A stretch of 64,000 nucleotides of DNA from Hyphomicrobium nitrativorans NL23 (GTDB taxonomy: Bacteria > Pseudomonadota > Alphaproteobacteria > Rhizobiales > Hyphomicrobiaceae), in assembly GCF_000503895.1 (NCBI RefSeq), contig NC_022997.1:2421821-2485820 (forward strand). Reading direction: 5' to 3'. Below, piece after piece: positions 1 through 64,000 of this stretch. The notes beneath the pieces are model-generated. The model did no database searches, had not been told where the DNA came from, and was given only the letters and a program-made list of their open reading frames with translations. Both the position numbers and the translations under genes were made by a program. The stretch's first letter is position 1, and every line of letters begins with the position of its first letter.

Positions 1-245
1 TCGACGGCACGGCGAGCGGGTTCGCGCCGTTGCCGAAGAAGGCTTTTCCGTTCCCTTCGGTCATGATCGCCTCCTCGAACGACGCTTATTGCTCGCTCGA
101 CCGCGCCAACGCGCTTGCCGAGGCTTGGGGATCCACGCTGGTGGAAGCCGGAGACGTCGGCCACGTCAACAGCGCGTCTGGACATGGGCCCTGGCCGGAC
201 GGCGTGTTGAGGTTCGGGGCGTTCCTGAGAACGCTGGAGGCGTGA
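1..245 (+). CDS. RBBP9/YdeN-like serine hydrolase, C-terminal part
   Basis: Only the last ~81 codons lie in the window; the frame is open to the left edge and ends at TGA 243-245. The segment resembles the C-terminal half of RBBP9/YdeN-type small alpha/beta hydrolases: a strand (PSVMIASSND) carrying the presumed acid Asp, then EAGDVGHVNSASGHGPWPDG with the presumed catalytic His in GHVN. The nucleophile Ser would lie upstream of the window. These are small cytosolic hydrolases of mostly unknown substrate. Family assignment is from remembered motif similarity; the biological role cannot be inferred from this fragment. Confidence 0.75.
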   Translation, partial: DGTASGFAPLPKKAFPFPSVMIASSNDAYCSLDRANALAEAWGSTLVEAGDVGHVNSASGHGPWPDGVLRFGAFLRTLEA

Positions 246-286
246 TCGCGCGCAGCGTCCGCACGCGTAACGCACGCTATCGAACA

Positions 287-321
287 AAACGGCGGGCTTC
301 GCATGTGCGAAACCCGCCGTA
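287..321 (-). terminator. Intrinsic terminator of the zeta-subunit gene
   Basis: Arms 291-303 and 306-318 form a 13-bp stem with one wobble pair and a 2-nt loop. Read on the minus strand the stem is followed by GTTTTG, a short T-tract. It sits about 30 nt after the minus-strand stop at 349; the plus strand has no T-run after it, so it most likely serves the DUF1476 gene. Confidence 0.7.
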
Positions 322-348
322 GCTGTTCATGCGGCCGTGCTGGCGAAA

Positions 349-669
349 CTACGACTTGCTGGCCTCGATCTCGGTCACCGCCTGCGCGAGGAATTCGGAG
401 AGCTTCGCGCGGATGTCGTCTTCGCTGATCGCGATGCCCTTCTGATCGAAGTCCGCCTTCACCTTGCGCACCACGTCATCGTCACCTGCCTCGGCGAGGT
501 CCGCCTTGCGTACGGCCTTCACATACTCTTCGACTTCCGTGATGCCGAGCTGTGCTGCCGCCCACTCGGCAAGCGCCTTGTTGCGCCGGCTTTCGGCGCG
601 AAACTTCAGGTCCTGGTCGTGGGCAAATTTCTTCTCAAACCCTTTTTCGCGATCTTGGAACGTCGTCAT
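349..669 (-). CDS. DUF1476 protein, F1-ATPase zeta subunit (inhibitor)
   Basis: 106 residues starting MTTFQDREKGFEKKFAHDQD, the signature opening of the DUF1476 family. In alphaproteobacteria this family is the zeta subunit of the F1Fo-ATP synthase, whose N-terminal segment inserts into F1 and blocks ATP hydrolysis. The protein is charged and helical (RRNKALAEWAAAQLG, then a four-helix bundle) with no signal peptide or membrane segment, as expected for a cytosolic protein bound to F1. The ATG at 669 is chosen because GGAGAG lies just upstream and the family begins here; the frame continues upstream without family similarity. Transcription is away from purC, so 670-1028 is a divergent promoter region. 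Confidence 0.9.
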   Translation of the reverse strand: MTTFQDREKGFEKKFAHDQDLKFRAESRRNKALAEWAAAQLGITEVEEYVKAVRKADLAEAGDDDVVRKVKADFDQKGIAISEDDIRAKLSEFLAQAVTEIEASKS

Positions 670-1028
670 GACCCTCTCCGCAAGGCTGTGGCAAAGACGC
701 ATGTTCCGCCTTTGTTCCACGTGAAACATGTGTTGTATGGGTCCAGCGCAGACCCTTAACCCGCGAGCCCTAACCCGACGTGGCAGACAAATCAACGGCT
801 TGCCTGACCCGTAACCTTGAGGGGGCTCTGACCCCTCGTTTAGATTGTTTCTCAACCCTCGTTCGGCTAGTGTCCGGACATGTTTTTTATGCGTCCGGCC
901 GACCCCCGCCAAGACGAGATTCCAAAAAAACTCGCTGCAAGATAAAGGGGTTGGCTCAACGGGGCGGAACGTCCCTTCTCCTAGAGATAAGTCTGAGCAT
1001 GAGCGTGATCGTCAAAGGACCAGGATCG
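670..1028. other. Divergent intergenic region between the zeta-subunit gene and purC
   Basis: No convincing gene. It holds the candidate parS palindrome (713-728), a possible hairpin with GAGGGG/CCCCTC arms near 820-838, and the promoter regions of the two flanking genes. An in-frame upstream extension of purC exists but lacks family similarity. Confidence 0.6.
713..728. other. Candidate parS centromere site
   Basis: TGTTCCACGTGAAACA matches the bacterial parS consensus TGTTNCACGTGAAACA at every defined position, with C at the tolerated fourth-base position. parS is the binding and CTP-clamp loading site of chromosomal ParB. The site is intergenic, 44 nt upstream of the DUF1476 start, where such sites are tolerated. 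The match is exact; function is inferred. No parA/parB genes are in the window. parS sites usually lie within tens of kilobases of the origin, so this may place the window in the origin half of the chromosome. Confidence 0.75.
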
Positions 1029-1817
1029 ATGAACAAGCGGCGTCGGATCTACGAGGGAAAGGCAAAGGTGCTCTATGAAGGCCCCGAGCCCGGCACCCTC
1101 ATTGCGCACTTCAAAGACGACGCCACAGCGTTCAACGCAAAGAAGCACGCGCTGATCGAAGGCAAGGGCGTGCTCAACAATCGCATCTCCGAGTACATCT
1201 TCCAACGTCTCGGTGAGATCGGCGTGCCGACGCACTTCCTGAAGCGTCTCAACATGCGCGAGCAGTTGATCCGCGAAGTGGAAATCATTCCGCTTGAGGT
1301 CGTCGTGCGCAACGTGGCCGCCGGCTCGCTCTCCGCGCGTCTCGGCCTCGAAGAGGGCATGCAGCTGCCGCGGTCCATCATCGAATTCTACTACAAGGCC
1401 GACAACCTGAACGACCCGATGGTCTCGGAAGAGCACATCACGGCGTTCGGCTGGGCCACCCCGCAGGAGATCGACGAGATCATGCAGCTCGCGCTGCGCG
1501 TGAACGACTTCCTCGTCGGCCTCTTCCTCGGCATCGGCATCCGCCTCGTCGACTTCAAGGTGGAGTTCGGCCGCCTGTGGGACAACGAGCAGATGCGCAT
1601 CGTGCTGGCCGACGAGATCAGCCCCGACTGCTGCCGCCTGTGGGACATCTCCTCGGGCGACAAGCTCGACAAGGATCGCTTCCGGCGTGACCTGGGTGGC
1701 GTGCTCGAAGCCTACCAGGAAGTCGCGCGCCGCCTCGGGGTGCTGACCGAGAACCGCCCGCCGAAGGGCATCGGCCCGGTGCTGGTGGCGTCCAACCCCA
1801 CCGGCAAGCCGAACTAG
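1029..1817 (+). CDS. purC: Phosphoribosylaminoimidazole-succinocarboxamide synthase
   Basis: SAICAR synthetase joins CAIR and aspartate with ATP in de novo purine synthesis (cytosol). 262 residues, the size of the compact alphaproteobacterial form. Recognisable stretches are [20 protein letters not shown] at the N-terminus (nucleotide-binding region), [40 protein letters not shown], the VRNVAAGSL motif and [11 protein letters not shown] near the C-terminus. The ATG at 1029 is preferred over an in-frame ATG 30 nt upstream because family members begin MN(K/R)RRRIYEG and CAGGA lies close upstream. It heads a run of purine genes (purC, purS, purQ, purL) on this strand, with a repeat element immediately downstream. 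Confidence 0.97.
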
Positions 1818-1823
1818 TGCCCT

Positions 1824-1945
1824 TGTCATCCCGGAAAGGCTGAGGCGTAAAAGCCGAAGCCTTATCCGGGACCCATCGCCAGGATCCAGCGCAAGACTCG
1901 TCGAAGACGCGATATTTTGCGATAGAAGCTGTTCCTGGGTTCGGC
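1824..1945. repeat. Dispersed repeat family A, copy 1
   Basis: Begins TGTCATCCCGG just after the purC stop. The core at 1885-1940 (CCAGCGCAAGACTCGTCG and on to CCTGGGT) is nearly identical to 37798-37852. In the second copy the core is bounded by GGGACCCAG/CTGGGTCCC inverted ends. Non-coding; it fills most of the purC-purS gap. Confidence 0.75.
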
Positions 1946-2026
1946 GCGGTGCTCCGGCTTTCGCCGCCGGTCCATGCAAAGCATGGCTCCAGCATGAGGC
2001 CGTGATGACAACTTGAGGAATATCCG

Positions 2027-2269
2027 ATGAAGGCCCGTATCAAGGTGACGCTGAAGCCTGGCGTCCTCGACCCGCAGGGCAAGGCCATCCAGAACGCGCT
2101 TGGCGCGCTCGGCTTCGACGGCGTCAACGACGTCCGCCAGGGCAAGTACATCGAGGTCGATGTCGCCGGCATGAGCGAGGAGCAGGCCCGCACGGAAGTC
2201 GAGCGGATGTGCCGCGACCTGCTGGCGAACACAGTGATCGAAAACTACACCTACGAGCTGGCGCCTTGA
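2027..2269 (+). CDS. purS: Phosphoribosylformylglycinamidine synthase, PurS subunit
   Basis: 80 residues: MKARIKVTLKPGVLDPQGKA, then GFDGVNDVRQGKYIEVDV and the C-terminal NTVIENYTYEL, all typical of PurS. PurS dimers bridge PurQ (glutaminase) and PurL (synthetase) in the three-subunit FGAM synthase that converts FGAR to FGAM using glutamine and ATP. GAGGA lies 8 nt before the ATG at 2027. The stop codon shares its last A with the next ATG (TGATG), so the following secreted-protein gene is probably translationally coupled to it. Confidence 0.96.
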   Translation: MKARIKVTLKPGVLDPQGKAIQNALGALGFDGVNDVRQGKYIEVDVAGMSEEQARTEVERMCRDLLANTVIENYTYELAP

Positions 2270-2715
2270 TGGGGCCGCGCCGCTGCTGGGCCTTGGCGTT
2301 GGCGTTGGCGAGCGCACTTCTCGTCTCGCCCGCGGCCGTTCGTGCGGCACCGCCCAATCTCGATTGCGAGCTTGGCTACGAGGGCCTCCGCTTCTACGCG
2401 ACCGCCCTCCCCGGTGCGGAGACCGGCCACGAAGGCGGCTTCGATTTCGTGACGGTGTCTGAGCCGGATCGCTGGATCGCCCGTATCTTCATCACGACGC
2501 CGGATCACGCCGCTCATCCTGCCGTCGTCCAGCGCACCCAGCGCAAGCAGGTGACGGACGTGTGGACGGCCGACAGCAAGGGATGCGGATTTGGCAACTC
2601 CGGCCAGTTCACCATCCTGATGAACGATATGAAGTCCGGAGACACGGAAATGACCAACGCCTCCCGCGTCGAGGTCGAAGAGCGCAAGCGAGAGAAATCG
2701 CCGCTCACGCCCTGA
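2269..2715 (+). CDS. Secreted protein of unknown function coupled to purS
   Basis: 148 residues. The first ~26 (MGPRRCWALALALASALLVS and on to VRAA) form a clear Sec signal peptide, so the product is periplasmic or secreted. The mature part has a Cys near its start, PSEPDRWIARIF-like strands and a charged C-terminus (EERKREKSPLTP). I do not recognise the family. The start codon overlaps the purS stop by one base, and no other start fits a signal peptide, so expression with purS is likely. An exported protein inside a cytosolic purine operon is unexpected; a purine role cannot be inferred. Confidence 0.75.
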   Translation: MGPRRCWALALALASALLVSPAAVRAAPPNLDCELGYEGLRFYATALPGAETGHEGGFDFVTVSEPDRWIARIFITTPDHAAHPAVVQRTQRKQVTDVWTADSKGCGFGNSGQFTILMNDMKSGDTEMTNASRVEVEERKREKSPLTP

Positions 2716-2722
2716 GTTTTAA

Positions 2723-2771
2723 GACCGATGATTCACGCTTCGGACTGATAGGGTCCTACGCGATCATGGTC
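2723..2771. repeat. 49-bp repeat family D, copy 1 (upstream of purQ)
   Basis: Starts GACCGATGATTCACGC and ends GCGATCATGGTC; 46 of 49 bases match 11564-11612. The ends are inverted (GACC-g-ATGAT against ATCAT-GGTC) and an inner TCGGAC faces GTCCTA. It ends 29 nt before the purQ ATG; the second copy ends 31 nt before bolA. It could be a regulatory site or a palindromic mobile repeat. Confidence 0.75.
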
Positions 2772-2800
2772 CTTGCGAAAACGAAAGTAGAGCCGAACCC

Positions 2801-3505
2801 ATGCTGCGCGCCTCCGTCATCGTCTTCCCCGGTTCGAACTGCGACCGCGACGTCAAGGTCGCGCTCGAAGCCATCACGGGCTTCCCGGTGAAAATGGTCT
2901 GGCATGGCGACGCAAGCGTGCCCGCGTCGGACCTGATCGTGCTGCCGGGCGGTTTCTCTTACGGCGACTATCTGCGCTGCGGGGCCATGGCGGCGCATTC
3001 GCCGATCATGCGCGACGTGGTCGAGAAGGCGAAGAAGGGCACGCCCGTCCTCGGCATCTGCAACGGCTTCCAGGTGCTGTGCGAGTCGGGCCTGCTCCCG
3101 GGCGTCCTGATGCGCAACACCTCGCTCCACTTCATCTGCCGCGACGTTTATCTGAAGGCCGAGACGGACAAGGGCTTCTTCACCAAGTGCTACCGGCCGG
3201 GCGAAGTGATCCGGATGCCCGTCGCGCACGCAGAAGGCAACTTCTTCGCCGATTCCGAGACGCTGGACCGGCTCGAAGGCGAAGGCCGCGTTGCGTTCCG
3301 CTATTGCGACCGGGAGGGCAACGTCTCGCCGGAGACCGGCATCAACGGCGCCCAGCGCAACATCGCGGGCATCACGGACGAGACCGGGCGCATCCTGGGC
3401 CTCATGCCCCACCCCGAGCGCCTTTACGACGCGATCCTCGGCGGTACCGACGGCCGGCGCATCTTCGAGAGCGCGCTCCTGAGCACGCTGGAAGCGGCGG
3501 CTTGA
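2801..3505 (+). CDS. purQ: Phosphoribosylformylglycinamidine synthase, PurQ glutaminase subunit
   Basis: 234 residues, a class I glutamine amidotransferase. It supplies ammonia from glutamine to PurL for the FGAR to FGAM step. The nucleophile Cys87 lies in GICNGFQVL; the His-Glu pair is in LMPHPERL (His204, Glu206). The N-terminal [12 protein letters not shown] and [14 protein letters not shown] are diagnostic of PurQ. It is full length with an ATG at 2801. It follows the purS-coupled secreted-protein gene by 85 nt, and the gap holds repeat D, so it may have its own promoter or be regulated there. Confidence 0.97.
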
Positions 3506-3534
3506 CGTTTCGTCATGGGGCTAAAACGCAAATA

Positions 3535-3558
3535 GGGACGAACCTTTCGGCTCGTCCC
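3535..3558 (+). terminator. Probable terminator after purQ
   Basis: GGGACGAACC-TTTC-GGCTCGTCCC forms a 10-bp stem with one mismatch, starting 29 nt after the purQ stop. It is followed by CCACCATTTCTCTT, a weak T-rich stretch. If it works, purL is expressed separately from purCSQ. Confidence 0.55.
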
Positions 3559-4191
3559 CACCATTTCTCTTGCCTGAGGCAAGGTGAGTTCCGGAGCCCG
3601 GCATCTCACCGGGCTGGCCGAACTCAGCGCTGTTTGCGGCTCCGGTCCGGAGCGGACCAAACCTGCAGAAGCGCGAGCAACACGGCTTTCATTTGCGATC
3701 TCTCTTCATTCCAAATTTCGAACCTGGGATCGCTCCGGGCCGGATTTGGCTCGGAGTGGCGACCCCTCAACTGTTCGTGTGCCCCTCATATAGCGCCGCG
3801 CCCCGACAAAGGCGAGTGCGGCAGAAGCGCGCCAGCCCTGCGGGAAATGCACAGGCCGGACGAAAAACAACGCGGCAGCGCTCGGGGCGCGACTGCGCCC
3901 CGTCTTGGCGAAGCCAAGCTCCGCTTGGACGCAAGTGCGCCGGCCCTCCACACAACACCACGCTCCTTGAACGAAGCTTCCCTCAGCTTGTGTCAGCCCA
4001 AAAAAGACGGCTGCGGAAGCAGCCCGGGAGCAAGGCGATCCGGGCCAAGTGGCCCGGCCATCCACAAAGCACCGCGCCCCTTATTCGAAGCCTGCTTCAG
4101 CTTGTGTCAGGCCAAAAAGAAAGAAGGCGGGAGATTTCTCTCCCGCCTTCTTCCGCGTGGCACCGATTAAGGAGGAAACGGCGCTAATCGC
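3559..4191. repeat. Non-coding region with two units of repeat family C
   Basis: No gene is supported across about 630 bp. The first third holds nested inverted repeats (GAGTTC...GAACTC around GCCCGG...CCGGGC, about 3586-3625). Two family C units follow, at about 3886-4006 and 4015-4118. Each ends CGAAGC-(n)-CAGCTTGTGTCAG followed by an A-run, and the second carries GGCCATCCACAAAGCACC. Related units lie near 12330, 16008, 16195 and 21838. Confidence 0.65.
4121..4152 (-). terminator. Terminator of the minus-strand secreted-protein gene
   Basis: A perfect 14-bp stem (4121-4134 with 4139-4152) around loop TTTC. On the minus strand it is followed by CTTTCTTTTT. It lies 40 nt after the stop of the gene ending at 4192. 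Confidence 0.85.
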
Positions 4192-4584
4192 TTACGACTT
4201 GTAGGGCGCACGGTCGAACACGCGCGCGCTCATCCGTTCCGCACCGGGGCCGCAGAAGAACTCGGCGGATGCACCAGACGCGGTATCGAGCTTGAACCCG
4301 GTCCCCTGGCTGATGGGAACGACGATCCGGGTGCCCGGACCGGCGACGAAGGCGTCGCCCTCCGTTTCGGCAAGAACGACCGTCAGATGACAGGCGTTGT
4401 TGAGCGTCTCGAAGTAGGTCACGGTCTGCTTACCGCCAATGGCGAGCGAAAGGCCCCGCTTCGGAGACATGATCTCATGGTCACTGCCACGATCGGCCGG
4501 AAGGCCAGATCCTGCCAGAGCGGCACCAGCGGCCAGAAGGGCCGACACACTCACCAATGCAATGCGCTTTGTCGCTTTCAACAT
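4192..4584 (-). CDS. Small secreted protein, unknown function
   Basis: 130 residues with a Sec signal peptide (MLKATKRIALVSVSALLAAG, cleavage near ALA-GSG). The mature part is small and beta-rich: SLAIGGKQTVTYFETLNNAC, then a second Cys in EFFCGPGAERM that could form a disulfide. I do not recognise the family. The ATG at 4584 is preceded by TAGGAG at good spacing and starts directly at the signal peptide; longer in-frame starts would bury it. It lies alone on the minus strand between purQ and purL with a strong terminator. Nothing indicates its substrate or partner. Confidence 0.8.
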   Translation of the reverse strand: MLKATKRIALVSVSALLAAGAALAGSGLPADRGSDHEIMSPKRGLSLAIGGKQTVTYFETLNNACHLTVVLAETEGDAFVAGPGTRIVVPISQGTGFKLDTASGASAEFFCGPGAERMSARVFDRAPYKS

Positions 4585-4969
4585 GGTTGTGCTCCTAGTT
4601 GCCAGGGAAGTTCTGATGATCGCCGACCGGGTACCCTGCGCCCTCATTGCCAGCTTGAGGAAGACCATAACGGCATGACTCGGCGGAGAAAATTGATAAT
4701 GCTGCATAGCAGCGGCCGATTTTGTGCAGCGCGGTACTGTCGCATTAACTCAGATGTCGCACCGCCTTGCGAACGGCTCGGCGCTTTCTAATCCCTCTCC
4801 GGAGCATATCCATTTCGAGGATGCGATGAAGCGCGCAGCGAAGAAGGCCGTCCCGGAAGCGACAAGCGCGGCGGCAGCCGCTATAAGCTCCGCGTCAGAT
4901 GGAGCCCACGGTTACAGGACCTGTAGCCTCAGGCGACAGCCTTCCCCGCGAGAGACCCGAAAGCCAGAG
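4585..4969. other. Divergent region upstream of purL
   Basis: No independent gene is supported. The purL frame is open upstream, with an alternative ATG at 4826, but that extension (about 48 residues, Ala/Ser-rich) has no PurL similarity. The region presumably carries the promoters of purL and of the minus-strand secreted protein. Confidence 0.55.
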
Positions 4970-7204
4970 ATGCAGGATACCGCACCCCCCGAGATCACCC
5001 CCGAGGTCGTCGCCGCGCACGGGCTCAAGCCCGACGAATATCAGCGCCTGCTCAAGATCCTCGGCCGCGAGCCCAGCATGACGGAGCTTGGCATTTTCTC
5101 GGTCATGTGGAGCGAGCACTGCTCCTATAAGTCGAGCCGCTTCTGGCTGAAGACGCTGCCGACCTCCGGCGCCAAGGTGATCCAGGGCCCAGGCGAGAAC
5201 GCGGGCGTGGTCGATCTCGGCGACGGCGACGCGGCCATCTTCAAGATGGAGAGCCACAACCATCCGTCCTACATCGAGCCTTACCAGGGCGCGGCAACGG
5301 GCGTCGGCGGCATCATGCGCGACGTGTTCACGATGGGCGCGCGCCCGGTCGCGAACTTGAACGCGCTGCGCTTCGGAGATCCTTCGCACCCGAAGACGCG
5401 CCACCTCGTCTCGGGCGTCGTCTCCGGCATCGGCGGTTACGGCAATTGCGTGGGCGTGCCCACCGTCGGCGGCGAAGTGAACTTCAACGCAGGCTACAAC
5501 GGCAACATCCTCGTCAACGCGATGTGCGTCGGTCTCGCGAAGACGGACAAGATCTTCTATTCCGCCGCCAAGGGCGTCGGCCTTCCCGTCGTTTACACGG
5601 GCTCGAAGACCGGACGCGACGGCATCCACGGCGCGACGATGGCCTCTGCCGAGTTCGACGACAAATCGGAAGAGAAGCGCCCGACCGTGCAGGTCGGCGA
5701 TCCCTTCACCGAGAAACTGTTGATCGAAGCCTGCCTGGAGCTGATGGCTTCGGATGCCATCATTGCGATCCAGGACATGGGGGCTGCGGGCCTCACGTCC
5801 TCGACGTCCGAAATGGCCGACAAGGGTGGCGTCGGCATCGAGCTGAACCTCGACCACGTGCCTCAGCGCGAAGAGAACATGACGGCCTACGAGATGATGC
5901 TCTCGGAAAGCCAGGAGCGCATGCTCATGATCCTGAAGCCCGGCCGCGAGCCCGAGGCCGAAGCGATCTTCACGAAATGGGGCCTCGACTTCGCCGTCAT
6001 CGGCGTCACCACAGACACCGGCCGCATGGTTGTGACGCACAAGGGCAAGGTGGAAGCCGATCTTCCGGTGCCGGTGCTCGCGAACTCGGCGCCGATCTAC
6101 GAGCGTCCGTGGTTTGCGCACGTTCCCCCGCAGCCCGTGCTGCCGCAGTGGGTCAAGGCGCCGAACGGCAATCTCAACGCGTTGAAGACGATGATGGGCG
6201 CGCCCGCGCTCGCCTCGCGCCGCTGGGTGTGGGAACAGTACGATCACATGGTGATGGGCGACACCGTGGGCCGACCGGGCGGCGACGCCGCCGTCGTGCG
6301 CGTGCACGGCACGAAGAAGGGCATCGCCGCCACCTGCGACGTCACTCCCCGCTATGTCGCGGCCGACCCGGAGATGGGCACCAAGCAGGCCGTTGTCGAA
6401 ACCTGGCGCAACCTCACCGCCGTCGGCGCCGATCCCATCGCCATCACCGACAACATGAATTTCGGCAACCCCGAGCGGCCCGAGATCATGGGGCAGTTCG
6501 TGGGCTCCGTAAAAGGCATGGCGGAAGCCTGCCGCGTGCTCGACTATCCCGTCGTGTCGGGCAACGTCTCGCTTTACAACGAGACCAACGGCGTCGGCAT
6601 CCCGCCCACTCCGGCCATCGGCGGCGTCGGCCTCATCCCCGACATCGCGTTCATGGCCGACATCCGCCTGAAGCGCGACGGCGATCTCCTGATCGCCATC
6701 GGCCGCGAGCAGGGCTGGCTCGGCCAGTCGCTCTATCAGGAGATTATCTGCGAGAAGCTCGAAGGCGCACCGCCCCCGGTCGACCTCGCCGACGAGATCA
6801 AGGCGGGCCGCCTCGTGCGCGCGCTGATCCGCGAGAAGAAGGTGTCGGCGGTGCACGACGTCTCGGACGGCGGGCTGCTGGTGGCGATTGCGGAGATGGC
6901 GCTCGCCTCCCTCGATCCCGTGACGGGCGCACGCCTCGGCGTCGAGTTGTTCGCCTACGAAGGCAAGCTCCCCCACCACGCGATCTGGTTTGGCGAGGAC
7001 CAGGGCCGCTACGTGCTCTCCGTCGATCCCGCAAAGGCCGAGGAAGTGATCGAGCGCGCGCGCCTGCTGGCCCTTCCCGCCCGCATCGTCGGCCGTACCG
7101 GCGGCGATTCCATCGTGTTGAAGGGCGAAGACCCGCTGCCGCTCTCGGACCTCGCGGAGATCAACGAGAGCTGGCTGCCGCAGTACATGGCGGGCGAGTT
7201 GTAG
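4970..7204 (+). CDS. purL: Phosphoribosylformylglycinamidine synthase, PurL subunit
   Basis: The synthetase subunit of FGAM synthase; it activates FGAR with ATP and aminates it with ammonia from PurQ. 744 residues, the usual small-PurL length. Landmarks: [16 protein letters not shown] near residue 45; [20 protein letters not shown] (ATP/substrate loop) near residue 95; [30 protein letters not shown] and [13 protein letters not shown] in the second AIRS-like half; [16 protein letters not shown] near the C-terminus. The ATG at 4970 gives [20 protein letters not shown], the standard family start. It is separated from purQ by 1.46 kb of repeats plus an opposing gene, so it is probably transcribed from its own promoter. 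Confidence 0.97.
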
Positions 7205-7256
7205 GCTCCCAGGCCGTAGAGCGCGTTTCGCTTTTCCGGCGAAGATCGGAGACGCT

Positions 7257-7886
7257 ATGCGATTGCTTGTGCTGGGCGCATCGGGTGGCGTGGGGTCCTG
7301 TTTGCTGGAGCAAGCCGTTGCGCGCGGACACTGCGTGACCGCGCAAACCCGCAAGCCAGACAAACTGACGTCAAGCGCGGCCGTCAGCATCGTCGTCGGC
7401 TCACCCACCGATGAAGCCTTTCTGCGGCGGCACGTCGCCGGTCACGACGCCGTCGTGCTGTGTCTCGGCGTCGACAGGATCGGCCGCACGACCTTGTTCT
7501 CTGAGAGCACAAAGGCGGTCATCGGCGCGATGAACGCTGCTGGTGTGAGACGCCTGATCGCGGTGACGGGGGTTGGGGCCGGCGACAGCAAGGGCCACGG
7601 CGGCTGGTTTTACAACGCCGTCATCTACCCGCTCTTCACGCGAAACCGCTATGCTGACAAGGACCGGCAAGAAGACATCATCGAGCGGAGCAATTTGGAT
7701 TGGACCATCATCAGACCCGCGCCATTCGCCGCCAAGGCAGGGACCGGCGCGTGGCAGGTCCACACGGACATCCCGGACGCGCTGCAATTGACGTCCGTCA
7801 CCCGCGCCGAGGTCGCGAGCTTCATCCTCGACAGTCTTGAGACTGGGCGCTTCCTGCGTCAAAAGCCGTTCATCGGCCACGTCTGA
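7257..7886 (+). CDS. NAD(P)-binding atypical SDR protein (NmrA/BLVRB-like)
   Basis: 209 residues. The N-terminus MRLLVLGASGGVGSCLLEQA is a Rossmann strand with GxSGGxG dinucleotide-binding glycines, followed by an Arg/Lys pair (TRKPDK) that often selects NADPH. Later motifs (HDAVVLCLG, MNAAGVRRLIAVTGVGAGDS, LDWTIIRPA) match atypical short-chain dehydrogenases such as NmrA-like and biliverdin-reductase-B-like proteins. These are cytosolic reductases or redox sensors; the substrate is unknown. GGAGACG precedes the ATG. It starts 52 nt after purL and may be read through from it. It opens the accessory block that separates purL from bolA. Confidence 0.85.
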   Translation: MRLLVLGASGGVGSCLLEQAVARGHCVTAQTRKPDKLTSSAAVSIVVGSPTDEAFLRRHVAGHDAVVLCLGVDRIGRTTLFSESTKAVIGAMNAAGVRRLIAVTGVGAGDSKGHGGWFYNAVIYPLFTRNRYADKDRQEDIIERSNLDWTIIRPAPFAAKAGTGAWQVHTDIPDALQLTSVTRAEVASFILDSLETGRFLRQKPFIGHV

Positions 7887-8056
7887 CGGCGACACGGCAA
7901 CGCGGGGACGCGTTCTGCGCGAACGGGTCTCTGCCGCTGCGAACGATTGGACGTTCTGAAAATATTCTTGGACGTCCAGGCAAACGCCTCTCGGCAGATT
8001 TGTCATGATCCTGTCAGGCCACCACGCATCATGCGCAGGAAGAGACGGATCATCAA

Positions 8057-8266
8057 ATGACAGATCTCACGAACGGCAACCAAGACGGCGCCCCAAGCGC
8101 TGCCCACGAAAACCTGACGGATGCCGAACTCGATGCCGTCGCCGGCGGCTTCATTATCGGCGCCGTGACCAGTGTTGGAAAATTCGTCAAGGACGTCGCG
8201 GTCGGTGCGTTCGAAGGCGGGATGGACGGCGTCCGCGCAGGCTTCAACGGCCCCGCGAAGCGCTAA
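8057..8266 (+). CDS. Double-glycine leader peptide 1 (putative bacteriocin precursor)
   Basis: 69 residues. The N-terminal 31 form a leader ending LTDAELDAVAGG, the double-glycine type cut by C39-peptidase ABC exporters. The predicted 38-residue core begins FIIGAVTSVGK and holds several GxxxG spacings (GAFEG, GGMDG, GVRAG), with Lys/Arg scattered through it, as in membrane-active helical peptides. It lies 24 nt upstream of a second peptide of the same design. AGGAAGAGA lies 10-15 nt before the ATG. No exporter, immunity protein or maturase is recognisable nearby, so export would need machinery encoded elsewhere. Leader recognition is solid; the antimicrobial role is inference, and a signalling or housekeeping role is possible. 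Confidence 0.8.
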   Translation: MTDLTNGNQDGAPSAAHENLTDAELDAVAGGFIIGAVTSVGKFVKDVAVGAFEGGMDGVRAGFNGPAKR

Positions 8267-8290
8267 CAACCAACTATCGAGACACAGACA

Positions 8291-8500
8291 ATGGTCGACA
8301 AGAATGCGAACGCCCCCTCGCAGGCGATTGAAGCCGAAATCGCTCGTGCCGACGAGGGCTATCTGACAGATGCCGAACTCCAAGCCGTCGCGGGTGGCTT
8401 TGCCTCAAGCATGGCTGGCACGGTTCGCGTCTTCACGGGCGCAATAGGCGGGCTTATCGGCGGCGCGATCCGCGGAGCAACGTCGAGCCTCGGCAAATAA
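8291..8500 (+). CDS. Double-glycine leader peptide 2 (putative bacteriocin precursor)
   Basis: 69 residues. The leader runs to Gly36 with LTDAELQAVAGG, identical to peptide 1 except one residue. The 33-residue core begins FASSMAGTVRVF and is dominated by a glycine zipper (GAIGG, GLIGG, GAIRG) with a small cationic C-terminus. Two tandem peptides with the same leader but different GxxxG-rich cores are the arrangement of class IIb two-peptide bacteriocins. The ribosome-binding site is weak (CGAGAC), and with 24 nt between the genes co-transcription is very likely. No dedicated transporter or immunity gene is adjacent. Confidence 0.8.
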   Translation: MVDKNANAPSQAIEAEIARADEGYLTDAELQAVAGGFASSMAGTVRVFTGAIGGLIGGAIRGATSSLGK

Positions 8501-8504
8501 AACG

Positions 8505-8532
8505 ACGGTGCCGATGACGTGCCATCGGCCGT
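8505..8532 (-). terminator. Hairpin between convergent genes
   Basis: GCCGATG-acgtgc-CATCGGC (8510-8529), extended by ACGG/CCGT with a bulge. On the minus strand the next bases are CGTCGTTTTATTT, so it fits best as a terminator for the minus-strand secreted protein; it may also stop the peptide transcript. Confidence 0.5.
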
Positions 8533-8536
8533 TGCA

Positions 8537-9031
8537 TCACCGGATGGAGCGTTCCAGCGCAGGCGCGTCGGCGGTGGGCACGATCCGTCCGAACGCGATG
8601 ACGCGCGTTTTGGCTTCGACCCACGCCCGCGGCGGTTGTCCGTGCTGCCGTTCGCACATGGACGCGGCCTTCGCGAGTTCGGCATCGGGCACGAAATAAT
8701 AGTGACCGGCCCTGCCGAGCGTGGGGCCGAGGCTGTTGAAGTACTCCATGGCCAGCTCAAGCGCGCGCTGATCCACGCAGTGATCGGTCGCGTTGAACGC
8801 AGATAGCGCAATGCGCGCGTCGGTGAATTGCGCCTTGGGCGAGACGCCGTCCGTCTCTGGCGAAACGAACCGCGTCCCCACGACAAGCGTCAGATCCTCC
8901 TCAACCGCAGCAGACGATCCGGGCGCCGATGGCGACGGCGGCTGGGCGGGCGCAGCGGATACCCAGGCGAGCGACATCCCTACGGAAAGGACTGCAAGGG
9001 AGAGGAAGGAAAAGCGGTGTGTGGCCTGCAT
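8537..9031 (-). CDS. Secreted protein, unknown function
   Basis: 164 residues with a signal peptide of about 29 residues (MQATHRFSFLSLAVLSVGMS and on to SAAPA), then a Pro/Ser-rich linker. The mature domain contains two Cys (DHCVDQRALELAMEYFNS and ASMCERQHG) that could pair, and an aromatic HYYFVPDAELAKAA segment. I do not recognise the family. The ATG at 9031 has GGAG 8 nt upstream and starts at the signal peptide. It converges on the double-glycine peptides. A link to them, for example as a periplasmic immunity protein, is possible but has no sequence support. Confidence 0.75.
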   Translation of the reverse strand: MQATHRFSFLSLAVLSVGMSLAWVSAAPAQPPSPSAPGSSAAVEEDLTLVVGTRFVSPETDGVSPKAQFTDARIALSAFNATDHCVDQRALELAMEYFNSLGPTLGRAGHYYFVPDAELAKAASMCERQHGQPPRAWVEAKTRVIAFGRIVPTADAPALERSIR

Positions 9032-9114
9032 GATAAGGTCTCCAGCGCTTGCGCACGCCCTCTGCGATGATTGCCGCTCTAAGACACGCCGCAATACGGT
9101 ATGCGCCGCGCCCC

Positions 9115-10551
9115 CTAATCCTCAAATCCCCAGCCGCTCACCGCCTTCACCTCGACGAACTCGTCGATGCCGAAGCGGCCCCACTCGCGCCCGTTGCCGG
9201 ATTGCTTCATGCCGCCGAAGGGCGCGTGCTGTTCGTTCCCCGCGCCGTTGATGTTCACGTTGCCCGCGCGGATCCGGCGCGCCACATCGCGCGCGCGCGC
9301 GACGTCGCCGGACGAAACGTAGCCCGCAAGGCCGTAGGGCGTGTCGTTGGCGATGCGCACCGCCTCGTCCTCGCTCGCGTAGGGAATGATCGAGAGCACG
9401 GGGCCGAAGATCTCCTCGCGCGAGATCGTCATGTCGGGTTGAACGTCCGCGAACACGGTGGGGCGGACGAAGAAGCCTTTGTTGAGCCCCTGCGGACGGC
9501 CCGGACCGCCAGCCGCAAGCGTTGCACCCTCCTCGACGCCGGTCTCGATGAGCTTCTGGATCTTCTCCCACTGCGTCTTGTTCACGACAGGGCCGAGATC
9601 GGTGCCCGCCTCGTTCGGATCGCCCACCTTGAGGCTATCGGCAACGCCCGCCGCGATCCGCGCGGCGTCCTTCATGCGGTCGGCCGGCACCAGCATCCGC
9701 GTCGGCGCGTTGCACGATTGACCGACGTTATTGAAGCAGTGACGGGCACCGCCCGTGACGGCCTTCTCGAAGTCGGCATCGGCCAGAATGATGTTGGGCG
9801 ACTTGCCGCCAAGCTCCTGGCTCACACGCTTCACCGTCGGTGCGGCGCGGATTGCAACGTCGATGCCCGCCCGCGTCGATCCCGTGAACGAGATCGTGTC
9901 GATATCGGGATGCGAGGAAAGCGCGACGCCCACATCCGGCCCAAGCCCGTTGACGAGGTTGAACACGCCGGGCGGCACGCCCGCTTCGTCCAGAACTTCA
10001 GCAAAGATAAGCGCCGACGTCGGCGTGTATTCGGAAGGCTTCAGGATCATCGCGCAGCCCGCCGCAAGCGCAGGCGCGACCTTGCAGCCGATCTGGTTGA
10101 GCGGCCAGTTCCACGGCGTCACCATCCCCGCGACGCCAATAGCCTCGCGCGTGATCATCGCGCTTCTGAGGCGTTCCTCGAACGGATACGTCTTGAGCGC
10201 GTCGTACACGGTCATGATCTGGCCGAGGCCCGCACCGGCCTGAATGCGCTCCGCGAAGGGCTGTGCCGCGCCCATCTCGTCCGAGATTGCGCGGCCAATG
10301 TCTTTCATGCGCTTGCGGTAGACTTGCATCACCCGCTCAAGCAGTGCGAGCCGCTCTTCGCGCGTTGTCGCGGCGAAGGCGGGCCACGCGGCGCGGGCGG
10401 CGGCAACGGCCCGATCCACGTCCGCCGCGGAGCCGAGCGCGATCTCGTACATCACCTCTTCGGTGGCCGGATTGACGACCGGGAACGAGCGTCCGCCCTC
10501 GACGGGGGCGACCCACTCACCGTTGATGTAGAACTTGTCGCGCTGTGCCAT
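9115..10551 (-). CDS. Aldehyde dehydrogenase (NAD(P)+-dependent)
   Basis: 478 residues, full-length ALDH superfamily; it oxidises an aldehyde to the acid. Seen: FYINGEWVAP at the N-terminus; TPWNWPLNQIG with the oxyanion Asn near residue 148; KPSEYTP; FTGSTRAG (cofactor loop); the general base Glu in QELGGKSPN near residue 246; the catalytic Cys in NNVGQSCNAPTR near residue 280; EEIFGPVL. The substrate cannot be named from sequence; the closest impression is broad aldehyde dehydrogenases of catabolic type. It is divergent from the secreted protein at 10800, and a perfect inverted repeat (10684-10706) lies in the shared promoter region. It is part of the accessory block between purL and bolA. 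Confidence 0.93.
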   Translation of the reverse strand: MAQRDKFYINGEWVAPVEGGRSFPVVNPATEEVMYEIALGSAADVDRAVAAARAAWPAFAATTREERLALLERVMQVYRKRMKDIGRAISDEMGAAQPFAERIQAGAGLGQIMTVYDALKTYPFEERLRSAMITREAIGVAGMVTPWNWPLNQIGCKVAPALAAGCAMILKPSEYTPTSALIFAEVLDEAGVPPGVFNLVNGLGPDVGVALSSHPDIDTISFTGSTRAGIDVAIRAAPTVKRVSQELGGKSPNIILADADFEKAVTGGARHCFNNVGQSCNAPTRMLVPADRMKDAARIAAGVADSLKVGDPNEAGTDLGPVVNKTQWEKIQKLIETGVEEGATLAAGGPGRPQGLNKGFFVRPTVFADVQPDMTISREEIFGPVLSIIPYASEDEAVRIANDTPYGLAGYVSSGDVARARDVARRIRAGNVNINGAGNEQHAPFGGMKQSGNGREWGRFGIDEFVEVKAVSGWGFED

Positions 10552-10683
10552 GCCCCATCACGTCCTTGCCTGAGCCTCACGCTGTCTTCGCATGCCCTCG
10601 ATGGAGCGCCAAGTCTCGCCAAGACCGCGCGCGGACATTCCCTGCGCGGCCCTGCAAACCGGAGAACAGCCTAAACAGAACCT

Positions 10684-10706
10684 TTACATATGCTAGAAAT
10701 ATGTAA
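10684..10706. promoter_or_regulatory. Inverted repeat, candidate operator
   Basis: TTACATAT-N7-ATATGTAA, a perfect 8-bp inverted repeat, sits in an A+T-rich island (about 10681-10760) between the divergent aldehyde dehydrogenase and a secreted-protein gene. Symmetry and position suit a dimeric regulator. No regulator gene is adjacent and no known box is matched. Confidence 0.5.
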
Positions 10707-10799
10707 TATTATCAATGATATGAAAGAATTCGATGTGCGAATAATTTAACTCAAATGCGCCATAATCCCTCCCAAGCCATCGCTTGAGTGGAGTGAGTT

Positions 10800-11444
10800 A
10801 TGCGTAAAGCGACAACCTTGGGCCTGCTCGCTGCAGCCCTGATCCCCCTATCGCTCGACCAGCAATCGCCGAGCCACGCCGGCGACGCGGTCGCCCTGCC
10901 GACGCTCGCGGAGACGAGCGAGATCCACGCGAAAATCCAGACGATCCTGTTCACGATGGAGCGTAACGGCGAAATCGCACGCTCCATGCAGCGAGCCGCG
11001 AAAGCCCGCGAACGCGATCGCGCCGCTCTGCTCACCCGCGAGCTTGCAGCCCGCGCCTACGATCGGCGCCGCGCAACCGAAACCGCGCCCTACCGCCTCG
11101 ACGACAGCCACATGATGGCGTTCACCGCCGAGCGCAACACGGAAATCCGCCGGTCGCTCGCAGCCTATCGGACGGCCCGCGAAACGCGCTTGCAGGAGAT
11201 CGCATCCAACAAGGCGCGCGACGGTTTGGCCGCCGCCACCCGCGAAGCGGAAACTTTGATCTCCCAGGCCCGCGCGACCGACGAGCCGATGTGGACCACG
11301 CTCGGGCGCCTCGCGCCGCTGATCGCATCGACGAGCACCATCGAGCCGCCCGCGATCCAGATCGCGACCGCGAAATCCGCCATCGAGACGGGCAGCATCG
11401 AGCAGCCAGCCATCATCGGTCCCTGCGCCACCCCGTCTCCCTGA
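10800..11444 (+). CDS. Secreted helical protein, unknown function
   Basis: 214 residues. The first ~27 (MRKATTLGLLAAALIPLSLD and on to SHAGDA) look like a signal peptide. The mature protein is Ala/Arg/Glu-rich and strongly helical, with repeated charged heptad-like stretches (MQRAAKARERDRAALLTREL, AAYRTARETRLQEIASNKAR), suggesting coiled coil. It ends in a Thr/Ser/Pro-rich tail with one Cys. GGAGTGAG precedes the ATG. I do not recognise the family. It is followed by a strong terminator at 11479 and shares its upstream region with the divergent aldehyde dehydrogenase. Confidence 0.75.
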   Translation: MRKATTLGLLAAALIPLSLDQQSPSHAGDAVALPTLAETSEIHAKIQTILFTMERNGEIARSMQRAAKARERDRAALLTRELAARAYDRRRATETAPYRLDDSHMMAFTAERNTEIRRSLAAYRTARETRLQEIASNKARDGLAAATREAETLISQARATDEPMWTTLGRLAPLIASTSTIEPPAIQIATAKSAIETGSIEQPAIIGPCATPSP

Positions 11445-11478
11445 GGCGGCCTTTCCCTCCCCCTGCAGGCACGGTAAT

Positions 11479-11520
11479 CTCGCGAGGCCGCCCCCAAACG
11501 GGTGGCCTCGTGAGCGTTTT
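11479..11520 (+). terminator. Terminator after the secreted helical protein
   Basis: Arms 11479-11493 and 11500-11514 form a 15-bp stem with two wobble pairs, loop CCAAAC, followed by CGTTTT. It starts 34 nt after the stop at 11444. Confidence 0.75.
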
Positions 11521-11563
11521 CCGATCCGATGGGATCGGATCGGACGCTCTATCTCTTTGATGA

Positions 11564-11612
11564 GACCGATGATTCACGCTTCGGACTGATTGGGTCCGAT
11601 GCGATCATGGTC
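11564..11612. repeat. 49-bp repeat family D, copy 2 (upstream of bolA)
   Basis: 46 of 49 bases are identical to 2723-2771. It ends 31 nt before the bolA ATG, almost the same spacing as before purQ. In this copy the inner inverted repeat TCGGAC...GTCCGA is perfect. It is preceded by a GATCCGAT/GGATCGGA-rich stretch. Confidence 0.75.
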
Positions 11613-11643
11613 TAGCCTTTTCAAACGGAGTACCCACCGCCTC

Positions 11644-11880
11644 ATGCCTATGGACCCGCGCGAGATCGAAAGCCTGATCAAGGCCAAGTTCCCGGACGCC
11701 ACCGTCGAAATCCAGGATCTTGCCGGAGACGGCGACCACTTTGCCGCCCGCGTCGTGACGCGTGCCTTCAAGGGCAAAAGCCGCGTCCAACAGCACCAGA
11801 TGGTCTATGACGCCCTCGGCGGGCGCATGGGCGGCGTGCTTCACGCGCTGGCGCTGACGACCCAATCGCCGCCCGATTGA
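11644..11880 (+). CDS. BolA family protein
   Basis: 78 residues: MPMDPREIESLIKAKFPDAT, then a DLAGDGDHFAARVVTRAFKG core and SRVQQHQMVYDALGGRMGGV, the class II KH-like fold of BolA with the conserved RVxQHQxVY...L segment. BolA proteins pair with monothiol glutaredoxins and handle [2Fe-2S] clusters in iron signalling. Here the Grx4-type gene follows 98 nt downstream, which supports that role. A start 6 nt later (MDPREI) is equally possible. In many alphaproteobacteria bolA and grxD directly follow purL; here 4.4 kb of accessory genes intervene. Confidence 0.93.
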   Translation: MPMDPREIESLIKAKFPDATVEIQDLAGDGDHFAARVVTRAFKGKSRVQQHQMVYDALGGRMGGVLHALALTTQSPPD

Positions 11881-11978
11881 CCAGTGCAATTGACAACGGC
11901 CAACCCCACGCCACATCTAGCCCGAGCAGTGCATATTTCCGCCGTCAGCGGCGGGGCTAAATCAAGGAAGACCCGATC

Positions 11979-12320
11979 ATGAGCGAATCCGCCGCCCACG
12001 AGGCCATCAAGAAGACCATCGAATCCAACGACGTGGTGCTGTTCATGAAAGGCACCGCCCAGTTTCCCCAGTGCGGCTTCTCGGCCCAGGTCGCCCAGAT
12101 CCTTCTCCACCTCGGCGTCCCCTTCCAGGACGTGAACGTGCTGGACGACCAGGACGTGCGCGAAGGCATCAAGACTTACAGCAACTGGCCCACGATCCCG
12201 CAGCTTTACGTGAAAGGCGAGTTCATCGGCGGCGCCGACATCGTGCGCGAGATGTTCCAGGCCGGCGAACTCCACACCCTGATCCACGAAAAGGGCATCC
12301 CGCACAGCAATCATGGGTGA
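11979..12320 (+). CDS. grxD: Monothiol glutaredoxin, Grx4 family
   Basis: 113 residues with the CGFS active site (Cys32 in [10 protein letters not shown]), preceded by VVLFMKGT and followed by [20 protein letters not shown], the cis-Pro TIPQ and GG(A/C)D glutathione-binding motifs. CGFS glutaredoxins bind a glutathione-ligated [2Fe-2S] cluster and act with BolA in cluster delivery; the bolA gene is immediately upstream. AAGGAAG lies 8 nt before the ATG. The length is that of the single-domain bacterial type. Cytosolic. Confidence 0.96.
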
Positions 12321-12329
12321 TTGCATTTT

Positions 12330-12484
12330 TATTGGGTGACACAAGCGGCGGGAAGCTTGCTCGACAGAGAGCGGATGCCGCGTGGATAGCCGCGGCACTT
12401 GCCGCGGGTCGCCTTGCTCCCGGGCGCTGACGCGCCGCTGGTATTGCTGTTTTTTGTTGGGTGACACAAGCGGCGGGAAGCTTG
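12330..12484 (-). repeat. Repeat family C, inverted copy with a 28-bp direct repeat
   Basis: Reading the minus strand, 12330-12425 matches the family C unit (CGGCTATCCACGCGGCA, then CTTGTGTCACCC). Its terminal 28 bp (12332-12359) recurs exactly at 12457-12484, so the end of the unit is duplicated. It is non-coding and fills the grxD to PqiA-like gap. Confidence 0.7.
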
Positions 12485-12557
12485 TATCCGAACAAAAAAA
12501 GCCGTTCGCGCCACTTCTACTCGGCGCGACAATAGCCGGCAAAAGTAGGGATCATCG

Positions 12558-13679
12558 ATGCGTTTGGGGGGGCGGCGATTTCTGTTGAGCCTCGCCATCA
12601 TCGGCGCCGCCGTCTGCCTTGCGCTCGGCATTTCGCTGCCGATCATGCGGCTTACGAAATACGTCTTCTGGACGACCGAGCATTCGCTGCTGTCGACCGT
12701 CGAGGTGCTGATCCGCGACGGCCAGACGTTCCTCGGCCTCACCGTGTTCGTCTTCTCGATTGTGCTGCCTGTCTTGAAGCTGCTTTATCTGCTGTTGCTC
12801 TCGACGCTTCCCGCAGCCGAGCTGACGCGCCAGCATACGCGCCTCAAAGCGCTCGAATGGCTCGGCAAGTGGTCCATGCACGACGTGCTCGTGCTCGCGC
12901 TCACGATCTTCTTCATCAAGGCGCAGGGCGTCTACGACGCGGCCAGTCTGTCGGGCGTGTATTACTTCACGGCGGCCGTCGTGCTGATGATCCTATCGTA
13001 CGCGTGGCTGCGCAACGAAGGGCTGACAGCGCGCCCGCCGCCTCAGGAGCCAACGACGCAAACGCTGATGGCGCGGCATATCTCGCCGTTCCGCAACTTC
13101 GTGCTGTCGTTCCTGATTATCGTGGCCACGGTGTTCTTCGTGCTCGGCGTGATCCTGCCCGTGATCCGCTTTACGACCATCTACGTGTGGACGAACGAGC
13201 ATTCCATCGCGACGATCATCTGGGCGCTGTTCGAGAACGAGGAGTACTTCCTCACCGTCGTGCTGTTCCTGTTTTCGATCCTCTTCCCATTCCTGAAGCT
13301 GTTCTATCTGCTGACGCTGGTAACATCGCCCGACATCCCGCCCGAGTTCCGCAAGAAGTCCATCGCAACGATGGAATGGCTCGGCCGCTATTCCATGACG
13401 GACGTGATGGTGCTGGCCCTTCTCATCTTTTACGTGAATTCGTCGGGCTATACGGAAGCGACCGTGCTGCCGGGCGTCTACTTCTTCGCCGCCTCCGCCA
13501 TCATCACCATGCTCGCGTACGGCTGGGCGAATACGGTGCCGGCCGCACGCCGGACGCCCGAGGCTCCAAGCAAGCGGACAGAAACACGTGTCGCAGCGGA
13601 CGGACCGTCAACGGACAGCGATCAGGCGCCAACCGTCACGCTGCCGACGAACCCTGCACGGCGACATCGCCCGGCGTAA
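12558..13679 (+). CDS. Tandem PqiA-domain inner-membrane protein
   Basis: 373 residues with two homologous halves of about four membrane helices each. Each half carries the PqiA/LetA signature: FSIVLPVLKLLYLL with LEWLGKWSMHDVLVLALTIF in the first, and FSILFPFLKLFYLL with MEWLGRYSMTDVMVLALLIF in the second. A hydrophilic Pro/Thr-rich tail of about 45 residues follows. In E. coli such proteins (PqiA, LetA) work with MCE proteins in lipid movement between membranes. No MCE gene is adjacent, and the N-terminal zinc ribbons of PqiA are absent. The ATG at 12558 has TAGGGA upstream. The inner-membrane location is secure; the lipid-transport role is inferred. Confidence 0.88.
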   Translation: MRLGGRRFLLSLAIIGAAVCLALGISLPIMRLTKYVFWTTEHSLLSTVEVLIRDGQTFLGLTVFVFSIVLPVLKLLYLLLLSTLPAAELTRQHTRLKALEWLGKWSMHDVLVLALTIFFIKAQGVYDAASLSGVYYFTAAVVLMILSYAWLRNEGLTARPPPQEPTTQTLMARHISPFRNFVLSFLIIVATVFFVLGVILPVIRFTTIYVWTNEHSIATIIWALFENEEYFLTVVLFLFSILFPFLKLFYLLTLVTSPDIPPEFRKKSIATMEWLGRYSMTDVMVLALLIFYVNSSGYTEATVLPGVYFFAASAIITMLAYGWANTVPAARRTPEAPSKRTETRVAADGPSTDSDQAPTVTLPTNPARRHRPA

Positions 13680-13683
13680 TGCG

Positions 13684-14400
13684 TCAGCGGTACACCTGCG
13701 AGCGCACGCGCCGGTCTCCGGCGGCCATGAAGTGCAGCACCGCTCCGCGGAGTTCGTCCACGCTATCGACGTGGACATACGTCTGAAGCGCACGCGTCGA
13801 CACGTGGCTGTAGCCGTACGACACGAGGATCGCCGGAATGCCCGCGGCAATCGCGGCTCCGACATCCGCGCCCGTGTCGCCGATCATGATCGCGCGTTCG
13901 CGCCGCCCGCCTGCTGAGCCGATCGCTTCGATCAGCGTCAGGGGATCCGGCTTTTTCGGCCTGTCGCCCACGTGGCCGACGATGGCATCGAACAGCCCCA
14001 CGAGGTCGAGCCGCGTCAGGATCTCCATCGCGATGTCCTCGACCTTGTTGGTGCACACCGCCGTGTGCGCACCGCAATCGCGGATCTCTTCGAGCAGATC
14101 CCGGATACCCGGATACGTGCGCGATCCGCTCACCGGCGTTCGCCGGTAGGCGGCCAGGAACTGCTGATAGACGAGCGCAGCGTCGTCCGCCGGGAGATCA
14201 AGGCGCTTCGCCACCATCGCTTTCCAGAAGAAACCCGAGAGGCCATCGCCCATCATGGCGGCCGCCTCTTCGCTGCTCGTCGCCTTACATCCGTAAGGCG
14301 CGAGCGCGAGGTCGAGTGCAGCGGCGATGTCCGCCACGGTATCGACCAGCGTTCCGTCGAGATCGAACACGACGGTCGGGGCGAGAGGGCGCTTGCTCAC
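13684..14400 (-). CDS. gph: HAD-family phosphatase, phosphoglycolate phosphatase-like
   Basis: 238 residues with all HAD motifs: VVFDLDGTLVDT (nucleophile Asp13, acid Asp15), VCTNK (motif II), KKPDPLTLIEA (motif III Lys) and IMIGDTGADVGAA (motif IV). The helical cap after motif I is subclass IA, as in phosphoglycolate phosphatase Gph, which salvages 2-phosphoglycolate. Other HAD-IA substrates cannot be excluded. The start is GTG at 14400, chosen because GGAGG lies 7-8 nt upstream and the sequence reaches motif I within 12 residues. The stop lies 4 nt from the stop of the convergent PqiA-like gene. Cytosolic. Confidence 0.88.
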   Translation of the reverse strand: MSKRPLAPTVVFDLDGTLVDTVADIAAALDLALAPYGCKATSSEEAAAMMGDGLSGFFWKAMVAKRLDLPADDAALVYQQFLAAYRRTPVSGSRTYPGIRDLLEEIRDCGAHTAVCTNKVEDIAMEILTRLDLVGLFDAIVGHVGDRPKKPDPLTLIEAIGSAGGRRERAIMIGDTGADVGAAIAAGIPAILVSYGYSHVSTRALQTYVHVDSVDELRGAVLHFMAAGDRRVRSQVYR

Positions 14401-14612
14401 GCGAGATCCTCCGTCAATCGGCGCACCTCCGTGCGCGGCACAGCGATTCGTATAAATGGACGAACGAAACCGCCCGCTTGTTCCACGCGAAGCCGCACCC
14501 CGTCGCCGCAGGCCCCTTCAAATCCGTGGACGACGGGCCCCGGCCATACTTCGGCTCAGAATCGCGCGTTTGGTTCTGCTCTTCGGGGAACAGTTTCGGG
14601 GAACAACGCCGG

Positions 14613-15098
14613 ATGACGACGCACGCACCTTGGCGCGCCTTTTTCGCCGTGGCGGCGCTGGCAGGCGCGGCCTTCGTCACATATGCCGACACCGCCGCCG
14701 CCAAAACGCCGGGCAAGACCTATTGCTACAACAAGGTCTGCCACCGCGTGAAAACGCTGGACGAGATGGAAAAACTGGTCGGCCACGAGGAAGTGCTCGT
14801 TTCGTCCTATTACGACGATTGCAAGGTCGACAAATTCAATCCGTGCACTCGCCTCTCGTCCGGCGAGGAGCACCGGCCAGACCTGCCGGACAACGCAGCG
14901 AGCCCGGTCTATCCGAACGGCACCATTCTGTTGCTGGAGAAAAACGGCACGAAGCTTCTCGTGCGCGTGAACAATTCGGGGCCTTATCGAAAGGGCCGCA
15001 TGCTCGACGTCTCGCGCGCCGCCGCCGAGGAACTCGGCTTCAAGAAGAAGGGCGTCGCGAAGATCAAGGTGACCGTCATCAGCGGCCCGATCCGGTAG
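14613..15098 (+). CDS. RlpA-like double-psi beta-barrel protein, secreted
   Basis: 161 residues. The N-terminal ~30 (hydrophobic stretch to AATAK-like TAAAK) form a signal peptide. The C-terminal part carries the RlpA/barwin-like pattern: YPNGTILLLEKNGTKLLVRV, NNSGPYRKGRMLDVS with the conserved Asp, then AAAEELGF and a final KVTVI strand. RlpA proteins act on or bind denuded peptidoglycan glycans. Four Cys precede the domain (TYCYNKVC, DDCKVDKFNPC) and may form disulfides. It lacks a SPOR domain, unlike long RlpA. The ATG at 14613 starts the signal peptide. It is divergent from gph with about 210 bp between. Confidence 0.82.
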   Translation: MTTHAPWRAFFAVAALAGAAFVTYADTAAAKTPGKTYCYNKVCHRVKTLDEMEKLVGHEEVLVSSYYDDCKVDKFNPCTRLSSGEEHRPDLPDNAASPVYPNGTILLLEKNGTKLLVRVNNSGPYRKGRMLDVSRAAAEELGFKKKGVAKIKVTVISGPIR

Positions 15099-15139
15099 CG
15101 GCACGGGTACGGCTCGATACGAAAATCCCCAAAAACGAA

Positions 15140-15165
15140 AAGGCCGGCTCTCGCGAGCCGGCCTT
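15140..15165. terminator. Bidirectional terminator between the RlpA-like gene and rpsD
   Basis: AAGGCCGGCTC-TCGC-GAGCCGGCCTT, a perfect 11-bp stem, 41 nt after the plus-strand stop and 25 nt after the rpsD stop on the minus strand. The flanking A-run (minus-strand T-run) is clearest for rpsD. Confidence 0.85.
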
Positions 15166-15190
15166 CTGAATTTCGATCGCTGAAACGCGA

Positions 15191-15808
15191 TTAGCGCGAG
15201 TAGAACTCGACCACCAGGTTCGGCTCCATCGTGACCGGATAGGGCACGTCGGAAAGAGCCGGCACGCGGGAGAGCTTCGCGGTCAGCTTGTTCTGGTCGA
15301 CTTCGAGATAATCAGGGATGTCGCGCTCGGCGCTCTTGATCGCTTCGAGAACGAGCGGAAGCTGACGCGACTTCTCCTTCACCTCGATCACGTCGCCGAT
15401 GCGAACGCGGTAGCTCGGAACCGTCACGCGCTGCCCGTTCACGGACACGTGGCCGTGCGACACGAACTGGCGCGCGGCGAACACGGTCGGCACGAACTTC
15501 GAGCGGTAGACGATGGCGTCGAGGCGGCGCTCAAGAAGGCCGATCAGGTGCTCCGAGGTCGAACCCTTGGCGCGGCTCGACTCGACGTAAAGGCGGTGGA
15601 ACTGGCGCTCGGAAAGGTTGGCGTAGTAGCCCTTGAGCTTCTGTTTGGCGCGAAGCTGCTGGCCGAAGTCCGAAAGCTTCGAGACGCGGCGCTCGCCGTG
15701 CTGGCCGGGGCGGCTCTGGCGCTTGTTGAGCGGGCTCTTCGGCCGGCCCCAGATGTTCTCGGTGAGGCGGCGGTCGATCTTATGCTTGGCGCGGATGCGC
15801 TTGGTCAT
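15191..15808 (-). CDS. rpsD: 30S ribosomal protein S4
   Basis: 205 residues, standard length. The N-terminus [20 protein letters not shown] is the alphaproteobacterial form, and the S4 RNA-binding domain is seen as [34 protein letters not shown], then [13 protein letters not shown]. It ends [12 protein letters not shown]4 nucleates assembly of the 16S rRNA 5' domain and in many bacteria represses its own operon. The ATG at 15808 has GGAGTG upstream at long spacing. It is a single-gene unit here with its own terminator, and the leader contains two GC-rich hairpins. Confidence 0.97.
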
Positions 15809-15896
15809 TGTAACGGCACTCCAAGAGTTGCTGATGGAATAAAGCCTGGAGCGCCCCTCCTCTGCCTCACGCCGTTTCCGGTGGGGGCCGACAGGC

Positions 15897-15960
15897 CAGG
15901 CCCGAAAGGTGGGCCTGCCGCGGGTGCGCAATAGAGAACGCGGGCCGAAACGGCCCGCGT
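15897..15960 (-). promoter_or_regulatory. Two hairpins in the presumed rpsD leader
   Basis: CAGGCCC-gaaaggt-GGGCCTG (15897-15917) and ACGCGGGCC-gaaac-GGCCCGCGT (15938-15960) lie 89-152 nt upstream of the rpsD start. No T-run follows on either strand, so they are not obvious terminators. They could be part of an S4-responsive leader, or dispersed palindromes. Transcript boundaries are unknown. Confidence 0.4.
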
Positions 15961-16007
15961 CATCGGGGCTTCATAGTCGAGCTGTCTCCGCGCGTCAATC
16001 TTTAACC

Positions 16008-16315
16008 ATCTGCCGACTCAAGCTGAGAGAGGCTTCGCTCAACAAGCCTTGTGCTTTGTGGATGGCCGCGGCACTCGCCGCGGGGGCGCAGTCGCGCCCC
16101 GCGCCCGCAGCCCGGTCGGCTGCGGTCGAAGTGGTTAAGCGACAGCGCTCCGCGATTTGGCCTAGGTTCGAAAATCCAGGCCCGTAGGGCCTCAGGCGTC
16201 AAGGGCGCCCGGCGGTCATGGCGAAGCCATGCTTCGCATGGACTGCGCCGGCCATCCACATAGCACGACGCGTCTTGAGCGAAGCTTCTCGCAGCTTGAG
16301 TCGGAAGAAGGTAAA
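16008..16315. repeat. Two repeat family C units in inverted orientation
   Basis: A minus-oriented unit (about 16008-16115, containing GGATGGCCGCGGCA) and a plus-oriented unit (about 16195-16315, containing GGCCATCCACATAGCAC and GCGAAGC-CAT-GCTTCGC) flank about 80 bp of unique sequence. The pair fills the rpsD to secreted-protein gap. No gene is supported in it. Confidence 0.7.
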
Positions 16316-16320
16316 GACCT

Positions 16321-16935
16321 CTATTCCTGCTCGACCGGCGCGTTCGTTGCCGCGGCGGCAGCGCCGCGATCGTTCGAGGCGAGAGCCGGGCCGGACTGTA
16401 CGTAGGCCGTGATCAGAGCGCGAACCTTCTCGCGCTGTTCGTCCGAACAGGTCTGCTGCGGCGCCTTGGTCTCGTCGACCACCACTTCCTTGTCGCCGTC
16501 CTTCTCGACCAGCCGGATCTTGCCGGTGAGCAGCATCACGGTCGTGAGGTGAAGCTGGTTGATATAGAGCGTCTGCTGATCGCTCCACTTTTTCCGCTCA
16601 AGCTCGCGGCGCATGAGCGAGCGATGGTTCAGCACCTGCTCCTCGGCAAGGTTGCAAACTTGCGCGTGCGCCGAGATACGGCCCACACGGATCACTTCGC
16701 GCGCAACGTCGACCGGCACCATCGCCTGATCCGGCTTGGACTTATCTACGATAATGACCGTGCCGTCCTGCTTGCTGTACTGTTGCGGGGTCAGCGACCA
16801 CGCATATTCCATGAACACCTGCACGGAGCGGTCGCTGAGCTCGCCGTCGCTCGCGTCCGCCGTCATCGGGACCATCGTCGCTGCGCCGGCCATCAAAGCC
16901 GCGCCGACCCATGTCCGCTTCATCGCCATGATCAT
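16321..16935 (-). CDS. Secreted protein, unknown function
   Basis: 204 residues with a signal peptide (MIMAMKRTWVGAALMAGAAT and on to TADA). The mature protein starts SDGELSDRSVQVFMEYAWSL and has two Cys (QVCNLAEEQ and QTCSDEQRE) that could form a disulfide; it is largely helical and ends in an Ala/Asn-rich tail. I do not recognise the family. Several in-frame ATGs cluster at the start; 16935 is preferred because AAGGA lies 8 nt upstream. It is flanked downstream by repeat C units and upstream by the TrmJ-like gene, with no operon evidence. Confidence 0.75.
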   Translation of the reverse strand: MIMAMKRTWVGAALMAGAATMVPMTADASDGELSDRSVQVFMEYAWSLTPQQYSKQDGTVIIVDKSKPDQAMVPVDVAREVIRVGRISAHAQVCNLAEEQVLNHRSLMRRELERKKWSDQQTLYINQLHLTTVMLLTGKIRLVEKDGDKEVVVDETKAPQQTCSDEQREKVRALITAYVQSGPALASNDRGAAAAATNAPVEQE

Positions 16936-17072
16936 CGTCCGCATCCTTCGCCCCTGCTCAGCTCTCATTTTGTTATCTGTCACGAGCCACTGCACCGTTC
17001 GCCACCGGGGCCCTGGCTTATGCCGGGTTTGCGGGCATCGCTCTGCTTAAATCCTGGCAAGATCATGGCGGC

Positions 17073-18350
17073 CTATGTGGACGGCTTGCGCCCGCGACCT
17101 TTGCCAAGAGCCAGAGTGGCAACTATACCACGAAGGCTCCGGACTTCCTGCTCCGTCAGCTCCATCCGGGTGAACATTGTCCTCAAGTTTTGGACCACAG
17201 AAGGGCGTTTTTCCATCGGTTTAAAGAAACCGAGCCGATCGAGTTCGGATTCCAGATGAGCGAAGAAGCCTAGAAGCTGCTCCTTGCTTGCCGGCCGATC
17301 CGTTCCAAGATTAAGCCCCGTCGAAACAGGCGTTTCGTACGTCGTGACCCGCCCCAACGTTCCTTTACCGCTTTCGCGCACCCACTGATAGCCCATGAGC
17401 AAAACGGCCTGGGCAAGATTGAGGGAAGCAAAGCGCGGATTGACGGGGATCATGACAAGCGCGTCGGCATTGGCCAGTTCGCTCGTCTCAAGTCCGTTTC
17501 TCTCGCGCCCGAACAGGATCGCACAGCGCTCGCCCCGCACGATTCGCTCCCGCAGCGCAGCAATCGCCTGCTCCGGCGTCAGCACCGGCTTTTTGAGCGG
17601 GCGCTGACGCGCGGTCGTCGCCACCACGAAGGTGGCATCACCAATCGCAGCCTCCAATGACGGATATGCGACAGCGTCGTCGATGACGTAGTTGGCGCCC
17701 GAGGCCGCGATGCGCGCTTTTTCGTTGGGCCATCCGTCGCGCGGCGCAACGAGGCGCAAATCGTCGAGGCCGAAGTTCGCCATCGCGCGCGCAACCATGC
17801 CGATATTGTCGGCGAGTTGCGGCTCCATGAGAACGACGGCCGGCGTTTCTCCCGGCCCCGCAACGGCCTCGCCCGCGATGTGCGCACGCCGGATGCCATG
17901 ACGCAGTTTGCGCAACACGCGCCGTGCCCAGAACCAATAGTTCTCGCCGGACCACGTCTTTTCCAGTGCGGCAAGCGCGGGCGTCGCGAGCGTCTCGGTG
18001 CCTTGGCCGAGAAGCCGCACCGCGCCGTCTCCAACGACGATTTCCTTGTGCCGCGCGATGAAGTCGTCGAGCGAATGGATGCCGTGGGCTTCCGTCCGCC
18101 GCTTGCAGCCGGGACAGGTGGCGTTATCCGCTTCGCAGCGAAGCTCGGCGCAATAGGTGAGGATGTGATCGAACGCCGCGCGGTCGAGATCGGAGGCGCC
18201 GACGGCGGCAAGCCCGTCGTCGATGGTCTTCTCGTGACAGGCATGCACGAGTTGAGCGACCGAAAGCCCGTGCGAGACGACGGTCGGCACGCGCTCGCCC
18301 GCTTCGGCAAGGATCTCGATGTCCCGCGAAAATGTTTCGACGCTTGTCAT
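17073..18350 (-). CDS. trmJ: TrmJ-type tRNA methyltransferase with an extra N-terminal Cys-rich region
   Basis: 425 residues. From about residue 168 it is a SPOUT methyltransferase of the TrmH/TrmJ type: VVLMEPQLADNIGMVARAMA, LRLVAPRDGWPNEKARIAAS, the cofactor-knot segment AILFGRERNGLETSELANAD, then IPVNPRFASLNLAQAVLL. TrmJ 2'-O-methylates nucleotide 32 of the anticodon loop of several tRNAs. The first ~167 residues are additional: a VPTVVSHGLSVAQLVHACHE stretch, then Cys67, Cys72, Cys79 and Cys82 (a possible zinc site), and a basic helical segment (WFWARRVLRKLRHGIRRAH) that could bind RNA. I do not recognise that region securely; it recalls DUF433-like folds. The ATG at 18350 lacks a clear ribosome-binding site. 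Confidence 0.85.
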   Translation of the reverse strand: MTSVETFSRDIEILAEAGERVPTVVSHGLSVAQLVHACHEKTIDDGLAAVGASDLDRAAFDHILTYCAELRCEADNATCPGCKRRTEAHGIHSLDDFIARHKEIVVGDGAVRLLGQGTETLATPALAALEKTWSGENYWFWARRVLRKLRHGIRRAHIAGEAVAGPGETPAVVLMEPQLADNIGMVARAMANFGLDDLRLVAPRDGWPNEKARIAASGANYVIDDAVAYPSLEAAIGDATFVVATTARQRPLKKPVLTPEQAIAALRERIVRGERCAILFGRERNGLETSELANADALVMIPVNPRFASLNLAQAVLLMGYQWVRESGKGTLGRVTTYETPVSTGLNLGTDRPASKEQLLGFFAHLESELDRLGFFKPMEKRPSVVQNLRTMFTRMELTEQEVRSLRGIVATLALGKGRGRKPST

Positions 18351-18472
18351 GGCAGGGGCTTAACACCGAAGAGCAATGATGTCCCATCTGACGCGTTAAT
18401 TCTGACTTAGCGAGTAGTGCTTACCGCTTCGCGATGCTACGGCTATCGTGCGACCGGAAATGGAGGAGCCCG

Positions 18473-19021
18473 ATGACAACGCCGTTTTCTACTGCCGCCG
18501 ATGTCGTGGCCTTCTGGCGGGACGCGGGGCCGAAGCGCTGGTTCGCCAAGGCCGACGACTTCGACCGCGAATTCACGGTCCGCGGCCTTGCGCTGCACGA
18601 GAAAGCCGCGCGAGGCGATCTCGATACGTGGAGTGCGACGCCCGAAGGCGCGCTCGCGCTCATGATCCTGCTCGATCAGTTCCCGCGCAACGCGTTCCGC
18701 GGCACGCCCCGCATGTTCGCGACCGACGCCAAGGCGCTCGCGCTCGCCAAAGCCGCCATCGAGGCGGGCCACGACACAGCAGTGGATAGCGATTTACGCG
18801 CATTCTTCTACCTGCCCTTCGAACACGCCGAAGATTTGGAAGAACAGGAGCGCGCGGTCGCGCTGTTCACGCCGCTCGGCGGTGAAGTGCTCGCATACGC
18901 CGAGATCCATCGCGACGTCATCCGCCAGTTCGGCCGCTTCCCGCATCGAAACGCAATTCTTGGACGAAAGACCACCCCGGAGGAACAGCGCTTCCTCGAC
19001 GAGGGCGGTTTTGCAGGATAG
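18473..19021 (+). CDS. DUF924 family protein
   Basis: 182 residues, full length for DUF924: VVAFWRDAGPKRWFAKADDF, the central LALMILLDQFPRNAFRGTPR signature, then DLRAFFYLPFEHAEDLEEQE and RFPHRNAILGR. DUF924 proteins are soluble all-helical (TPR-like) proteins of unknown biochemical role, common in Proteobacteria. The ATG at 18473 has GGAGGA at ideal spacing. It is divergent from the TrmJ-like gene with about 120 bp between. Family assignment is confident; function is not. Confidence 0.92.
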   Translation: MTTPFSTAADVVAFWRDAGPKRWFAKADDFDREFTVRGLALHEKAARGDLDTWSATPEGALALMILLDQFPRNAFRGTPRMFATDAKALALAKAAIEAGHDTAVDSDLRAFFYLPFEHAEDLEEQERAVALFTPLGGEVLAYAEIHRDVIRQFGRFPHRNAILGRKTTPEEQRFLDEGGFAG

Positions 19022-19094
19022 GCCGTATGGCCGGAGTCTTCCCTCTGCCGCAGGCGCTCCTTGACCACATGCATGAGCCTCGGGGTTCTGTTCA

Positions 19095-19478
19095 ATGACG
19101 AAACCTGCCGAAAGGGTTCTCTATGGTGCTCCGCGTCCCGACGGGTCCGTCCCGTTCTGGCGGACGTCAACGCTTTGGGCGGCGGCGCAAGGAAAACATC
19201 AAGTTTCCATGCCACTTGAGGACCTGAATATCCTGGATGACATCGTTTGGTTCGGTGGCCCAAAGGACGTTCGGCCGACGGTCCGCAAAGTCGCCGAGCG
19301 CGCGCGTGACATCTTCGCTGCTGATTTGAACTATCCGATCATCATGACGGCCAAGGGTGAGGTTCTGGATGGAGCCCACCGCATCGCACGGGCCTACCTT
19401 CAAGGGAAACAGACAATCCCAGCAGTCGTCATCGACGAGTGGCCCGAGCCGGACGGCTTTGTCGAGAGCTCCAACTAA
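19095..19478 (+). CDS. ParB-like domain protein, small
   Basis: 127 residues, no signal peptide. The C-terminal half, YPIIMTAKGEVLDGAHRIAR followed by GKQTIPAVVID, resembles the ParB/sulfiredoxin-like fold (the pattern 'value or default, DG.HR..A....G...IP.VVI'). The N-terminal half (FWRTSTLWAAAQGKHQVSMP) is unfamiliar. It lacks the ParB helix-turn-helix and the CTPase-type boxes seen in chromosomal ParB, so it is not a centromere binder. It sits between the DUF924 and icd genes. The ribosome-binding site is weak. Role unknown. Confidence 0.7.
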   Translation: MTKPAERVLYGAPRPDGSVPFWRTSTLWAAAQGKHQVSMPLEDLNILDDIVWFGGPKDVRPTVRKVAERARDIFAADLNYPIIMTAKGEVLDGAHRIARAYLQGKQTIPAVVIDEWPEPDGFVESSN

Positions 19479-19565
19479 TGGCGCGCGTCGCACCGCTTGT
19501 TGCATCGCACACCTGCGGTTAAGGTCGGCCCAAACGAATCCTCCCACCGCAAGGGCACGTGTTTC

Positions 19566-20789
19566 ATGCAGAAAATCAAGGTGACCGGCACGGTCGTCGA
19601 ACTCGACGGCGACGAGATGACACGCATCATCTGGCAGCTCATCAAGGACAAGCTGATCCATCCCTATCTCGACCTGAACCTTGAATATTACGACCTCGGC
19701 GTCGAAAGCCGCGACAAGACCAACGACCAGATCACCATCGACGCCGCCAATGCCATCAAGACGCACGGCGTCGGCGTCAAGTGTGCGACGATCACGCCCG
19801 ACGAAGCGCGCGTCGAAGAGTTCAAGCTGAAGGAGATGTGGAAGAGCCCGAACGGCACCATCCGCAACATCCTGGGCGGCGTGATCTTCCGCGAGCCCAT
19901 CATCGCGCGCAACGTGCCGCGCCTCGTGCCCGGCTGGACTCAACCCATCGTCATCGGCCGCCACGCCTTCGGCGACCAGTACCGCGCGACGGATTTCAAG
20001 TTCCCCGGCAAGGGCCGCCTCACGATGCGCTTCGAGGGCGAAGATGGCGAGGTCATCGAGCGCGAGGTGTTCAAGGCTCCGTCGAGCGGCATCGCGCTCG
20101 CCATGTACAATCTCGACGACAGCATCCGTGACTTCGCGCGGGCCTCGTTCAACTACGGGCTCGGACGCGGATATCCGGTCTACCTCTCGACCAAGAACAC
20201 CATTCTCAAAGTGTACGACGGCCGCTTCAAGGACATCTTCCAAGACGTCTTCGATGCGGAGTTCGCGGACGCCTTCAAAGCCAAGAAGATCGTCTACGAG
20301 CACCGCCTGATCGACGACATGGTTGCGTCCGCCTTGAAGTGGTCCGGCGGCTATGTCTGGGCTTGCAAGAACTACGACGGCGACGTGCAGTCCGACACCG
20401 TCGCGCAAGGCTTCGGCTCGCTCGGTCTGATGACGAGCGTGCTCATGACGCCCGACGGCCGGACGGTGGAAGCCGAAGCCGCCCACGGCACGGTCACGCG
20501 TCACTACCGCGAACACCAGAAGGGCAAGGAGACCTCCACCAATTCCATCGCCTCCATCTTCGCCTGGTCGCGGGGCCTCGCCCATCGCGCCAAGCTCGAC
20601 GGCAACGACGATCTCGCCCGCTTCTCGGCCACGCTGGAGAAAGTGTGCGTCGACACCGTCGAAGCGGGCTTCATGACGAAGGATCTCGCGCTGCTTGTCG
20701 GTCCCGACCAGACGTGGCTGTCGACGACGGGCTTCCTCGACAAGATCGACGAGAACCTGAAAAAGGCCATGACGAAGCCAGCCGCCTGA
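19566..20789 (+). CDS. icd: Isocitrate dehydrogenase (NADP+)
   Basis: 407 residues, the homodimeric eukaryote-like NADP-IDH subfamily usual in alphaproteobacteria; it oxidatively decarboxylates isocitrate to 2-oxoglutarate in the TCA cycle. Seen: [20 protein letters not shown], substrate loop [60 protein letters not shown], metal-binding RLIDDMVA and [20 protein letters not shown], and [20 protein letters not shown]. It is full length. The ATG at 19566 (MQKIKVTG) is the family start. A DUF4241 gene follows after 12 nt and is probably co-transcribed. Confidence 0.97.
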
Positions 20790-20801
20790 TCGGGGATCCG
20801 G

Positions 20802-21569
20802 ATGCTGAAGCGGATCGTCACGGCTCTGGGTGCCGCACTTGCCGGGCTGTTTCCGGCGGCGCGCGCCGTCGCGGCGCCCGGCGACCCGCCTGCCTACACG
20901 GCGGCCTTCGAGAAAGCGTTCACGCCGGGCTTTACCGTCGCGACACGGACCACGCTCAACGGCGAGACTGTCGTCGAAACGGTGCCCTTCAGGACCGTCG
21001 AAGCGGGCACGCTGAAACTTCCGAGCGGACGCATCTCGGCCGCGGACCCCTTCATTGCCCTCAGCGATGCCAAACCCTTTGCTGAAGCGGTGCCGCGCGG
21101 CGTGTTTCCCGTGCGCCTCGCCGTCGGAGAGTTTCCGCGCGGGGGTGTTCGCGTCGCATTCGCGCGTGTGGATTTCTCGGCAACACCCGTCGTGCGCTGG
21201 TCGCTCGCCGTGCCTGAAGGCCAGAGCCTCTCCACGCTGAAAAACGACGAGATCTTCGGCTACGGCGTGGACGCAGGAACCGGCGCGTTCTTCGATCCCG
21301 TGGCGAGCAAAGCGGCCGGCCAACTTCTCGATGCCAATCCCGATGCGTGGGAAGACTGGCAGACCGAAGGCGAAGCGAACGGTCCGAAGGTCATCGGCCC
21401 CTACTCGTTCCTGCTCGACCTCGATCTGGGCGACGCCAACGCGATTATGTTTCACAGCGGATGGGGCGACGGCTTCTACGCGTCGTGGTTTGGCTTCGAC
21501 GCGGACGGCAACGTCGCGGCCCTGGTCACAGATTTCCAAACCATCGATTGGGCGACGGCCGACTGGTAA
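20802..21569 (+). CDS. DUF4241 family secreted protein
   Basis: 255 residues: signal peptide (MLKRIVTALGAALAGLFPAA and on to VAA), then a DUF4241-like domain with GTLKLPSGRISAADPFIALS, AVPRGVFPVRLAVGEFPRGG, and later ANAIMFHSGWGDGFYASWFG with the acidic C-terminal DFQTIDWATADW. DUF4241 proteins have no established function; several belong to immunity-type families, but that is not evidence here. The start lies 12 nt after the icd stop, suggesting read-through. It is immediately followed by a MITE-like element whose left end begins 4 nt after the stop. Confidence 0.82.
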   Translation: MLKRIVTALGAALAGLFPAARAVAAPGDPPAYTAAFEKAFTPGFTVATRTTLNGETVVETVPFRTVEAGTLKLPSGRISAADPFIALSDAKPFAEAVPRGVFPVRLAVGEFPRGGVRVAFARVDFSATPVVRWSLAVPEGQSLSTLKNDEIFGYGVDAGTGAFFDPVASKAAGQLLDANPDAWEDWQTEGEANGPKVIGPYSFLLDLDLGDANAIMFHSGWGDGFYASWFGFDADGNVAALVTDFQTIDWATADW

Positions 21570-21572
21570 GTC

Positions 21573-21802
21573 TAGGCTCCAAACCCAATCAGGATGGCGT
21601 CACGATGAGATAAGATTGATCGAGGGCCAGGAGAAGCGCGAAGAGCGATGCCTACGCATCGGTCGAGCGCTTCATGCCGGAGGCGTGCTTCCAGCACGAC
21701 GCAAGGTTTTGCAAACCATAGAGGTTTGCTGCGACCTCGCTCCTGCCAGCCGAACAAAAGCCCTCGCGTCGTGATGCCGTCCTGATTGGGTTTGGAGCCT
21801 AG
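21573..21802. mobile_element. MITE-like element, 230 bp, 34-bp terminal inverted repeats
   Basis: The left end 21573-21606 (CTAGGCTCCAAACCCAATCA and on) and the right end 21769-21802 are inverted repeats with 32 of 34 bases matching. Both outermost four bases are CTAG, which is itself a palindrome and could be a target duplication. The 160-bp interior has no convincing gene. Size, long TIRs and lack of a transposase fit a non-autonomous miniature transposon. A family C repeat lies just downstream. The mobilising transposase family is unknown. Confidence 0.85.
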
Positions 21803-21837
21803 GGCAGGATTGCGCCCGAACGAACTCCAGCCCGAAG

Positions 21838-21960
21838 GGCTCGGGGCGCGACTGCACCCCCGCGGGTCAAGGCGGAGCCATGCTCCGCATGGACTGCCGC
21901 GGCCATCCACAAAGCCCCCCCTTGATCGATGCCTTTTTCAGCTTGCGTCCGCAGAACGAA
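21838..21960 (+). repeat. Repeat family C unit next to the MITE
   Basis: Contains GGGGCGCGACTGCACCCC, GCGGAGC-CAT-GCTCCGC, GGCCATCCACAAAGC and CAGCTTGCGTCCG, in the order seen in the units near 3886, 4015 and 16195. With the MITE it fills the 525-bp gap between the DUF4241 gene and pqqC; no gene is supported in that gap. Confidence 0.7.
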
Positions 21961-22094
21961 AAAAGAGCACACGTAGCTTTGAACGCCGCGTGATCCGCGG
22001 TTTTGACCGCGATCAAGTCTACATGCCTCGCCATCGGCATCCTGCCCGCAACACGCTGCCGCGAAGGCAGAGGCCATTGCGAGGAGGAGCGCCC

Positions 22095-22859
22095 ATGAAC
22101 GAGTTCGTGAGAAAGATCGAAGCCGCAGACAATCCCTGGAACCCGGCCGAATTCGAAGCAGCACTTCGCGCCGTCGGACCCGAGCGCTACCACGATCTTC
22201 ACCCCTTCCATAAGCTCCTGCACGGCGGCAAGCTTTCGAAAGGGCAAGTCGCGGCCTGGGCGCTCAACCGCTACTGCTACCAGGAGGCGATCCCGCGCAA
22301 GGACGCGGCCTTCATGAGCCGTACGCACGACCGCGCGCTGCGCCGCGAATGGATCCACCGTATCCACGATCACGACGGCACGCCGCCGGAAGAGGAAGGC
22401 GGCATCGAACGCTGGCTCGTGCTCACGGACTGTCTCGGGCTCGACCGCGATTACGTGACAGGCATGAAGGGTGCGTTGCCCGCCACGCGCTTTGCCGTCG
22501 AAGCCTACGTGCGGTTCGTCGTCGAGCAGCCGCTGGTGGTGGCGGCCGCCTCGTCTCTCACGGAGCTGTTTGCGCCGTCGATCCACCGCGAGCGCATCGC
22601 CGGCATGCTGGCCAACTACGGCTTCGTCAACGACGACGTCATGGCCTATTTCAAGCGCCGTCTCTCGCAGGCCCCGCGCGACGCCACCTTCGCGCTCGAA
22701 TTCGTGAAAACCTATGCGACGACCCGCGAACTGCAGGACGCCTGCGTGGAAGCCGTTCGATTCAAATGCAACGTCCTGTGGGCACAGCTCGACGCGCTTC
22801 ATCACGCCTATGTCGTGGGCTTGATCCCGCCGGGCGCTTACCGCCCCGAGGGCATGTAG
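22095..22859 (+). CDS. pqqC: PqqC-like pyrroloquinoline-quinone synthase
   Basis: 254 residues, the PqqC length. PqqC is the cofactorless oxidase that performs the last ring closure and oxidation in PQQ synthesis. Seen: YHDLHPFHKLLHGGKLSKGQ, WALNRYCYQEAIPRKDAAFM, REWIHRIHDHDG with EEGGIERWL, SSLTELFAPSIHRERI, YFKRRLSQAPRDATFALEFV, and FKCNVLWAQLDALHHAYVVG; these match the helical PqqC fold with active-site His/Arg/Lys-rich segments. GAGGAGGAG gives a very strong ribosome-binding site. pqqA, B, D and E are not adjacent, so this copy is an orphan; it may complete a pathway encoded elsewhere or be a PqqC-like oxidase of other substrate. Confidence 0.87.
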   Translation: MNEFVRKIEAADNPWNPAEFEAALRAVGPERYHDLHPFHKLLHGGKLSKGQVAAWALNRYCYQEAIPRKDAAFMSRTHDRALRREWIHRIHDHDGTPPEEEGGIERWLVLTDCLGLDRDYVTGMKGALPATRFAVEAYVRFVVEQPLVVAAASSLTELFAPSIHRERIAGMLANYGFVNDDVMAYFKRRLSQAPRDATFALEFVKTYATTRELQDACVEAVRFKCNVLWAQLDALHHAYVVGLIPPGAYRPEGM

Positions 22860-22982
22860 GGCCGCAGAAAAACTCTTCCCTCGTGTTCCGGCCGGGACAG
22901 AGATGAGGAACGAGCGCTGGCAAGGTCCCCGTGATGGAGCTGTCCAAACGGGGACCGCTCCCCGGATCATGGGAGACGCCCA

Positions 22983-23351
22983 ATGCTGTTCAAAGCGATC
23001 GCCATCCTTCTCTCGACCTTGTTTCTTGCCGCCGTCCAGATGTCGGCCGCGGGCGCAGGCTGCAGCCCGGGTCACGGAGCTAAAGCGAGCGTCTTGAAAA
23101 AGTCGGCAGCGAAGCAATCACGTGCCCGCAAGGCGATGCAGATGCGCGCAGCCGCCCAGAAGCGCAAAGCCCGTCAGGTTCAGGAGGCTCGCGCGCGCAA
23201 GGCGGCACCCCCGCCCGCGACGGATACAGCCGGGATCGTGACGAGCGACGATGCGGGACAGGAACGGAGCGTCGCAACCACCGTCGAAACGTGCACCCGC
23301 TTCATTGCCTCCACCGGCACGACGGTCTCGGTTCCCTGCTCGACGGAATGA
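22983..23351 (+). CDS. Small secreted basic protein, unknown function
   Basis: 122 residues. A signal peptide (MLFKAIAILLSTLFLAAVQM and on to SAAGA) precedes a short Cys-containing segment, then a strongly basic Lys/Arg/Ala helix (KKSAAKQSRARKAMQMRAAA and on) and a Thr/Ser-rich C-terminus with two more Cys. GGGAGAC lies 6 nt before the ATG. I do not recognise the family. The exported basic helix could bind nucleic acid, LPS or teichoic-type polymers, but nothing here tests that. It is followed by a convergent membrane-protein gene. Confidence 0.65.
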   Translation: MLFKAIAILLSTLFLAAVQMSAAGAGCSPGHGAKASVLKKSAAKQSRARKAMQMRAAAQKRKARQVQEARARKAAPPPATDTAGIVTSDDAGQERSVATTVETCTRFIASTGTTVSVPCSTE

Positions 23352-23393
23352 CGGAAGCACTCGCAGCCGCCCGGAGGCTTCGGGTACACACCC

Positions 23394-24155
23394 TCACCAT
23401 CCCATGATCCGGCGCACGCCCTGCCAGCACAGATGGATCAAAAGCGGTCCCAACAGCGCCAAAACACCCGCGAAACTCCAGTTGAAGAGCCGCTGGCGCT
23501 CAAGCCGGTCCGCATACTCGGCGCGCGAAAGGGCCACGATGCTGTCGGCATGAAATCCGAGCCCGCCCCCCGCTGCGGACACAAGACGGCCGATGGCCAT
23601 CACCGGCGACTGAGTAACGATGCCTTGGATCGTGATCGCACTTCTCGTCGCGGTCGGCCCCTCGTCGATCCGCATGGCATCCGTCCAATCCGGTAGCAGT
23701 CGATCGAAGGTATACGTCTCGTTCGCGAGTTTGTAGGTGCGCGACCCGGCCTCCACCTCAATGAGCGGTTTTGCCTGATCAATCACCTCGATCCAACTGA
23801 TGCTCCGCACGCCGCCGCCCCGTTGGCGTTCGCGAATGTAGGCGACGAATTCTTTGTAGCGGGCGGGCTCGGATGCCGAAATGCGCCCGTCGAGAATTGC
23901 CATTTCTCCCGGCGCCACCCCGCGCACGTCGGGGAGCGTGCGCACGAGGTTTTCCTTCGCCGCGATCGTCCAGATATCGTAAAGAATGTACCCCACGCCA
24001 TAGACGGACATCACACCGAGAGCGCCAACGATGGCAATGAGCGCAACGAAAAAGACGTTGGGCGGGGGCAGTTCCTTGGGTCGCGGAAAAGTTCGCGGCG
24101 GCGTATAGCCAGGCTGCTGCTCGCGCTTCGTTTTACGGGATCGGCGTTGGTTCAC
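23394..24155 (-). CDS. Two-helix membrane protein with extracytoplasmic domain
   Basis: 253 residues: a basic, Pro-rich cytoplasmic N-terminus (about 33 residues), one membrane helix (VFFVALIAIVGALGVMSVYG), a ~165-residue extracytoplasmic domain and a second helix near the C-terminus (WSFAGVLALLGPLLIHLCWQ). The domain has ISASEPARYKEFVAYIRERQ and ITIQGIVTQSPVMAIGRLVS, which recall the GIDE/MUL1-type membrane fold, but I cannot assign it. The start is GTG at 24155, without a strong ribosome-binding site. It is divergent from imuA; the LexA box at 24247 lies about 90 bp upstream and might touch its promoter. Confidence 0.7.
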   Translation of the reverse strand: MNQRRSRKTKREQQPGYTPPRTFPRPKELPPPNVFFVALIAIVGALGVMSVYGVGYILYDIWTIAAKENLVRTLPDVRGVAPGEMAILDGRISASEPARYKEFVAYIRERQRGGGVRSISWIEVIDQAKPLIEVEAGSRTYKLANETYTFDRLLPDWTDAMRIDEGPTATRSAITIQGIVTQSPVMAIGRLVSAAGGGLGFHADSIVALSRAEYADRLERQRLFNWSFAGVLALLGPLLIHLCWQGVRRIMGW

Positions 24156-24246
24156 GGCTCAATTCGGTCGGAGGTATACGGAGGTTCAAGCGCTTCGACC
24201 TTGCCTGAGCCTGACCGGCCTGTGAAGGGGCATTGCCTCTTGAAAT

Positions 24247-24261
24247 GTTCCCATTTTGTTC
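24247..24261 (+). promoter_or_regulatory. LexA (SOS) box of the imuA-imuB-dnaE2 operon
   Basis: GTTCCCATTTTGTTC is an exact GTTC-N7-GTTC, the alphaproteobacterial LexA operator. It lies 43 nt upstream of the imuA ATG, where repression of the operon is expected. Confidence 0.88.
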
Positions 24262-24304
24262 TATTCTTTCTCTGGACCTGTTTGAACCCACCGGAGAAAG
24301 CCCG

Positions 24305-25099
24305 ATGCCTCACGAAACGGCGCGCGCGGCCGCCGTGCGCGCGCTGCGCCAGCAGCTTGCCCGCCTGGAGGGCGTGCCGAAAGGAGAGCATGACGCTCTT
24401 TCGTTCGGCGTCCCGGCGCTCGACCGCCACCTCCCGCACGGCGGACTGGCTTTCGGGACGCTTCACGAGATCGCGCCTGCCACGGAAGCCGACCTGCCTT
24501 CGGCCTTCGGCTTCATGCTCGCGCTCCTCGGCCGGATGCCGGAGAAAACGCCGCTGCTTCTCCTGCTCGCCGCGAAGAAGCTCATGCGGTGCGGGCGTCC
24601 CCATGGCGCGGGCCTCAACGCATTCGGCCTCGCCCCCGCACGTCTGACGCTGGTCGAAACCACGGACGAAGCCGAAGCCCTCTGGGCCACGGAGGAAGCC
24701 CTCCGCGCCGATGGTCCCGCTGCTGTTGCGAGCGTGCTCGGCGGCAAAATCGATCTCAAGACGAGCCAGCGATTGCATCACACGGCCCGCGAAGCCGGCC
24801 TGCCGCTGCTGCTTCTGCGGCCGGACGGCATCGCGCCTGTCCCGACGGCCACCACGCGCTGGCGCATCGGCCGGGCTCCGGCCACACGCGACCGCTTCGG
24901 TCTGGTGGCGGCTTGGCGCTGGCATGTCACGCTCGAACGGTGCCGCAACGGACGGCCGGGAGACTGGGTGTTGGAGTTCGATCATGCCACGCATCGTTTC
25001 GCTCTGGCTGCCGCAGTGGCCGGTGCATCGCCGGCTCTCGGCAGAGCAGCGGGAACTACGTGCGACGGAGCGGAAGCACCCGCCGCGCGCGCCGGTTGA
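24305..25099 (+). CDS. imuA: ImuA, translesion-synthesis accessory protein
   Basis: 264 residues; ImuA is a RecA-like (SulA-related) protein needed with ImuB and DnaE2 for SOS-induced mutagenesis. Seen: ALSFGVPALDRHLPHGGLAF and GTLHEIAPATEADLPSAFGF at the N-terminus, TPLLLLLAAKKLMRCGRPHG, LDWTI-like strand PLLLLRPDGIAPVPTATTRW, and WRWHVTLERCRNGRPGDWVL near the end. GGAGAAAG precedes the ATG. It lies directly under a LexA box. Its 3' end overlaps the imuB start by 116 bp in another frame, so the last ~38 residues, which have little family character, are shared coding sequence. Confidence 0.9.
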   Translation: MPHETARAAAVRALRQQLARLEGVPKGEHDALSFGVPALDRHLPHGGLAFGTLHEIAPATEADLPSAFGFMLALLGRMPEKTPLLLLLAAKKLMRCGRPHGAGLNAFGLAPARLTLVETTDEAEALWATEEALRADGPAAVASVLGGKIDLKTSQRLHHTAREAGLPLLLLRPDGIAPVPTATTRWRIGRAPATRDRFGLVAAWRWHVTLERCRNGRPGDWVLEFDHATHRFALAAAVAGASPALGRAAGTTCDGAEAPAARAG

Positions 25100-26567
25100 T
25101 CCCACGCGGCCCTTCGTCATCGCCGAAGCGTCGGAAACGGCCCCTCGCATCGTCGCCGTCAATCCGGCTGCGGCAGATGCCGGTCTCGTCGCCGGCATGC
25201 GCCTTGCTGACGCGCGCGCACGCCTGGGTAGCCTGCAGGTGCGCGAAGCCGATCCCACCGCCGACACGGCCGCACTCGAACGTCTCGCACATTGGGCCAC
25301 GCGCTACACGCCCTCCGTCGCGCTCTTCGAAGCCGAGAGCGGAACCGACGGCCTCTTCCTCGACATCACCGGGGCAGCGCACCTCCTGGGCGGAGAAAAA
25401 AACCTGCTCGCGGATCTCGCAAAGCGCCTTGCTGCCGCCGCTCTTCCGGCGCGCCTCGCCGTTGCAGAGACGCCTGGCGCCGCCTGGGCACTCGCGCATT
25501 TTGCGCGCACAAACCGCCCGATCCTGCAGGCGGGAACGGAAGCCGACGCTCTCGCTCCATTACCCGTCGAAGCGCTCCGCCTCGATCCCGCAACCGCCGC
25601 TGCCCTGCGCCGCCTCGGCCTGAAACGCGTCGGCACGCTCATCGGCCAGAACCGCGCGCCCTTCGCCGCGCGCTTCGAAAAGGAGTTTCTGCTTCGCCTC
25701 GACCGGGCGCTCGGCCGCGCACCCGAACCGCTGGCGTTTCTCAGTCCTCCGTCCGCATACACGCAAGGCCGCACGCTGCTCGAACCCATCGACAGCGAGG
25801 AGGCTATCGTCGCCGTCGCAACGCGCTTGATGGGCGATCTCGTGCCCCGCCTCGAAGCGGACGGCAGAGGCGCACGCGCTCTGCGGCTCACTCTCTATCG
25901 CGTCGACGGCGTCGCGCACGAGGTTCCGCTCGGTCTCGCACTTCCGACCCGGAGCCCCGAGCACGTCGCGCGCCTCCTCCGTCTCCGCCTCGAACGGCAT
26001 GCGCGAAGCCTCGAAGCAGGCTTCGGCTTCGAGACGCTCCGTCTTTCCGTCACCGTGGCCGAGGCAATGGCGCCGCGCCAACGCACCTTCGCGCGGTCGG
26101 ACGAAACGGAAAGAGCGCGCCGCTGTACGCGTCTTCACGACGCCCTGCGTCAGCGCCTCGGCCCGCAAAGCGTCCGCCATCTGGCGCCCGCCGAAAGTCA
26201 CGTCCCTGAACGCAGCCAGATCTCCTGCATCGCGCCGGACGAAACATCGGCCTGGCCCGCGCTCGAAACTGTACAACCGCGCCCTCCCCTCCTGCTCGCG
26301 CATCCCGAACCTGCGAGCGTCGTCGCCCTCGTCCCCGACGGCCCGCCGCTGCGCATCCGCTGGCGCGGCACGCTTTCGACGGTCGCGGGCGCAGAGGGGC
26401 CGGAGCGCATCGCCGCCGAATGGTGGCGGGAGGGCGCGGATGCACCGACGCGCGATTATTACCTCGTCGAAGACGCGACCGGCCGCCGGCTCTGGCTCTA
26501 CCGCGAGGGCATTCCCGGCCGCGAAACAGCCGCCGCGTGCTGGTTCGTGCACGGCCTCTTTCCGTGA
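24984..26567 (+). CDS. imuB: ImuB, catalytically inactive Y-family polymerase
   Basis: 527 residues. It starts [20 protein letters not shown], the usual ImuB opening, and follows the Y-family layout: palm/fingers region ([20 protein letters not shown]), helix-hairpin-helix region ([20 protein letters not shown]) and a long C-terminal region. The catalytic acidic residues of active Y-family enzymes are not in their usual places, as in known ImuB. It is the hub that binds the beta clamp, ImuA and DnaE2 at lesions. GGAG lies 7 nt before the ATG at 24984, which supports a true overlap of 116 bp with imuA. dnaE2 follows after 28 nt. Confidence 0.92.
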
Positions 26568-26595
26568 GCCCCAAACTTCTCCCGAGCACAGGACC

Positions 26596-29500
26596 ATGAC
26601 CCGCTACGCCGAACTCGCCGTCACCACCAACTTCTCGTTCCTGCGGGGCGCATCTCATCCCGCGGAAATGGTGGCGGCTGCCGAAGCGCTCGGCCTCGAC
26701 GCCCTCGCGATCGCAGACCGCAATAGCTTCGCCGGGGTCGTGCGCGCCTACGACGAATGGAAGAAGCAGGAGAAAGAAAAACAGGAAACGCTGAAGCGGA
26801 ATGCGGTGAAGCTGATCGTCGCCACCCGACTCGTCACCGTGGACGGATTCGAAGCCATCGCCTACCCCACCGACCGCGAAGCCTATGCGCGCCTCTGCCG
26901 GCTCCTGACGAACGGCAAAGGAAAGACCGGAAAAGGCGAGCACACGGAATGCCACATCGGCTTCGAGGACATCCTCGCAGCGCCCGACGGCCAGATCCTC
27001 ATCGCGCTGCCGCCCGACACGCTCACCGCCAGCTTCGCAGAACGCCTCGAACGCCTCGCCCGCATCGCACCGGGGCGCAGCTATCTTGCGGGCGCGCACC
27101 GCTACCGGGGCGACGAGCCGCGCCGCCTCGGCCTGCTCAGCGAACTGGCCCGCCGCGCCGGCACACCCCTCGTCGCGACGAACGACGCGCACTACCACAC
27201 GCCCACGCGCCGCCCGCTCGCCGACGTGCTCACCTGCATCCGCGAGACATGTACGATCCACGAGGCCGGCTTCCGCCTCGCCGCAAACGCCGAACGCCAC
27301 CTGAAGCCGCCCGCCGAGATGGCGCGCCTGTTCTCATCCTTCCCCGACGCGATCGCACGCACCATCGAGATCTCAGACGCCTGCCGCTTCTCGCTCGGGG
27401 ATCTCAAGAACGAGTACCCCGACGAACCCGTTCCGCCCGGAAAGACGGCCCAGCAGCATCTCGAAGACCTGACCTGGAGCGGCGCCCGAGACCGCTATCC
27501 GCACGGCATCCCCGACGATGTTCGCGCGCGCGTCCTCGAAGAGCTCGGCATCATCGCCCAACTCGACTACGCGCGTTACTTCCTCACCGTCCACGACGTG
27601 GTGCGCTTCGCGCGCCGCGAAGGCATCCTTTGCCAGGGCCGCGGCTCGGCCGCCAACAGCGCCGTCTGCTATTGCCTCCGCATCACGGAGGTCAACCCCA
27701 ACGAAAGCAAGCTGCTTTTCGCGCGCTTCATCTCCGTGGAACGCGGCGAACCGCCCGACATCGACGTCGACTTCGAGCATGAGCGGCGCGAGGAGGTGAT
27801 CCAGTACATCTACAAACGCTACGGCCGCGAATACGCCGCCATCTGCGCCACCGTCATTCATTACCGCTCGCGCCGCGCCATCCGCGATGTCGGAAAGGCG
27901 CTCGGCCTCACACCCGATGTCACCGCGGCGCTGGCCAAGACGGTGTGGGGCAGCCACGCCGACGGCCTCCCCGACACGCACATCCGCGAAGCCGGCTTCG
28001 ATCCGGCGAACCCGCAGATCCATCGGGCCGTCACGCTCGCCCGCGCGTTGATCGGCTTTCCGCGCCATCTCTCCCAGCACGTCGGCGGCTTCATCCTCAC
28101 GCGCCGCCGCCTCGACGAAACGGTGCCCATCTCCAAGGCCGCCATGGCGGATCGCACCTTCATCGAATGGGACAAGGACGACATCGACACGCTCGGCCTC
28201 ATGAAGGTCGATGTGCTGGCGCTCGGGATGCTGAGCTGTCTCAGGCGCGGTCTCGATCTCCTCAAGACGCATTACGACAGGCCTTTGACGCTTGCGACCC
28301 TCCCGGGAGAGGACACCGACGACGCCAAGGCCGTCTACGCGATGCTTCAAAAAGCGGATTCCATCGGCGTGTTCCAGGTCGAGAGCCGCGCGCAGATGTC
28401 GATGCTGCCGCGCTTGCAGCCGAAAGAGTTCTACGACCTCGTCATCGAGGTGGCCATCGTGCGGCCCGGCCCGATCCAGGGCAACATGGTGCACCCCTAC
28501 CTGAAGCGGCGCCAAAATCCCGACGAGGTCACCTACCCCTCACCCGCGCCGCCTCACAATCCCGATGAGCTCAAGGAGGTGCTGAGCCGCACGCTCGGCG
28601 TGCCGTTGTTCCAGGAGCAGGCGATGCAGATCGCCATCACCGCCGCCGAGTTCACGCCCGACGAAGCGGACGGCCTCCGCCGCGCCATGGCCACCTTCCG
28701 CCACAACGGCAACGTCCATAAATATCGCGACAAGTTCATTCAGCGCATGACCGCGCGCGGTTACGATCCCGAATTCGTCGAGAGCTGCTTCGGTCAGATC
28801 GAAGGCTTCGGCGAATACGGCTTTCCGGAAAGCCACGCCGCGAGCTTCGCGCTCCTCGTTTACGCCTCCGCCTGGCTTAAGTGCCATTATCCGGATGTGT
28901 TCTGCGCTGCGATCCTGAACAGCCTGCCGATGGGTTTCTATCAACCCGCCCAGCTTGTGCGCGACGCACGCGAGCACGCCGTCGAAGTCCGCGCGCCCGA
29001 CGTCAACTTCAGCGCATGGGACTGCACGCTGGAGCCCGCCTCGGAGGGTCCGCACCGCTTCGCCGTGCGGCTCGGCCTCCGACAGATCGACGGCATGAGC
29101 GAGGCCGATACAAAACGGATCGTCGCCACACGTGGCAACGGCTATGCGAGCCTCGAACGTTTCGCCGCCGTCTCAGGTCTGCCCCGCGGCACGGTCGAAC
29201 GCCTCGCCGCTGCCGACGCGCTGCGCTCCCTCGGCCTGGATCGCCGCCGCGGTCTCTGGTCGGCGCGACGCCTCGAAAGCATCGGCCTCGCGGGCGAAGG
29301 CACGAGCCAGCGCACGACCGCACCGTCCGCACCCGACGCGCCACCGCTTCCGCTCTTCGCGCCGCACGTCAGCGACGACCTCTTCACCGAGCCCGAGACG
29401 ACGCTTCCTTCCATGCCGCTCTCCGAGCACGTGGCGGAGGATTACGTGACGACCGGCCTTTCGCTCAAGGCGCACCCTGTTGCATTCTTTCGTCCACGTC

Positions 29501-29904
29501 TGGTCCGGCGAGGCGTCATATCCAGCGAAGAATTGCGAGACGCAGCACGCACAGCCCACAACCGGCGCATCGCCATCGCGGGACTCGTGCTCACGCGCCA
29601 GATGCCGGGCGGCAAGAAGGTCGTCTTCCTCACCCTCGAAGACGAAACCGGGATCGCCAACGTCATCGTCTGGCCGAAGATCTTCGCCGCCAACCGCCGC
29701 ACGGTCATGTCCGCGCGCTTTCTCGGCGTAAGAGGCCGTGTGCAGCGCGCCGGCATTGTCATTCACGTCCTCGCCGAAAGCTTCTTCGATCTCTCGGGCG
29801 AGCTTGCGCATCTGCACGATCCGGAACGTTTGGCGGAAGCGGCCGCGACCTCGCCTCCGGCGTCGCACGACAGCATCCCCATCAAGAGCCGCGACTTCCA
29901 TTGA
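26596..29904 (+). CDS. dnaE2: Error-prone DNA polymerase III alpha subunit, DnaE2
   Basis: 1102 residues, the DnaE2 length. Domains in order: PHP ([20 protein letters not shown], then [10 protein letters not shown]); palm with [17 protein letters not shown] and [16 protein letters not shown] near residues 385-398, which carries catalytic Asp residues; [20 protein letters not shown] with the third Asp; fingers with [20 protein letters not shown]; helix-hairpin-helix; C-terminal OB fold ([20 protein letters not shown]). DnaE2 copies damaged DNA with ImuA and ImuB under SOS control. The operon context and LexA box agree. It is full length, with no frameshift seen. Confidence 0.96.
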
Positions 29905-29943
29905 AGCCGTCAATCGACCGATCGGAAAATAGTGCTTGCCCTA

Positions 29944-29967
29944 CGCTATATTCGCATGAATATAACA
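29944..29967 (+). promoter_or_regulatory. ModE-like operator (Mo-box) upstream of the TonB receptor
   Basis: CGCTATAT-N8-ATATAACA, an imperfect palindrome whose halves read CGCTATAT and, reversed, TGTTATAT. This matches the remembered ModE operator pattern CGNTATAT-N8-inverse, including the 8-bp spacing of the E. coli modA site. TATAAC inside it could be a -10 element with TTGCCC (29936-29941) as a distant -35, so binding would block transcription. It lies 48 nt upstream of the receptor start codon. Confidence 0.6.
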
Positions 29968-30015
29968 TTAAGGGGACTGAGGCCCCAAAAGGGCCGCATT
30001 CATTAGGGGGGACAA

Positions 30016-32265
30016 ATGTCCAAAAAAATGCTCGCGGCCATGGCCGCGGCCGGTCTTTGTGCGGGCATCGCATCGCCGGCACTCGCTCAGAACGCTGCCG
30101 CCACCACAGCAGGCGGCGACGTCACCGCCGACGAGGCGACGCCACTGCCGCCCATCGTCGTTCAATCGCCCTCGGAGCCCATCCGCCGCAAAAGCCGCGC
30201 GACGCGCCAGACGTCATCCCCGGCCCCCGGTGTGGTGATCGACGACGGCGCATCCTTCGAAGGAGACGGCGGCTCTGGCCGCGGGAGCGTCGGCGCCTTC
30301 ACGCTCGGCCAGATCGATATGGTCGGTGGATCGACCATCACCAACGAGGCCATGTGGACCTATAATAAGCAGTCGCTCGACGAAGCCGTGAGCATCGCCC
30401 CCGGCGTCTCCGCCCACACCACGGGCGGGCGGCGCAACGAGCGCGACATCTACGTGCGCGGCTTCGACCGCATTCGCGTGCCACTCTCCATCGACGGGGT
30501 GCGCGTCTATCTTCCGGCCGACAACCGCCTCGACATGAACCGCTTCCTGACGCCGGATCTCGCCGAGATCCAGATTCAGAAGGGCTATGTCTCGGTGCTC
30601 AACGGGCCCGGCGGCATGGGCGGCGCCATCAACATGGTCAGCCGCAAACCCACCAAGGCCTTCGAAGCGGAAGGCCGCGCCGGCATCGTGACCACGGGCG
30701 ATATCAACGATCTGAACCAGTGGAGCAGCTACGCCTACGCAGGTACGCGCCAGAAAGGCTATTACGCGCAGATCAGCGGCACCATCGTCGATCAGGATCA
30801 TTTCAACGTGTCGGACGATTTCCGTCCGCGCCAGTCCACGCCGTTCGACGCGCGCTTCCCCTACGAGAATGGCGGCATCCGTGAGAACTCGGATTTCCGC
30901 GACTGGCGCATCAACGCCAAGATCGGCATCACGCCGAACGCGACGGACGAGTACAGCATCAACTACACGACCCAGAGCGGCCGCAAGAACGCCCCGCTCC
31001 ATGTCGCCAAAGAGCAACTTCAAACGCAGCGCTACTGGCAGTGGCCGTGGTGGGACATCCAGAGCCTGTCGTGGCTCTCGAAGACCCAGCTTGGCAGCGC
31101 GTCCTATGTGAAAACCAACGTCTATTACAACACGTTCGAGAACCGCCTGAGTTCTTTCGACGACGCGACCTTCTCGTCGCAGCGCATGTTCAACCCCACG
31201 TTCAACAGCGACTATGACGACTTCGCTTACGGCGGCTTCGTCGAGATGGGCACCGAGCTCATTCCAATGAACACACTCAAGGGCGCGATCCACTACCGTC
31301 GCGACGATCACAGTGAGCGTAATATCCAGGCTCCCGACAACCCGGCGACGTTCACGGAGCCGTGGCACGGCAACGTGGAAGACACTTGGTCGTTCGCCAT
31401 CGAGAACACGTTCCACGCCGCCCGCAACCTCGATATCATCGCGGGCCTGAGCTACGATTATCTCGACGTGAAAGAAGCCAACGATTTCCGCAACGGCGCT
31501 TTCCTCAATCGCCAGACGACGACAGTCGACGCCTGGAACTATCAAGGCGGCGCGATCTACCGCTTCTCGGATACGGGCAGCGCCCACGCAACCGTCTCCA
31601 GCCGCACGCGCTTCGCAACCGTATTCGAGCGCTATAGCGAGCGTTTCGGATACGCCGTTCCGAACCCGGACCTCGCACCGGAACGTTCGACCAACTACGA
31701 GATCGGCGCGACCGAAACGTTCTTCGGTCAGGCGCGCGTGTCAGGCGCCGTCTTCTACTCCGACCTCGAAGACTCGATCCAATCGGCCTACATCATCCGT
31801 CCCTCCGACGGAGCCATCCTCTCCCAGAACCAGAACGTGACCGGCGAGCATTACGGTTTCGAGGTTTCGGTCGACTGGGACATCGCACCGGGCCTGCGCG
31901 TCGGCGGCAACTACACTTACCTGAACCGCAGCTACGATTACATCACACCCGGCACGAAGCCCGAGGGAACGCCGGACCACGAGGCCTTCCTTTACCTGTC
32001 CTGGGATGTCCTCCCCAACCTCACGCTGACGCCGAGCCTTGCGCTCGCCAGCGACCGCTACAGCATCGTCTCAAGCGGACGCACGCGTACCTTCATCGAG
32101 ACGGGCAGCTATGCGCTCGCAAACGTGCAGGCCGAATATCGGTTCAACGACAACGCATCGGCCGCGATCGGCGTCACGAACCTGTTCGACGAGGACTATG
32201 AGCTCGTGGAAGGCTTCCCAGAGGCCGGACGCCAATTCTTCGCCAACGCGCGCGTGAAGTTCTGA
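30016..32265 (+). CDS. TonB-dependent outer-membrane receptor
   Basis: 749 residues: signal peptide (to ALAQ near residue 25), a possible TonB box (PPIVVQ, residues 45-50), plug domain (YNKQSLDEAVSIAPGVSAHT, RNERDIYVRGFDRIRVPLSI, then VSVLNGPGGMGGAINMVSRK), and a 22-strand-type barrel ending in FFANARVKF with the terminal Phe of outer-membrane proteins. It uses TonB-ExbBD energy to import a scarce solute. The substrate is not evident from sequence. A ModE-like palindrome lies upstream and a molbindin gene 70 nt downstream, which suggests molybdate or tungstate, possibly chelated. Iron or siderophore transport remains the default alternative. GGGGGGA precedes the ATG. Confidence 0.93.
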   Translation: MSKKMLAAMAAAGLCAGIASPALAQNAAATTAGGDVTADEATPLPPIVVQSPSEPIRRKSRATRQTSSPAPGVVIDDGASFEGDGGSGRGSVGAFTLGQIDMVGGSTITNEAMWTYNKQSLDEAVSIAPGVSAHTTGGRRNERDIYVRGFDRIRVPLSIDGVRVYLPADNRLDMNRFLTPDLAEIQIQKGYVSVLNGPGGMGGAINMVSRKPTKAFEAEGRAGIVTTGDINDLNQWSSYAYAGTRQKGYYAQISGTIVDQDHFNVSDDFRPRQSTPFDARFPYENGGIRENSDFRDWRINAKIGITPNATDEYSINYTTQSGRKNAPLHVAKEQLQTQRYWQWPWWDIQSLSWLSKTQLGSASYVKTNVYYNTFENRLSSFDDATFSSQRMFNPTFNSDYDDFAYGGFVEMGTELIPMNTLKGAIHYRRDDHSERNIQAPDNPATFTEPWHGNVEDTWSFAIENTFHAARNLDIIAGLSYDYLDVKEANDFRNGAFLNRQTTTVDAWNYQGGAIYRFSDTGSAHATVSSRTRFATVFERYSERFGYAVPNPDLAPERSTNYEIGATETFFGQARVSGAVFYSDLEDSIQSAYIIRPSDGAILSQNQNVTGEHYGFEVSVDWDIAPGLRVGGNYTYLNRSYDYITPGTKPEGTPDHEAFLYLSWDVLPNLTLTPSLALASDRYSIVSSGRTRTFIETGSYALANVQAEYRFNDNASAAIGVTNLFDEDYELVEGFPEAGRQFFANARVKF

Positions 32266-32282
32266 CGTCGCTCTTTCAAATT

Positions 32283-32322
32283 CGCCTGGCGTTATATATG
32301 TAAGAATATAGAACGCCAGGCG
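32283..32322. promoter_or_regulatory. Palindrome upstream of mop; ModE-like core inside a long inverted repeat
   Basis: Outer 11-bp arms CGCCTGGCGTT / AACGCCAGGCG enclose an AT-rich core. The operator-like part is CGTTATAT-N10-ATAGAACG (32290-32315), with halves CGTTATATAT and, reversed, CGTTCTATAT. It resembles the 29944 site but the spacing is 10, not 8. As RNA it would be a strong hairpin between the receptor and mop genes, so attenuation or RNA processing is an alternative reading. It ends 13 nt before the mop ATG. Confidence 0.55.
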
Positions 32323-32335
32323 GAAGGAACCCTCC

Positions 32336-32542
32336 ATGAAACTCAGCGCACGCAACGTCCTTCAGGGAAAAATCGTGGAGATCGTGAAGGGCGCCACCAC
32401 GGCCCATGTCAAGATCGACGTCGGCGGCACGACCATCACGGCCTCGATCACCAACGAGGCGGTCGACGACCTGAAGCTCGAAAACGGCATGACGGCATCC
32501 GCCGTCATCAAGGCGTCCGACGTTATGATCGGCGTCGCCTGA
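32336..32542 (+). CDS. mop: Molbindin (Mop), molybdate/tungstate-binding protein
   Basis: 68 residues, a single TOBE/Mop domain: MKLSARNVLQGKIVEIVKGA, TTAHVKIDVGGTTITASITN, EAVDDLKLENGMTASAVIKA, ending SDVMIGVA. Molbindins are small cytosolic hexamers that store or buffer molybdate (or tungstate). The length and the N-(V/Q)(L/F)xGKV and SVMxGV-type motifs are exactly those of stand-alone Mop proteins. AAGGAA lies 7 nt before the ATG. It lies between a TonB-dependent receptor and a periplasmic-protein gene, and directly after a ModE-like palindrome. The family is confident; the metal preference is not determinable. Confidence 0.93.
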   Translation: MKLSARNVLQGKIVEIVKGATTAHVKIDVGGTTITASITNEAVDDLKLENGMTASAVIKASDVMIGVA

Positions 32543-32566
32543 TAAAAGAAATCATGGAGTGACCGC

Positions 32567-33121
32567 ATGTCCCGATTTCGTCTTCTGCTCGCAGGCGCAG
32601 TGGTCGTCGGCGCGCTCGCTCCGGCCGGTTATGCGCACGAGCAGGGCCACGGCGGTGCTCAGAAAAAGGAAAGCACCTGCACCGAATTCATCTGGCCGCT
32701 CGAAACCGAGCGCGCATGGTTCCGCGCGAACGACGCCCTTCCGCTGAAATCGGGCGACACGTTCGCAACGCCTCCGACCGACAAAGCCATCCGCGTGCAG
32801 TTGCGCCCCTCCGCAAGTGTCGAGCTGCCCGCTCCACCCACCAGCACCCCGAAGCCGGACGACGCCAAGCGCTTCGCGGGTGTCATCCATTTCAAAGACA
32901 TCAAGGAAGGCCATTACCAGGTCGCGATCTCGACGAGCGGCTGGATCGATGTCGTGCAAGGCGGCAAAGCTCTCGAAGCGACCGCCCACACCGGCTCGCC
33001 CCACTGCGACGAGTTGCGCAAAAGCGTGCGCTTCGAGATCGCGGCCGGCCCGTTTTCCGTGCAAGTCTATGGTGTGCCCACCGACACGATCCGTTTCGCA
33101 GTCAGGCCCGCAGCCGACTGA
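32567..33121 (+). CDS. Periplasmic protein linked to the receptor-mop locus
   Basis: 184 residues with signal peptide (MSRFRLLLAGAVVVGALAPA and on to YAHE). The mature protein starts with a His-rich EQGHGG segment and contains CTEFIWPLETERAWF, GHYQVAISTSGWIDVVQGGK and PHCDELRKSVRFEIAAGPFS. It is a beta-rich domain of a family I recall from alphaproteobacteria, sometimes mislabelled homogentisate dioxygenase; that label is not supported here. Two Cys may pair. GGAG lies 7 nt before the ATG, 24 nt after mop, so co-expression is very likely. A periplasmic binding or chaperone role for the imported solute is inference only. Confidence 0.78.
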   Translation: MSRFRLLLAGAVVVGALAPAGYAHEQGHGGAQKKESTCTEFIWPLETERAWFRANDALPLKSGDTFATPPTDKAIRVQLRPSASVELPAPPTSTPKPDDAKRFAGVIHFKDIKEGHYQVAISTSGWIDVVQGGKALEATAHTGSPHCDELRKSVRFEIAAGPFSVQVYGVPTDTIRFAVRPAAD

Positions 33122-33365
33122 TCGATAATCCGCCAAATTGGCGGCATTCCCGATTGAACCAGAACCCTTGAAGCGTGTTTTCGCATCACCTTAGGGTGAT
33201 GTCCTGAGCGCGACCGCGCGGACGCTCGCCTGTCACCGAAATTCGGTATATCCCTGATTATTCACTGGAGACGCCGTCGTGGTCCCAGCTCTCAAGCCTG
33301 CAACGATGCGGGCTTCGCCCTTGGCTCGCAGCGGCGCGAGCCTCGAAATAAGGATCCGACCGGGC

Positions 33366-36300
33366 ATGTGGATCGTCCGCTACGCCATCGCACACCGCCA
33401 CACCGTCGGTGTCATGGCCATTCTGCTGTTCCTGTTCGGCGGCCTTTCAATGCGCGGCATGTCGACGGACATCCTGCCCCCCGTCAACATTCCGGCCATC
33501 AACCTCATCTGGACCTACCAGGGACTCAACGCGCCCGAGATGGCGAGCAAGGTGACCTCGTTCAGCGAGCTCGCCATCATGAACAACGTCGACAACATCC
33601 GCGAACTGCGCTCGGAGACGTTGAACGGCGTGGCTATCGTACGCGTCGCGTTCCAGCCCGGCACCAACGTTACCAATGCCTTCGCGCAGGTCACATCCGT
33701 CAGCCAGACCATCCTGCGCCGCATGCCGCCCGGCACCATGCCGCCGTTGATCATTCCCTATGTGCCATCGTCCGTTCCGGTGCTGCAGCTCGTGCTCGCC
33801 TCCGACACGCTGAACGACGGCGCGCTGTTCGACTACGCACGCCTTCAGCTTCGTGCGCAGATCCAGTCCATCCGCGGCCTGCGCCTCTCTTTGCCGTACG
33901 GCGGCGCACCGCGTCAGGTCATGATCGACCTCGACCCCGACAAGCTGCAAGCCTACGGCCTTTCCGCTAGCGACATCGCAGCCGCCGTCGCCACTCAGAA
34001 CCTCACGCTGCCGTCGGGCGCACTCCGCACCGGCGCACGGGAAATTCTCATCACCACCAACGCTAGCCCCGAGACAATCGAGACCTTCGCCGACCTGCCG
34101 CTGCGGTCGGTCGAAGGCCGCAGCATCAAGGTCTCCGATGTCGCAAGCGTCCGCGACGGCCAGGCCGTGCAGACAAATATCGCCCGCCTCGACGGGCAGA
34201 ACGCGGTGCTCGTCTCGATCCTGAAACTCGGCAACGCGTCGACCGTCGACATCATCCGCGAAATTCACCGCCGAATGCCGGAGCTGCGCGCGGCGGCGCC
34301 GGAGGGCGTCACCATCGCGCCCATCTTCGATCAGTCGGTGTTCGTCGAGAACGCGCTCAACTCCGTCATCGGCAAGGCGGTGATCGTGGCGCTTCTGGTC
34401 GCGTTCGTCGTCCTCGTCTTCGTGGGAAGCTGGCGCTCGTCGTTCATCGTGCTGACCTCCATTCCGCTCGCGCTCCTCGCCTCCGTCACAGGCCTCGCGT
34501 TTGCGGGCGAGACCTTCAACATCATGACGTTGAGCGGGCTTATGCTCGCCATCGGAATCCTGGTCGACAACGCGCTGGTCGAGATCGAGAACATCAACCG
34601 CAATCTCGAAAGCGGCGTGCCGCTGCGTGAAGCGGTCTTGAAAAGCGCGAGCGAAGTCGCCTTCCCCGAGTTCGTCTCGACGACGGCGATCTGCATCGTC
34701 TTCTCGCCGCTGTTCCTGCTCACGGGCACGGCCGCCTTCGTCTTCAAGCCGCTCGCGCTCGCCGTCATCTTCGCCTTGATTGCGTCCTACCTGCTCTCCC
34801 GCACGCTCGTCCCGTCGCTCGCGATGATGCTTCTGAAGCCGCACAGCGGTGCGCCGGGAGAGCACACCGGGCCTCGCTGGCATGCGGCTCTCGAACGCGC
34901 CATCACGCGCCTTGCGGAGCGCATGGGTGCGTCGGTTGACGCCCTCACCCGCCGCAAGGCCGTGCCGTTCGTGGCCCTCGCTGCCGTCGTGGCCGTCGGC
35001 GGATGGACAGCAACGCGATTGGGAAGCGAGTTCTTCCCCGAGACCGACGCGGGCATGATCCGCCTCTACGTGCGCGCCGATCCGGGCCTGCGCGTCGAGG
35101 AAACGGCACGCAAGTTCGCAGATGTCCAGCGCGCCATTCGCGAGGTCGTCCCCGCGCACGAAATCGGCTTCATTGCCGAAAACATCGGGCCGCCCGAACC
35201 GATCAATCTCGGCTGGATCGAGAGCGGTGTGATCGGCTCGTTCGACGGCGAGATCCTGATCCAGCTTGGCCGGGAGCGAACATCGACCGCCGCCCACGCA
35301 TCTGCCATCCGTGCCATGCTGCGCGAGCGCTTCCCGCAGCTCACGGTTTATTTCCGGCCCGCCGACGCGACCGCGCAGACGCTGGCGGGCTCCGCACAAA
35401 CCGCCATCGAAGTCCGCTTCATCGGACGCGACCGGCTGGGCAATGCCGAAGCCGCGCGCGAGTTGCAGGAACGCATACGCACCGTTCCGGGCGCCGTGGA
35501 CGTTGCGCTCCGTCAGGTCTCCAACCTGCCGAGCTATTACATCGAGATCGACCGCGTCCGCGCCCTGCAAATCGGCATCACGCCACAGGACGCCTCGACG
35601 GCCATCCTCTCGACGCTCGGCACGGCGGGCACGGTGACGCCAAGCTTCTGGAGCGACCCGGTGCAAGGCGCGGCCTACACGGTGCAGATCGTGGCGCCGC
35701 CGTCCCATCTCGTCGACATCGAGCAGCTCATGAACACGCCCGTGCGCTCTGCCGCGAGCGGACGCACGGTGCCGCTGCGCACGGTCGCGAGCCTCCAGGT
35801 GCGCCACGTGCCCGCCAATATCGACCGCACCACGCTCATGCCGACGCTCACCGTGCTCGCCAACGTCGAGGGCCGCGATCTCGGCGGCGTCTATGGCGAC
35901 GTGGCCGCCGTCATCGCAGACATCCAACCACGCTTGAAACCCGGCAACCGCATCGAGGTCGCAGGCCAAGCCCGCTCGATGACGCAAGCCTACGCCGAGA
36001 TGGCGGGTGGGCTCGTGCTTGCGGCGGTGCTCGTCTATCTGGTGATGGTCGTCAATTTCCAATCCTGGCTGCTACCCTTCATCGCCATGAGCGGCCTTCC
36101 CGTGGCCATCACCGGCGCCCTCATCGCCCTCCACGTCACGGGCACGCCGCTTTCGGTTCCCGCTCTCACCGGCCTCATCATGGTGATTGGCGTCTCGACG
36201 GCGAACTCGGTGCTCGTCACGAGCTTCGCCCGCGATAACCTGGCCAACGGCATGACGCCGCTCGCCTCCGCCATCGATGCCACCAAGACGCGCCTTCGCC

Positions 36301-36554
36301 CCGTCATGATGACCGCCATCGCCATGATCGCGGGCGTGCTGCCCATGGCGCTCGGCGCGGGCGAAGGCGGCGAGCAGAACGCGCCGCTCGGCCGCGCCGT
36401 CATCGGCGGTCTGTTGCTCGGCACCTGTGCGACGCTGTCGTTCGTGCCGTTCCTGTTTGCGTTGCTCGCGCGCGCACGCCCCAAAAGAGACATCGACGAC
36501 ATCGAGACCGCAAACCCCAAAGGGCGCGGCCATGAGCTGGCCACGAGCGGATGA
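33366..36554 (+). CDS. RND-family efflux transporter, inner-membrane subunit
   Basis: 1062 residues with the AcrB-type layout: helix 1 (HTVGVMAILLFLFGGLSMRG), porter domain, helices 2-6 (VIVALLVAFVVLVFVGSWRS; GLMLAIGILVDNALVEIENI carrying the helix-4 acidic residues of the proton relay), second porter domain and helices 7-12 (MTAIAMIAGVLPMALGAGEG). It exports drugs, metals or other solutes with proton energy; the substrate class cannot be fixed (the helix-4 DNALVEIEN form is of the HAE type rather than the metal CusA type). The ATG at 33366 is preferred over an upstream one. It overlaps the adaptor gene by 4 nt (ATGA). Note the unusual order of pump before adaptor. Confidence 0.95.
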   Translation: MWIVRYAIAHRHTVGVMAILLFLFGGLSMRGMSTDILPPVNIPAINLIWTYQGLNAPEMASKVTSFSELAIMNNVDNIRELRSETLNGVAIVRVAFQPGTNVTNAFAQVTSVSQTILRRMPPGTMPPLIIPYVPSSVPVLQLVLASDTLNDGALFDYARLQLRAQIQSIRGLRLSLPYGGAPRQVMIDLDPDKLQAYGLSASDIAAAVATQNLTLPSGALRTGAREILITTNASPETIETFADLPLRSVEGRSIKVSDVASVRDGQAVQTNIARLDGQNAVLVSILKLGNASTVDIIREIHRRMPELRAAAPEGVTIAPIFDQSVFVENALNSVIGKAVIVALLVAFVVLVFVGSWRSSFIVLTSIPLALLASVTGLAFAGETFNIMTLSGLMLAIGILVDNALVEIENINRNLESGVPLREAVLKSASEVAFPEFVSTTAICIVFSPLFLLTGTAAFVFKPLALAVIFALIASYLLSRTLVPSLAMMLLKPHSGAPGEHTGPRWHAALERAITRLAERMGASVDALTRRKAVPFVALAAVVAVGGWTATRLGSEFFPETDAGMIRLYVRADPGLRVEETARKFADVQRAIREVVPAHEIGFIAENIGPPEPINLGWIESGVIGSFDGEILIQLGRERTSTAAHASAIRAMLRERFPQLTVYFRPADATAQTLAGSAQTAIEVRFIGRDRLGNAEAARELQERIRTVPGAVDVALRQVSNLPSYYIEIDRVRALQIGITPQDASTAILSTLGTAGTVTPSFWSDPVQGAAYTVQIVAPPSHLVDIEQLMNTPVRSAASGRTVPLRTVASLQVRHVPANIDRTTLMPTLTVLANVEGRDLGGVYGDVAAVIADIQPRLKPGNRIEVAGQARSMTQAYAEMAGGLVLAAVLVYLVMVVNFQSWLLPFIAMSGLPVAITGALIALHVTGTPLSVPALTGLIMVIGVSTANSVLVTSFARDNLANGMTPLASAIDATKTRLRPVMMTAIAMIAGVLPMALGAGEGGEQNAPLGRAVIGGLLLGTCATLSFVPFLFALLARARPKRDIDDIETANPKGRGHELATSG

Positions 36555-37747
36555 GAGAAAAAGCCATGACGCTGTCCCGCCTTGCCCTTGTCACCTCCTC
36601 CGGACTGCTGTCCATCGCGGCCGTCTCCGGCGTCTTCCTCCTCGCGAGTTGCAAGCTGGCCTACACGGAAACCGCCGCGCAGCCGCCCGCTGCCCTCGCG
36701 AAAGCCGCAAACCCCGCACCGAGCGTCCGTGTCGTCAACCCGGAGATCCTGCGCGAAGCAGGGAGCATCACGCTGACCGGCCGCACCGCCCCCGCGGAGC
36801 AAGCCGTCGTCGGCGCCCGCGCGAGCGGCATCGTCCAGAAACGCAACGTCGACATCGGCGACAGGGTGGCCGAAGGCGACGTCCTGCTCGTCATCGACGC
36901 GCCGGAAGTGACGCAGGAGCTTGCCCGCGCCCGCGCAGCCATCCGGCAGGCCCGCGCGCGCCTGGATTTCGCACGCGTCAACGCACGCCGCGCGGAAACG
37001 CTCGTCACCCAGGGACACCTCTCGGAACAGACCCGCGACGAACGCATCGCGACCGAGCGCGTCTCGGAAGCCGATCTCTCAGCCGCCGAAGCCGAGGTGC
37101 GCCGCCTGGAAGAGATCCAGGGATTCCTCACGCTTCGCGCGCCGTTCGCCGGAACCGTCGTTGCCCGCGCTGTGGAGCGGGGCGACCGCATCACCACGAG
37201 CGATGCCCAGGCGAGCGGCCCGCTGTTCCGCATCGCGCGCCTCGACGAGTTGCGCGTCGAAATCGACATCCCGCAGACCGCAGCCCTCAAGGTTCGGCCG
37301 GGCGGGGCGGCGCGCGTCACCTTCGCAGAGCTGCCCGGCGAAACGTTCGAAGCCAAGGTCGTGCGCAGCGCGGGCCTGATCGACCAGGCCTCCTCGACCA
37401 TGCGCGCCGAGCTCATGATGGCCAACCCCGAGAAACGCATCCCGGCCGGACTCACGGGCCTCGTCAGCCTCGACGTCGCGCGCGACCGGATGCCCGTCAG
37501 CGTGCCGACCAACACACTCGTCACGCGCGATGGCCGCCAGAAAGTCGCCGTCGTGAACGACGAGGGCACGGTGGCATTTCGTCCGGTCTCAGTCGGTCGC
37601 GATTTCGGCGAACGCGTCGAGATCGTCGCCGGGCTCACGGAACAGGATCGCGTGATCCTGAGCCCGAACGCCCTTCTGCGCGAGGGCGACGAGGTGGAGG
37701 TGACGACCGCCACCGCCCAGCGCGCGACGGGGCAGAAAACGCGCTGA
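36551..37747 (+). CDS. RND efflux periplasmic adaptor, lipoprotein
   Basis: 398 residues. The N-terminal helix ends in a lipobox (LLASC), so it is probably an inner-membrane-anchored lipoprotein. Membrane-fusion-protein features: barrel-sandwich hybrid halves (AEQAVVGARASGIVQKRNVD and LTLRAPFAGTVVARAVERGD), a helical hairpin rich in Ala/Arg/Glu between them, beta-barrel (LRVEIDIPQTAALKVRPGGA) and membrane-proximal domain (VSVGRDFGERVEIVAGLTEQ). It couples the RND pump to an outer-membrane channel, which is not encoded here. It is translationally coupled to the pump by the ATGA overlap. Repeat family A lies immediately downstream. Confidence 0.93.
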   Translation: MREKAMTLSRLALVTSSGLLSIAAVSGVFLLASCKLAYTETAAQPPAALAKAANPAPSVRVVNPEILREAGSITLTGRTAPAEQAVVGARASGIVQKRNVDIGDRVAEGDVLLVIDAPEVTQELARARAAIRQARARLDFARVNARRAETLVTQGHLSEQTRDERIATERVSEADLSAAEAEVRRLEEIQGFLTLRAPFAGTVVARAVERGDRITTSDAQASGPLFRIARLDELRVEIDIPQTAALKVRPGGAARVTFAELPGETFEAKVVRSAGLIDQASSTMRAELMMANPEKRIPAGLTGLVSLDVARDRMPVSVPTNTLVTRDGRQKVAVVNDEGTVAFRPVSVGRDFGERVEIVAGLTEQDRVILSPNALLREGDEVEVTTATAQRATGQKTR

Positions 37748-37761
37748 CACCCCTTCCCCCC

Positions 37762-37860
37762 TGTCATCCCGGCCGCAGCGAAGCGGAGCGCCGGGACCCA
37801 GCGCAAAACTCGTCGAAGACGCAACATTTCGCGACAGAAGCTTCCCCTGGGTCCCGGCTC
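37762..37860. repeat. Dispersed repeat family A, copy 2
   Basis: Starts TGTCATCCCGG, 15 nt after the adaptor stop. The core 37793-37855 is bounded by perfect 9-bp inverted ends GGGACCCAG and CTGGGTCCC, and matches copy 1 (1885-1940) with only a few substitutions. It lies between convergent genes here. Confidence 0.75.
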
Positions 37861-37942
37861 TGCGTTCCCCCCGGCTCAGGGCCGGGGTCCACTTGGCCGG
37901 GACGACACATGGGAGCGGCGCATCTCGCGTCGAGACACACGC

Positions 37943-39034
37943 TCAATATCCCGTCATCTCAAGATACCCTTCACCATCATGCGTGCCCGTAAAGCGCACC
38001 GGGCCCTCCCAATAGGCGAAGCTCGTTGCCATCCAGCTTTCCGGATTGAGCGGCGTCGTCGCGATACGCAATCCGCGGCTCTCGATCTCGACGGACCATT
38101 CCACCGGCACCTGCCGTCCCGCAACGTCATGCGTGCGAAGCGGCACGAGCACGATGTCGCCGCGGTCGAGCGGTGTCGCGTGTCCGCCGGCTGCGATCCA
38201 CGTTCCCGCATAGAACGGCGCGTCGGTGTCGCTGCGAAGCTGGAACAGCATCAGCTTCTCGCCATCCGGCAAGTGCAGGGAGAACCAGTCCCATCCCTTC
38301 TGCCCTGGCGCGAGCGGCTGGCTGCTCCATTCGCGATCCATCCAGGCGCGGCCCGTAACGTCGATCTCGCGCCCATCGAGCGTCACGCGTCCGCTCACGT
38401 CGAAGAAAGGTTGGCTGTAATAGTAGGACGCTTGCCCATGATCGGATTTGACGCTGTATCCGTTGTCGCCTTGGAGCACCATCGGACGCACGCTCTTCAG
38501 CGTCAGCGCGTAGGAGAAGTCCGCGCCCGTTGCGGAGAGCGTGGCCGACGCGAGACCGTCACCGGCCGTACTGTCGCTCGCAAACGTCCAATCGTCGATC
38601 CAAGCCGCAAACGGTTGCGCGCTCACGCCGGCCTGTCCGATACCACCGCGCGCAACGGCCTCGGAAAAGCGGTGCGTCTCGCGGCTCGTCAATCCGGCGT
38701 GGCCCATCCACACCTGCTGGCTGGCCCAGCCCTCGCGTTGCGGTCCCGGCTCCAGCGCCTGGCGAAACAGCGTCCATTGCACGCCGTAATCCTCGCCCGC
38801 CGCATCCTTGAGGTTCGCCGTCACGTACCACCACTCGATGCGATAATCGGGATGCGCGCCGAGGTCGGCGGGAAAGAAGAATGTGCGCCCCGGCGTAACC
38901 TCGGCAAAGCCCGTGGCCTCTTCGCCGAGCCCGGCGAAGCCGCCGCCGCCCGCGGCCCAGACGCCGCCACCTGCGAGGGCGCCCAGACAACACACCACAA
39001 CGCGCCATATCACAGTTTTCGATCTAACGCTCAT
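37943..39034 (-). CDS. AttH/CrtC-type lipocalin-like secreted protein
   Basis: 363 residues with signal peptide (VIWRVVVCCLGALAGGGVWA). The domain is the AttH (CrtC-like, tandem lipocalin) type: FFFPADLGAHPDYRIEWWYV, WTLFRQALEPGPQREGWASQ with WMGHAGLTSRETHRFSEAVA, ISGRAWMDREWSSQPLAPGQ-like (here VTGRAWMDREW) and GWDWFSLHLPDGEKLMLFQL. Such proteins are encoded with ABC exporters in the attEFGH clusters and may bind lipid-like molecules in the periplasm. The start overlaps the stop of the upstream permease gene by 11 nt, so it is the last gene of an ABC operon. Confidence 0.88.
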   Translation of the reverse strand: MSVRSKTVIWRVVVCCLGALAGGGVWAAGGGGFAGLGEEATGFAEVTPGRTFFFPADLGAHPDYRIEWWYVTANLKDAAGEDYGVQWTLFRQALEPGPQREGWASQQVWMGHAGLTSRETHRFSEAVARGGIGQAGVSAQPFAAWIDDWTFASDSTAGDGLASATLSATGADFSYALTLKSVRPMVLQGDNGYSVKSDHGQASYYYSQPFFDVSGRVTLDGREIDVTGRAWMDREWSSQPLAPGQKGWDWFSLHLPDGEKLMLFQLRSDTDAPFYAGTWIAAGGHATPLDRGDIVLVPLRTHDVAGRQVPVEWSVEIESRGLRIATTPLNPESWMATSFAYWEGPVRFTGTHDGEGYLEMTGY

Positions 39035-41489
39035 TGGCGAACACCTTGAGAAGATCGGCGGGCGCGGTGCGTGAAAGGCGCAGCACCGGCAGCAATGCGG
39101 CCACGAATGCCGTGATCAGCGCGAGAACCAGCACGACGCCCCACTGCAGCGGAAATACGTGGAACGGCAGCCGCCAGCCGAACGCCTGCACGTTGACGAT
39201 CGCCACGAGACACCATGCGAGCAGCAGCCCGAGAGGAACCGCGAGCACCGCCGTCATCGCCGCCAGCACCAGCACCTTGCCGACTTCGAGATCCACAAGC
39301 CGCCGCCGCGTGACACCGAGCGCCCACACCGGCGCAAGCTGCGCGATCCGCACATCCGCGAGCGTGAGCAAACTCGCAAAAAGCGCGATGCCCGAAACGA
39401 TCAGCGTCAGCGTGTTGAGCGCGCTCGTCACCGCGAACGTACGCTCGAAGATGCGAAGCGACATCGACTTGAGCGCGGCCTGGTCCGAGACCTGCGCCAA
39501 TCCTTCACCGAACGCTGCGCGCATGCGCTCGATGACGGATGCCGCAGCGTCCGGCGCGGTCCTGACGCTGTAATGCGTGCGCCGTGCATCCGGCCAATGC
39601 CGCACGAGATGATCGACGCCGATGCGAACCTGCCCTTTGGGATTGCCGTAGTCGGCAAAGATCCCGACGACGGGAACCTTCCAAAGCCCTTCGTCCGTCG
39701 GGATCGCGATCTCGGTGCCCAGGCCGAACGACATCCGTTGGGCGAGTTGCTCGCTCACCAGCACGCCCGTTCCCTCGCTTACGCGGTCCCACGCTTTGGG
39801 CATTGCCGACAGCAGCGAGAAATGATCGCGGTACGTTGCATGATCGCGCAGCCCATAGATATCAACCGGCCATGCCCCGATCCGCGTTTCCGTCCGCCAC
39901 ACCGGCAGGACGGCCGTCACGGCTTTTTCGCGTTCGAGCCAATCCGCAATGCGCCGTCCCGCCGCCGCATCCGTGGCCGTGACGTAAATCTCCGAATTGA
40001 GCCGCTCGTCGAGCCAGCCGGTGAATGTCTTGCGGAACCCCTCCACCATCGTACCGACGCCGACGTTGGCCGAAAGCGCGAGCAGAAGCGCCATCAGCGC
40101 CAACGAAAGCCCCGAGAGTTGGCGGCGCGTATCCGCCCAGAACCAGCGCGCAAGCGCCCCCTGCGACGCGCCTTCCCCGAGGCGGAGAAGCGCCACGAGC
40201 CCAAGCGGAAGCAGCAGCGCCGCGCCGAGCAGAACGCCCGCAATCACCACGAAGCCCGCGACCAGCCCTTCGCCCAGGACAAACGCCATGAGCGCAATCG
40301 TGAGACAGAGCACCGCAACAACACCCTGACGCCGAAGCATCGCCTCGTGCGCCTCCCGCCACGCAAGCGGCCGCCCGAGCGCAACCACCGGCATCCGTGC
40401 AACCTTGACGAGGCTCGCCGCCGACGCGATCAGCGCGCCGCAAAGCGCCATGCCGAGCCCCGACACCCACCAGCGAGGTTCGAGCGCGAGCGTGCGTCCC
40501 ACATCCGCGCCATAGATTCCGCGCAAGCTCAACGCCACGTCGGGAAGCAGAACGGCCGCGATCACGTAGCCGCAGATCATTCCGATCACGCCGGCAACAA
40601 GCGCGAGCAACAACACTTCAAAGATCGACACCACAACCAGCGTCGAGAGCGACACACCCGATGCCCGGAGCGTGCGCACCGTTCCAAGACGTTGTTCGAA
40701 CGCGAGCCCGATCGAAGCGTGCACGATGAAAAGCCCAACAATGAACGCGAGCAGCCCGAACGCCGTGAGATTGAGGTGGAAGCTCTCCGTCAGCCGCGCG
40801 AGATCGCCCGTCTCCTCCGGCGCCTCGATGCGAAGCGCATCTCCGGCGACGGCCGCAAGCGCCGCCTCGTCCAGTGCGGCATCGGACGCGGCAATCAGCC
40901 GGGTCAGTTGCCCCGGCCGCCCGAGCACCGCCTGCGCTATCCCGATATCGACGACGACAAGACCGGGCGCCACCGTGTGCTGCCCCACCGCGGGCGGCAG
41001 CAGCGTCCCTTGATCCGTTTTGATCCGCGTGCCCGCCGCCGCGCCGAGATCGGCCAGCGTTTGCGGCGCGGCGAGCGTCTGCCCGGGCGCCCTAAGGAAG
41101 CCTTCGAGATCGCTCGCGTTTTCGAGCCCGGTCAACACCGCCCCGCCCGGCCGCGTGAGCGGTTCCATCCCAACCAGCCGATACGCCGCACCGCCGATCC
41201 GCACCGTGCCTTCCAGCACCGGGGAGACCTTGAACCCGGCGCGCCGCAGCGCGACGTACTGCTCTTGGCTGACGAACGCGCCCTGCGCGCTCACAAGTGC
41301 GGGCGCACCCGCTTCGCCGACGAGCCGCGCCGCACGGTCGTAGCTCTGCCGCGCCTGGCTGTTCAGCGCCTGTACGCCGCTCCACAGCGCGGTGGCAACC
41401 ACAAGCCCCACCATCACCGTCGCGAAGTTCGCACGATGACGGCGCCAGTGACTCAGAAGCGCCGCGAAGGTCCAGAAAGCTTGGCTCAC
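39024..41489 (-). CDS. ABC transporter permease, double FtsX/LolC-E type
   Basis: 821 residues from GTG 41489. Two FtsX-like halves: an N-terminal helix (FATVMVGLVVATALWSGVQA), a large periplasmic domain, three helices (LTAFGLLAFIVGLFIVHASI and on), a central inner helix (LSLALMALLLALSANVGVGT), a second periplasmic domain, and three final helices (AMTAVLAVPLGLLLAWCLVA). Such fused permeases extract or export lipoproteins or other lipid-linked substrates. The GTG start is preferred because AGG lies 7 nt upstream and it begins 13 nt after the ATPase stop; an ATG at 41537 would overlap the ATPase gene. It forms an operon with that gene and the AttH-like gene. Confidence 0.9.
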   Translation of the reverse strand: MSQAFWTFAALLSHWRRHRANFATVMVGLVVATALWSGVQALNSQARQSYDRAARLVGEAGAPALVSAQGAFVSQEQYVALRRAGFKVSPVLEGTVRIGGAAYRLVGMEPLTRPGGAVLTGLENASDLEGFLRAPGQTLAAPQTLADLGAAAGTRIKTDQGTLLPPAVGQHTVAPGLVVVDIGIAQAVLGRPGQLTRLIAASDAALDEAALAAVAGDALRIEAPEETGDLARLTESFHLNLTAFGLLAFIVGLFIVHASIGLAFEQRLGTVRTLRASGVSLSTLVVVSIFEVLLLALVAGVIGMICGYVIAAVLLPDVALSLRGIYGADVGRTLALEPRWWVSGLGMALCGALIASAASLVKVARMPVVALGRPLAWREAHEAMLRRQGVVAVLCLTIALMAFVLGEGLVAGFVVIAGVLLGAALLLPLGLVALLRLGEGASQGALARWFWADTRRQLSGLSLALMALLLALSANVGVGTMVEGFRKTFTGWLDERLNSEIYVTATDAAAGRRIADWLEREKAVTAVLPVWRTETRIGAWPVDIYGLRDHATYRDHFSLLSAMPKAWDRVSEGTGVLVSEQLAQRMSFGLGTEIAIPTDEGLWKVPVVGIFADYGNPKGQVRIGVDHLVRHWPDARRTHYSVRTAPDAAASVIERMRAAFGEGLAQVSDQAALKSMSLRIFERTFAVTSALNTLTLIVSGIALFASLLTLADVRIAQLAPVWALGVTRRRLVDLEVGKVLVLAAMTAVLAVPLGLLLAWCLVAIVNVQAFGWRLPFHVFPLQWGVVLVLALITAFVAALLPVLRLSRTAPADLLKVFANER

Positions 41490-41502
41490 GATGAAACCTG
41501 TT

Positions 41503-42252
41503 TCACGTCGACACCAGAACGCCCGAGGCGAGCGCAACGCGCCGGTCGAGGCGCGCCGCTAGCCGCGTACTGTGCGTCGCCATCAGGAACCCGCACCCCG
41601 TACGCGCGACGAGGTCGAGCGCAAGATCCATCACGTCGTCGCCGGTCGCTTCATCGAGATTTCCCGTCGGCTCGTCCGCCAGCAACAGGCGCGGCCGAAC
41701 GGCGAGTGCACGTCCGATGGCGACGCGCTGCTGTTGCCCGCCGGAGAGCTGCTCCGGATAGCGGGATCTGAGATCGCCGAGCCCTAGGCGCCCGATCAAC
41801 TCGTCGTGCCATGCAGCGTCGAACCGCTCCGCGATGCGCGCCTGAAAAGCGATGTTGTCCTCAACCGTGAGGCTCGGCACGAGATTGAACTGCTGGAACA
41901 CGATGCCGATCCGCGCACGCCGCAGCGCGGCCCGTTCCGCGTCGGGCCGCTTCGTCATCGCCGCGCCTTCGATGGCGATCTCGCCGTCATCGGCTTCGTC
42001 CAAGCCTCCGACGAGATGAAGCAGCGTGCTCTTGCCGCTGCCGGACTCGCCAAGCAGCGCAAGGCTTTCACCCGCTGCAAGCGAAAGATCGACGCCCTTC
42101 AACACCGAAATCTCGCCTTGCGGTGTCGCATAAGATTTCCGCACGCCACGAACGCTCAAGAGCGGATCGCCGGGACCCACTACCCTCGGGCCAGGCGCAT
42201 GAACGCGATCGATGAGTGTCAACGCAAGCTCCTCTGCCGGGATGCTGCACAT
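41503..42252 (-). CDS. ABC transporter ATP-binding protein, LolD/MacB type
   Basis: 249 residues: Walker A in GESGSGKST, Q-loop FQQFNLVPSLTVEDNI, signature LSGGQQQR, Walker B RLLLADEPTGNLDEATG and the H-loop ATHS. The sequence type (VRKSYATPQGEISVLKGVDL) is that of LolD/MacB/FtsE-like ATPases that drive FtsX-type permeases, and its permease is the next gene downstream. The first ~30 residues before DPLLSVRGVRKSY are poorly conserved, so the exact start (ATG 42252) is uncertain. It is divergent from the ArsC-like gene with about 60 bp between. Confidence 0.92.
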   Translation of the reverse strand: MCSIPAEELALTLIDRVHAPGPRVVGPGDPLLSVRGVRKSYATPQGEISVLKGVDLSLAAGESLALLGESGSGKSTLLHLVGGLDEADDGEIAIEGAAMTKRPDAERAALRRARIGIVFQQFNLVPSLTVEDNIAFQARIAERFDAAWHDELIGRLGLGDLRSRYPEQLSGGQQQRVAIGRALAVRPRLLLADEPTGNLDEATGDDVMDLALDLVARTGCGFLMATHSTRLAARLDRRVALASGVLVST

Positions 42253-42315
42253 ATGAAACTGACCGCCCCGCCATGCTATGAGCGGAACAGAGAACACGGG
42301 AGCGCCGTCCAGACC

Positions 42316-42732
42316 ATGGCATCTGAAATCACGATCTACCACAACCCCGCCTGCGGAACCTCGCGCAACACACTTGCCATGATCCGCCAAAGCGGCGAAG
42401 AGCCGGAAATCGTCGAATATCTGACAAACCCGCCAAGCCGCGAGACCCTCGAAGAACTCATCCGCCTGATGGGCGTTCCGGTCCGCGCGATCCTGCGCCG
42501 CAAGGGAACACCCTACGACACCCTCGGCCTCGACGATCCGAAATGGAGCGACGACGATCTCGTCGCGTTCATGCTCGCCCACCCGATCCTGATCGAGCGG
42601 CCGATCGTTGTCACACCCCGCGGCGCCCGCCTCTGCCGCCCCTCGGAGACCGTCCTCGACATCCTGCCGAACCCGGACATCGGGACGTTCACCAAGGAGG
42701 ACGGCGAGATCGTCGCCCGCGCGAAGGGATGA
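42316..42732 (+). CDS. arsC: ArsC-family reductase (glutaredoxin-type)
   Basis: 138 residues: ITIYHNPACGTSRNTLAMIR with the catalytic Cys13, EIVEYLTNPPSRETLEELIR, and IERPIVVTPRGARLCRPSET with the conserved Arg residues that bind the oxyanion. This is the glutaredoxin-linked arsenate reductase family, which includes many YffB/Spx-like members of unknown substrate. No ars operon genes (arsR, arsB/acr3) are adjacent, so arsenate reduction is likely but not secured. The ATG at 42316 starts at the first strand. Cytosolic. Confidence 0.87.
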   Translation: MASEITIYHNPACGTSRNTLAMIRQSGEEPEIVEYLTNPPSRETLEELIRLMGVPVRAILRRKGTPYDTLGLDDPKWSDDDLVAFMLAHPILIERPIVVTPRGARLCRPSETVLDILPNPDIGTFTKEDGEIVARAKG

Positions 42733-42823
42733 GAGCGGCAGCCCCGCCCTGCTCCGGCCTCCGCTCCCGCTTGCTTCGTGCACGCACTTTATGGAAAACT
42801 CGTCCAGGCTCGGACGATGACAC

Positions 42824-44329
42824 GTGAGGGCGCGCTTGAAACGGAAAATTGCGGTCATTCTCGCAGCAGACATTGCCGGCTATAGCCGGCTGATCGCCGA
42901 GGACGAAGAAGAGACGCTGAGGCGCTTCGAAACCTATCGCACGGTCTTCGCGGAGTTCGTGGAGCGGGGCGGCGGGCGAATTTTCAACACGGCAGGCGAC
43001 GCGATCCTGGCCGAATTCGAAAGCGCGGTCGAAGCGGTCCGTGCCGCTGTCGATGTTCAGGAGAGCCTCCGCGCGCGCAACCTCGCCTACCCGCCCAGCC
43101 GGCACATGAATTTCCGCATCGGGATCACCATCGGCGATGTCGTCGAGCGGGAAAACGGCGACCTTCTTGGCGATGGCGTCAATGTCGCCGCGCGCCTGGA
43201 ATCGGTCGCGCCACCCGGCGGCGTCTGTATCTCGCGTTCCGTGCACGAAGCGGTCGCAAGCAAGATGGATCTCACGTTCGCCGACGCCGGCCCGCAAACC
43301 TTGAAGAACATTCCGGAGCGGATCCACGCCTACACGCTCGCCCTCGACGAGCCGCCGTCCGCCCATGGCCAAGGCGACGATGCGGACGGCGAGATAACGC
43401 CCGCAAGCTCCGCCCGCGCTCCAGCCGATCGCAATTCCCGTTTGGTCACGGCTGGTCTCGCCGTTCTCGGCCTCGCGGTCGTCGGAGCCTATGCCTACGA
43501 ATATACGCCCCGCTCCGTCCTTGAGGGCGTCGGGCTCGTCGCGACCGAGCCCGAGGCAAACGAAGGTCCTTCACCGGCGACCACCCAAGTCGCGGCAGCA
43601 GAGGAACCCGAACCGGACACGCCCACAGAACCGGCCACTCCGTCCCCTGCGCCCGCCAGGACGGAAGAACAGGCCACTTCGATCGAGCGCAACGTGGAGG
43701 ACGCCATCGCGACCCTCGACGGGAACGCTGGGCCGACGAGAACGCCGCCCACTCCGCTCGCCTCCCGCTATGTCCTGACCCGGCAGTGGAAGGACTGCCA
43801 GGAGAGCACCGACGCAGATGTGGCGCTCAACGCCTGCAAGGGGCTGATCGACACGGCAGGATTCACTCCCGACGATCAGGCCATCATCCATTACAAGTAT
43901 GCCCGCGCGTTGCGCGACAAGGGAGAGCCGGCCCAGGCCATCGAGCACTATAGGCGCTCGATTGAGCTGAAACCGGCAGCCGACACCTATCAGCACCGCG
44001 CCATCGCGCACTACGATCAGGGCGACTATCTCGAAGCCGTCGCCGATTTCGACGAAGCGCTCAAGCTCAAGCCTCAATCCGCCGAAGCGCTCAACAACCG
44101 CGCCTGGACGTATTACAAAGCCGGCGACGCGGACCGCGCATTGGAGGACGCCAACCGTGCCATCCAGTTCGACGGCTCGAAAGCCTATATCTGGGACACG
44201 CGCGCCCATATCCTCGAAGAGCTCGGCAAAACGCCGGAAGCGATCCGCGACTATCGCAAGGCGCTCCAGCTCGATGCAGGCTACACCAGCAGCAGGGACG
44301 GTCTGCGCAGGCTCGGCGCGCCGCCATAG
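42824..44329 (+). CDS. Class III adenylate cyclase with membrane helix and TPR repeats
   Basis: 501 residues. N-terminal cyclase homology domain (about 1-175): KIAVILAADIAGYSRLIAED with metal-binding Asp16, GGRIFNTAGDAILAEFESAV with Asp59, IGITIGDVVERENGDLLGDG and NVAARLESVAPPGGVCISRS. A single membrane helix follows (LVTAGLAVLGLAVVGAYAYE, near 205-225), then a Pro/Thr-rich linker and about four TPR repeats (YAGD-like ALRDKGEPAQAIEHYRRSIE; AIAHYDQGDYLEAVADFDEA; AWTYYKAGDADRALEDANRA). The cyclase faces the cytoplasm and the TPRs the periplasm. Such fusions are common in Hyphomicrobiales. The start is GTG at 42824 with a modest ribosome-binding site. Confidence 0.9.
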   Translation: MRARLKRKIAVILAADIAGYSRLIAEDEEETLRRFETYRTVFAEFVERGGGRIFNTAGDAILAEFESAVEAVRAAVDVQESLRARNLAYPPSRHMNFRIGITIGDVVERENGDLLGDGVNVAARLESVAPPGGVCISRSVHEAVASKMDLTFADAGPQTLKNIPERIHAYTLALDEPPSAHGQGDDADGEITPASSARAPADRNSRLVTAGLAVLGLAVVGAYAYEYTPRSVLEGVGLVATEPEANEGPSPATTQVAAAEEPEPDTPTEPATPSPAPARTEEQATSIERNVEDAIATLDGNAGPTRTPPTPLASRYVLTRQWKDCQESTDADVALNACKGLIDTAGFTPDDQAIIHYKYARALRDKGEPAQAIEHYRRSIELKPAADTYQHRAIAHYDQGDYLEAVADFDEALKLKPQSAEALNNRAWTYYKAGDADRALEDANRAIQFDGSKAYIWDTRAHILEELGKTPEAIRDYRKALQLDAGYTSSRDGLRRLGAPP

Positions 44330-44371
44330 GCATCGGCGCGCGGCATCGGGCCAAGACGAGAGCCGAGACCA

Positions 44372-44403
44372 AAAAAGGCGCGCCGTTGCGGACGCGCCTT
44401 TTT
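44372..44403 (+). terminator. Terminator of the cyclase gene
   Basis: AAAAAGGCGCG (44372-44382) pairs with CGCGCCTTTTT (44393-44403), an 11-bp stem with an inner CCG/CGG, and a U-tract at its 3' end. It starts 42 nt after the stop. Confidence 0.88.
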
Positions 44404-44431
44404 CAATTTCATAGTCTTATCAGAACGCTCT

Positions 44432-44623
44432 AGAGCATGTTCATACCAGATGGACTCGCTTTTCCCCCTCCCCGTCATGGCGGAGCCATGCTCCGCATGG
44501 ACGTGGGGAGGGGTTAGGGGTGGGGGGAAGCCTGGCAGTAGACGGTCTGCGCCCCCCCCCTCCTGACCTCCCCCGCAAGGGGGGAGGAATGGCGTCGCGT
44601 TCGTTTGAAATGAACAGACTCTA
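44432..44623. repeat. ~190-bp repeat family B, copy 1
   Basis: Nearly identical to 52312-52500. Ends are imperfect inverted repeats (AGAGCATGTTCAT against ATGAACAGACTCT). Inside are GCGGAGC-CAT-GCTCCGC between CCCCTCCCC and GGGGAGGGG arms, then a second GACCTCCCCC/GGGGGGAGG hairpin. It lies between convergent genes, and its last bases form the stop codon of the caspase-like gene. Confidence 0.85.
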
Positions 44624-45664
44624 GAAGCCCATGCCCACACCGGCACCCAGGCCCGGCGGCGGGCCGCTGCGCCGCGCCTGTTTCGGCGGCCTCGTGCGGC
44701 TGGCGCTGCCCCTGTTCTTCCGCGGCGTCTGCGCCTTCTTGCTGCCTTGGCTCCTGCTTCCGGCGCCGTCGCCACGGTGCGTCGGCAAAAGCGGAGCCGC
44801 CATGCCCGGCGCCGACGGCATGAAATAATAGGCGTCCGTCAGCGCGCTCTCTTCCCACGGAACCTGACGGCCAGACGTATCGGCCACAACGTCGCGGCGC
44901 ACTTTCACCATCATCTGGTGGACGTCCACGCCCGGCGTGCCGAGATGACGGAGCAGCGCCTTGGTGAACGGACTGTTGCGGCCGCCGCCGTCGTCGGAAA
45001 CGTTATTCGGCTGCGTGGCGTACGCGCGGAAAATGCCCGACGCGCCGCTGGTCGGCGCCGCAGACACGTTAAGCTTCGTCATGCCCCGATGAAATGCGAG
45101 CGCCCGCACCTTCCGTGTCGCGCCGTCCTGCGCAACGATCTGCAATCCCAGTTCTTCCTGCGAGGGCGTGTTGCGGCAGGCATCCAGGAACACCATGCCG
45201 AGCTTGGCCTTCTGCAGCGGCTCGATCATCGTGGAGATGTTGACGAGGTGCGCATCCAGCGCCTCCCGGCTCTTCTCCTCGTTCTCGACCTGAATTTCAC
45301 CCGGCATATCGACAGGAATGAGAAAGTTCTCGCCCGAAAGCGAAATGCCGTGGCCTGCGTAGAAGAATAGCCCCACGTCGCCGGGCTTGAGCTGCTCCGA
45401 AAACGTTTCGAACGCCTCGTGCATCTGGTCGCGCGTGAGATCCGTGCCCAGCATCACGTCGAACGAGAGGTGACGAAGCTTCTCGGCGATGTCGTTGGCG
45501 TCGTTGACCGGGTTGGTCAGTTCCGCGACGTTCTGGTAGCCGGAATTCCCGATGATGAGGGCGAGCCTTCGCTGCGGCGCGGCGTCGGCCGGCGCAATCA
45601 TGGCCGCAACCGGCAACATCAAAGCCGCCGCAAGAAGGGAGAGGCATTGGGTGCTCAAACGCAT
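44621..45664 (-). CDS. Secreted caspase-like (peptidase C14) protein
   Basis: 347 residues: signal peptide (MRLSTQCLSLLAAALMLPVA and on to ADAA), then a caspase p20-like domain: RLALIIGNSGYQNVAELTNP, VNDANDIAEKLRHLSFDVML, catalytic His105 in LFFYAGHGISL and Cys163 in MVFLDACRNTP, then SGIFRAYATQPNNVSDDGGG. A ~75-residue basic, Gly/Pro/Arg-rich tail follows. It is probably periplasmic and may cleave after basic residues, as orthocaspases do; that is family knowledge. AAGGAGTG precedes the ATG. The stop codon lies within repeat B. It follows the OmpA-like gene by 80 nt on the same strand. Confidence 0.9.
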   Translation of the reverse strand: MRLSTQCLSLLAAALMLPVAAMIAPADAAPQRRLALIIGNSGYQNVAELTNPVNDANDIAEKLRHLSFDVMLGTDLTRDQMHEAFETFSEQLKPGDVGLFFYAGHGISLSGENFLIPVDMPGEIQVENEEKSREALDAHLVNISTMIEPLQKAKLGMVFLDACRNTPSQEELGLQIVAQDGATRKVRALAFHRGMTKLNVSAAPTSGASGIFRAYATQPNNVSDDGGGRNSPFTKALLRHLGTPGVDVHQMMVKVRRDVVADTSGRQVPWEESALTDAYYFMPSAPGMAAPLLPTHRGDGAGSRSQGSKKAQTPRKNRGSASRTRPPKQARRSGPPPGLGAGVGMGF

Positions 45665-45744
45665 GAGGCACACTCCTTTCGAGGCCACTTTCAAAGATCG
45701 GCCCTGAAGGAGCTGAACGCTCGTCCCGAGCCATCGCCGGCCGC

Positions 45745-46419
45745 CTACGGTTGAGCCGCCGACGCCGTCTTGCCGTCTGTCAGATTGACGATCTGCACGC
45801 GCCGGTTGACGCCCGACTTCGGCGCCGCAGGATCCTTAAGGCGCTCGAACCCGTAACCGACCACCGTGAAGTTGCTCTTCGACAGATTGAAATTGTCGCT
45901 CAGATAGTTCCGCACGGCATCGGCCCGGCGCTCGGACAGGCTCTGATTGTATTCGGAGCGCCCGGTCGCGTCGGTATGGCCGGCTACCATGATGGCGGCA
46001 TCCTTCAGCGTGTCGTCCTCCAGCGCCTTGCCCAGCGACTGAAGCGCGTCGCGCGAACGCGGGGAAATCTTGTCCGAGTTGAATCCGAAATAGATCACGA
46101 GATCCAGCATCGGCTTGTCGCTTGCCGCCTCGGCGAGCTGAGTACGCTCAGGCACGGACAGCGCGCGCGTTGCAGCCTTGGATCTCAAGTCGTCGATCAC
46201 TTGAGCCCGCTCGATCTCCGCTTGCGTCGGCTTCACGGAGAGCCCCCGCGTTTTGCGAGGCTTGAGCGCATCGATGATCTGCTGGACGGACGGAGCGCCC
46301 TCGGCACGCGCCGCGTTGGAAACAGCCGGGGCGATAAGCGCGAGGCCGAAAGCCGCCAGGCCGGAGCAGAGAAACGCAGAGCTGAAAAAGGCCCTCGACT
46401 TGAAAAAATGCGTCGGCAT
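45745..46419 (-). CDS. OmpA-like peptidoglycan-binding protein
   Basis: 224 residues: signal peptide (FFSSAFLCSGLAAFGLALIA), a spacer with IIDALKPRKTRGLSVKPTQA, the latter typical of an alphaproteobacterial OmpA subfamily, and a C-terminal OmpA domain: LDLVIYFGFNSDKISPRSRD, MVAGHTDATGRSEYNQSLSE and RRADAVRNYLSDNFNLSKSN, with the Asp and Arg that hold diaminopimelate (HTDATG, SERRA). It anchors to peptidoglycan in the periplasm. GGAGG lies 6 nt before the ATG at 46419. It is probably co-transcribed with the caspase-like gene 80 nt downstream. Confidence 0.92.
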   Translation of the reverse strand: MPTHFFKSRAFFSSAFLCSGLAAFGLALIAPAVSNAARAEGAPSVQQIIDALKPRKTRGLSVKPTQAEIERAQVIDDLRSKAATRALSVPERTQLAEAASDKPMLDLVIYFGFNSDKISPRSRDALQSLGKALEDDTLKDAAIMVAGHTDATGRSEYNQSLSERRADAVRNYLSDNFNLSKSNFTVVGYGFERLKDPAAPKSGVNRRVQIVNLTDGKTASAAQP

Positions 46420-46619
46420 CGGAACCTCCAGACTATCGGTCTAATGTACCCCAACGGACGAATTCTGGCCAGAGGGGGTGAGACGTGCGGGACCACCGGC
46501 AGGCGAAGCCATAGCCGCCCGGCCCGCACACGCTGATCCCTTATGAGCCACAGGGCCTTAGCCACGGTCTGTTCCCTTGGAAACAGGTCCCGCTCCAAAG
46601 GCGCCTAAAACAAGAAAAA

Positions 46620-46647
46620 GGGCGGACGCACCTTTGTGCATCCGCCC
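46620..46647 (-). terminator. Terminator of the outer-membrane protein gene
   Basis: GGGCGGACGCAC-CTTT-GTGCATCCGCCC, a 12-bp stem with one mismatch. On the minus strand it is followed by CTTTTTCTTG. It lies 34 nt after the stop at 46682. Confidence 0.85.
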
Positions 46648-46681
46648 GTTCTTAACCAAGCAATCCGGCCGTTCCGTCGCG

Positions 46682-47764
46682 TTACTGGAGCTTCACAGAA
46701 ACGCCGAGCCGCGCGCCGATGGTGCTCTCGTCGGCGGAGAATTCGGTGTAGGTGGAAGCACCGTACGTCAGGTTGCCCTGAACGTAATCCATACCGAGCT
46801 CAACGCGGCCGTAATCCTGCGCCTGCTCGAAGTCGGCCGTGAAGTCGCCCTTGATCTCGATGTCCTCGTCGACGACGCGCTTGTAGCCGCCGAGGATGTA
46901 GGGCCGCAGCACACCACCGCCATCGACTTCGAGGATCGTGAACAACGTACCTGTCAGCGACAGGCTCCAGGCTTCGGAGACGCCCTTGATGATGGCACCA
47001 TTCGGAAAAGCGCCGGGATTCTGGTTATCCGGGGCCCGGAAGCGGTCCGTGCTCACGTCGTAATGGCCAAGCGCGCCGCGCAGGTCGAACCGCCACGTGT
47101 CCGGAAGCTGGAACGTGTAGCCGACGACACTGTTGGTGAAATAACCGGACAGATCGTACTCGTAGTTCACGCCGCCGACACCGCGACCGTCAGCCTCTCC
47201 GCTCACGCCGATGATCATCGACAACGTGTAGAAGTTGCCCTGGCTCCACATGTAGCTGCCGCCGTAGAAGACGGAGTCGATATCGGTCTTGTGCCCGACG
47301 ACGCCCGCGGCGGGTGGGGCCGAATCCTGCGTCATCCAACCGTACCCGACGATCGCGTTGATGCGCACCTTGCCGCCGAAATACGTCCCGGGGAGATCGT
47401 AGTTGACGTTGCCGAGGACGGACCCTTCGTCGATATCATAGGCGAGCGTGTTGAAGCCGGAAACCTTGTCGCGCATCCCGTCGTGGCTCGTATGGCGCAG
47501 CCGCCCCGTCGGGCTCGCGAACCCGCCCGGCGCAAGGTTGAGCTGCTGCTGGACGAAGCCTTCGCCTATGGATTGGAGCTGCTGTCCGGTCGCGGCGGTA
47601 CCGCTGCCTGCTTCCTCGCAACCATAATAGTAGACCGGGAAGGGTGTTGCCGAAGGATCGAAACACGCCACCTGCGCCTGCGCCATACCGGGGGCCGCGA
47701 ACAGGCTGACCATCACGAGGGGCAAGCCCCCTGCCATCGACTTCAAGTATCGAGCATGCCGCAT
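46682..47764 (-). CDS. Outer-membrane beta-barrel protein, unknown function
   Basis: 360 residues with signal peptide (MAGGLPLVMVSLFAAPGMAQ and on). The mature part begins with two Cys (VACFDPS, YYYGCEEAG) and then shows alternating amphipathic strands typical of a barrel (GNVNYDLPGTYFGGKVRINA, GGSYMWSQGNFYTLSMIIGV, YDLSGYFTNSVVGYTFQLPD), ending STIGARLGVSVKLQ. It loosely resembles autotransporter barrels, but no passenger is present. Three ATGs compete at the start; 47764 is chosen as the nearest to the signal peptide. It is separated from the OmpA-like gene downstream by a strong terminator. Confidence 0.72.
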   Translation of the reverse strand: MRHARYLKSMAGGLPLVMVSLFAAPGMAQAQVACFDPSATPFPVYYYGCEEAGSGTAATGQQLQSIGEGFVQQQLNLAPGGFASPTGRLRHTSHDGMRDKVSGFNTLAYDIDEGSVLGNVNYDLPGTYFGGKVRINAIVGYGWMTQDSAPPAAGVVGHKTDIDSVFYGGSYMWSQGNFYTLSMIIGVSGEADGRGVGGVNYEYDLSGYFTNSVVGYTFQLPDTWRFDLRGALGHYDVSTDRFRAPDNQNPGAFPNGAIIKGVSEAWSLSLTGTLFTILEVDGGGVLRPYILGGYKRVVDEDIEIKGDFTADFEQAQDYGRVELGMDYVQGNLTYGASTYTEFSADESTIGARLGVSVKLQ

Positions 47765-48160
47765 AAGCCCCATCCCCAGAATCAATCATTCAACCAAAGG
47801 AAACCAATATCGTCAGTCCTCGGTTAATGTGATTCTGCCGTGCGGTGACGAATTACGGCCGTCACAAAACCTCATAAGCGGGCTTTCACGGACGGATGTG
47901 GCGCGACCGCAACTCCCCGATCGGAATGCCGGCCGCATGGAAAAATGGGGGTAGAGTGCGTCAGAAGCCCTGCGGCCTTATTCGGCATATTGGGGCCGCC
48001 CCCCTCCAGACGAGTGGCGCCACGGAGGGTGGGGTGAAATGGGGCCCCTGACGCTGCCTCAATCTAAGGTCTCGAAGCACGCCGCGCCACGGCCCGAAAT
48101 CCCCAGGCGTGATGCCCCAGAAGCGGCCAGCCCCTTGAGAATCGGGCTAGCACTGGTGCC
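47765..48160. other. Divergent region between the outer-membrane protein gene and recQ
   Basis: No gene is supported. It holds the promoters of both genes. I see no LexA box (GTTC-N7-GTTC or GAAC-N7-GAAC) here, so recQ is not obviously SOS-controlled. Confidence 0.5.
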
Positions 48161-50410
<2,250 letters not shown>

Positions 50411-50432
50411 CACCCGCGGCGCCGTCTCACCT

Positions 50433-50616
50433 CTCCCCAGTGGAAGGCTTTGCGGACATTACAGATGTATCTGGGCACCGGCCTTCGCCGGTGTGACGGA
50501 ATTTTGGGGTTTGGCGCCGATCCAATGAAGACCGTCATCCCGGCGTAAGCCGGGATCCAGACACACCTGCATATTTACGGCGGGCGAAGATCTACGCAAA
50601 GCCTTCCACTGGGGAG
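50433..50616. mobile_element. MITE-like element, 184 bp, perfect 22-bp terminal inverted repeats
   Basis: The left end 50433-50454 (CTCCCCAGTGGAAGGCTTTG and on) is exactly inverted at 50595-50616. Inside are two hairpins: CACCGGC-CTTC-GCCGGTG and ATCCCGGC-GTAA-GCCGGGAT. It carries no gene. It fills the recQ-prfC gap. It is a miniature inverted-repeat element or a composite REP-type palindrome; no transposase is in the window. Confidence 0.82.
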
Positions 50617-50693
50617 CGGGAAGGGGACCCTAAGGGTTACGCCCCCCGCAAACGGTGCTATACCCCCGCCAAACCGACATCCTGGACAGGATC

Positions 50694-52301
50694 ATGAGCA
50701 ACGAACCCTCGGCGGCCGCCACGGCCAGCCCGGCGAAAAGCCGTCTCGCCAACGAGATCGAGCGCCGCCGCACCTTCGCGATCATCTCGCACCCCGACGC
50801 GGGCAAAACCACGCTGACCGAAAAGCTGCTGCTGTTCGGCGGTGCGATCCAGCTTGCCGGCCAGGTCAAAGCCAAGAAGGACGGCCGCTCGACGCGCTCG
50901 GACTGGATGGCCATCGAAAAGTCGCGTGGCATTTCCGTCGCGACCTCCGTCATGACCTTCGAATACGACGGCGCCGTCTTCAACCTGCTCGACACGCCGG
51001 GCCACGAGGACTTCTCCGACGACACCTATCGCACGCTGACCGCCGTCGATAGCGCGATCATGGTGATCGACGCGGCACGCGGCATCGAAACGCGAACGCA
51101 GAAGCTGTTCGAGATCTGCCGTCTGCGCGATATCCCCATCGTCACCTTCATCAACAAGATGGACCGCGAAGCGCGCGATCCGCTCGACCTGCTCGACGAG
51201 ATCGAGAAGACGCTGGCTCTCGACACCGCGCCCATGGTCTGGCCGATCGGGCAGGGCCGCAGCTTCCGCGGCACCTACGACCTCTATCAACCGCGCGTGC
51301 GCCGCCTCGACGAGGACTACGACGGCCAACCCGTCTCCGGTCCCGACGATCCGCTGTTCGCCGAACTGCTCGAAGGCGACGCGCACACGCGCTGGCGCGA
51401 GGAGATCGATCTCGCCGCCGAAGCCTGCGGACGCTTCGATCTCGATGCCTTCCGCCACGGCACGCTCACGCCCGTGTTCTTCGGGTCCGCCTTGAAGAAC
51501 TTCGGCGTCCGCGACGTGCTCGACGCGCTCAAGACACACGCTCCGCCACCGCTCTCCCAGCGCGCCGCCACACGAGAAGTCGTCGCGACAGAGCCCGCCA
51601 TGACGGGCATCGTCTTCAAGATCCAGGCGAACATGGACCCGAACCATCGCGACCGCATCGCCTTCATGCGCGTCTGCTCGGGCAAGCTCACGCGCGGCAT
51701 GAAAGTCAAGCACGTGCGGTCGGGCAAGACGATGGCGCTCTCTGCGCCTCAGTTCTTCTTCGCGCAGGACCGCTCTCTCGCGGAAGAAGCCTTCGCGGGC
51801 GACGTCGTCGGTATTCCGAACCGCGGCGTGCTGCGCATCGGCGATGCGCTGACCGAAGGCGAGGACATCACCTTTCTCGGCATCCCGAGCTTTGCGCCCG
51901 AGATCCTGCGCCGCATCCGTCTGGAAGACGCCATCAAGGCCAAGAAGCTCAAGGACGCCGTCCGCGAAATGGCCGAGGAAGGCGTCGTGCAAGTGTTCAA
52001 CCCCGTGGACGGCACACAGCCCATCGTCGGCGTGATCGGCGCGCTTCAGCTCGATGTGCTCGCCGACCGCCTAAAGCACGAGTACGGCCTCGCGACCGAT
52101 TTCGATCCCGCGCCATGCGAAGCAGTTCGCTGGATCCGCTCCGACGACCCGGCAGCATTGAAGGCGTTCATTGCCGCCAATCGGTCGAGCGTGGCCACCG
52201 ATCTCGACGGCGACCACGTCTACATCCCGTCCTCGATCTTCACGCTGAATTACAATGCGGGGCGCAATCCCGAAATTCAGTTCCTGGAAATCAAGACCTG
52301 A
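50694..52301 (+). CDS. prfC: Peptide chain release factor 3
   Basis: 535 residues, standard RF3 length. RF3 is the GTPase that recycles RF1/RF2 after termination. Seen: RRTFAIISHPDAGKTTLTEK (G1), GISVATSVMTFEYDG (G2 region), LLDTPGHEDFSDDTYRTLTA (G3), TFINKMDREARDP (G4), GQGRSFRGTYDLYQPRVRRL typical of RF3, and domain II/III (ANMDPNHRDRIAFMRVCSGK, PQFFFAQDRSLAEEAFAGDV). The ATG at 50694 gives MSNEPSAAATASPAK before the G domain. It is monocistronic between the MITE-like element and repeat B. Confidence 0.97.
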   Translation: MSNEPSAAATASPAKSRLANEIERRRTFAIISHPDAGKTTLTEKLLLFGGAIQLAGQVKAKKDGRSTRSDWMAIEKSRGISVATSVMTFEYDGAVFNLLDTPGHEDFSDDTYRTLTAVDSAIMVIDAARGIETRTQKLFEICRLRDIPIVTFINKMDREARDPLDLLDEIEKTLALDTAPMVWPIGQGRSFRGTYDLYQPRVRRLDEDYDGQPVSGPDDPLFAELLEGDAHTRWREEIDLAAEACGRFDLDAFRHGTLTPVFFGSALKNFGVRDVLDALKTHAPPPLSQRAATREVVATEPAMTGIVFKIQANMDPNHRDRIAFMRVCSGKLTRGMKVKHVRSGKTMALSAPQFFFAQDRSLAEEAFAGDVVGIPNRGVLRIGDALTEGEDITFLGIPSFAPEILRRIRLEDAIKAKKLKDAVREMAEEGVVQVFNPVDGTQPIVGVIGALQLDVLADRLKHEYGLATDFDPAPCEAVRWIRSDDPAALKAFIAANRSSVATDLDGDHVYIPSSIFTLNYNAGRNPEIQFLEIKT

Positions 52302-52311
52302 TCCCGACGCC

Positions 52312-52500
52312 AGAGCATGTTCAGACCAGATGGGCTCGCGTTTTCCCCTCCCCGTCATGGCGGAGCCATGCTCCGCATGGACGTGGGGAGGAGTTAGGGA
52401 TGGGGGAAGCCCGGCAGCAGACGGTCTGCGATCCCCCCTCCTAACCTCCCCCACAAGGGGGAGGAATGGCGTCGCGTTCGTTTGAAATGAACAGACTCTA
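52312..52500. repeat. ~190-bp repeat family B, copy 2
   Basis: Begins AGAGCATGTTCAGACCAGAT and ends AACAGACTCTA. It differs from 44432-44623 by scattered substitutions and small length changes in the G/C runs. Like copy 1 it lies between convergent genes, here prfC and the membrane hydrolase, and may act as a two-way terminator. Confidence 0.85.
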
Positions 52501-52504
52501 ACGG

Positions 52505-54436
52505 TCACGCGGGGAACGTTTGCGGCGTCGGCGGCGCGCCGTCTACCGCAAGCCCGGTCTCGGGCATGTCGGGATCGAGCGGGCGGCCGAGCGCGGCGAC
52601 CCAGCTCTCCGTCGCCGCGTATGAGCCGTCCTGCCGGAACGCCTCGGTGGGCGCGAACCCCTCCGATTGGCTTATCGCGTGAGCAACGATCCTGCGGAAC
52701 TCGTCCACATCGAAATAGCAGGTGTGGACGAGCTCCTTCCACGACAGATAGCTGGCGACGAGGCCCGCTTTCCGGTCCTCGGATTCCGAGAAGGCGAGCG
52801 TGCTGATCGCGCTGCGGAACTTGGAGACCGACTGCGCCATCATGGCGTTGCTGTGATCGGAGATCTTGTCGCTGACCGCCTCGGGCAGGATGCACGTCAC
52901 CGGATCGAGCCACGAAGGCCCGTAGTCCGCGCCTACGACGACCTCACCGTCGGTATCGTTTCCGAACGACGACCTCTTCACTTCCGCACGCGTCATCCGG
53001 TTGAGCGCCCGGCTCACGTACACGCTGAGGTGCGAGGCGGCATATTGGATGAGCGCCAGCACGCCGAGCGCGAGCAACGCAAACGCCACCGGCACCAGCA
53101 CGATAGGCGTCGCAAGCCGCAGGATGTTGCCGTGTGTGCCGCCGAGCATGTCCTCGTTGACGACCGCGGCCGTGAGTTCGTCGGTCACGACATGGAACAG
53201 AAGTTTGCTATTCAGGATGTAATCGCGCCCGCTTCCGCAAAGCCGCCCGCCGAAGCACACACGGCCATCGCGCTCAAGGAAGCGCTCCTTGAAGCGTTGC
53301 GCACGCTCCGCATTGACGAACTCGGGAAACTTGATTTCGATCTGCCGGCGCTTGGCGCGCATCTCCCGGCGCAACTCCATGCCCCGCCTGCGGGCGTCTT
53401 CTGCCTTGGCCGGTTCGAGCCCGCCACGCTCCGCCTGCTCATCGGCCTCACGGATCCTACGATTGAAGCGGCGAAGCTCGTCGCGCGCCTGGTTGGCGTT
53501 GTTCTGCTCGACACCGACACTGGGGCCGACGAAACGCTGCACGCCATAAACCTTGTCCTGCAAGAAGTCCGAAAGCCCAAGCATGATCTTGGGCGACATC
53601 ACGATCATGAGATAGATCAGCGGCAGCGCCACGATGGACGCCTTCGTCAGCGTACCGGCCGCGAAGTCGTCCTCGAAAAAGTGGAGTTCCGCCTTGGGCA
53701 GATAGCGCAACCCGTGGACGGCCTCGTCGTCCTTGTGGACGAGTGGCAGCCATTTGTCAGCATACGCTGCGCGCGCTTTTCCCGCCGTGCCGCGGCTGTA
53801 GCCGATCAGCTTGCGATGATCGAGGTATCGGAACACGACGTAGTAGAACAAAATCGGCAGCGACATCATCGTGCCGGAGAACAGCAGGCCGGAATAGCCT
53901 TCGGGGCCGACGTCGAAGCCGCCGCTCAAAAGCTCGCCCGCAACGAAGAACAAGAACATCATGAACAGCATGAGCGAGGCGACGAAGATCACCTGCCCGG
54001 TGAGCGAAACGCGCGAAAACAGGAACCGCTCCTTGCGCATGCCCACGAACGGGGTTCCGACCGTCACCCACCGCTTGAGATGCGTGAGAGGTTTCCCCCG
54101 CGCGACGCTTTCGATCAAGGCCGCGGAAATGACGGAGCCGCCATGGCTGTGTCCAACCACGGCGTACGGCTCTTCCTTCTCGTCAAGGCTTCTCAGAAGC
54201 TTCAGAAGTTCGGAGCCGCCCCGCCGCCGGTCGAGTTCGCTGTTGTTGGCGCTCCACGTGAACGGGACGAAATCGAGGCGCCCATCGGCGCTGCCCGTCA
54301 CATACGTCTTGAGATCGCGGGCAAGCGCGCCGTTCTGCTGCCACCACTCAGCGGTTCCCTCCCCGCCGATTTGAAGCGCCTCGGCGGTGCCCCCCGAATG
54401 CGCATAGGTCCCGTGCACGGTGACGACGGTGGCCAC
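52505..54436 (-). CDS. Membrane-anchored alpha/beta hydrolase
   Basis: 643 residues. The N-terminal ~150 form an alpha/beta hydrolase: VVTVHGTYAHSGGTAE (oxyanion-type HG), then nucleophile Ser97 in AVVGHSHGGSVISAALIESV. Four membrane helices follow in two pairs (VSLTGQVIFVASLMLFMMFL; LLFSGTMMSLPILFYYVVFR; TKASIVALPLIYLMIVMSPK; LATPIVLVPVAFALLALGVL), separated by a charged coiled-coil segment (ANQARDELRRFNRRIREADE) and a domain with paired Cys (CFGGRLCGSG). The substrate is unknown, possibly a lipid or ester. The start is GTG 54436 with AGGAGG 5-6 nt upstream. A conserved secreted-protein gene lies 119 nt upstream on the same strand. Confidence 0.82.
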   Translation of the reverse strand: MATVVTVHGTYAHSGGTAEALQIGGEGTAEWWQQNGALARDLKTYVTGSADGRLDFVPFTWSANNSELDRRRGGSELLKLLRSLDEKEEPYAVVGHSHGGSVISAALIESVARGKPLTHLKRWVTVGTPFVGMRKERFLFSRVSLTGQVIFVASLMLFMMFLFFVAGELLSGGFDVGPEGYSGLLFSGTMMSLPILFYYVVFRYLDHRKLIGYSRGTAGKARAAYADKWLPLVHKDDEAVHGLRYLPKAELHFFEDDFAAGTLTKASIVALPLIYLMIVMSPKIMLGLSDFLQDKVYGVQRFVGPSVGVEQNNANQARDELRRFNRRIREADEQAERGGLEPAKAEDARRRGMELRREMRAKRRQIEIKFPEFVNAERAQRFKERFLERDGRVCFGGRLCGSGRDYILNSKLLFHVVTDELTAAVVNEDMLGGTHGNILRLATPIVLVPVAFALLALGVLALIQYAASHLSVYVSRALNRMTRAEVKRSSFGNDTDGEVVVGADYGPSWLDPVTCILPEAVSDKISDHSNAMMAQSVSKFRSAISTLAFSESEDRKAGLVASYLSWKELVHTCYFDVDEFRRIVAHAISQSEGFAPTEAFRQDGSYAATESWVAALGRPLDPDMPETGLAVDGAPPTPQTFPA

Positions 54437-54555
54437 TTCATCCTCCTAGACAGCATACAAACGGAAAGCCCCCGGACAAACGGGCCGTACGGTACAACGG
54501 TGACGGGAGGGAGGCAAAGCCCCGCCGGGCGCGCGGGAGATCGCCCGCCAGAGAG

Positions 54556-55737
54556 CTAAGGCGCGGCGTCGGCCCGGAGCGCCGGCCGGCGCACGGCAAG
54601 CATCAGGTTGGATTCCTTCGGCCGCCATCGGTACCCGATGCCGAAGTCCAGCGGCTCGGTCGGCCCCTTGGCATAGAGGTCCTGCATATCCCGCTGGTAC
54701 GCACGGGGAAAAATCCCGAGCGGCTTCAGATACCGGCCGAACGGCTTGAGACGCCACGTGCCGGCGTCGAAGAAGCGGAGCGGCACGCCGGAGTCGTCCT
54801 GCACGAGCGTCGTCGTATGTTCGAGCAGAAACGTACGGATGTCGGTGAAGTTGTCCGAATGCAACAGATAGGAGGCGCTCTTGACGAGACCGTCCCCCTC
54901 TCCGAGCCCCTTGCAGAAGGTCAGGAACCCGCTCGACTTGAGCCCCCGGTTCGAAAGATCGGTGTTGAAGTAGTAGAGCGTCTGGTCGCGCGCTCCGGCC
55001 ACCGCGCTCGTTTTCGAGAACGTGATCCTGACGCCGGCGCTGTGCCCGTTCTCGATCGGCCCTTGAAGCGCCGTCACCGTACCGTCGGGACGGAGCGATA
55101 CGAGCGTCGTGTTCTTCACCGTCTTTCCGCTCCGCGCGAGAAACGTATAGAGGAGCGGCAGCGTCCCCGTGAGCCGACCGGCGCTGAGTTGCGTCTTCAT
55201 CTTCTTCGTAATGAAGAAGCTGAAGGACAGCACCGAGTTCAGAGAGCCTTGCAGCCCCCTCAGCTCCTGTCCGAGCTGGCGCGGCGTCAGCCCCGCGAGA
55301 TCCGGCACCGGACCGACCGGCTCCAGCCCCGAGAGGACGTACGTGTCCGCACCCTCGAAGAAGGTATCGGCATAAAGGAAATCCGGTCCCGAAAACATGT
55401 AGAAGACGACGGGCCTGCGTTCCTCGACGTAGCGCATCGACCACGCACGGATCTTCCCGAGTTGCCGCTGCTCCAGATCCGTCCACGCGCGGTCGAAATA
55501 TTTCGCGTGCGACTGCCACGCCGCCTGCTGCGAGAGGCTTTCGAGCGGAGAGCCGGCCGATGGCGCAAGGCCGGCCAATACCCGCGCGGTGTCGTTATGG
55601 GAAGCCGCCGTCCCAGCCGGCACCGCGCCTGACAGCATCGCCAGCCCAACAATGCACGCGGCCATACCCTGACCGATCCGCCGCGCCACCCCGCACGCAA
55701 ACTGCACCGGGCGTCCGAAAGAAGCCGATAACGTCAT
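54556..55737 (-). CDS. Conserved secreted protein, unknown function
   Basis: 393 residues with a signal peptide near residues 20-46 (GMAACIVGLAMLSGAVPAGT). The mature protein contains RRPVVFYMFSGPDFLYADTF, GADTYVLSGLEPVGPVPDLA, SVLSFSFFITKKMKTQLSAG, LPLLYTFLARSGKTVKNTTL and DQTLYYFNTDLSNRG. I recall homologues in Hyphomicrobiales and other Proteobacteria, always of unknown function. The repeated aromatic 'FYMFSGPDFLYAD' block looks like a binding pocket. It is probably periplasmic. It lies upstream of the membrane hydrolase on the same strand, so the two may be co-expressed. Confidence 0.8.
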   Translation of the reverse strand: MTLSASFGRPVQFACGVARRIGQGMAACIVGLAMLSGAVPAGTAASHNDTARVLAGLAPSAGSPLESLSQQAAWQSHAKYFDRAWTDLEQRQLGKIRAWSMRYVEERRPVVFYMFSGPDFLYADTFFEGADTYVLSGLEPVGPVPDLAGLTPRQLGQELRGLQGSLNSVLSFSFFITKKMKTQLSAGRLTGTLPLLYTFLARSGKTVKNTTLVSLRPDGTVTALQGPIENGHSAGVRITFSKTSAVAGARDQTLYYFNTDLSNRGLKSSGFLTFCKGLGEGDGLVKSASYLLHSDNFTDIRTFLLEHTTTLVQDDSGVPLRFFDAGTWRLKPFGRYLKPLGIFPRAYQRDMQDLYAKGPTEPLDFGIGYRWRPKESNLMLAVRRPALRADAAP

Positions 55738-56131
55738 TGGTAACGCTCACCGATCGAGGGAGATGGACCGAAGACGCGAGCTTATAAGTCCGAATAGAGA
55801 TCAACAAGCCGCGAGCCCTGCCGAAGAAGTTGCATACGAAATCTATGTCGCCCGAAACAGTCTGCCGCGCCGCCATCCCTGCCGTCCGGTGTGGGAACCG
55901 CCCAACCCACGCGCGAGCACCGCGGACGCCCGTTCGAATGTTCGAAAATTTGGGCGCCCTCCGCCAAGCAATTGAAACACGGACGATTTTTTTCAAAATG
56001 CAGACGGGCACGATCAGCATCCGCACTGTCCGTAATTAAACGAACTTTAATCGCTGTTCTTTACCTTTCTGCCCTGAATAGCCGCGCTAGCAGCGGCCTT
56101 CCAAGTTTGCCCCGGGAATGGAGACGATCAA
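55738..56131. other. Intergenic region before the chemoreceptor gene
   Basis: No gene is supported across 394 bp. It is richer in A+T than its surroundings in 55975-56075, including GATTTTTTTCAAAATG and AATTAAACGAACTTTAATC, likely promoter territory. A short inverted repeat GTTCGAA-TG-TTCGAA is at about 55934-55948. Confidence 0.5.
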
Positions 56132-57508
56132 GTGTTTGCAATGCGCCGCTCTGACGAAGCACCCCCTCAATCTGCTGGCCAACCGGCCGCGCATACGGCC
56201 GCACACGAGCAGCAGCTCGTCGATGCGCTCGAAGCGCTGATCCGCAGCAAGCTTGAGCAAAACGTTCCGGTCCCGGGCAACGTGGGCGCAGCGCTCGATC
56301 GCCTGGTCGACCTCGTCAAGACCGCCAACACCAACCAGGTCAAGCTGGCGTCCAGCCTCGGCCGGGAAGCGTCCGAAGCCGCCATCAACATCGGCTGGCT
56401 GTCGCATGATTTCAGCGAGGTCGCCCAGTCGACCGTCTCGATTTCGAGCGCTGTCGAAGAGATGGCCACCTCCATCGCCGAGCTTTCGACCGTCTCGGCC
56501 GAAAGCGCGATGCAGACGGAGAACGCGCGCGACACCATGCGGAGCTGCATCAACGACAGCCGCGCCGCAATCGAGGCCATGAGCAACATCCAGGCGCAGT
56601 CGAGCAAGATCGGCGAGCAGGTTTCCGTGCTTCAGAGCGCCGTCGACCAGATCGGCGAGATGGCAACCTCCATCGACTCGATCGCACGCCAGACCAATCT
56701 CCTCGCCCTCAACGCCACCATCGAAGCCGCCCGCGCAGGTGAAGCGGGCCGCGGCTTTGCCGTCGTCGCCGCCGAGGTCAAGACGCTGTCCGTCGAGACC
56801 GGCAAGGCCACGCAGGAGATCCGCTCGCGCGTCGAAGCGCTCACCCGCGAGATGCGCGAAATCGCCCACGCCGTGACCGACAGCCTGAAATCGGTCACCT
56901 CCGGCAGCGCCGTCGTCACGCAGGTCGGCACCATCATCGAGAGCATGGGCGACGAGGTCGCCGAAGTGGCCGACCGCATCCGCGGCCTCTCCAATGTGCT
57001 CGAACAGCAGCGCGCCGCCACCACCGAGATCACGCAGAACGTCGTCCGCATTTCCGAGAAGGCCGTGAAGAGCAAGGACGAGGTGCAGAAGATCGGCGAA
57101 CGCCTCGACGGCTGTGACGTCATCCTGCGCCGCGCCTTCGAGAACGTCGAGCTTCCAATCCGCCATCCGGCTCTCATCCGTACGGGCTCCGAAGTGCTCG
57201 CATGGAAGCGCCAGCTTGCCCAGATCCTGCTCGGGGCCATCCCCGCGCCGTCCACGTCCCCGCAGCTTGCTCAGGGCAACGTCATTGCAGAGGCCGAAAC
57301 CGTCGCCCGCGCCTCCGGCAGCTCGATGCTCGCCGCAGAACTCGCTTCCGCGCTCTCCGACGTCCAGTCGCAGGGCACGAAGATGATCGACGAGGTTCGC
57401 AATCAGAATTGGGGCAACGCAACGCCCGCTTACATCGCCTGCGACGAGGCCATCGCCAAAGTGCACACCACGCTCGCCAAGCTGCTCGACAGGGCCGCTT
57501 CGGCGTAG
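56132..57508 (+). CDS. Soluble methyl-accepting chemotaxis protein
   Basis: 458 residues with no membrane helix and no HAMP domain, so a cytoplasmic chemoreceptor. A ~90-residue N-terminal helical region precedes the signalling hairpin; the tip is [20 protein letters not shown] followed by [20 protein letters not shown], the CheA/CheW-binding motif. A C-terminal ~120-residue helical domain has a Trp-containing [15 protein letters not shown] stretch and [19 protein letters not shown], reminiscent of a zinc-binding CZB domain but lacking its clear His/Cys set. The GTG start at 56132 has GGAG 8 nt upstream; an ATG at 56141 is an alternative. The stimulus is unknown. Confidence 0.9.
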
Positions 57509-57535
57509 CGTTTCAAACGCGAACACGAGACATCG

Positions 57536-57570
57536 AAAGGCGGCCGGTCCGAGGATCGGCTGCCTTTTTC
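57536..57570 (+). terminator. Terminator of the chemoreceptor gene
   Basis: AAAGGCGGCCG (57536-57546) pairs with CGGCTGCCTTT (57557-57567) with one wobble, followed by a T-run. It starts 28 nt after the stop. Confidence 0.85.
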
Positions 57571-57654
57571 CATTCCGGCTCGCTCAAGGCGATACATCGG
57601 AACGAAACCCGCAGCCAGGTTCCGGTGTTTCTCGTACGAGCCCGGGAGATCGCC

Positions 57655-57849
57655 ATGCACAACGAAACGTTCAATCTGTCGCTCCGCCGCTTCCTCAAGG
57701 AGGTCGGCGTTTCCTCGCAACAGGAAATCGAGCGCATCGTCCGCGAGCGGGGGCTCAAAGGCCCCGGCTCGCTAAAGGTCAAAATGGTCCTGACCGCAGA
57801 GAACACGGATCTCCGCCACGAGGTGGCGGGCGAAATCGACCTCGTCTGA
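57655..57849 (+). CDS. Small DUF6494-type protein
   Basis: 64 residues: MHNETFNLSLRRFLKEVGVS, SQQEIERIVRERGLKGPGSL, then KVKMVLTAENTDLRHEVAGE and IDLV. It is a short, conserved, soluble protein family of unknown function that I associate with DUF6494. GGAG lies 7 nt before the ATG at 57655. It stands alone between the chemoreceptor terminator and convergent alaS, with only 17 nt between the two stops. The conserved acidic C-terminus and helix-strand pattern suggest a small DNA- or protein-binding fold, which is not tested. Confidence 0.8.
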   Translation: MHNETFNLSLRRFLKEVGVSSQQEIERIVRERGLKGPGSLKVKMVLTAENTDLRHEVAGEIDLV

Positions 57850-57866
57850 CGGCCGCGGAGGTGCGG

Positions 57867-60596
57867 TTATGCGCCCGCGCCGATGCGGGCTTCGATGGCT
57901 GCCAGCGCCTCGTCGGCCTTGCTTCCGTCGGGCCCGCCGGCTTGCGCCATGTCGGGCCGTCCGCCGCCGCCCTTGCCGCCGGCCGCTTCCGAGCCCACGC
58001 GCACGAGGTCGACAGCATTGATCTCTTTCGCGAGATCGTTGGTGACAGCCACGACGATACCGAGCTTGCCGTCGGCAGAATTGTTGGCAATCGCCACGAT
58101 GCCTGACCCCACCTTGGCGCGGCCGTCGTCCGCCATCGCCTTGAGGTCTTTCATCTCGACGCCCGCAACGGACAGCCTGAGGAACTTCCGGCCGCCGATC
58201 TCGGTGATCCCGGCACCGGCATCGGCGTTGCCGCCTCCGCTCCCCCCGCCAAGCGCAATCTGCCGCTTGGCATCGGCAAGCTGCCGTTCCAGCGTCTTGC
58301 GCTCTTCGACAAGCGCGCGGAGCCGCTCGATGACGTCGTCGGGCCGCGTCTTGAGCACGGCCGCCGCGTCCTTGAGGCGCTGATCGGCGTCCGCCAGATA
58401 CGCGCGCGCGCCCTCGCCCGTCAGCGCCTCGATGCGCCGCACGCCCGCCGCGCTCGCGCTTTCCGCGATCACCTTCACAAGCCCGATGTCGCCCGTGCGA
58501 CGCACGTGCGTGCCGCCGCACAACTCCACCGACCACGCCTTATTCGAGCCGGGCTCGCCCTTTGCCCGCTCGCCGCCGGCAAGACGGCCCATCGAAACGA
58601 CACGCACCTCGTCGCCGTACTTCTCGCCGAACAGCGCCATCGCCCCCGACGCCTTCGCGTCTTCGAGCGCCATCAGCCGCGTTTCGACGGGTTCGTTTTC
58701 CAGCACCACCGCGTTGGCCAGCCGCTCGACTTCCGCAATCTCGTCGGCCGTCATCGCCTTCTGATGCACGAAGTCGAAACGCAAACGGTCTGGCGCAACA
58801 AGCGACCCCTTCTGCGCAACATGCGTGCCGAGCACCTGCCGCAGCGCCTCGTGAATGAGATGCGTCGCAGAATGATGGCTGCGCGTTGCCGCCCGGCGCG
58901 CGTGATCGACTTCGAGTTCAACCGCGTCGCCCGGCTTGAAGGTGCCCTTCTCCACGCGCCCGACATGCACGAAAAGATCGCCGAGCTTCTTTTGCGTGTC
59001 GGTCACGCGGAACAGGACGCCCTTGGCGCCGCGGATCACGCCCCGGTCTCCGACCTGACCGCCGCTCTCGCCATAGAACGGCGTCTGGTTGACGACGATC
59101 GCGCCCTCGTCCCCCACCTTCAGCGTCTTCACCGGCTTGCCGCCGCTGACGAGCGCGCGGATCTCGCCCTCTGCAATTTCCGTGTCGTAGCCGAGAAACT
59201 CAGTCGCCCCTGTCGCGTCCTTGATTTCGAACCAGATCTCTTCGGTCGCGGCTTCCCCGGACCCCTTCCAGGCCCGGCGCGCTTCCTCCTTCTGTTTCGC
59301 CATCGCGGCATCGAAGGCAGCCGTGTCGACGCCGATCCCGCGCGCGCGGAGCGCATCCTCCGTGAGATCGAGCGGGAAACCGTATGTATCGTAAAGGCGG
59401 AACGCCACATCGCCCGGAAACACGTCGCCCGCCTTGAGCGTTTCGGAGGCTTCGCCAAGCAGCTTGAGCCCATTGCCGAGCGTCTTCTTGAAGCGCGTCT
59501 CTTCGAGCTTGAGCGTTTCCGTGATCAGCGCTTCGGCGCGGCCAAGCTCGGGATAAGCGGTCCCCATCTCGCGCACGAGCGACGGCACGAGCCGGTACAT
59601 CAGAGGATCGTTGCAGCCGAGCTGATGCGCATAGCGCATCGCGCGGCGCATGATGCGGCGGAGCACGTACCCGCGCCCTTCGTTGGACGGCAGCACGCCG
59701 TCCGCGATTAGGAAGCTCGTCGCGCGCAAGTGATCGGCGATCACACGCCGGGCAGGCTTCACGTCTACGCCCTCGGGCGCATCCGGCGCGCCCAGCTTGC
59801 GGCACTCGTCCGTGATCGACGCAATCAGGTGGCGGAAGAGATCGATCTCGTAGTTGTCGTGCGTGCCCTGCAGCACCGCCGCGATACGTTCGAGGCCCAT
59901 GCCGGTATCGACAGACGCCTTCGGCAGGTCGACACGCTCGCCCGACGCGAGCTGCTCGTACTGCATGAACACGAGGTTCCAGATCTCGATGAAGCGGTCG
60001 CCGTCCGCATCCGCCGAGCCGGGCGGCCCGCCTGGAATGCCCTTCTTCCCGTCCGGATCGTGATCGTAAAAAATTTCGGTGCAGGGCCCGCATGGACCCG
60101 TGTCGCCCATCTGCCAGAAGTTGTCCTTCGTTGCGATGCGGATCAGCTTGTCGTCGCCGAAGCCGGTGAGCTTCTTCCAGATCGCGTGCGCCTCGTCGTC
60201 CTCATGATAGACGGTGACGGAGAGCCGCGCCGGGTCGATGCCGAATTCCTTGGTGATCAACCGCCACGAAAGCTCGATCGCGCGCTCCTTGAAGTAGTCG
60301 CCGAACGAGAAGTTGCCGAGCATCTCGAAGAACGTGTGGTGGCGCGCCGTATAGCCGACGTTGTCGAGGTCGTTATGCTTGCCGCCCGCCCGCACGCACT
60401 TCTGTGACGAGGCCGCGCGCACATAGGGCCGCGTCTCCTGGCCGGTGAAGACGTTCTTGAACTGCACCATGCCCGCGTTCGTGAACATCAGCGACGGGTC
60501 GTTGCGGGGCACGAGCGGCGAAGACGGCACGACCTCGTGCCCCTCCGCCCGGAAGTAGTCCAGGAACGCCCGTCTGATCTCGTTGACGCCAGTCAT
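57867..60596 (-). CDS. alaS: Alanine--tRNA ligase
   Basis: 909 residues, a full-length class II AlaRS. Catalytic domain: [40 protein letters not shown] (motif 2 region), [20 protein letters not shown] and [20 protein letters not shown]. tRNA-recognition helices follow; the editing domain has [12 protein letters not shown] (zinc-binding His) and VELCGGTHV (Cys, His); the C-terminal coiled coil and C-Ala domain run through [20 protein letters not shown]-like sequence and a Gly-rich tail. It charges tRNA-Ala and clears Ser/Gly errors. The ATG at 60596 is the family start. It lies downstream of recA, a common alphaproteobacterial order. Confidence 0.97.
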
Positions 60597-60919
60597 CTGA
60601 TGCTCTCGATGTGTCCCGCCCGGCCGGACGATCGTGCCGCCGAAGGTTCTCTCGGCGCGCCGGGATACGGGGAAATATGCTGCCAGAGGCCGCTTTTAGC
60701 GACCCGTTCCGGCACTGTCCACAAAGGCCGGGCCCTGTCCAGAACAGAAGACGCGCGGAACGGACAAGAGCACCGGAACGGACGAAAGCGCCCGGACGGA
60801 TCATGCCGTCCCGGCGCTTCCCCAAAACCTCGCAACACTCGCAGCTCCGCCCACCCGCCGCACCAGGAGACCAGCCGCCAGCCATAAAGCCGTACGGTCC
60901 CAGGGCAAGAGCCGAGCCT
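60597..60919. other. recA-alaS intergenic region
   Basis: No gene is supported. A short imperfect tandem motif (CCGGAACGGAC followed by RARAGC) occurs at about 60772-60800. It presumably contains the recA 3' end and the alaS promoter. Confidence 0.5.
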
Positions 60920-62077
60920 TCAGCGCTTTGCGGCGCGGGCTCCTTTCTTCGCGGAGCCGTCGTCCGGCGTATCCGTATCGGGCAGCACGCCATCCTCGTC
61001 CGGCTCCTCACCGTCCGCATTCGCACCCGTATCGGGTTCCGTCAGCATCTTGTCGACGATCAGGCCCGCATTCGCCCGGATCGCCGTCTCGATAGCAGCC
61101 GCGATCTTCGGGTTCTCCTTGAGGAACAGTTTGGTGTTTTCCCGGCCTTGCCCGATGCGCTGGCCATCGTAGGCGTACCAGGCACCCGACTTCTCGACGA
61201 TGTTCGCCTTGACGCCGAGGTCGACCAACTCGCCGGTCTTCGAGATGCCCTCGCCGTACATGATGTCGAACTCGACCTGCTTGAAGGGCGGCGCCACCTT
61301 GTTCTTGACCACCTTGACGCGCGTCTGGTTGCCGACCGTCTCCTCGCGCTCCTTGATCTGCCCGATGCGGCGGATGTCGAGGCGCACCGACGAATAGAAC
61401 TTGAGCGCGTTGCCGCCTGTCGTCGTCTCCGGATTGCCGAACATCACGCCGATCTTCATGCGGATCTGGTTGATGAAGATCACCATCGTGCCCGATTTGT
61501 TGATCGAGGCTGTGAGCTTGCGCAGCGCCTTGCTCATCAGGCGCGCCTGCATGCCCGGCTGCAGATCCGTCATCTCGCCATTAAGCTCGGCCTCCGGTGT
61601 CAGCGCGGCCACGCTGTCCACGACGAGCACGTCGATGGCGCCCGAGCGCACGAGGGTGTCTGCGATCTCCAGGGCCTGCTCGCCGGTGTCCGGCTGCGAA
61701 ATAAGAAGATCCTCGATCTTGACCCCAAGCTTCCGGGCGTACCCGGGATCGAGCGCGTGCTCCGCATCGATAAAGGCGCAGATTCCACCCTTCTTCTGGG
61801 CTTCTGCGATCACCTGAAGCGTCAGCGTGGTCTTTCCGGAAGACTCGGGCCCGTAAATCTCGACGACGCGGCCCTTGGGAAGCCCGCCGATACCCAGCGC
61901 AATATCGAGCCCCAGCGACCCGGTCGACACCGCCTCGATATCGATCTTGTCGGCGGCCCCCAGACGCATGATGGAGCCCTTGCCGTGAAGCTTGTCGATC
62001 TGCGCTAACGCGGCAGCGAGTGCCTGTGACTTGTCCATCTCTCCCCCTTCGACGACACGCAACTGCGGCTTGGTCAT
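60920..62077 (-). CDS. recA: Recombinase RecA
   Basis: 385 residues. Walker [10 protein letters not shown] (about residues 76-84), [20 protein letters not shown], Walker [32 protein letters not shown], loop L2 [20 protein letters not shown], and a C-terminal acidic tail ([18 protein letters not shown]) ending basic. It forms the strand-exchange filament and triggers LexA self-cleavage. The ATG at 62077 has AAGG 7 nt upstream; a shorter [11 protein letters not shown] start lies 39 nt downstream. A near-consensus LexA box lies 54 nt upstream. Confidence 0.98.
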
Positions 62078-62131
62078 GTGGCACCTTATGGCATGTTAAG
62101 GATTGTCCGGCGACTCGGCGTTGGATTCTAT

Positions 62132-62146
62132 GTACATGTTTTGTTC
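62132..62146 (-). promoter_or_regulatory. Near-consensus LexA box upstream of recA
   Basis: GTACATGTTTTGTTC reads GTAC-N7-GTTC, one base off GTTC-N7-GTTC (on the recA strand GAAC-N7-GTAC). Its position, 54 nt before the recA ATG, is right for SOS control. It compares with the exact box at imuA. Confidence 0.6.
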
Positions 62147-62240
62147 TGTTTCGTCTACAGCTCGAACGAATTCATTAACAGCCTGTTAATTGCGGTCTGC
62201 CATGATGGCGGTCTGAGTCCTCTCACAGAGCCGCCGCTTC

Positions 62241-62534
62241 ATGCTTCCCGTCTACGCCATCGCCAGCCGAGGCTTGGCCGCCCAGCTCAAGAAGCTGGAG
62301 GGGTCCGCGATGGTGGTCGCGGTCGAGGGGATCAAGCACGTCCCGAAAGCGCCGCCCTCCGTCGAGGTCGGACGCGGCGTCCGCATCGGCGCGCTGCCCG
62401 TGGGCAACCCCGTCGAAGGCCTCGTCTCCATGAAGGAAGCCGAACACGCCTATCGCGCCAACGCGGCCGTGTTCTCGACGGCGAACGACATGTTCGACAG
62501 CCTGCTCGACGCCGTCGGCGGCAAGAAGGACTGA
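62241..62534 (+). CDS. Small protein with flagellar rod (FlgB/FlgC) C-terminal similarity
   Basis: 97 residues. The C-terminal ~40, GNPVEGLVSMKEAEHAYRAN then AAVFSTANDMFDSLLDAVG, follow the C-terminal helix of FlgB/FlgC/FlgG rod proteins, where 'NPVEEMVxMIEAQRAYEANxxxxxTADEMLxxLLD' is usual. The N-terminal half (YAIASRGLAAQLKKLEGSAM, then RGVRIGALPVG) does not match a complete rod protein. No flagellar genes are adjacent. It is divergent from recA. It may be a stand-alone truncated rod-like protein conserved in the lineage; function unknown. No strong ribosome-binding site precedes the ATG. Confidence 0.7.
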   Translation: MLPVYAIASRGLAAQLKKLEGSAMVVAVEGIKHVPKAPPSVEVGRGVRIGALPVGNPVEGLVSMKEAEHAYRANAAVFSTANDMFDSLLDAVGGKKD

Positions 62535-62567
62535 CCCGGCTTAAAAACCGCCGCGCATAACACGAAC

Positions 62568-62594
62568 GCGGGGCTCGCCATTTGGCTGCCCCGC
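62568..62594. terminator. Hairpin between convergent genes
   Basis: GCGGGGC at 62568-62574 pairs with GCCCCGC at 62588-62594, with an inner GCC-ATTT-GGC. There is no T-run, so termination strength is uncertain. It lies between the FlgC-like gene and the DksA-type gene. Confidence 0.4.
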
Positions 62595-62626
62595 GCACTT
62601 GAACCGCAATCCTGAAAAGCCGGAAA

Positions 62627-63334
62627 TCAGTCTTCCCGGTAGACGCGTTCGCGCCGCTCGTGGCGTTCCTGCGCTTCGAGCGAGAGCGTCGCGATCGGCC
62701 GCGCATCGAGCCGGCGCAGCCCGATCGGCTCGCCCGTCTCCTCGCAATAGCCGTAGGAGCCGTCCTCGATCCGCGCCAGCGCCGCATCGATCTTGGCGAT
62801 CAGCTTCCTCTGCCGATCCCGCGCCCTGAGTTCCAGCGCCCGGTCCGTTTCCGACGTCGCCCGGTCGGCCAGATCCGCGTGCTGGGTCGAATCCTCATGG
62901 AGCCCCGCCAGCGTCTCCTTCGTCTGGCGAATGATCTCTTCCTTCCAGTTCATCAGCTTCTGGCGGAAATACATCCGATGCTTTTCGCTCATGAACGGCT
63001 CGTCTTCCGACGGCCGGTAATCGGGCGGGAGCACGATTTCAGAGCTGCTGGTCTTGCTGGTCAACTTCTTGTCTTGAGCTTTGTCGATGGCCCGGGTCCT
63101 CGGTTTGGTCGCGCTCGGAGTCGGTTTTTTCGCTGGCGCGCTGGTCTTGGCTGTGGGTGCTTTGGCTTTGGCTACCGCCTTTTTCGCCGGACTTTTGGCG
63201 GGCGCCTTCTTGGCGGGCGCACGGGCAGCCTTGGTCGTCTTAGGCTTCGCGGATGCTGATTTCGCGGGCGGCCTCGGCGCAGGCTTCTGGGCGGTCTTCT
63301 TCTTGACCGGCTTCGACGTGGCGCGCTTGCTCAT
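62627..63334 (-). CDS. dksA: DksA/TraR-type regulator with a lysine/alanine-rich N-terminal tail
   Basis: 235 residues. The first ~95 are Lys/Ala/Pro/Thr-rich repeats (KKKTAQKPAPRPPAKSASAK; APAKKAPAKSPAKKAVAKAK), like histone-H1 or AlgP tails, and should bind nucleic acid. From about residue 113 it is DksA: MSEKHRMYFRQKLMNWKEEI, the coiled coil with LADRATSETDRALELRARDR, and the globular end IEDGSYGYCEETGEPIGLRR. Only one of the usual zinc-binding Cys remains (GYC-EET), so a zinc site is unlikely. DksA acts in the RNA-polymerase secondary channel with ppGpp. The coiled-coil tip carries acidic D/A residues (DLADRATSE). ATG at 63334. Confidence 0.88.
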   Translation of the reverse strand: MSKRATSKPVKKKTAQKPAPRPPAKSASAKPKTTKAARAPAKKAPAKSPAKKAVAKAKAPTAKTSAPAKKPTPSATKPRTRAIDKAQDKKLTSKTSSSEIVLPPDYRPSEDEPFMSEKHRMYFRQKLMNWKEEIIRQTKETLAGLHEDSTQHADLADRATSETDRALELRARDRQRKLIAKIDAALARIEDGSYGYCEETGEPIGLRRLDARPIATLSLEAQERHERRERVYRED

Positions 63335-63683
63335 TTAGGGCCTCCCAATCGTGGGCCTGCCGCGAACACCAGTGCCGCCGTCACGCCCCCGCGTGACTGA
63401 ACGTCCGCACTCCTTGGCTCCGGCGACGCTCTCTTGGCGGCAGAGGCCGCTTCTGTCAAGAAAATCCGCCGTTTATGCGTAAAAAGACAGGGGAAGGACC
63501 GGGCGGCCTAAGTCTCGGGGAGCGCTATGGTTTCCCGGCTCTGAGCGCTATCGGCACGAGATCGCGGCCGTGACGGGTTGCAGAGACCGTTCGCGCTGCG
63601 GCCCTCCCCCGCACCCCTCATTCCTTGCCCCGTGCGGGCGCTCCGCCTAAGACGACCGCATTCGCCACGGAGGTTTTCCATTC
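63335..63683. other. Divergent region between the dksA-type gene and the MoxR-type gene
   Basis: No gene is supported across 349 bp. It contains the promoters of both genes. I see no box of known type. Confidence 0.5.
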
Positions 63684-64000
63684 ATGACGACGACCGGCCC
63701 CACACGCTTCGAAGGCACCAGTTCCTACGTCGCCACGCGAGACCTTACCGTCGCCGTGAACGCGGCCATCACGCTGGAGCGGCCGCTGCTGATCAAGGGA
63801 GAGCCGGGCACCGGAAAATCCGTGCTGGCCCAGGAGGTCGCCCGCGCCCTCGGCGCCCCGCTCATCGAATGGCATGTGAAGTCGACGACCAAGGCCCAGC
63901 AGGGGCTCTACGAGTACGACGCCGTCTCGCGCCTTCGCGACGGCCAACTCGGCGACGAGCGCGTGAAGGACATCCGCAACTACATCCGGCGCGGCAAGCT
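63684..64000 (+). CDS. MoxR-family AAA+ ATPase, N-terminal part
   Basis: The first 105 codons are in the window; the frame is open at the right edge. LLIKGEPGTGKSVLAQEVAR is Walker A; the following WHVKSTTKAQQGLYEYDAVS and RLRDGQLGDERVKDIRNYIR are typical of the CoxD-like MoxR subgroup, which works with von Willebrand factor A proteins in metalloenzyme maturation or stress chaperoning. GGAGG lies about 11 nt before the ATG. Walker B and the sensor motifs lie beyond the window. The partner gene should lie just to the right. Confidence 0.9.
   Translation, partial: MTTTGPTRFEGTSSYVATRDLTVAVNAAITLERPLLIKGEPGTGKSVLAQEVARALGAPLIEWHVKSTTKAQQGLYEYDAVSRLRDGQLGDERVKDIRNYIRRGK

Follow-up and report, generated by a model that had tools for sequence, protein, structure and literature searches.

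ZnuD, FrpB4 and LutH are metal-regulated TonB-dependent receptors for other metals. Molybdate is thought to diffuse across the outer membrane via porins, according to PMC8264917. The ModE regulon and its E. coli consensus, ATCGNTATATA-N6-TATATANCGAT, are described in PMC545781 and PMC2700814. In Pseudomonas aeruginosa, secreted ModA and the outer-membrane protein IcmP reportedly constitute a molybdate route (PMC11734730), and MolBCA of Haemophilus influenzae corresponds to HI1470-HI1472 (PMC4031551). An outer-membrane molybdate route has already been reported for Pseudomonas, albeit of another kind than the one considered here.

The window, i.e. the whole stretch of 64,000 nt that was analysed, originates from Hyphomicrobium nitrativorans NL23 (NC_022997.1:2,421,821-2,485,820, forward strand; GCF_000503895.1), a methylotroph-type bacterium. 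Three genes separated by short gaps encode, on the plus strand, a TonB-dependent receptor of 749 aa (30016..32265), the 68-aa single-domain molbindin Mop (32336..32542) and P184 (32567..33121), a 184-aa protein whose family has a model in neither Pfam nor NCBIfam and which appears by eye to carry an N-terminal export sequence. The locus resembles the ModE regulon in the sequence and spacing of its box and in the target modA, but the ModE-like protein is confined to the HTH part and the additional target is an outer-membrane receptor. With the ModA/IcmP route it shares the outer membrane and ModA. That route, however, needs a type VI secretion system and, as described in PMC11734730, does not run through a TonB receptor controlled by a ModE box. 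Like ZnuD, FrpB4, LutH and OprC, the protein is a plug-barrel receptor under a metal regulator, whereas here regulator and neighbours concern molybdenum, an oxyanion on uptake. Importer proteins near the receptor in one relative (L063) match the PDB entries of MolBCA, while the H. nitrativorans genome itself has modA and modBC. Among the open-access literature matches listed, no title described a TonB receptor for molybdate. The box in the receptor promoter, its upkeep in many relatives and the molybdenum genes near a good share of these point to an energy-driven path for molybdenum through the outer membrane, of a kind without a report among those matches.

We consider it likely that the receptor gene, mop and the P184 gene form a ModE-repressed operon for TonB-driven acquisition of molybdenum, possibly also of tungsten. 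When molybdenum is sufficient, the ModE-like protein would occupy the box at 29944-29967, cover the presumed −10 element and switch the operon off. When molybdenum is scarce, the receptor would be made and use TonB to bring molybdate, alone or in a complex, through the outer membrane. The cargo may be helped on to ModA by P184, predicted to be a small beta-sandwich protein of the periplasm; ModABC would then bring this cargo into the cell, where Mop could bind it. The odds appear even for a more far-reaching version, in which widespread ModE-controlled TonB receptors actively import molybdate or tungstate in free or chelated form, P184 represents a new kind of domain in the periplasm that binds or relays molybdenum and passes it to ModA, and the HTH-only ModE senses molybdenum via a separate partner, possibly Mop from the same operon. 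If true, some bacteria spend energy to collect molybdenum at very low levels, with a bearing on nitrogen fixation, denitrification and formate oxidation. Judged by their names, the genera of the receptor relatives presumably have methylotroph, diazotroph, nitrifier and sphingomonad lifestyles. The receptor clade, which no curated NCBIfam model matched at its cut-off, would furthermore obtain a substrate class in this way, and the P184 family its first functional class.

The key element is the palindrome at 29944-29967, which reads CGCTATAT-TCGCATGA-ATATAACA exactly as the initial annotation had it. It has no strand, lies 72 bp ahead of the receptor ATG at 30016 and, as CGCTATAT-N8-ATATAACA, differs by one mismatch from the E. 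coli-type consensus CGNTATAT-N8-ATATANCG. This match and the recurrence in relatives described below identify it very probably as a ModE operator. The motif TATAAC inside the box (29961-29966) may serve as −10 element; a consensus scan called no sigma-70 promoter at the box, and Rfam gave no match at E 1 in 29800-33400. Exclusive control by iron through Fur or Irr, the outcome named earlier as incompatible with a ModE-controlled receptor, finds no counterpart in the DNA: neither an Irr- nor a Fur-like site occurs within 200 bp before the receptor gene (best Irr match, 6 of 14 positions mismatched; Fur, 10 of 19). A loose six-letter RirA-type motif has one-mismatch matches in the same 200 bp, which are of little meaning.

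The receptor contains both Plug and beta-barrel domains (PF07715, 54.6 bits; PF00593, 149.1 bits; both above cut-off). Its structure model (pLDDT 82.2) has TonB receptors as nearest structures, with Fiu and OprC as the closest solved folds. As the nearest proteins by sequence and fold are receptors for siderophores, colicin I, haem, B12 and copper, the fold does not reveal the substrate. The receptor might instead take up a metal chelate, for instance a catecholate that binds iron and molybdenum. ModE would then repress because molybdate occupies the chelator, and molybdenum uptake would be one purpose or a side effect. Consistent with this idea, the solved relatives are mostly siderophore receptors, with the copper receptor OprC also ranking high, and in Azotobacter VnfA1 mediates the metal regulation of TonB siderophore receptors (PMC9542535). 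However, the upstream region is devoid of Irr- or Fur-like sites, the linked genes include those for ModE, ModA, Mop and MolABC-like transporters, and ten neighbour representatives run against Pfam yielded no chelator-biosynthesis family. We regard uptake of such a chelate as possible but unlikely.

Gene linkage was examined around 80 named receptor relatives, which served as comparison set throughout. Genes for ModE (16 loci), Mop (11), ModA (8) or ModB (3) occur near the receptor, with at least one of them in 32 of the 80. One permease of L063, encoded some 4 kb away from the receptor, has HI1471 (MolB) as best PDB match (1.2e-66), and the second PDB match of its binding protein is HI_1472 (MolA; 6.1e-18). 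Mop of H. nitrativorans scores 78.2 bits against TIGR00638 (cut-off 55) and is a single-domain molbindin. P184 matched no Pfam or NCBIfam family at E 0.001; its structure model is a beta-sandwich, and its family is present in 28 of the 80 receptor loci. Two relatives (L066, L069) carry ModA-P184 fusions, and the gene order P184-modA-modB is also found. These arrangements lend support to the proposed cassette of receptor, Mop and periplasmic protein, in which import of the cargo and its buffering by Mop would be the presumed activities. P184 also occurs without evident molybdenum link within the stretch examined at four of nine places (L138-L141). MbnP and MbnH are a known pair, and an MbnH-like cluster gene, of which one representative was identified, lies near P184 in eight loci. 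P184 itself is matched by neither Pfam nor NCBIfam, and no MbnH-like gene is adjacent to it in the window.

The core idea of the initial annotation stands, yet half of its motif evidence fails. It had placed a second ModE operator directly before mop. A palindrome is indeed present, CGTTATAT from 32290 with two mismatches, but it sits within a more extended inverted repeat (32283..32322, plus strand), which forms a stem-loop at the RNA level (z = −5.1). Five Hyphomicrobium-type relatives have an element at this place. Four of them (L032, L035, L036 and L037) keep the stem with changed but complementary letters and have lost the right half of the box. In most relatives having one, the palindrome before mop is thus better read, from these compensated changes, as a stem-loop of the transcript. 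Moreover, the stem of L044 is an entirely different one and comes without a box, and the gap between receptor and mop measures only 18-19 bp in L039, L041 and L045. The observation that three of four half-sites share YGYTATAT is correct, although the hairpin explains the half-sites before mop at least as well. Independent control of mop by a second ModE operator would fit the two-mismatch box and the left half CGCTATAT retained in L032, L035 and L036. Loss of the right half while the flanking stem stays complementary makes this doubtful, and we still grant it a small chance because of the fifth relative, L033, which retains a two-mismatch box with a weak stem (z = −1.7).

ModE control of the receptor had been made to depend on whether the genome has modE and whether modA carries the same palindrome. 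A modE-like gene and a box at modA are both present. The box, with two mismatches, precedes the modA reading frame by 15-38 bp, next to the modE-like gene; modBC is sited elsewhere in the genome, apart from modA. The modE-like product matches in the HTH part only (1.3e-23) and scores 84.6 bits, below the TIGR00637 cut-off of 98.5. It gave no TOBE/Mop match and hence differs from classical full-length ModE with its C-terminal molybdate-binding (Mop) domains. Because this domain is absent, control by a classical ModE repressor is not supported. At E 0.01, TIGR00638 detected only mop and the C-terminus of ModC in the whole genome. Mop may play a part in signalling towards the HTH-only ModE. The box is rare. 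Only two places in the genome have one mismatch to the consensus, namely the receptor promoter and a site before a LysR gene that is followed by a metal-free formate dehydrogenase. Up to three mismatches there are 32 places, compared to 27 for the reversed pattern, so that only low-mismatch sites are informative. One of 16 TonB receptors in the genome has the box; the other 15 lack it at up to three mismatches, four of them being represented by upstream windows of only 291-442 bp. As a side lead, LysR-formate dehydrogenase pairs carry a box with at most two mismatches before LysR in three of four cases (the pair of H. nitrativorans, L052 and L092, with none in L073). Seven further formate dehydrogenase loci (L144-L150) have none in the stretch examined, and the metal-free enzyme was set aside as a general ModE target.

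The palindrome is also maintained at orthologous receptors, as a ModE-controlled receptor would suggest. It was found upstream with at most one mismatch in 40 of the 80 relatives and with at most two in 54. No box at this second threshold was present in 26 loci, 15 of which have none at three mismatches either; all five loci from Bartonella-labelled MAGs belong to the 26, as do two loci with short upstream windows (L051 and L094; 62 and 184 bp). Downstream control windows contained the box in one of 74 cases at one mismatch and in two of 74 at two, and 60 dinucleotide shuffles gave on average 0.0 and 0.05 loci, respectively. For 15 of the 40 loci with at most one mismatch, the reading frame containing the boxes runs open into the receptor gene. 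The likely first receptor codons of L049, L067 and L073 coincide with a box (reading R-Y-I), so that a conserved peptide may have raised the number. Coding coincidence as the sole source was rejected, since 25 of the 40 loci (36 of the 54 at two mismatches) have a box at a place where receptor codons are impossible. The similar genome-wide totals for box and reversed pattern would suit a random match in front of an ordinary receptor for siderophores, but the shuffles and the recurrence in relatives, with 25 boxes outside possible receptor coding, make this explanation so improbable that we discarded it.

The palindrome that the initial annotation had placed at 29944-29967 was found as described, 72 bp upstream of the ATG of the receptor gene (30016..32265, + strand), which encodes a 749-aa Plug-barrel TonB-dependent receptor. 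The E. coli ModE consensus reads ATCGNTATATA-N6-TATATANCGAT in excerpts of PMC545781 and PMC2700814, and mismatches were counted against its core, CGNTATAT-N8-ATATANCG. Across the entire H. nitrativorans genome, a single contig of 3,653,837 bases, 32 places matched with up to three mismatches versus 27 for the reversed pattern, so most such matches are due to chance. One-mismatch boxes occur at two places, the receptor promoter and upstream of a LysR gene (C1:1704795-1704818; L020:6796-6819). Two mismatches were found at five places, plus the LysR site in a shifted register: upstream of modA, at the palindrome preceding mop, some 200 bp ahead of a gene for a molybdopterin oxidoreductase (C1:2818199-2818222; L023:4200-4223), downstream of a gene that we take by eye for secA, and within a different TonB-receptor gene. 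The last two look like chance matches. None of the 15 other PF00593 receptors of this genome has an upstream box at up to three mismatches (four windows shortened).

Receptor relatives at E 1e-60 or better occur in 6 of 385 genomes of the class, H. nitrativorans counted. The receptor start of genome G039 carries boxes with zero and one mismatch and that of G266 two with one mismatch each, one of them covering the initial codons should translation begin at the methionine of MRYIHTNIT; the receptor starts of G043, G073 and G285 have no box at up to two mismatches. Named genomes were scanned with a four-receptor alignment and the best 80 of 269 relatives were kept, the nearest two, labelled Hyphomicrobium, being 71-72% identical to the window receptor. 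In 560 bp upstream (less in L040, L051 and L094), a box was present with no mismatch in 6, at most one in 40 and at most two in 54 of these 80 loci. Sixty dinucleotide shuffles of the same windows gave means of 0, 0 and 0.05 loci, and in control windows placed 1.5-2.06 kb downstream the counts were 1, 1 and 2 of 74. Conservation at orthologous receptors, which the initial annotation had named as a check, is borne out at up to one mismatch in half of the loci. Carriers at one mismatch include loci labelled Hyphomicrobium, Methyloligella, Methylorubrum, Azospirillum, Afipia, Nitrobacter, Mesorhizobium, Povalibacter, Sphingopyxis, Sphingobium and Paracoccus. Half a box can also encode R-Y-I, so coding position was examined: in 25 of the 40 loci (36 of 54 at up to two mismatches) a box stands ahead of an in-frame stop or of the earliest start open to the receptor, and 15 of the 40 have none so placed. 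Among the 26 loci lacking a box at up to two mismatches, 11 have one at three and 15 none.

A modE-like gene, likewise to be looked for, is present (matched part G000:C1:1666527-1666772) and adjoins modA, which has a two-mismatch box upstream. The modE-like product reaches 84.6 bits, below the 98.5-bit cut-off, in the DNA-binding part only, and Mop-domain matches across the genome are confined to the window's mop and the ModC C-terminus. Near receptors, 17 ModE relatives were found in 16 other loci, 15 of them short (118-178 aa) and two of 263 aa with a Mop domain. Molybdenum sensing by an HTH-only ModE is the same puzzle that an excerpt of PMC545781 describes for Desulfovibrio.

The receptor box contains TATAAC (29961-29966), which could plausibly serve as a -10 element and makes repression the simplest reading: we infer that ModE, bound to the box, would cover the -10 and repress the receptor promoter. 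A promoter scan at the box called no promoter. Energised uptake is a known property of TonB receptors, and the window receptor would share it. Among solved structures, those closest to it are receptors for siderophores, colicin I, haem, B12 and copper, a variety from which cargo is not readable by fold. Molybdenum or tungsten is the cargo favoured by its regulation and gene company; sequence does not tell apart free oxyanion and chelate, or the two metals.

This gene company was counted up to 6 kb on each side of the best 80 of 269 receptors. Relatives of P184, the predicted exported protein after mop, occur in 28 loci; the counts for ModE, Mop, ModA and ModB are 16, 11, 8 and 3, and 32 of the 80 loci have at least one of these four. 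Further classes, each named from one representative identified per cluster, are a MolA/BtuF-like binding protein (12), FecCD permease (12), and MbnH-like di-haem (12), DHOR di-haem (6) and DUF2478 (5) genes. The permease of locus L063 matches HI1471 best in the PDB (1.2e-66), followed by a haemin permease (1.3e-52); for its binding protein, HI_1472 (6.1e-18) ranks behind only an unnamed periplasmic binding protein (2.1e-35). In the window, the upstream ORF run at 24233-29904, presumably an ImuA/ImuB/DnaE2-type mutagenesis cassette, and the downstream RND efflux pump and adaptor at 33279-37747 look unrelated to the putative operon.

P184 (184 aa; 32567..33121, + strand) has no match in Pfam or NCBIfam. 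Residues C38, L79, W126, C147 and K152 are invariant in 28 aligned sequences (window plus 27 loci, L086 excluded). The confident model (pLDDT 88.6) is a beta-sandwich whose weak likeness to PPC/collagen-binding domains does not point to a function. Two loci, L066 (Povalibacter uvarum) and L069, encode ModA with a P184-family part at its C-terminus, and both fusions adjoin modE and a boxed receptor. Searched alone, P184 was found at nine places in 8 of 385 class genomes, five of them molybdenum-linked: the window, L135 (beside boxes and receptor), L136 (order P184-modA-modB), L137 (one-mismatch box at the P184 start) and L142 (after mop). L138-L141 have no such link within about 1.5 kb per side. 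MbnH-like cluster genes share a stretch with P184 relatives in 8 of the 80 receptor loci (L042, L043, L048, L052, L079, L093, L105 and L111), which brings to mind the MbnP/MbnH pair; speculatively, the invariant Trp126 of P184 could be a target.

The second palindrome, directly before mop (32336..32542, + strand), is present with two mismatches, but as the ModE box of the initial annotation it fits less well than as a stem-loop. The strand here folds better than 200 of 200 shuffles (z -5.1), and z is -4.7, -5.4, -3.2, -2.7 and -1.7 in the relatives L032, L036, L037, L035 and L033. A second operator would agree with L033, which retains a two-mismatch box; however, L032, L035, L036 and L037 have lost the right half-site, and the stem arms, compared without a formal covariation count, stay complementary despite changed letters (window GCCTGGCG/CGCCAGGC, L037 GTCTGGCCC/GGGCCAGAC). 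Taken together, these observations fit an element of the transcript, located between receptor and mop, better than an operator.

The separate parts are of known kinds. An excerpt of PMC8264917 states that molybdate crosses the outer membrane through porins. In Pseudomonas, type VI-secreted ModA and IcmP form an outer-membrane molybdate route of a different kind (cited in an excerpt of PMC11734730), so such a route as such is not new. Among the matches listed in the open-access literature searched, none describes a TonB receptor under ModE control; the combination of parts appears to be new, as does the P184 family.

Behind the boxed LysR gene lies a metal-free, NAD-dependent formate dehydrogenase (L020:8111-9310), possibly a molybdenum-sparing switch. 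The same arrangement carries a box in L052 (two mismatches) and L092 (one mismatch) and none in L073. Additional exact boxes in receptor loci, possible extra ModE targets, are located at L063:2130, at L063:9724 before a DUF2478 gene, at L049:3227 before a solute-binding protein gene and at L080:3824 between DUF2325 and DUF364 genes.
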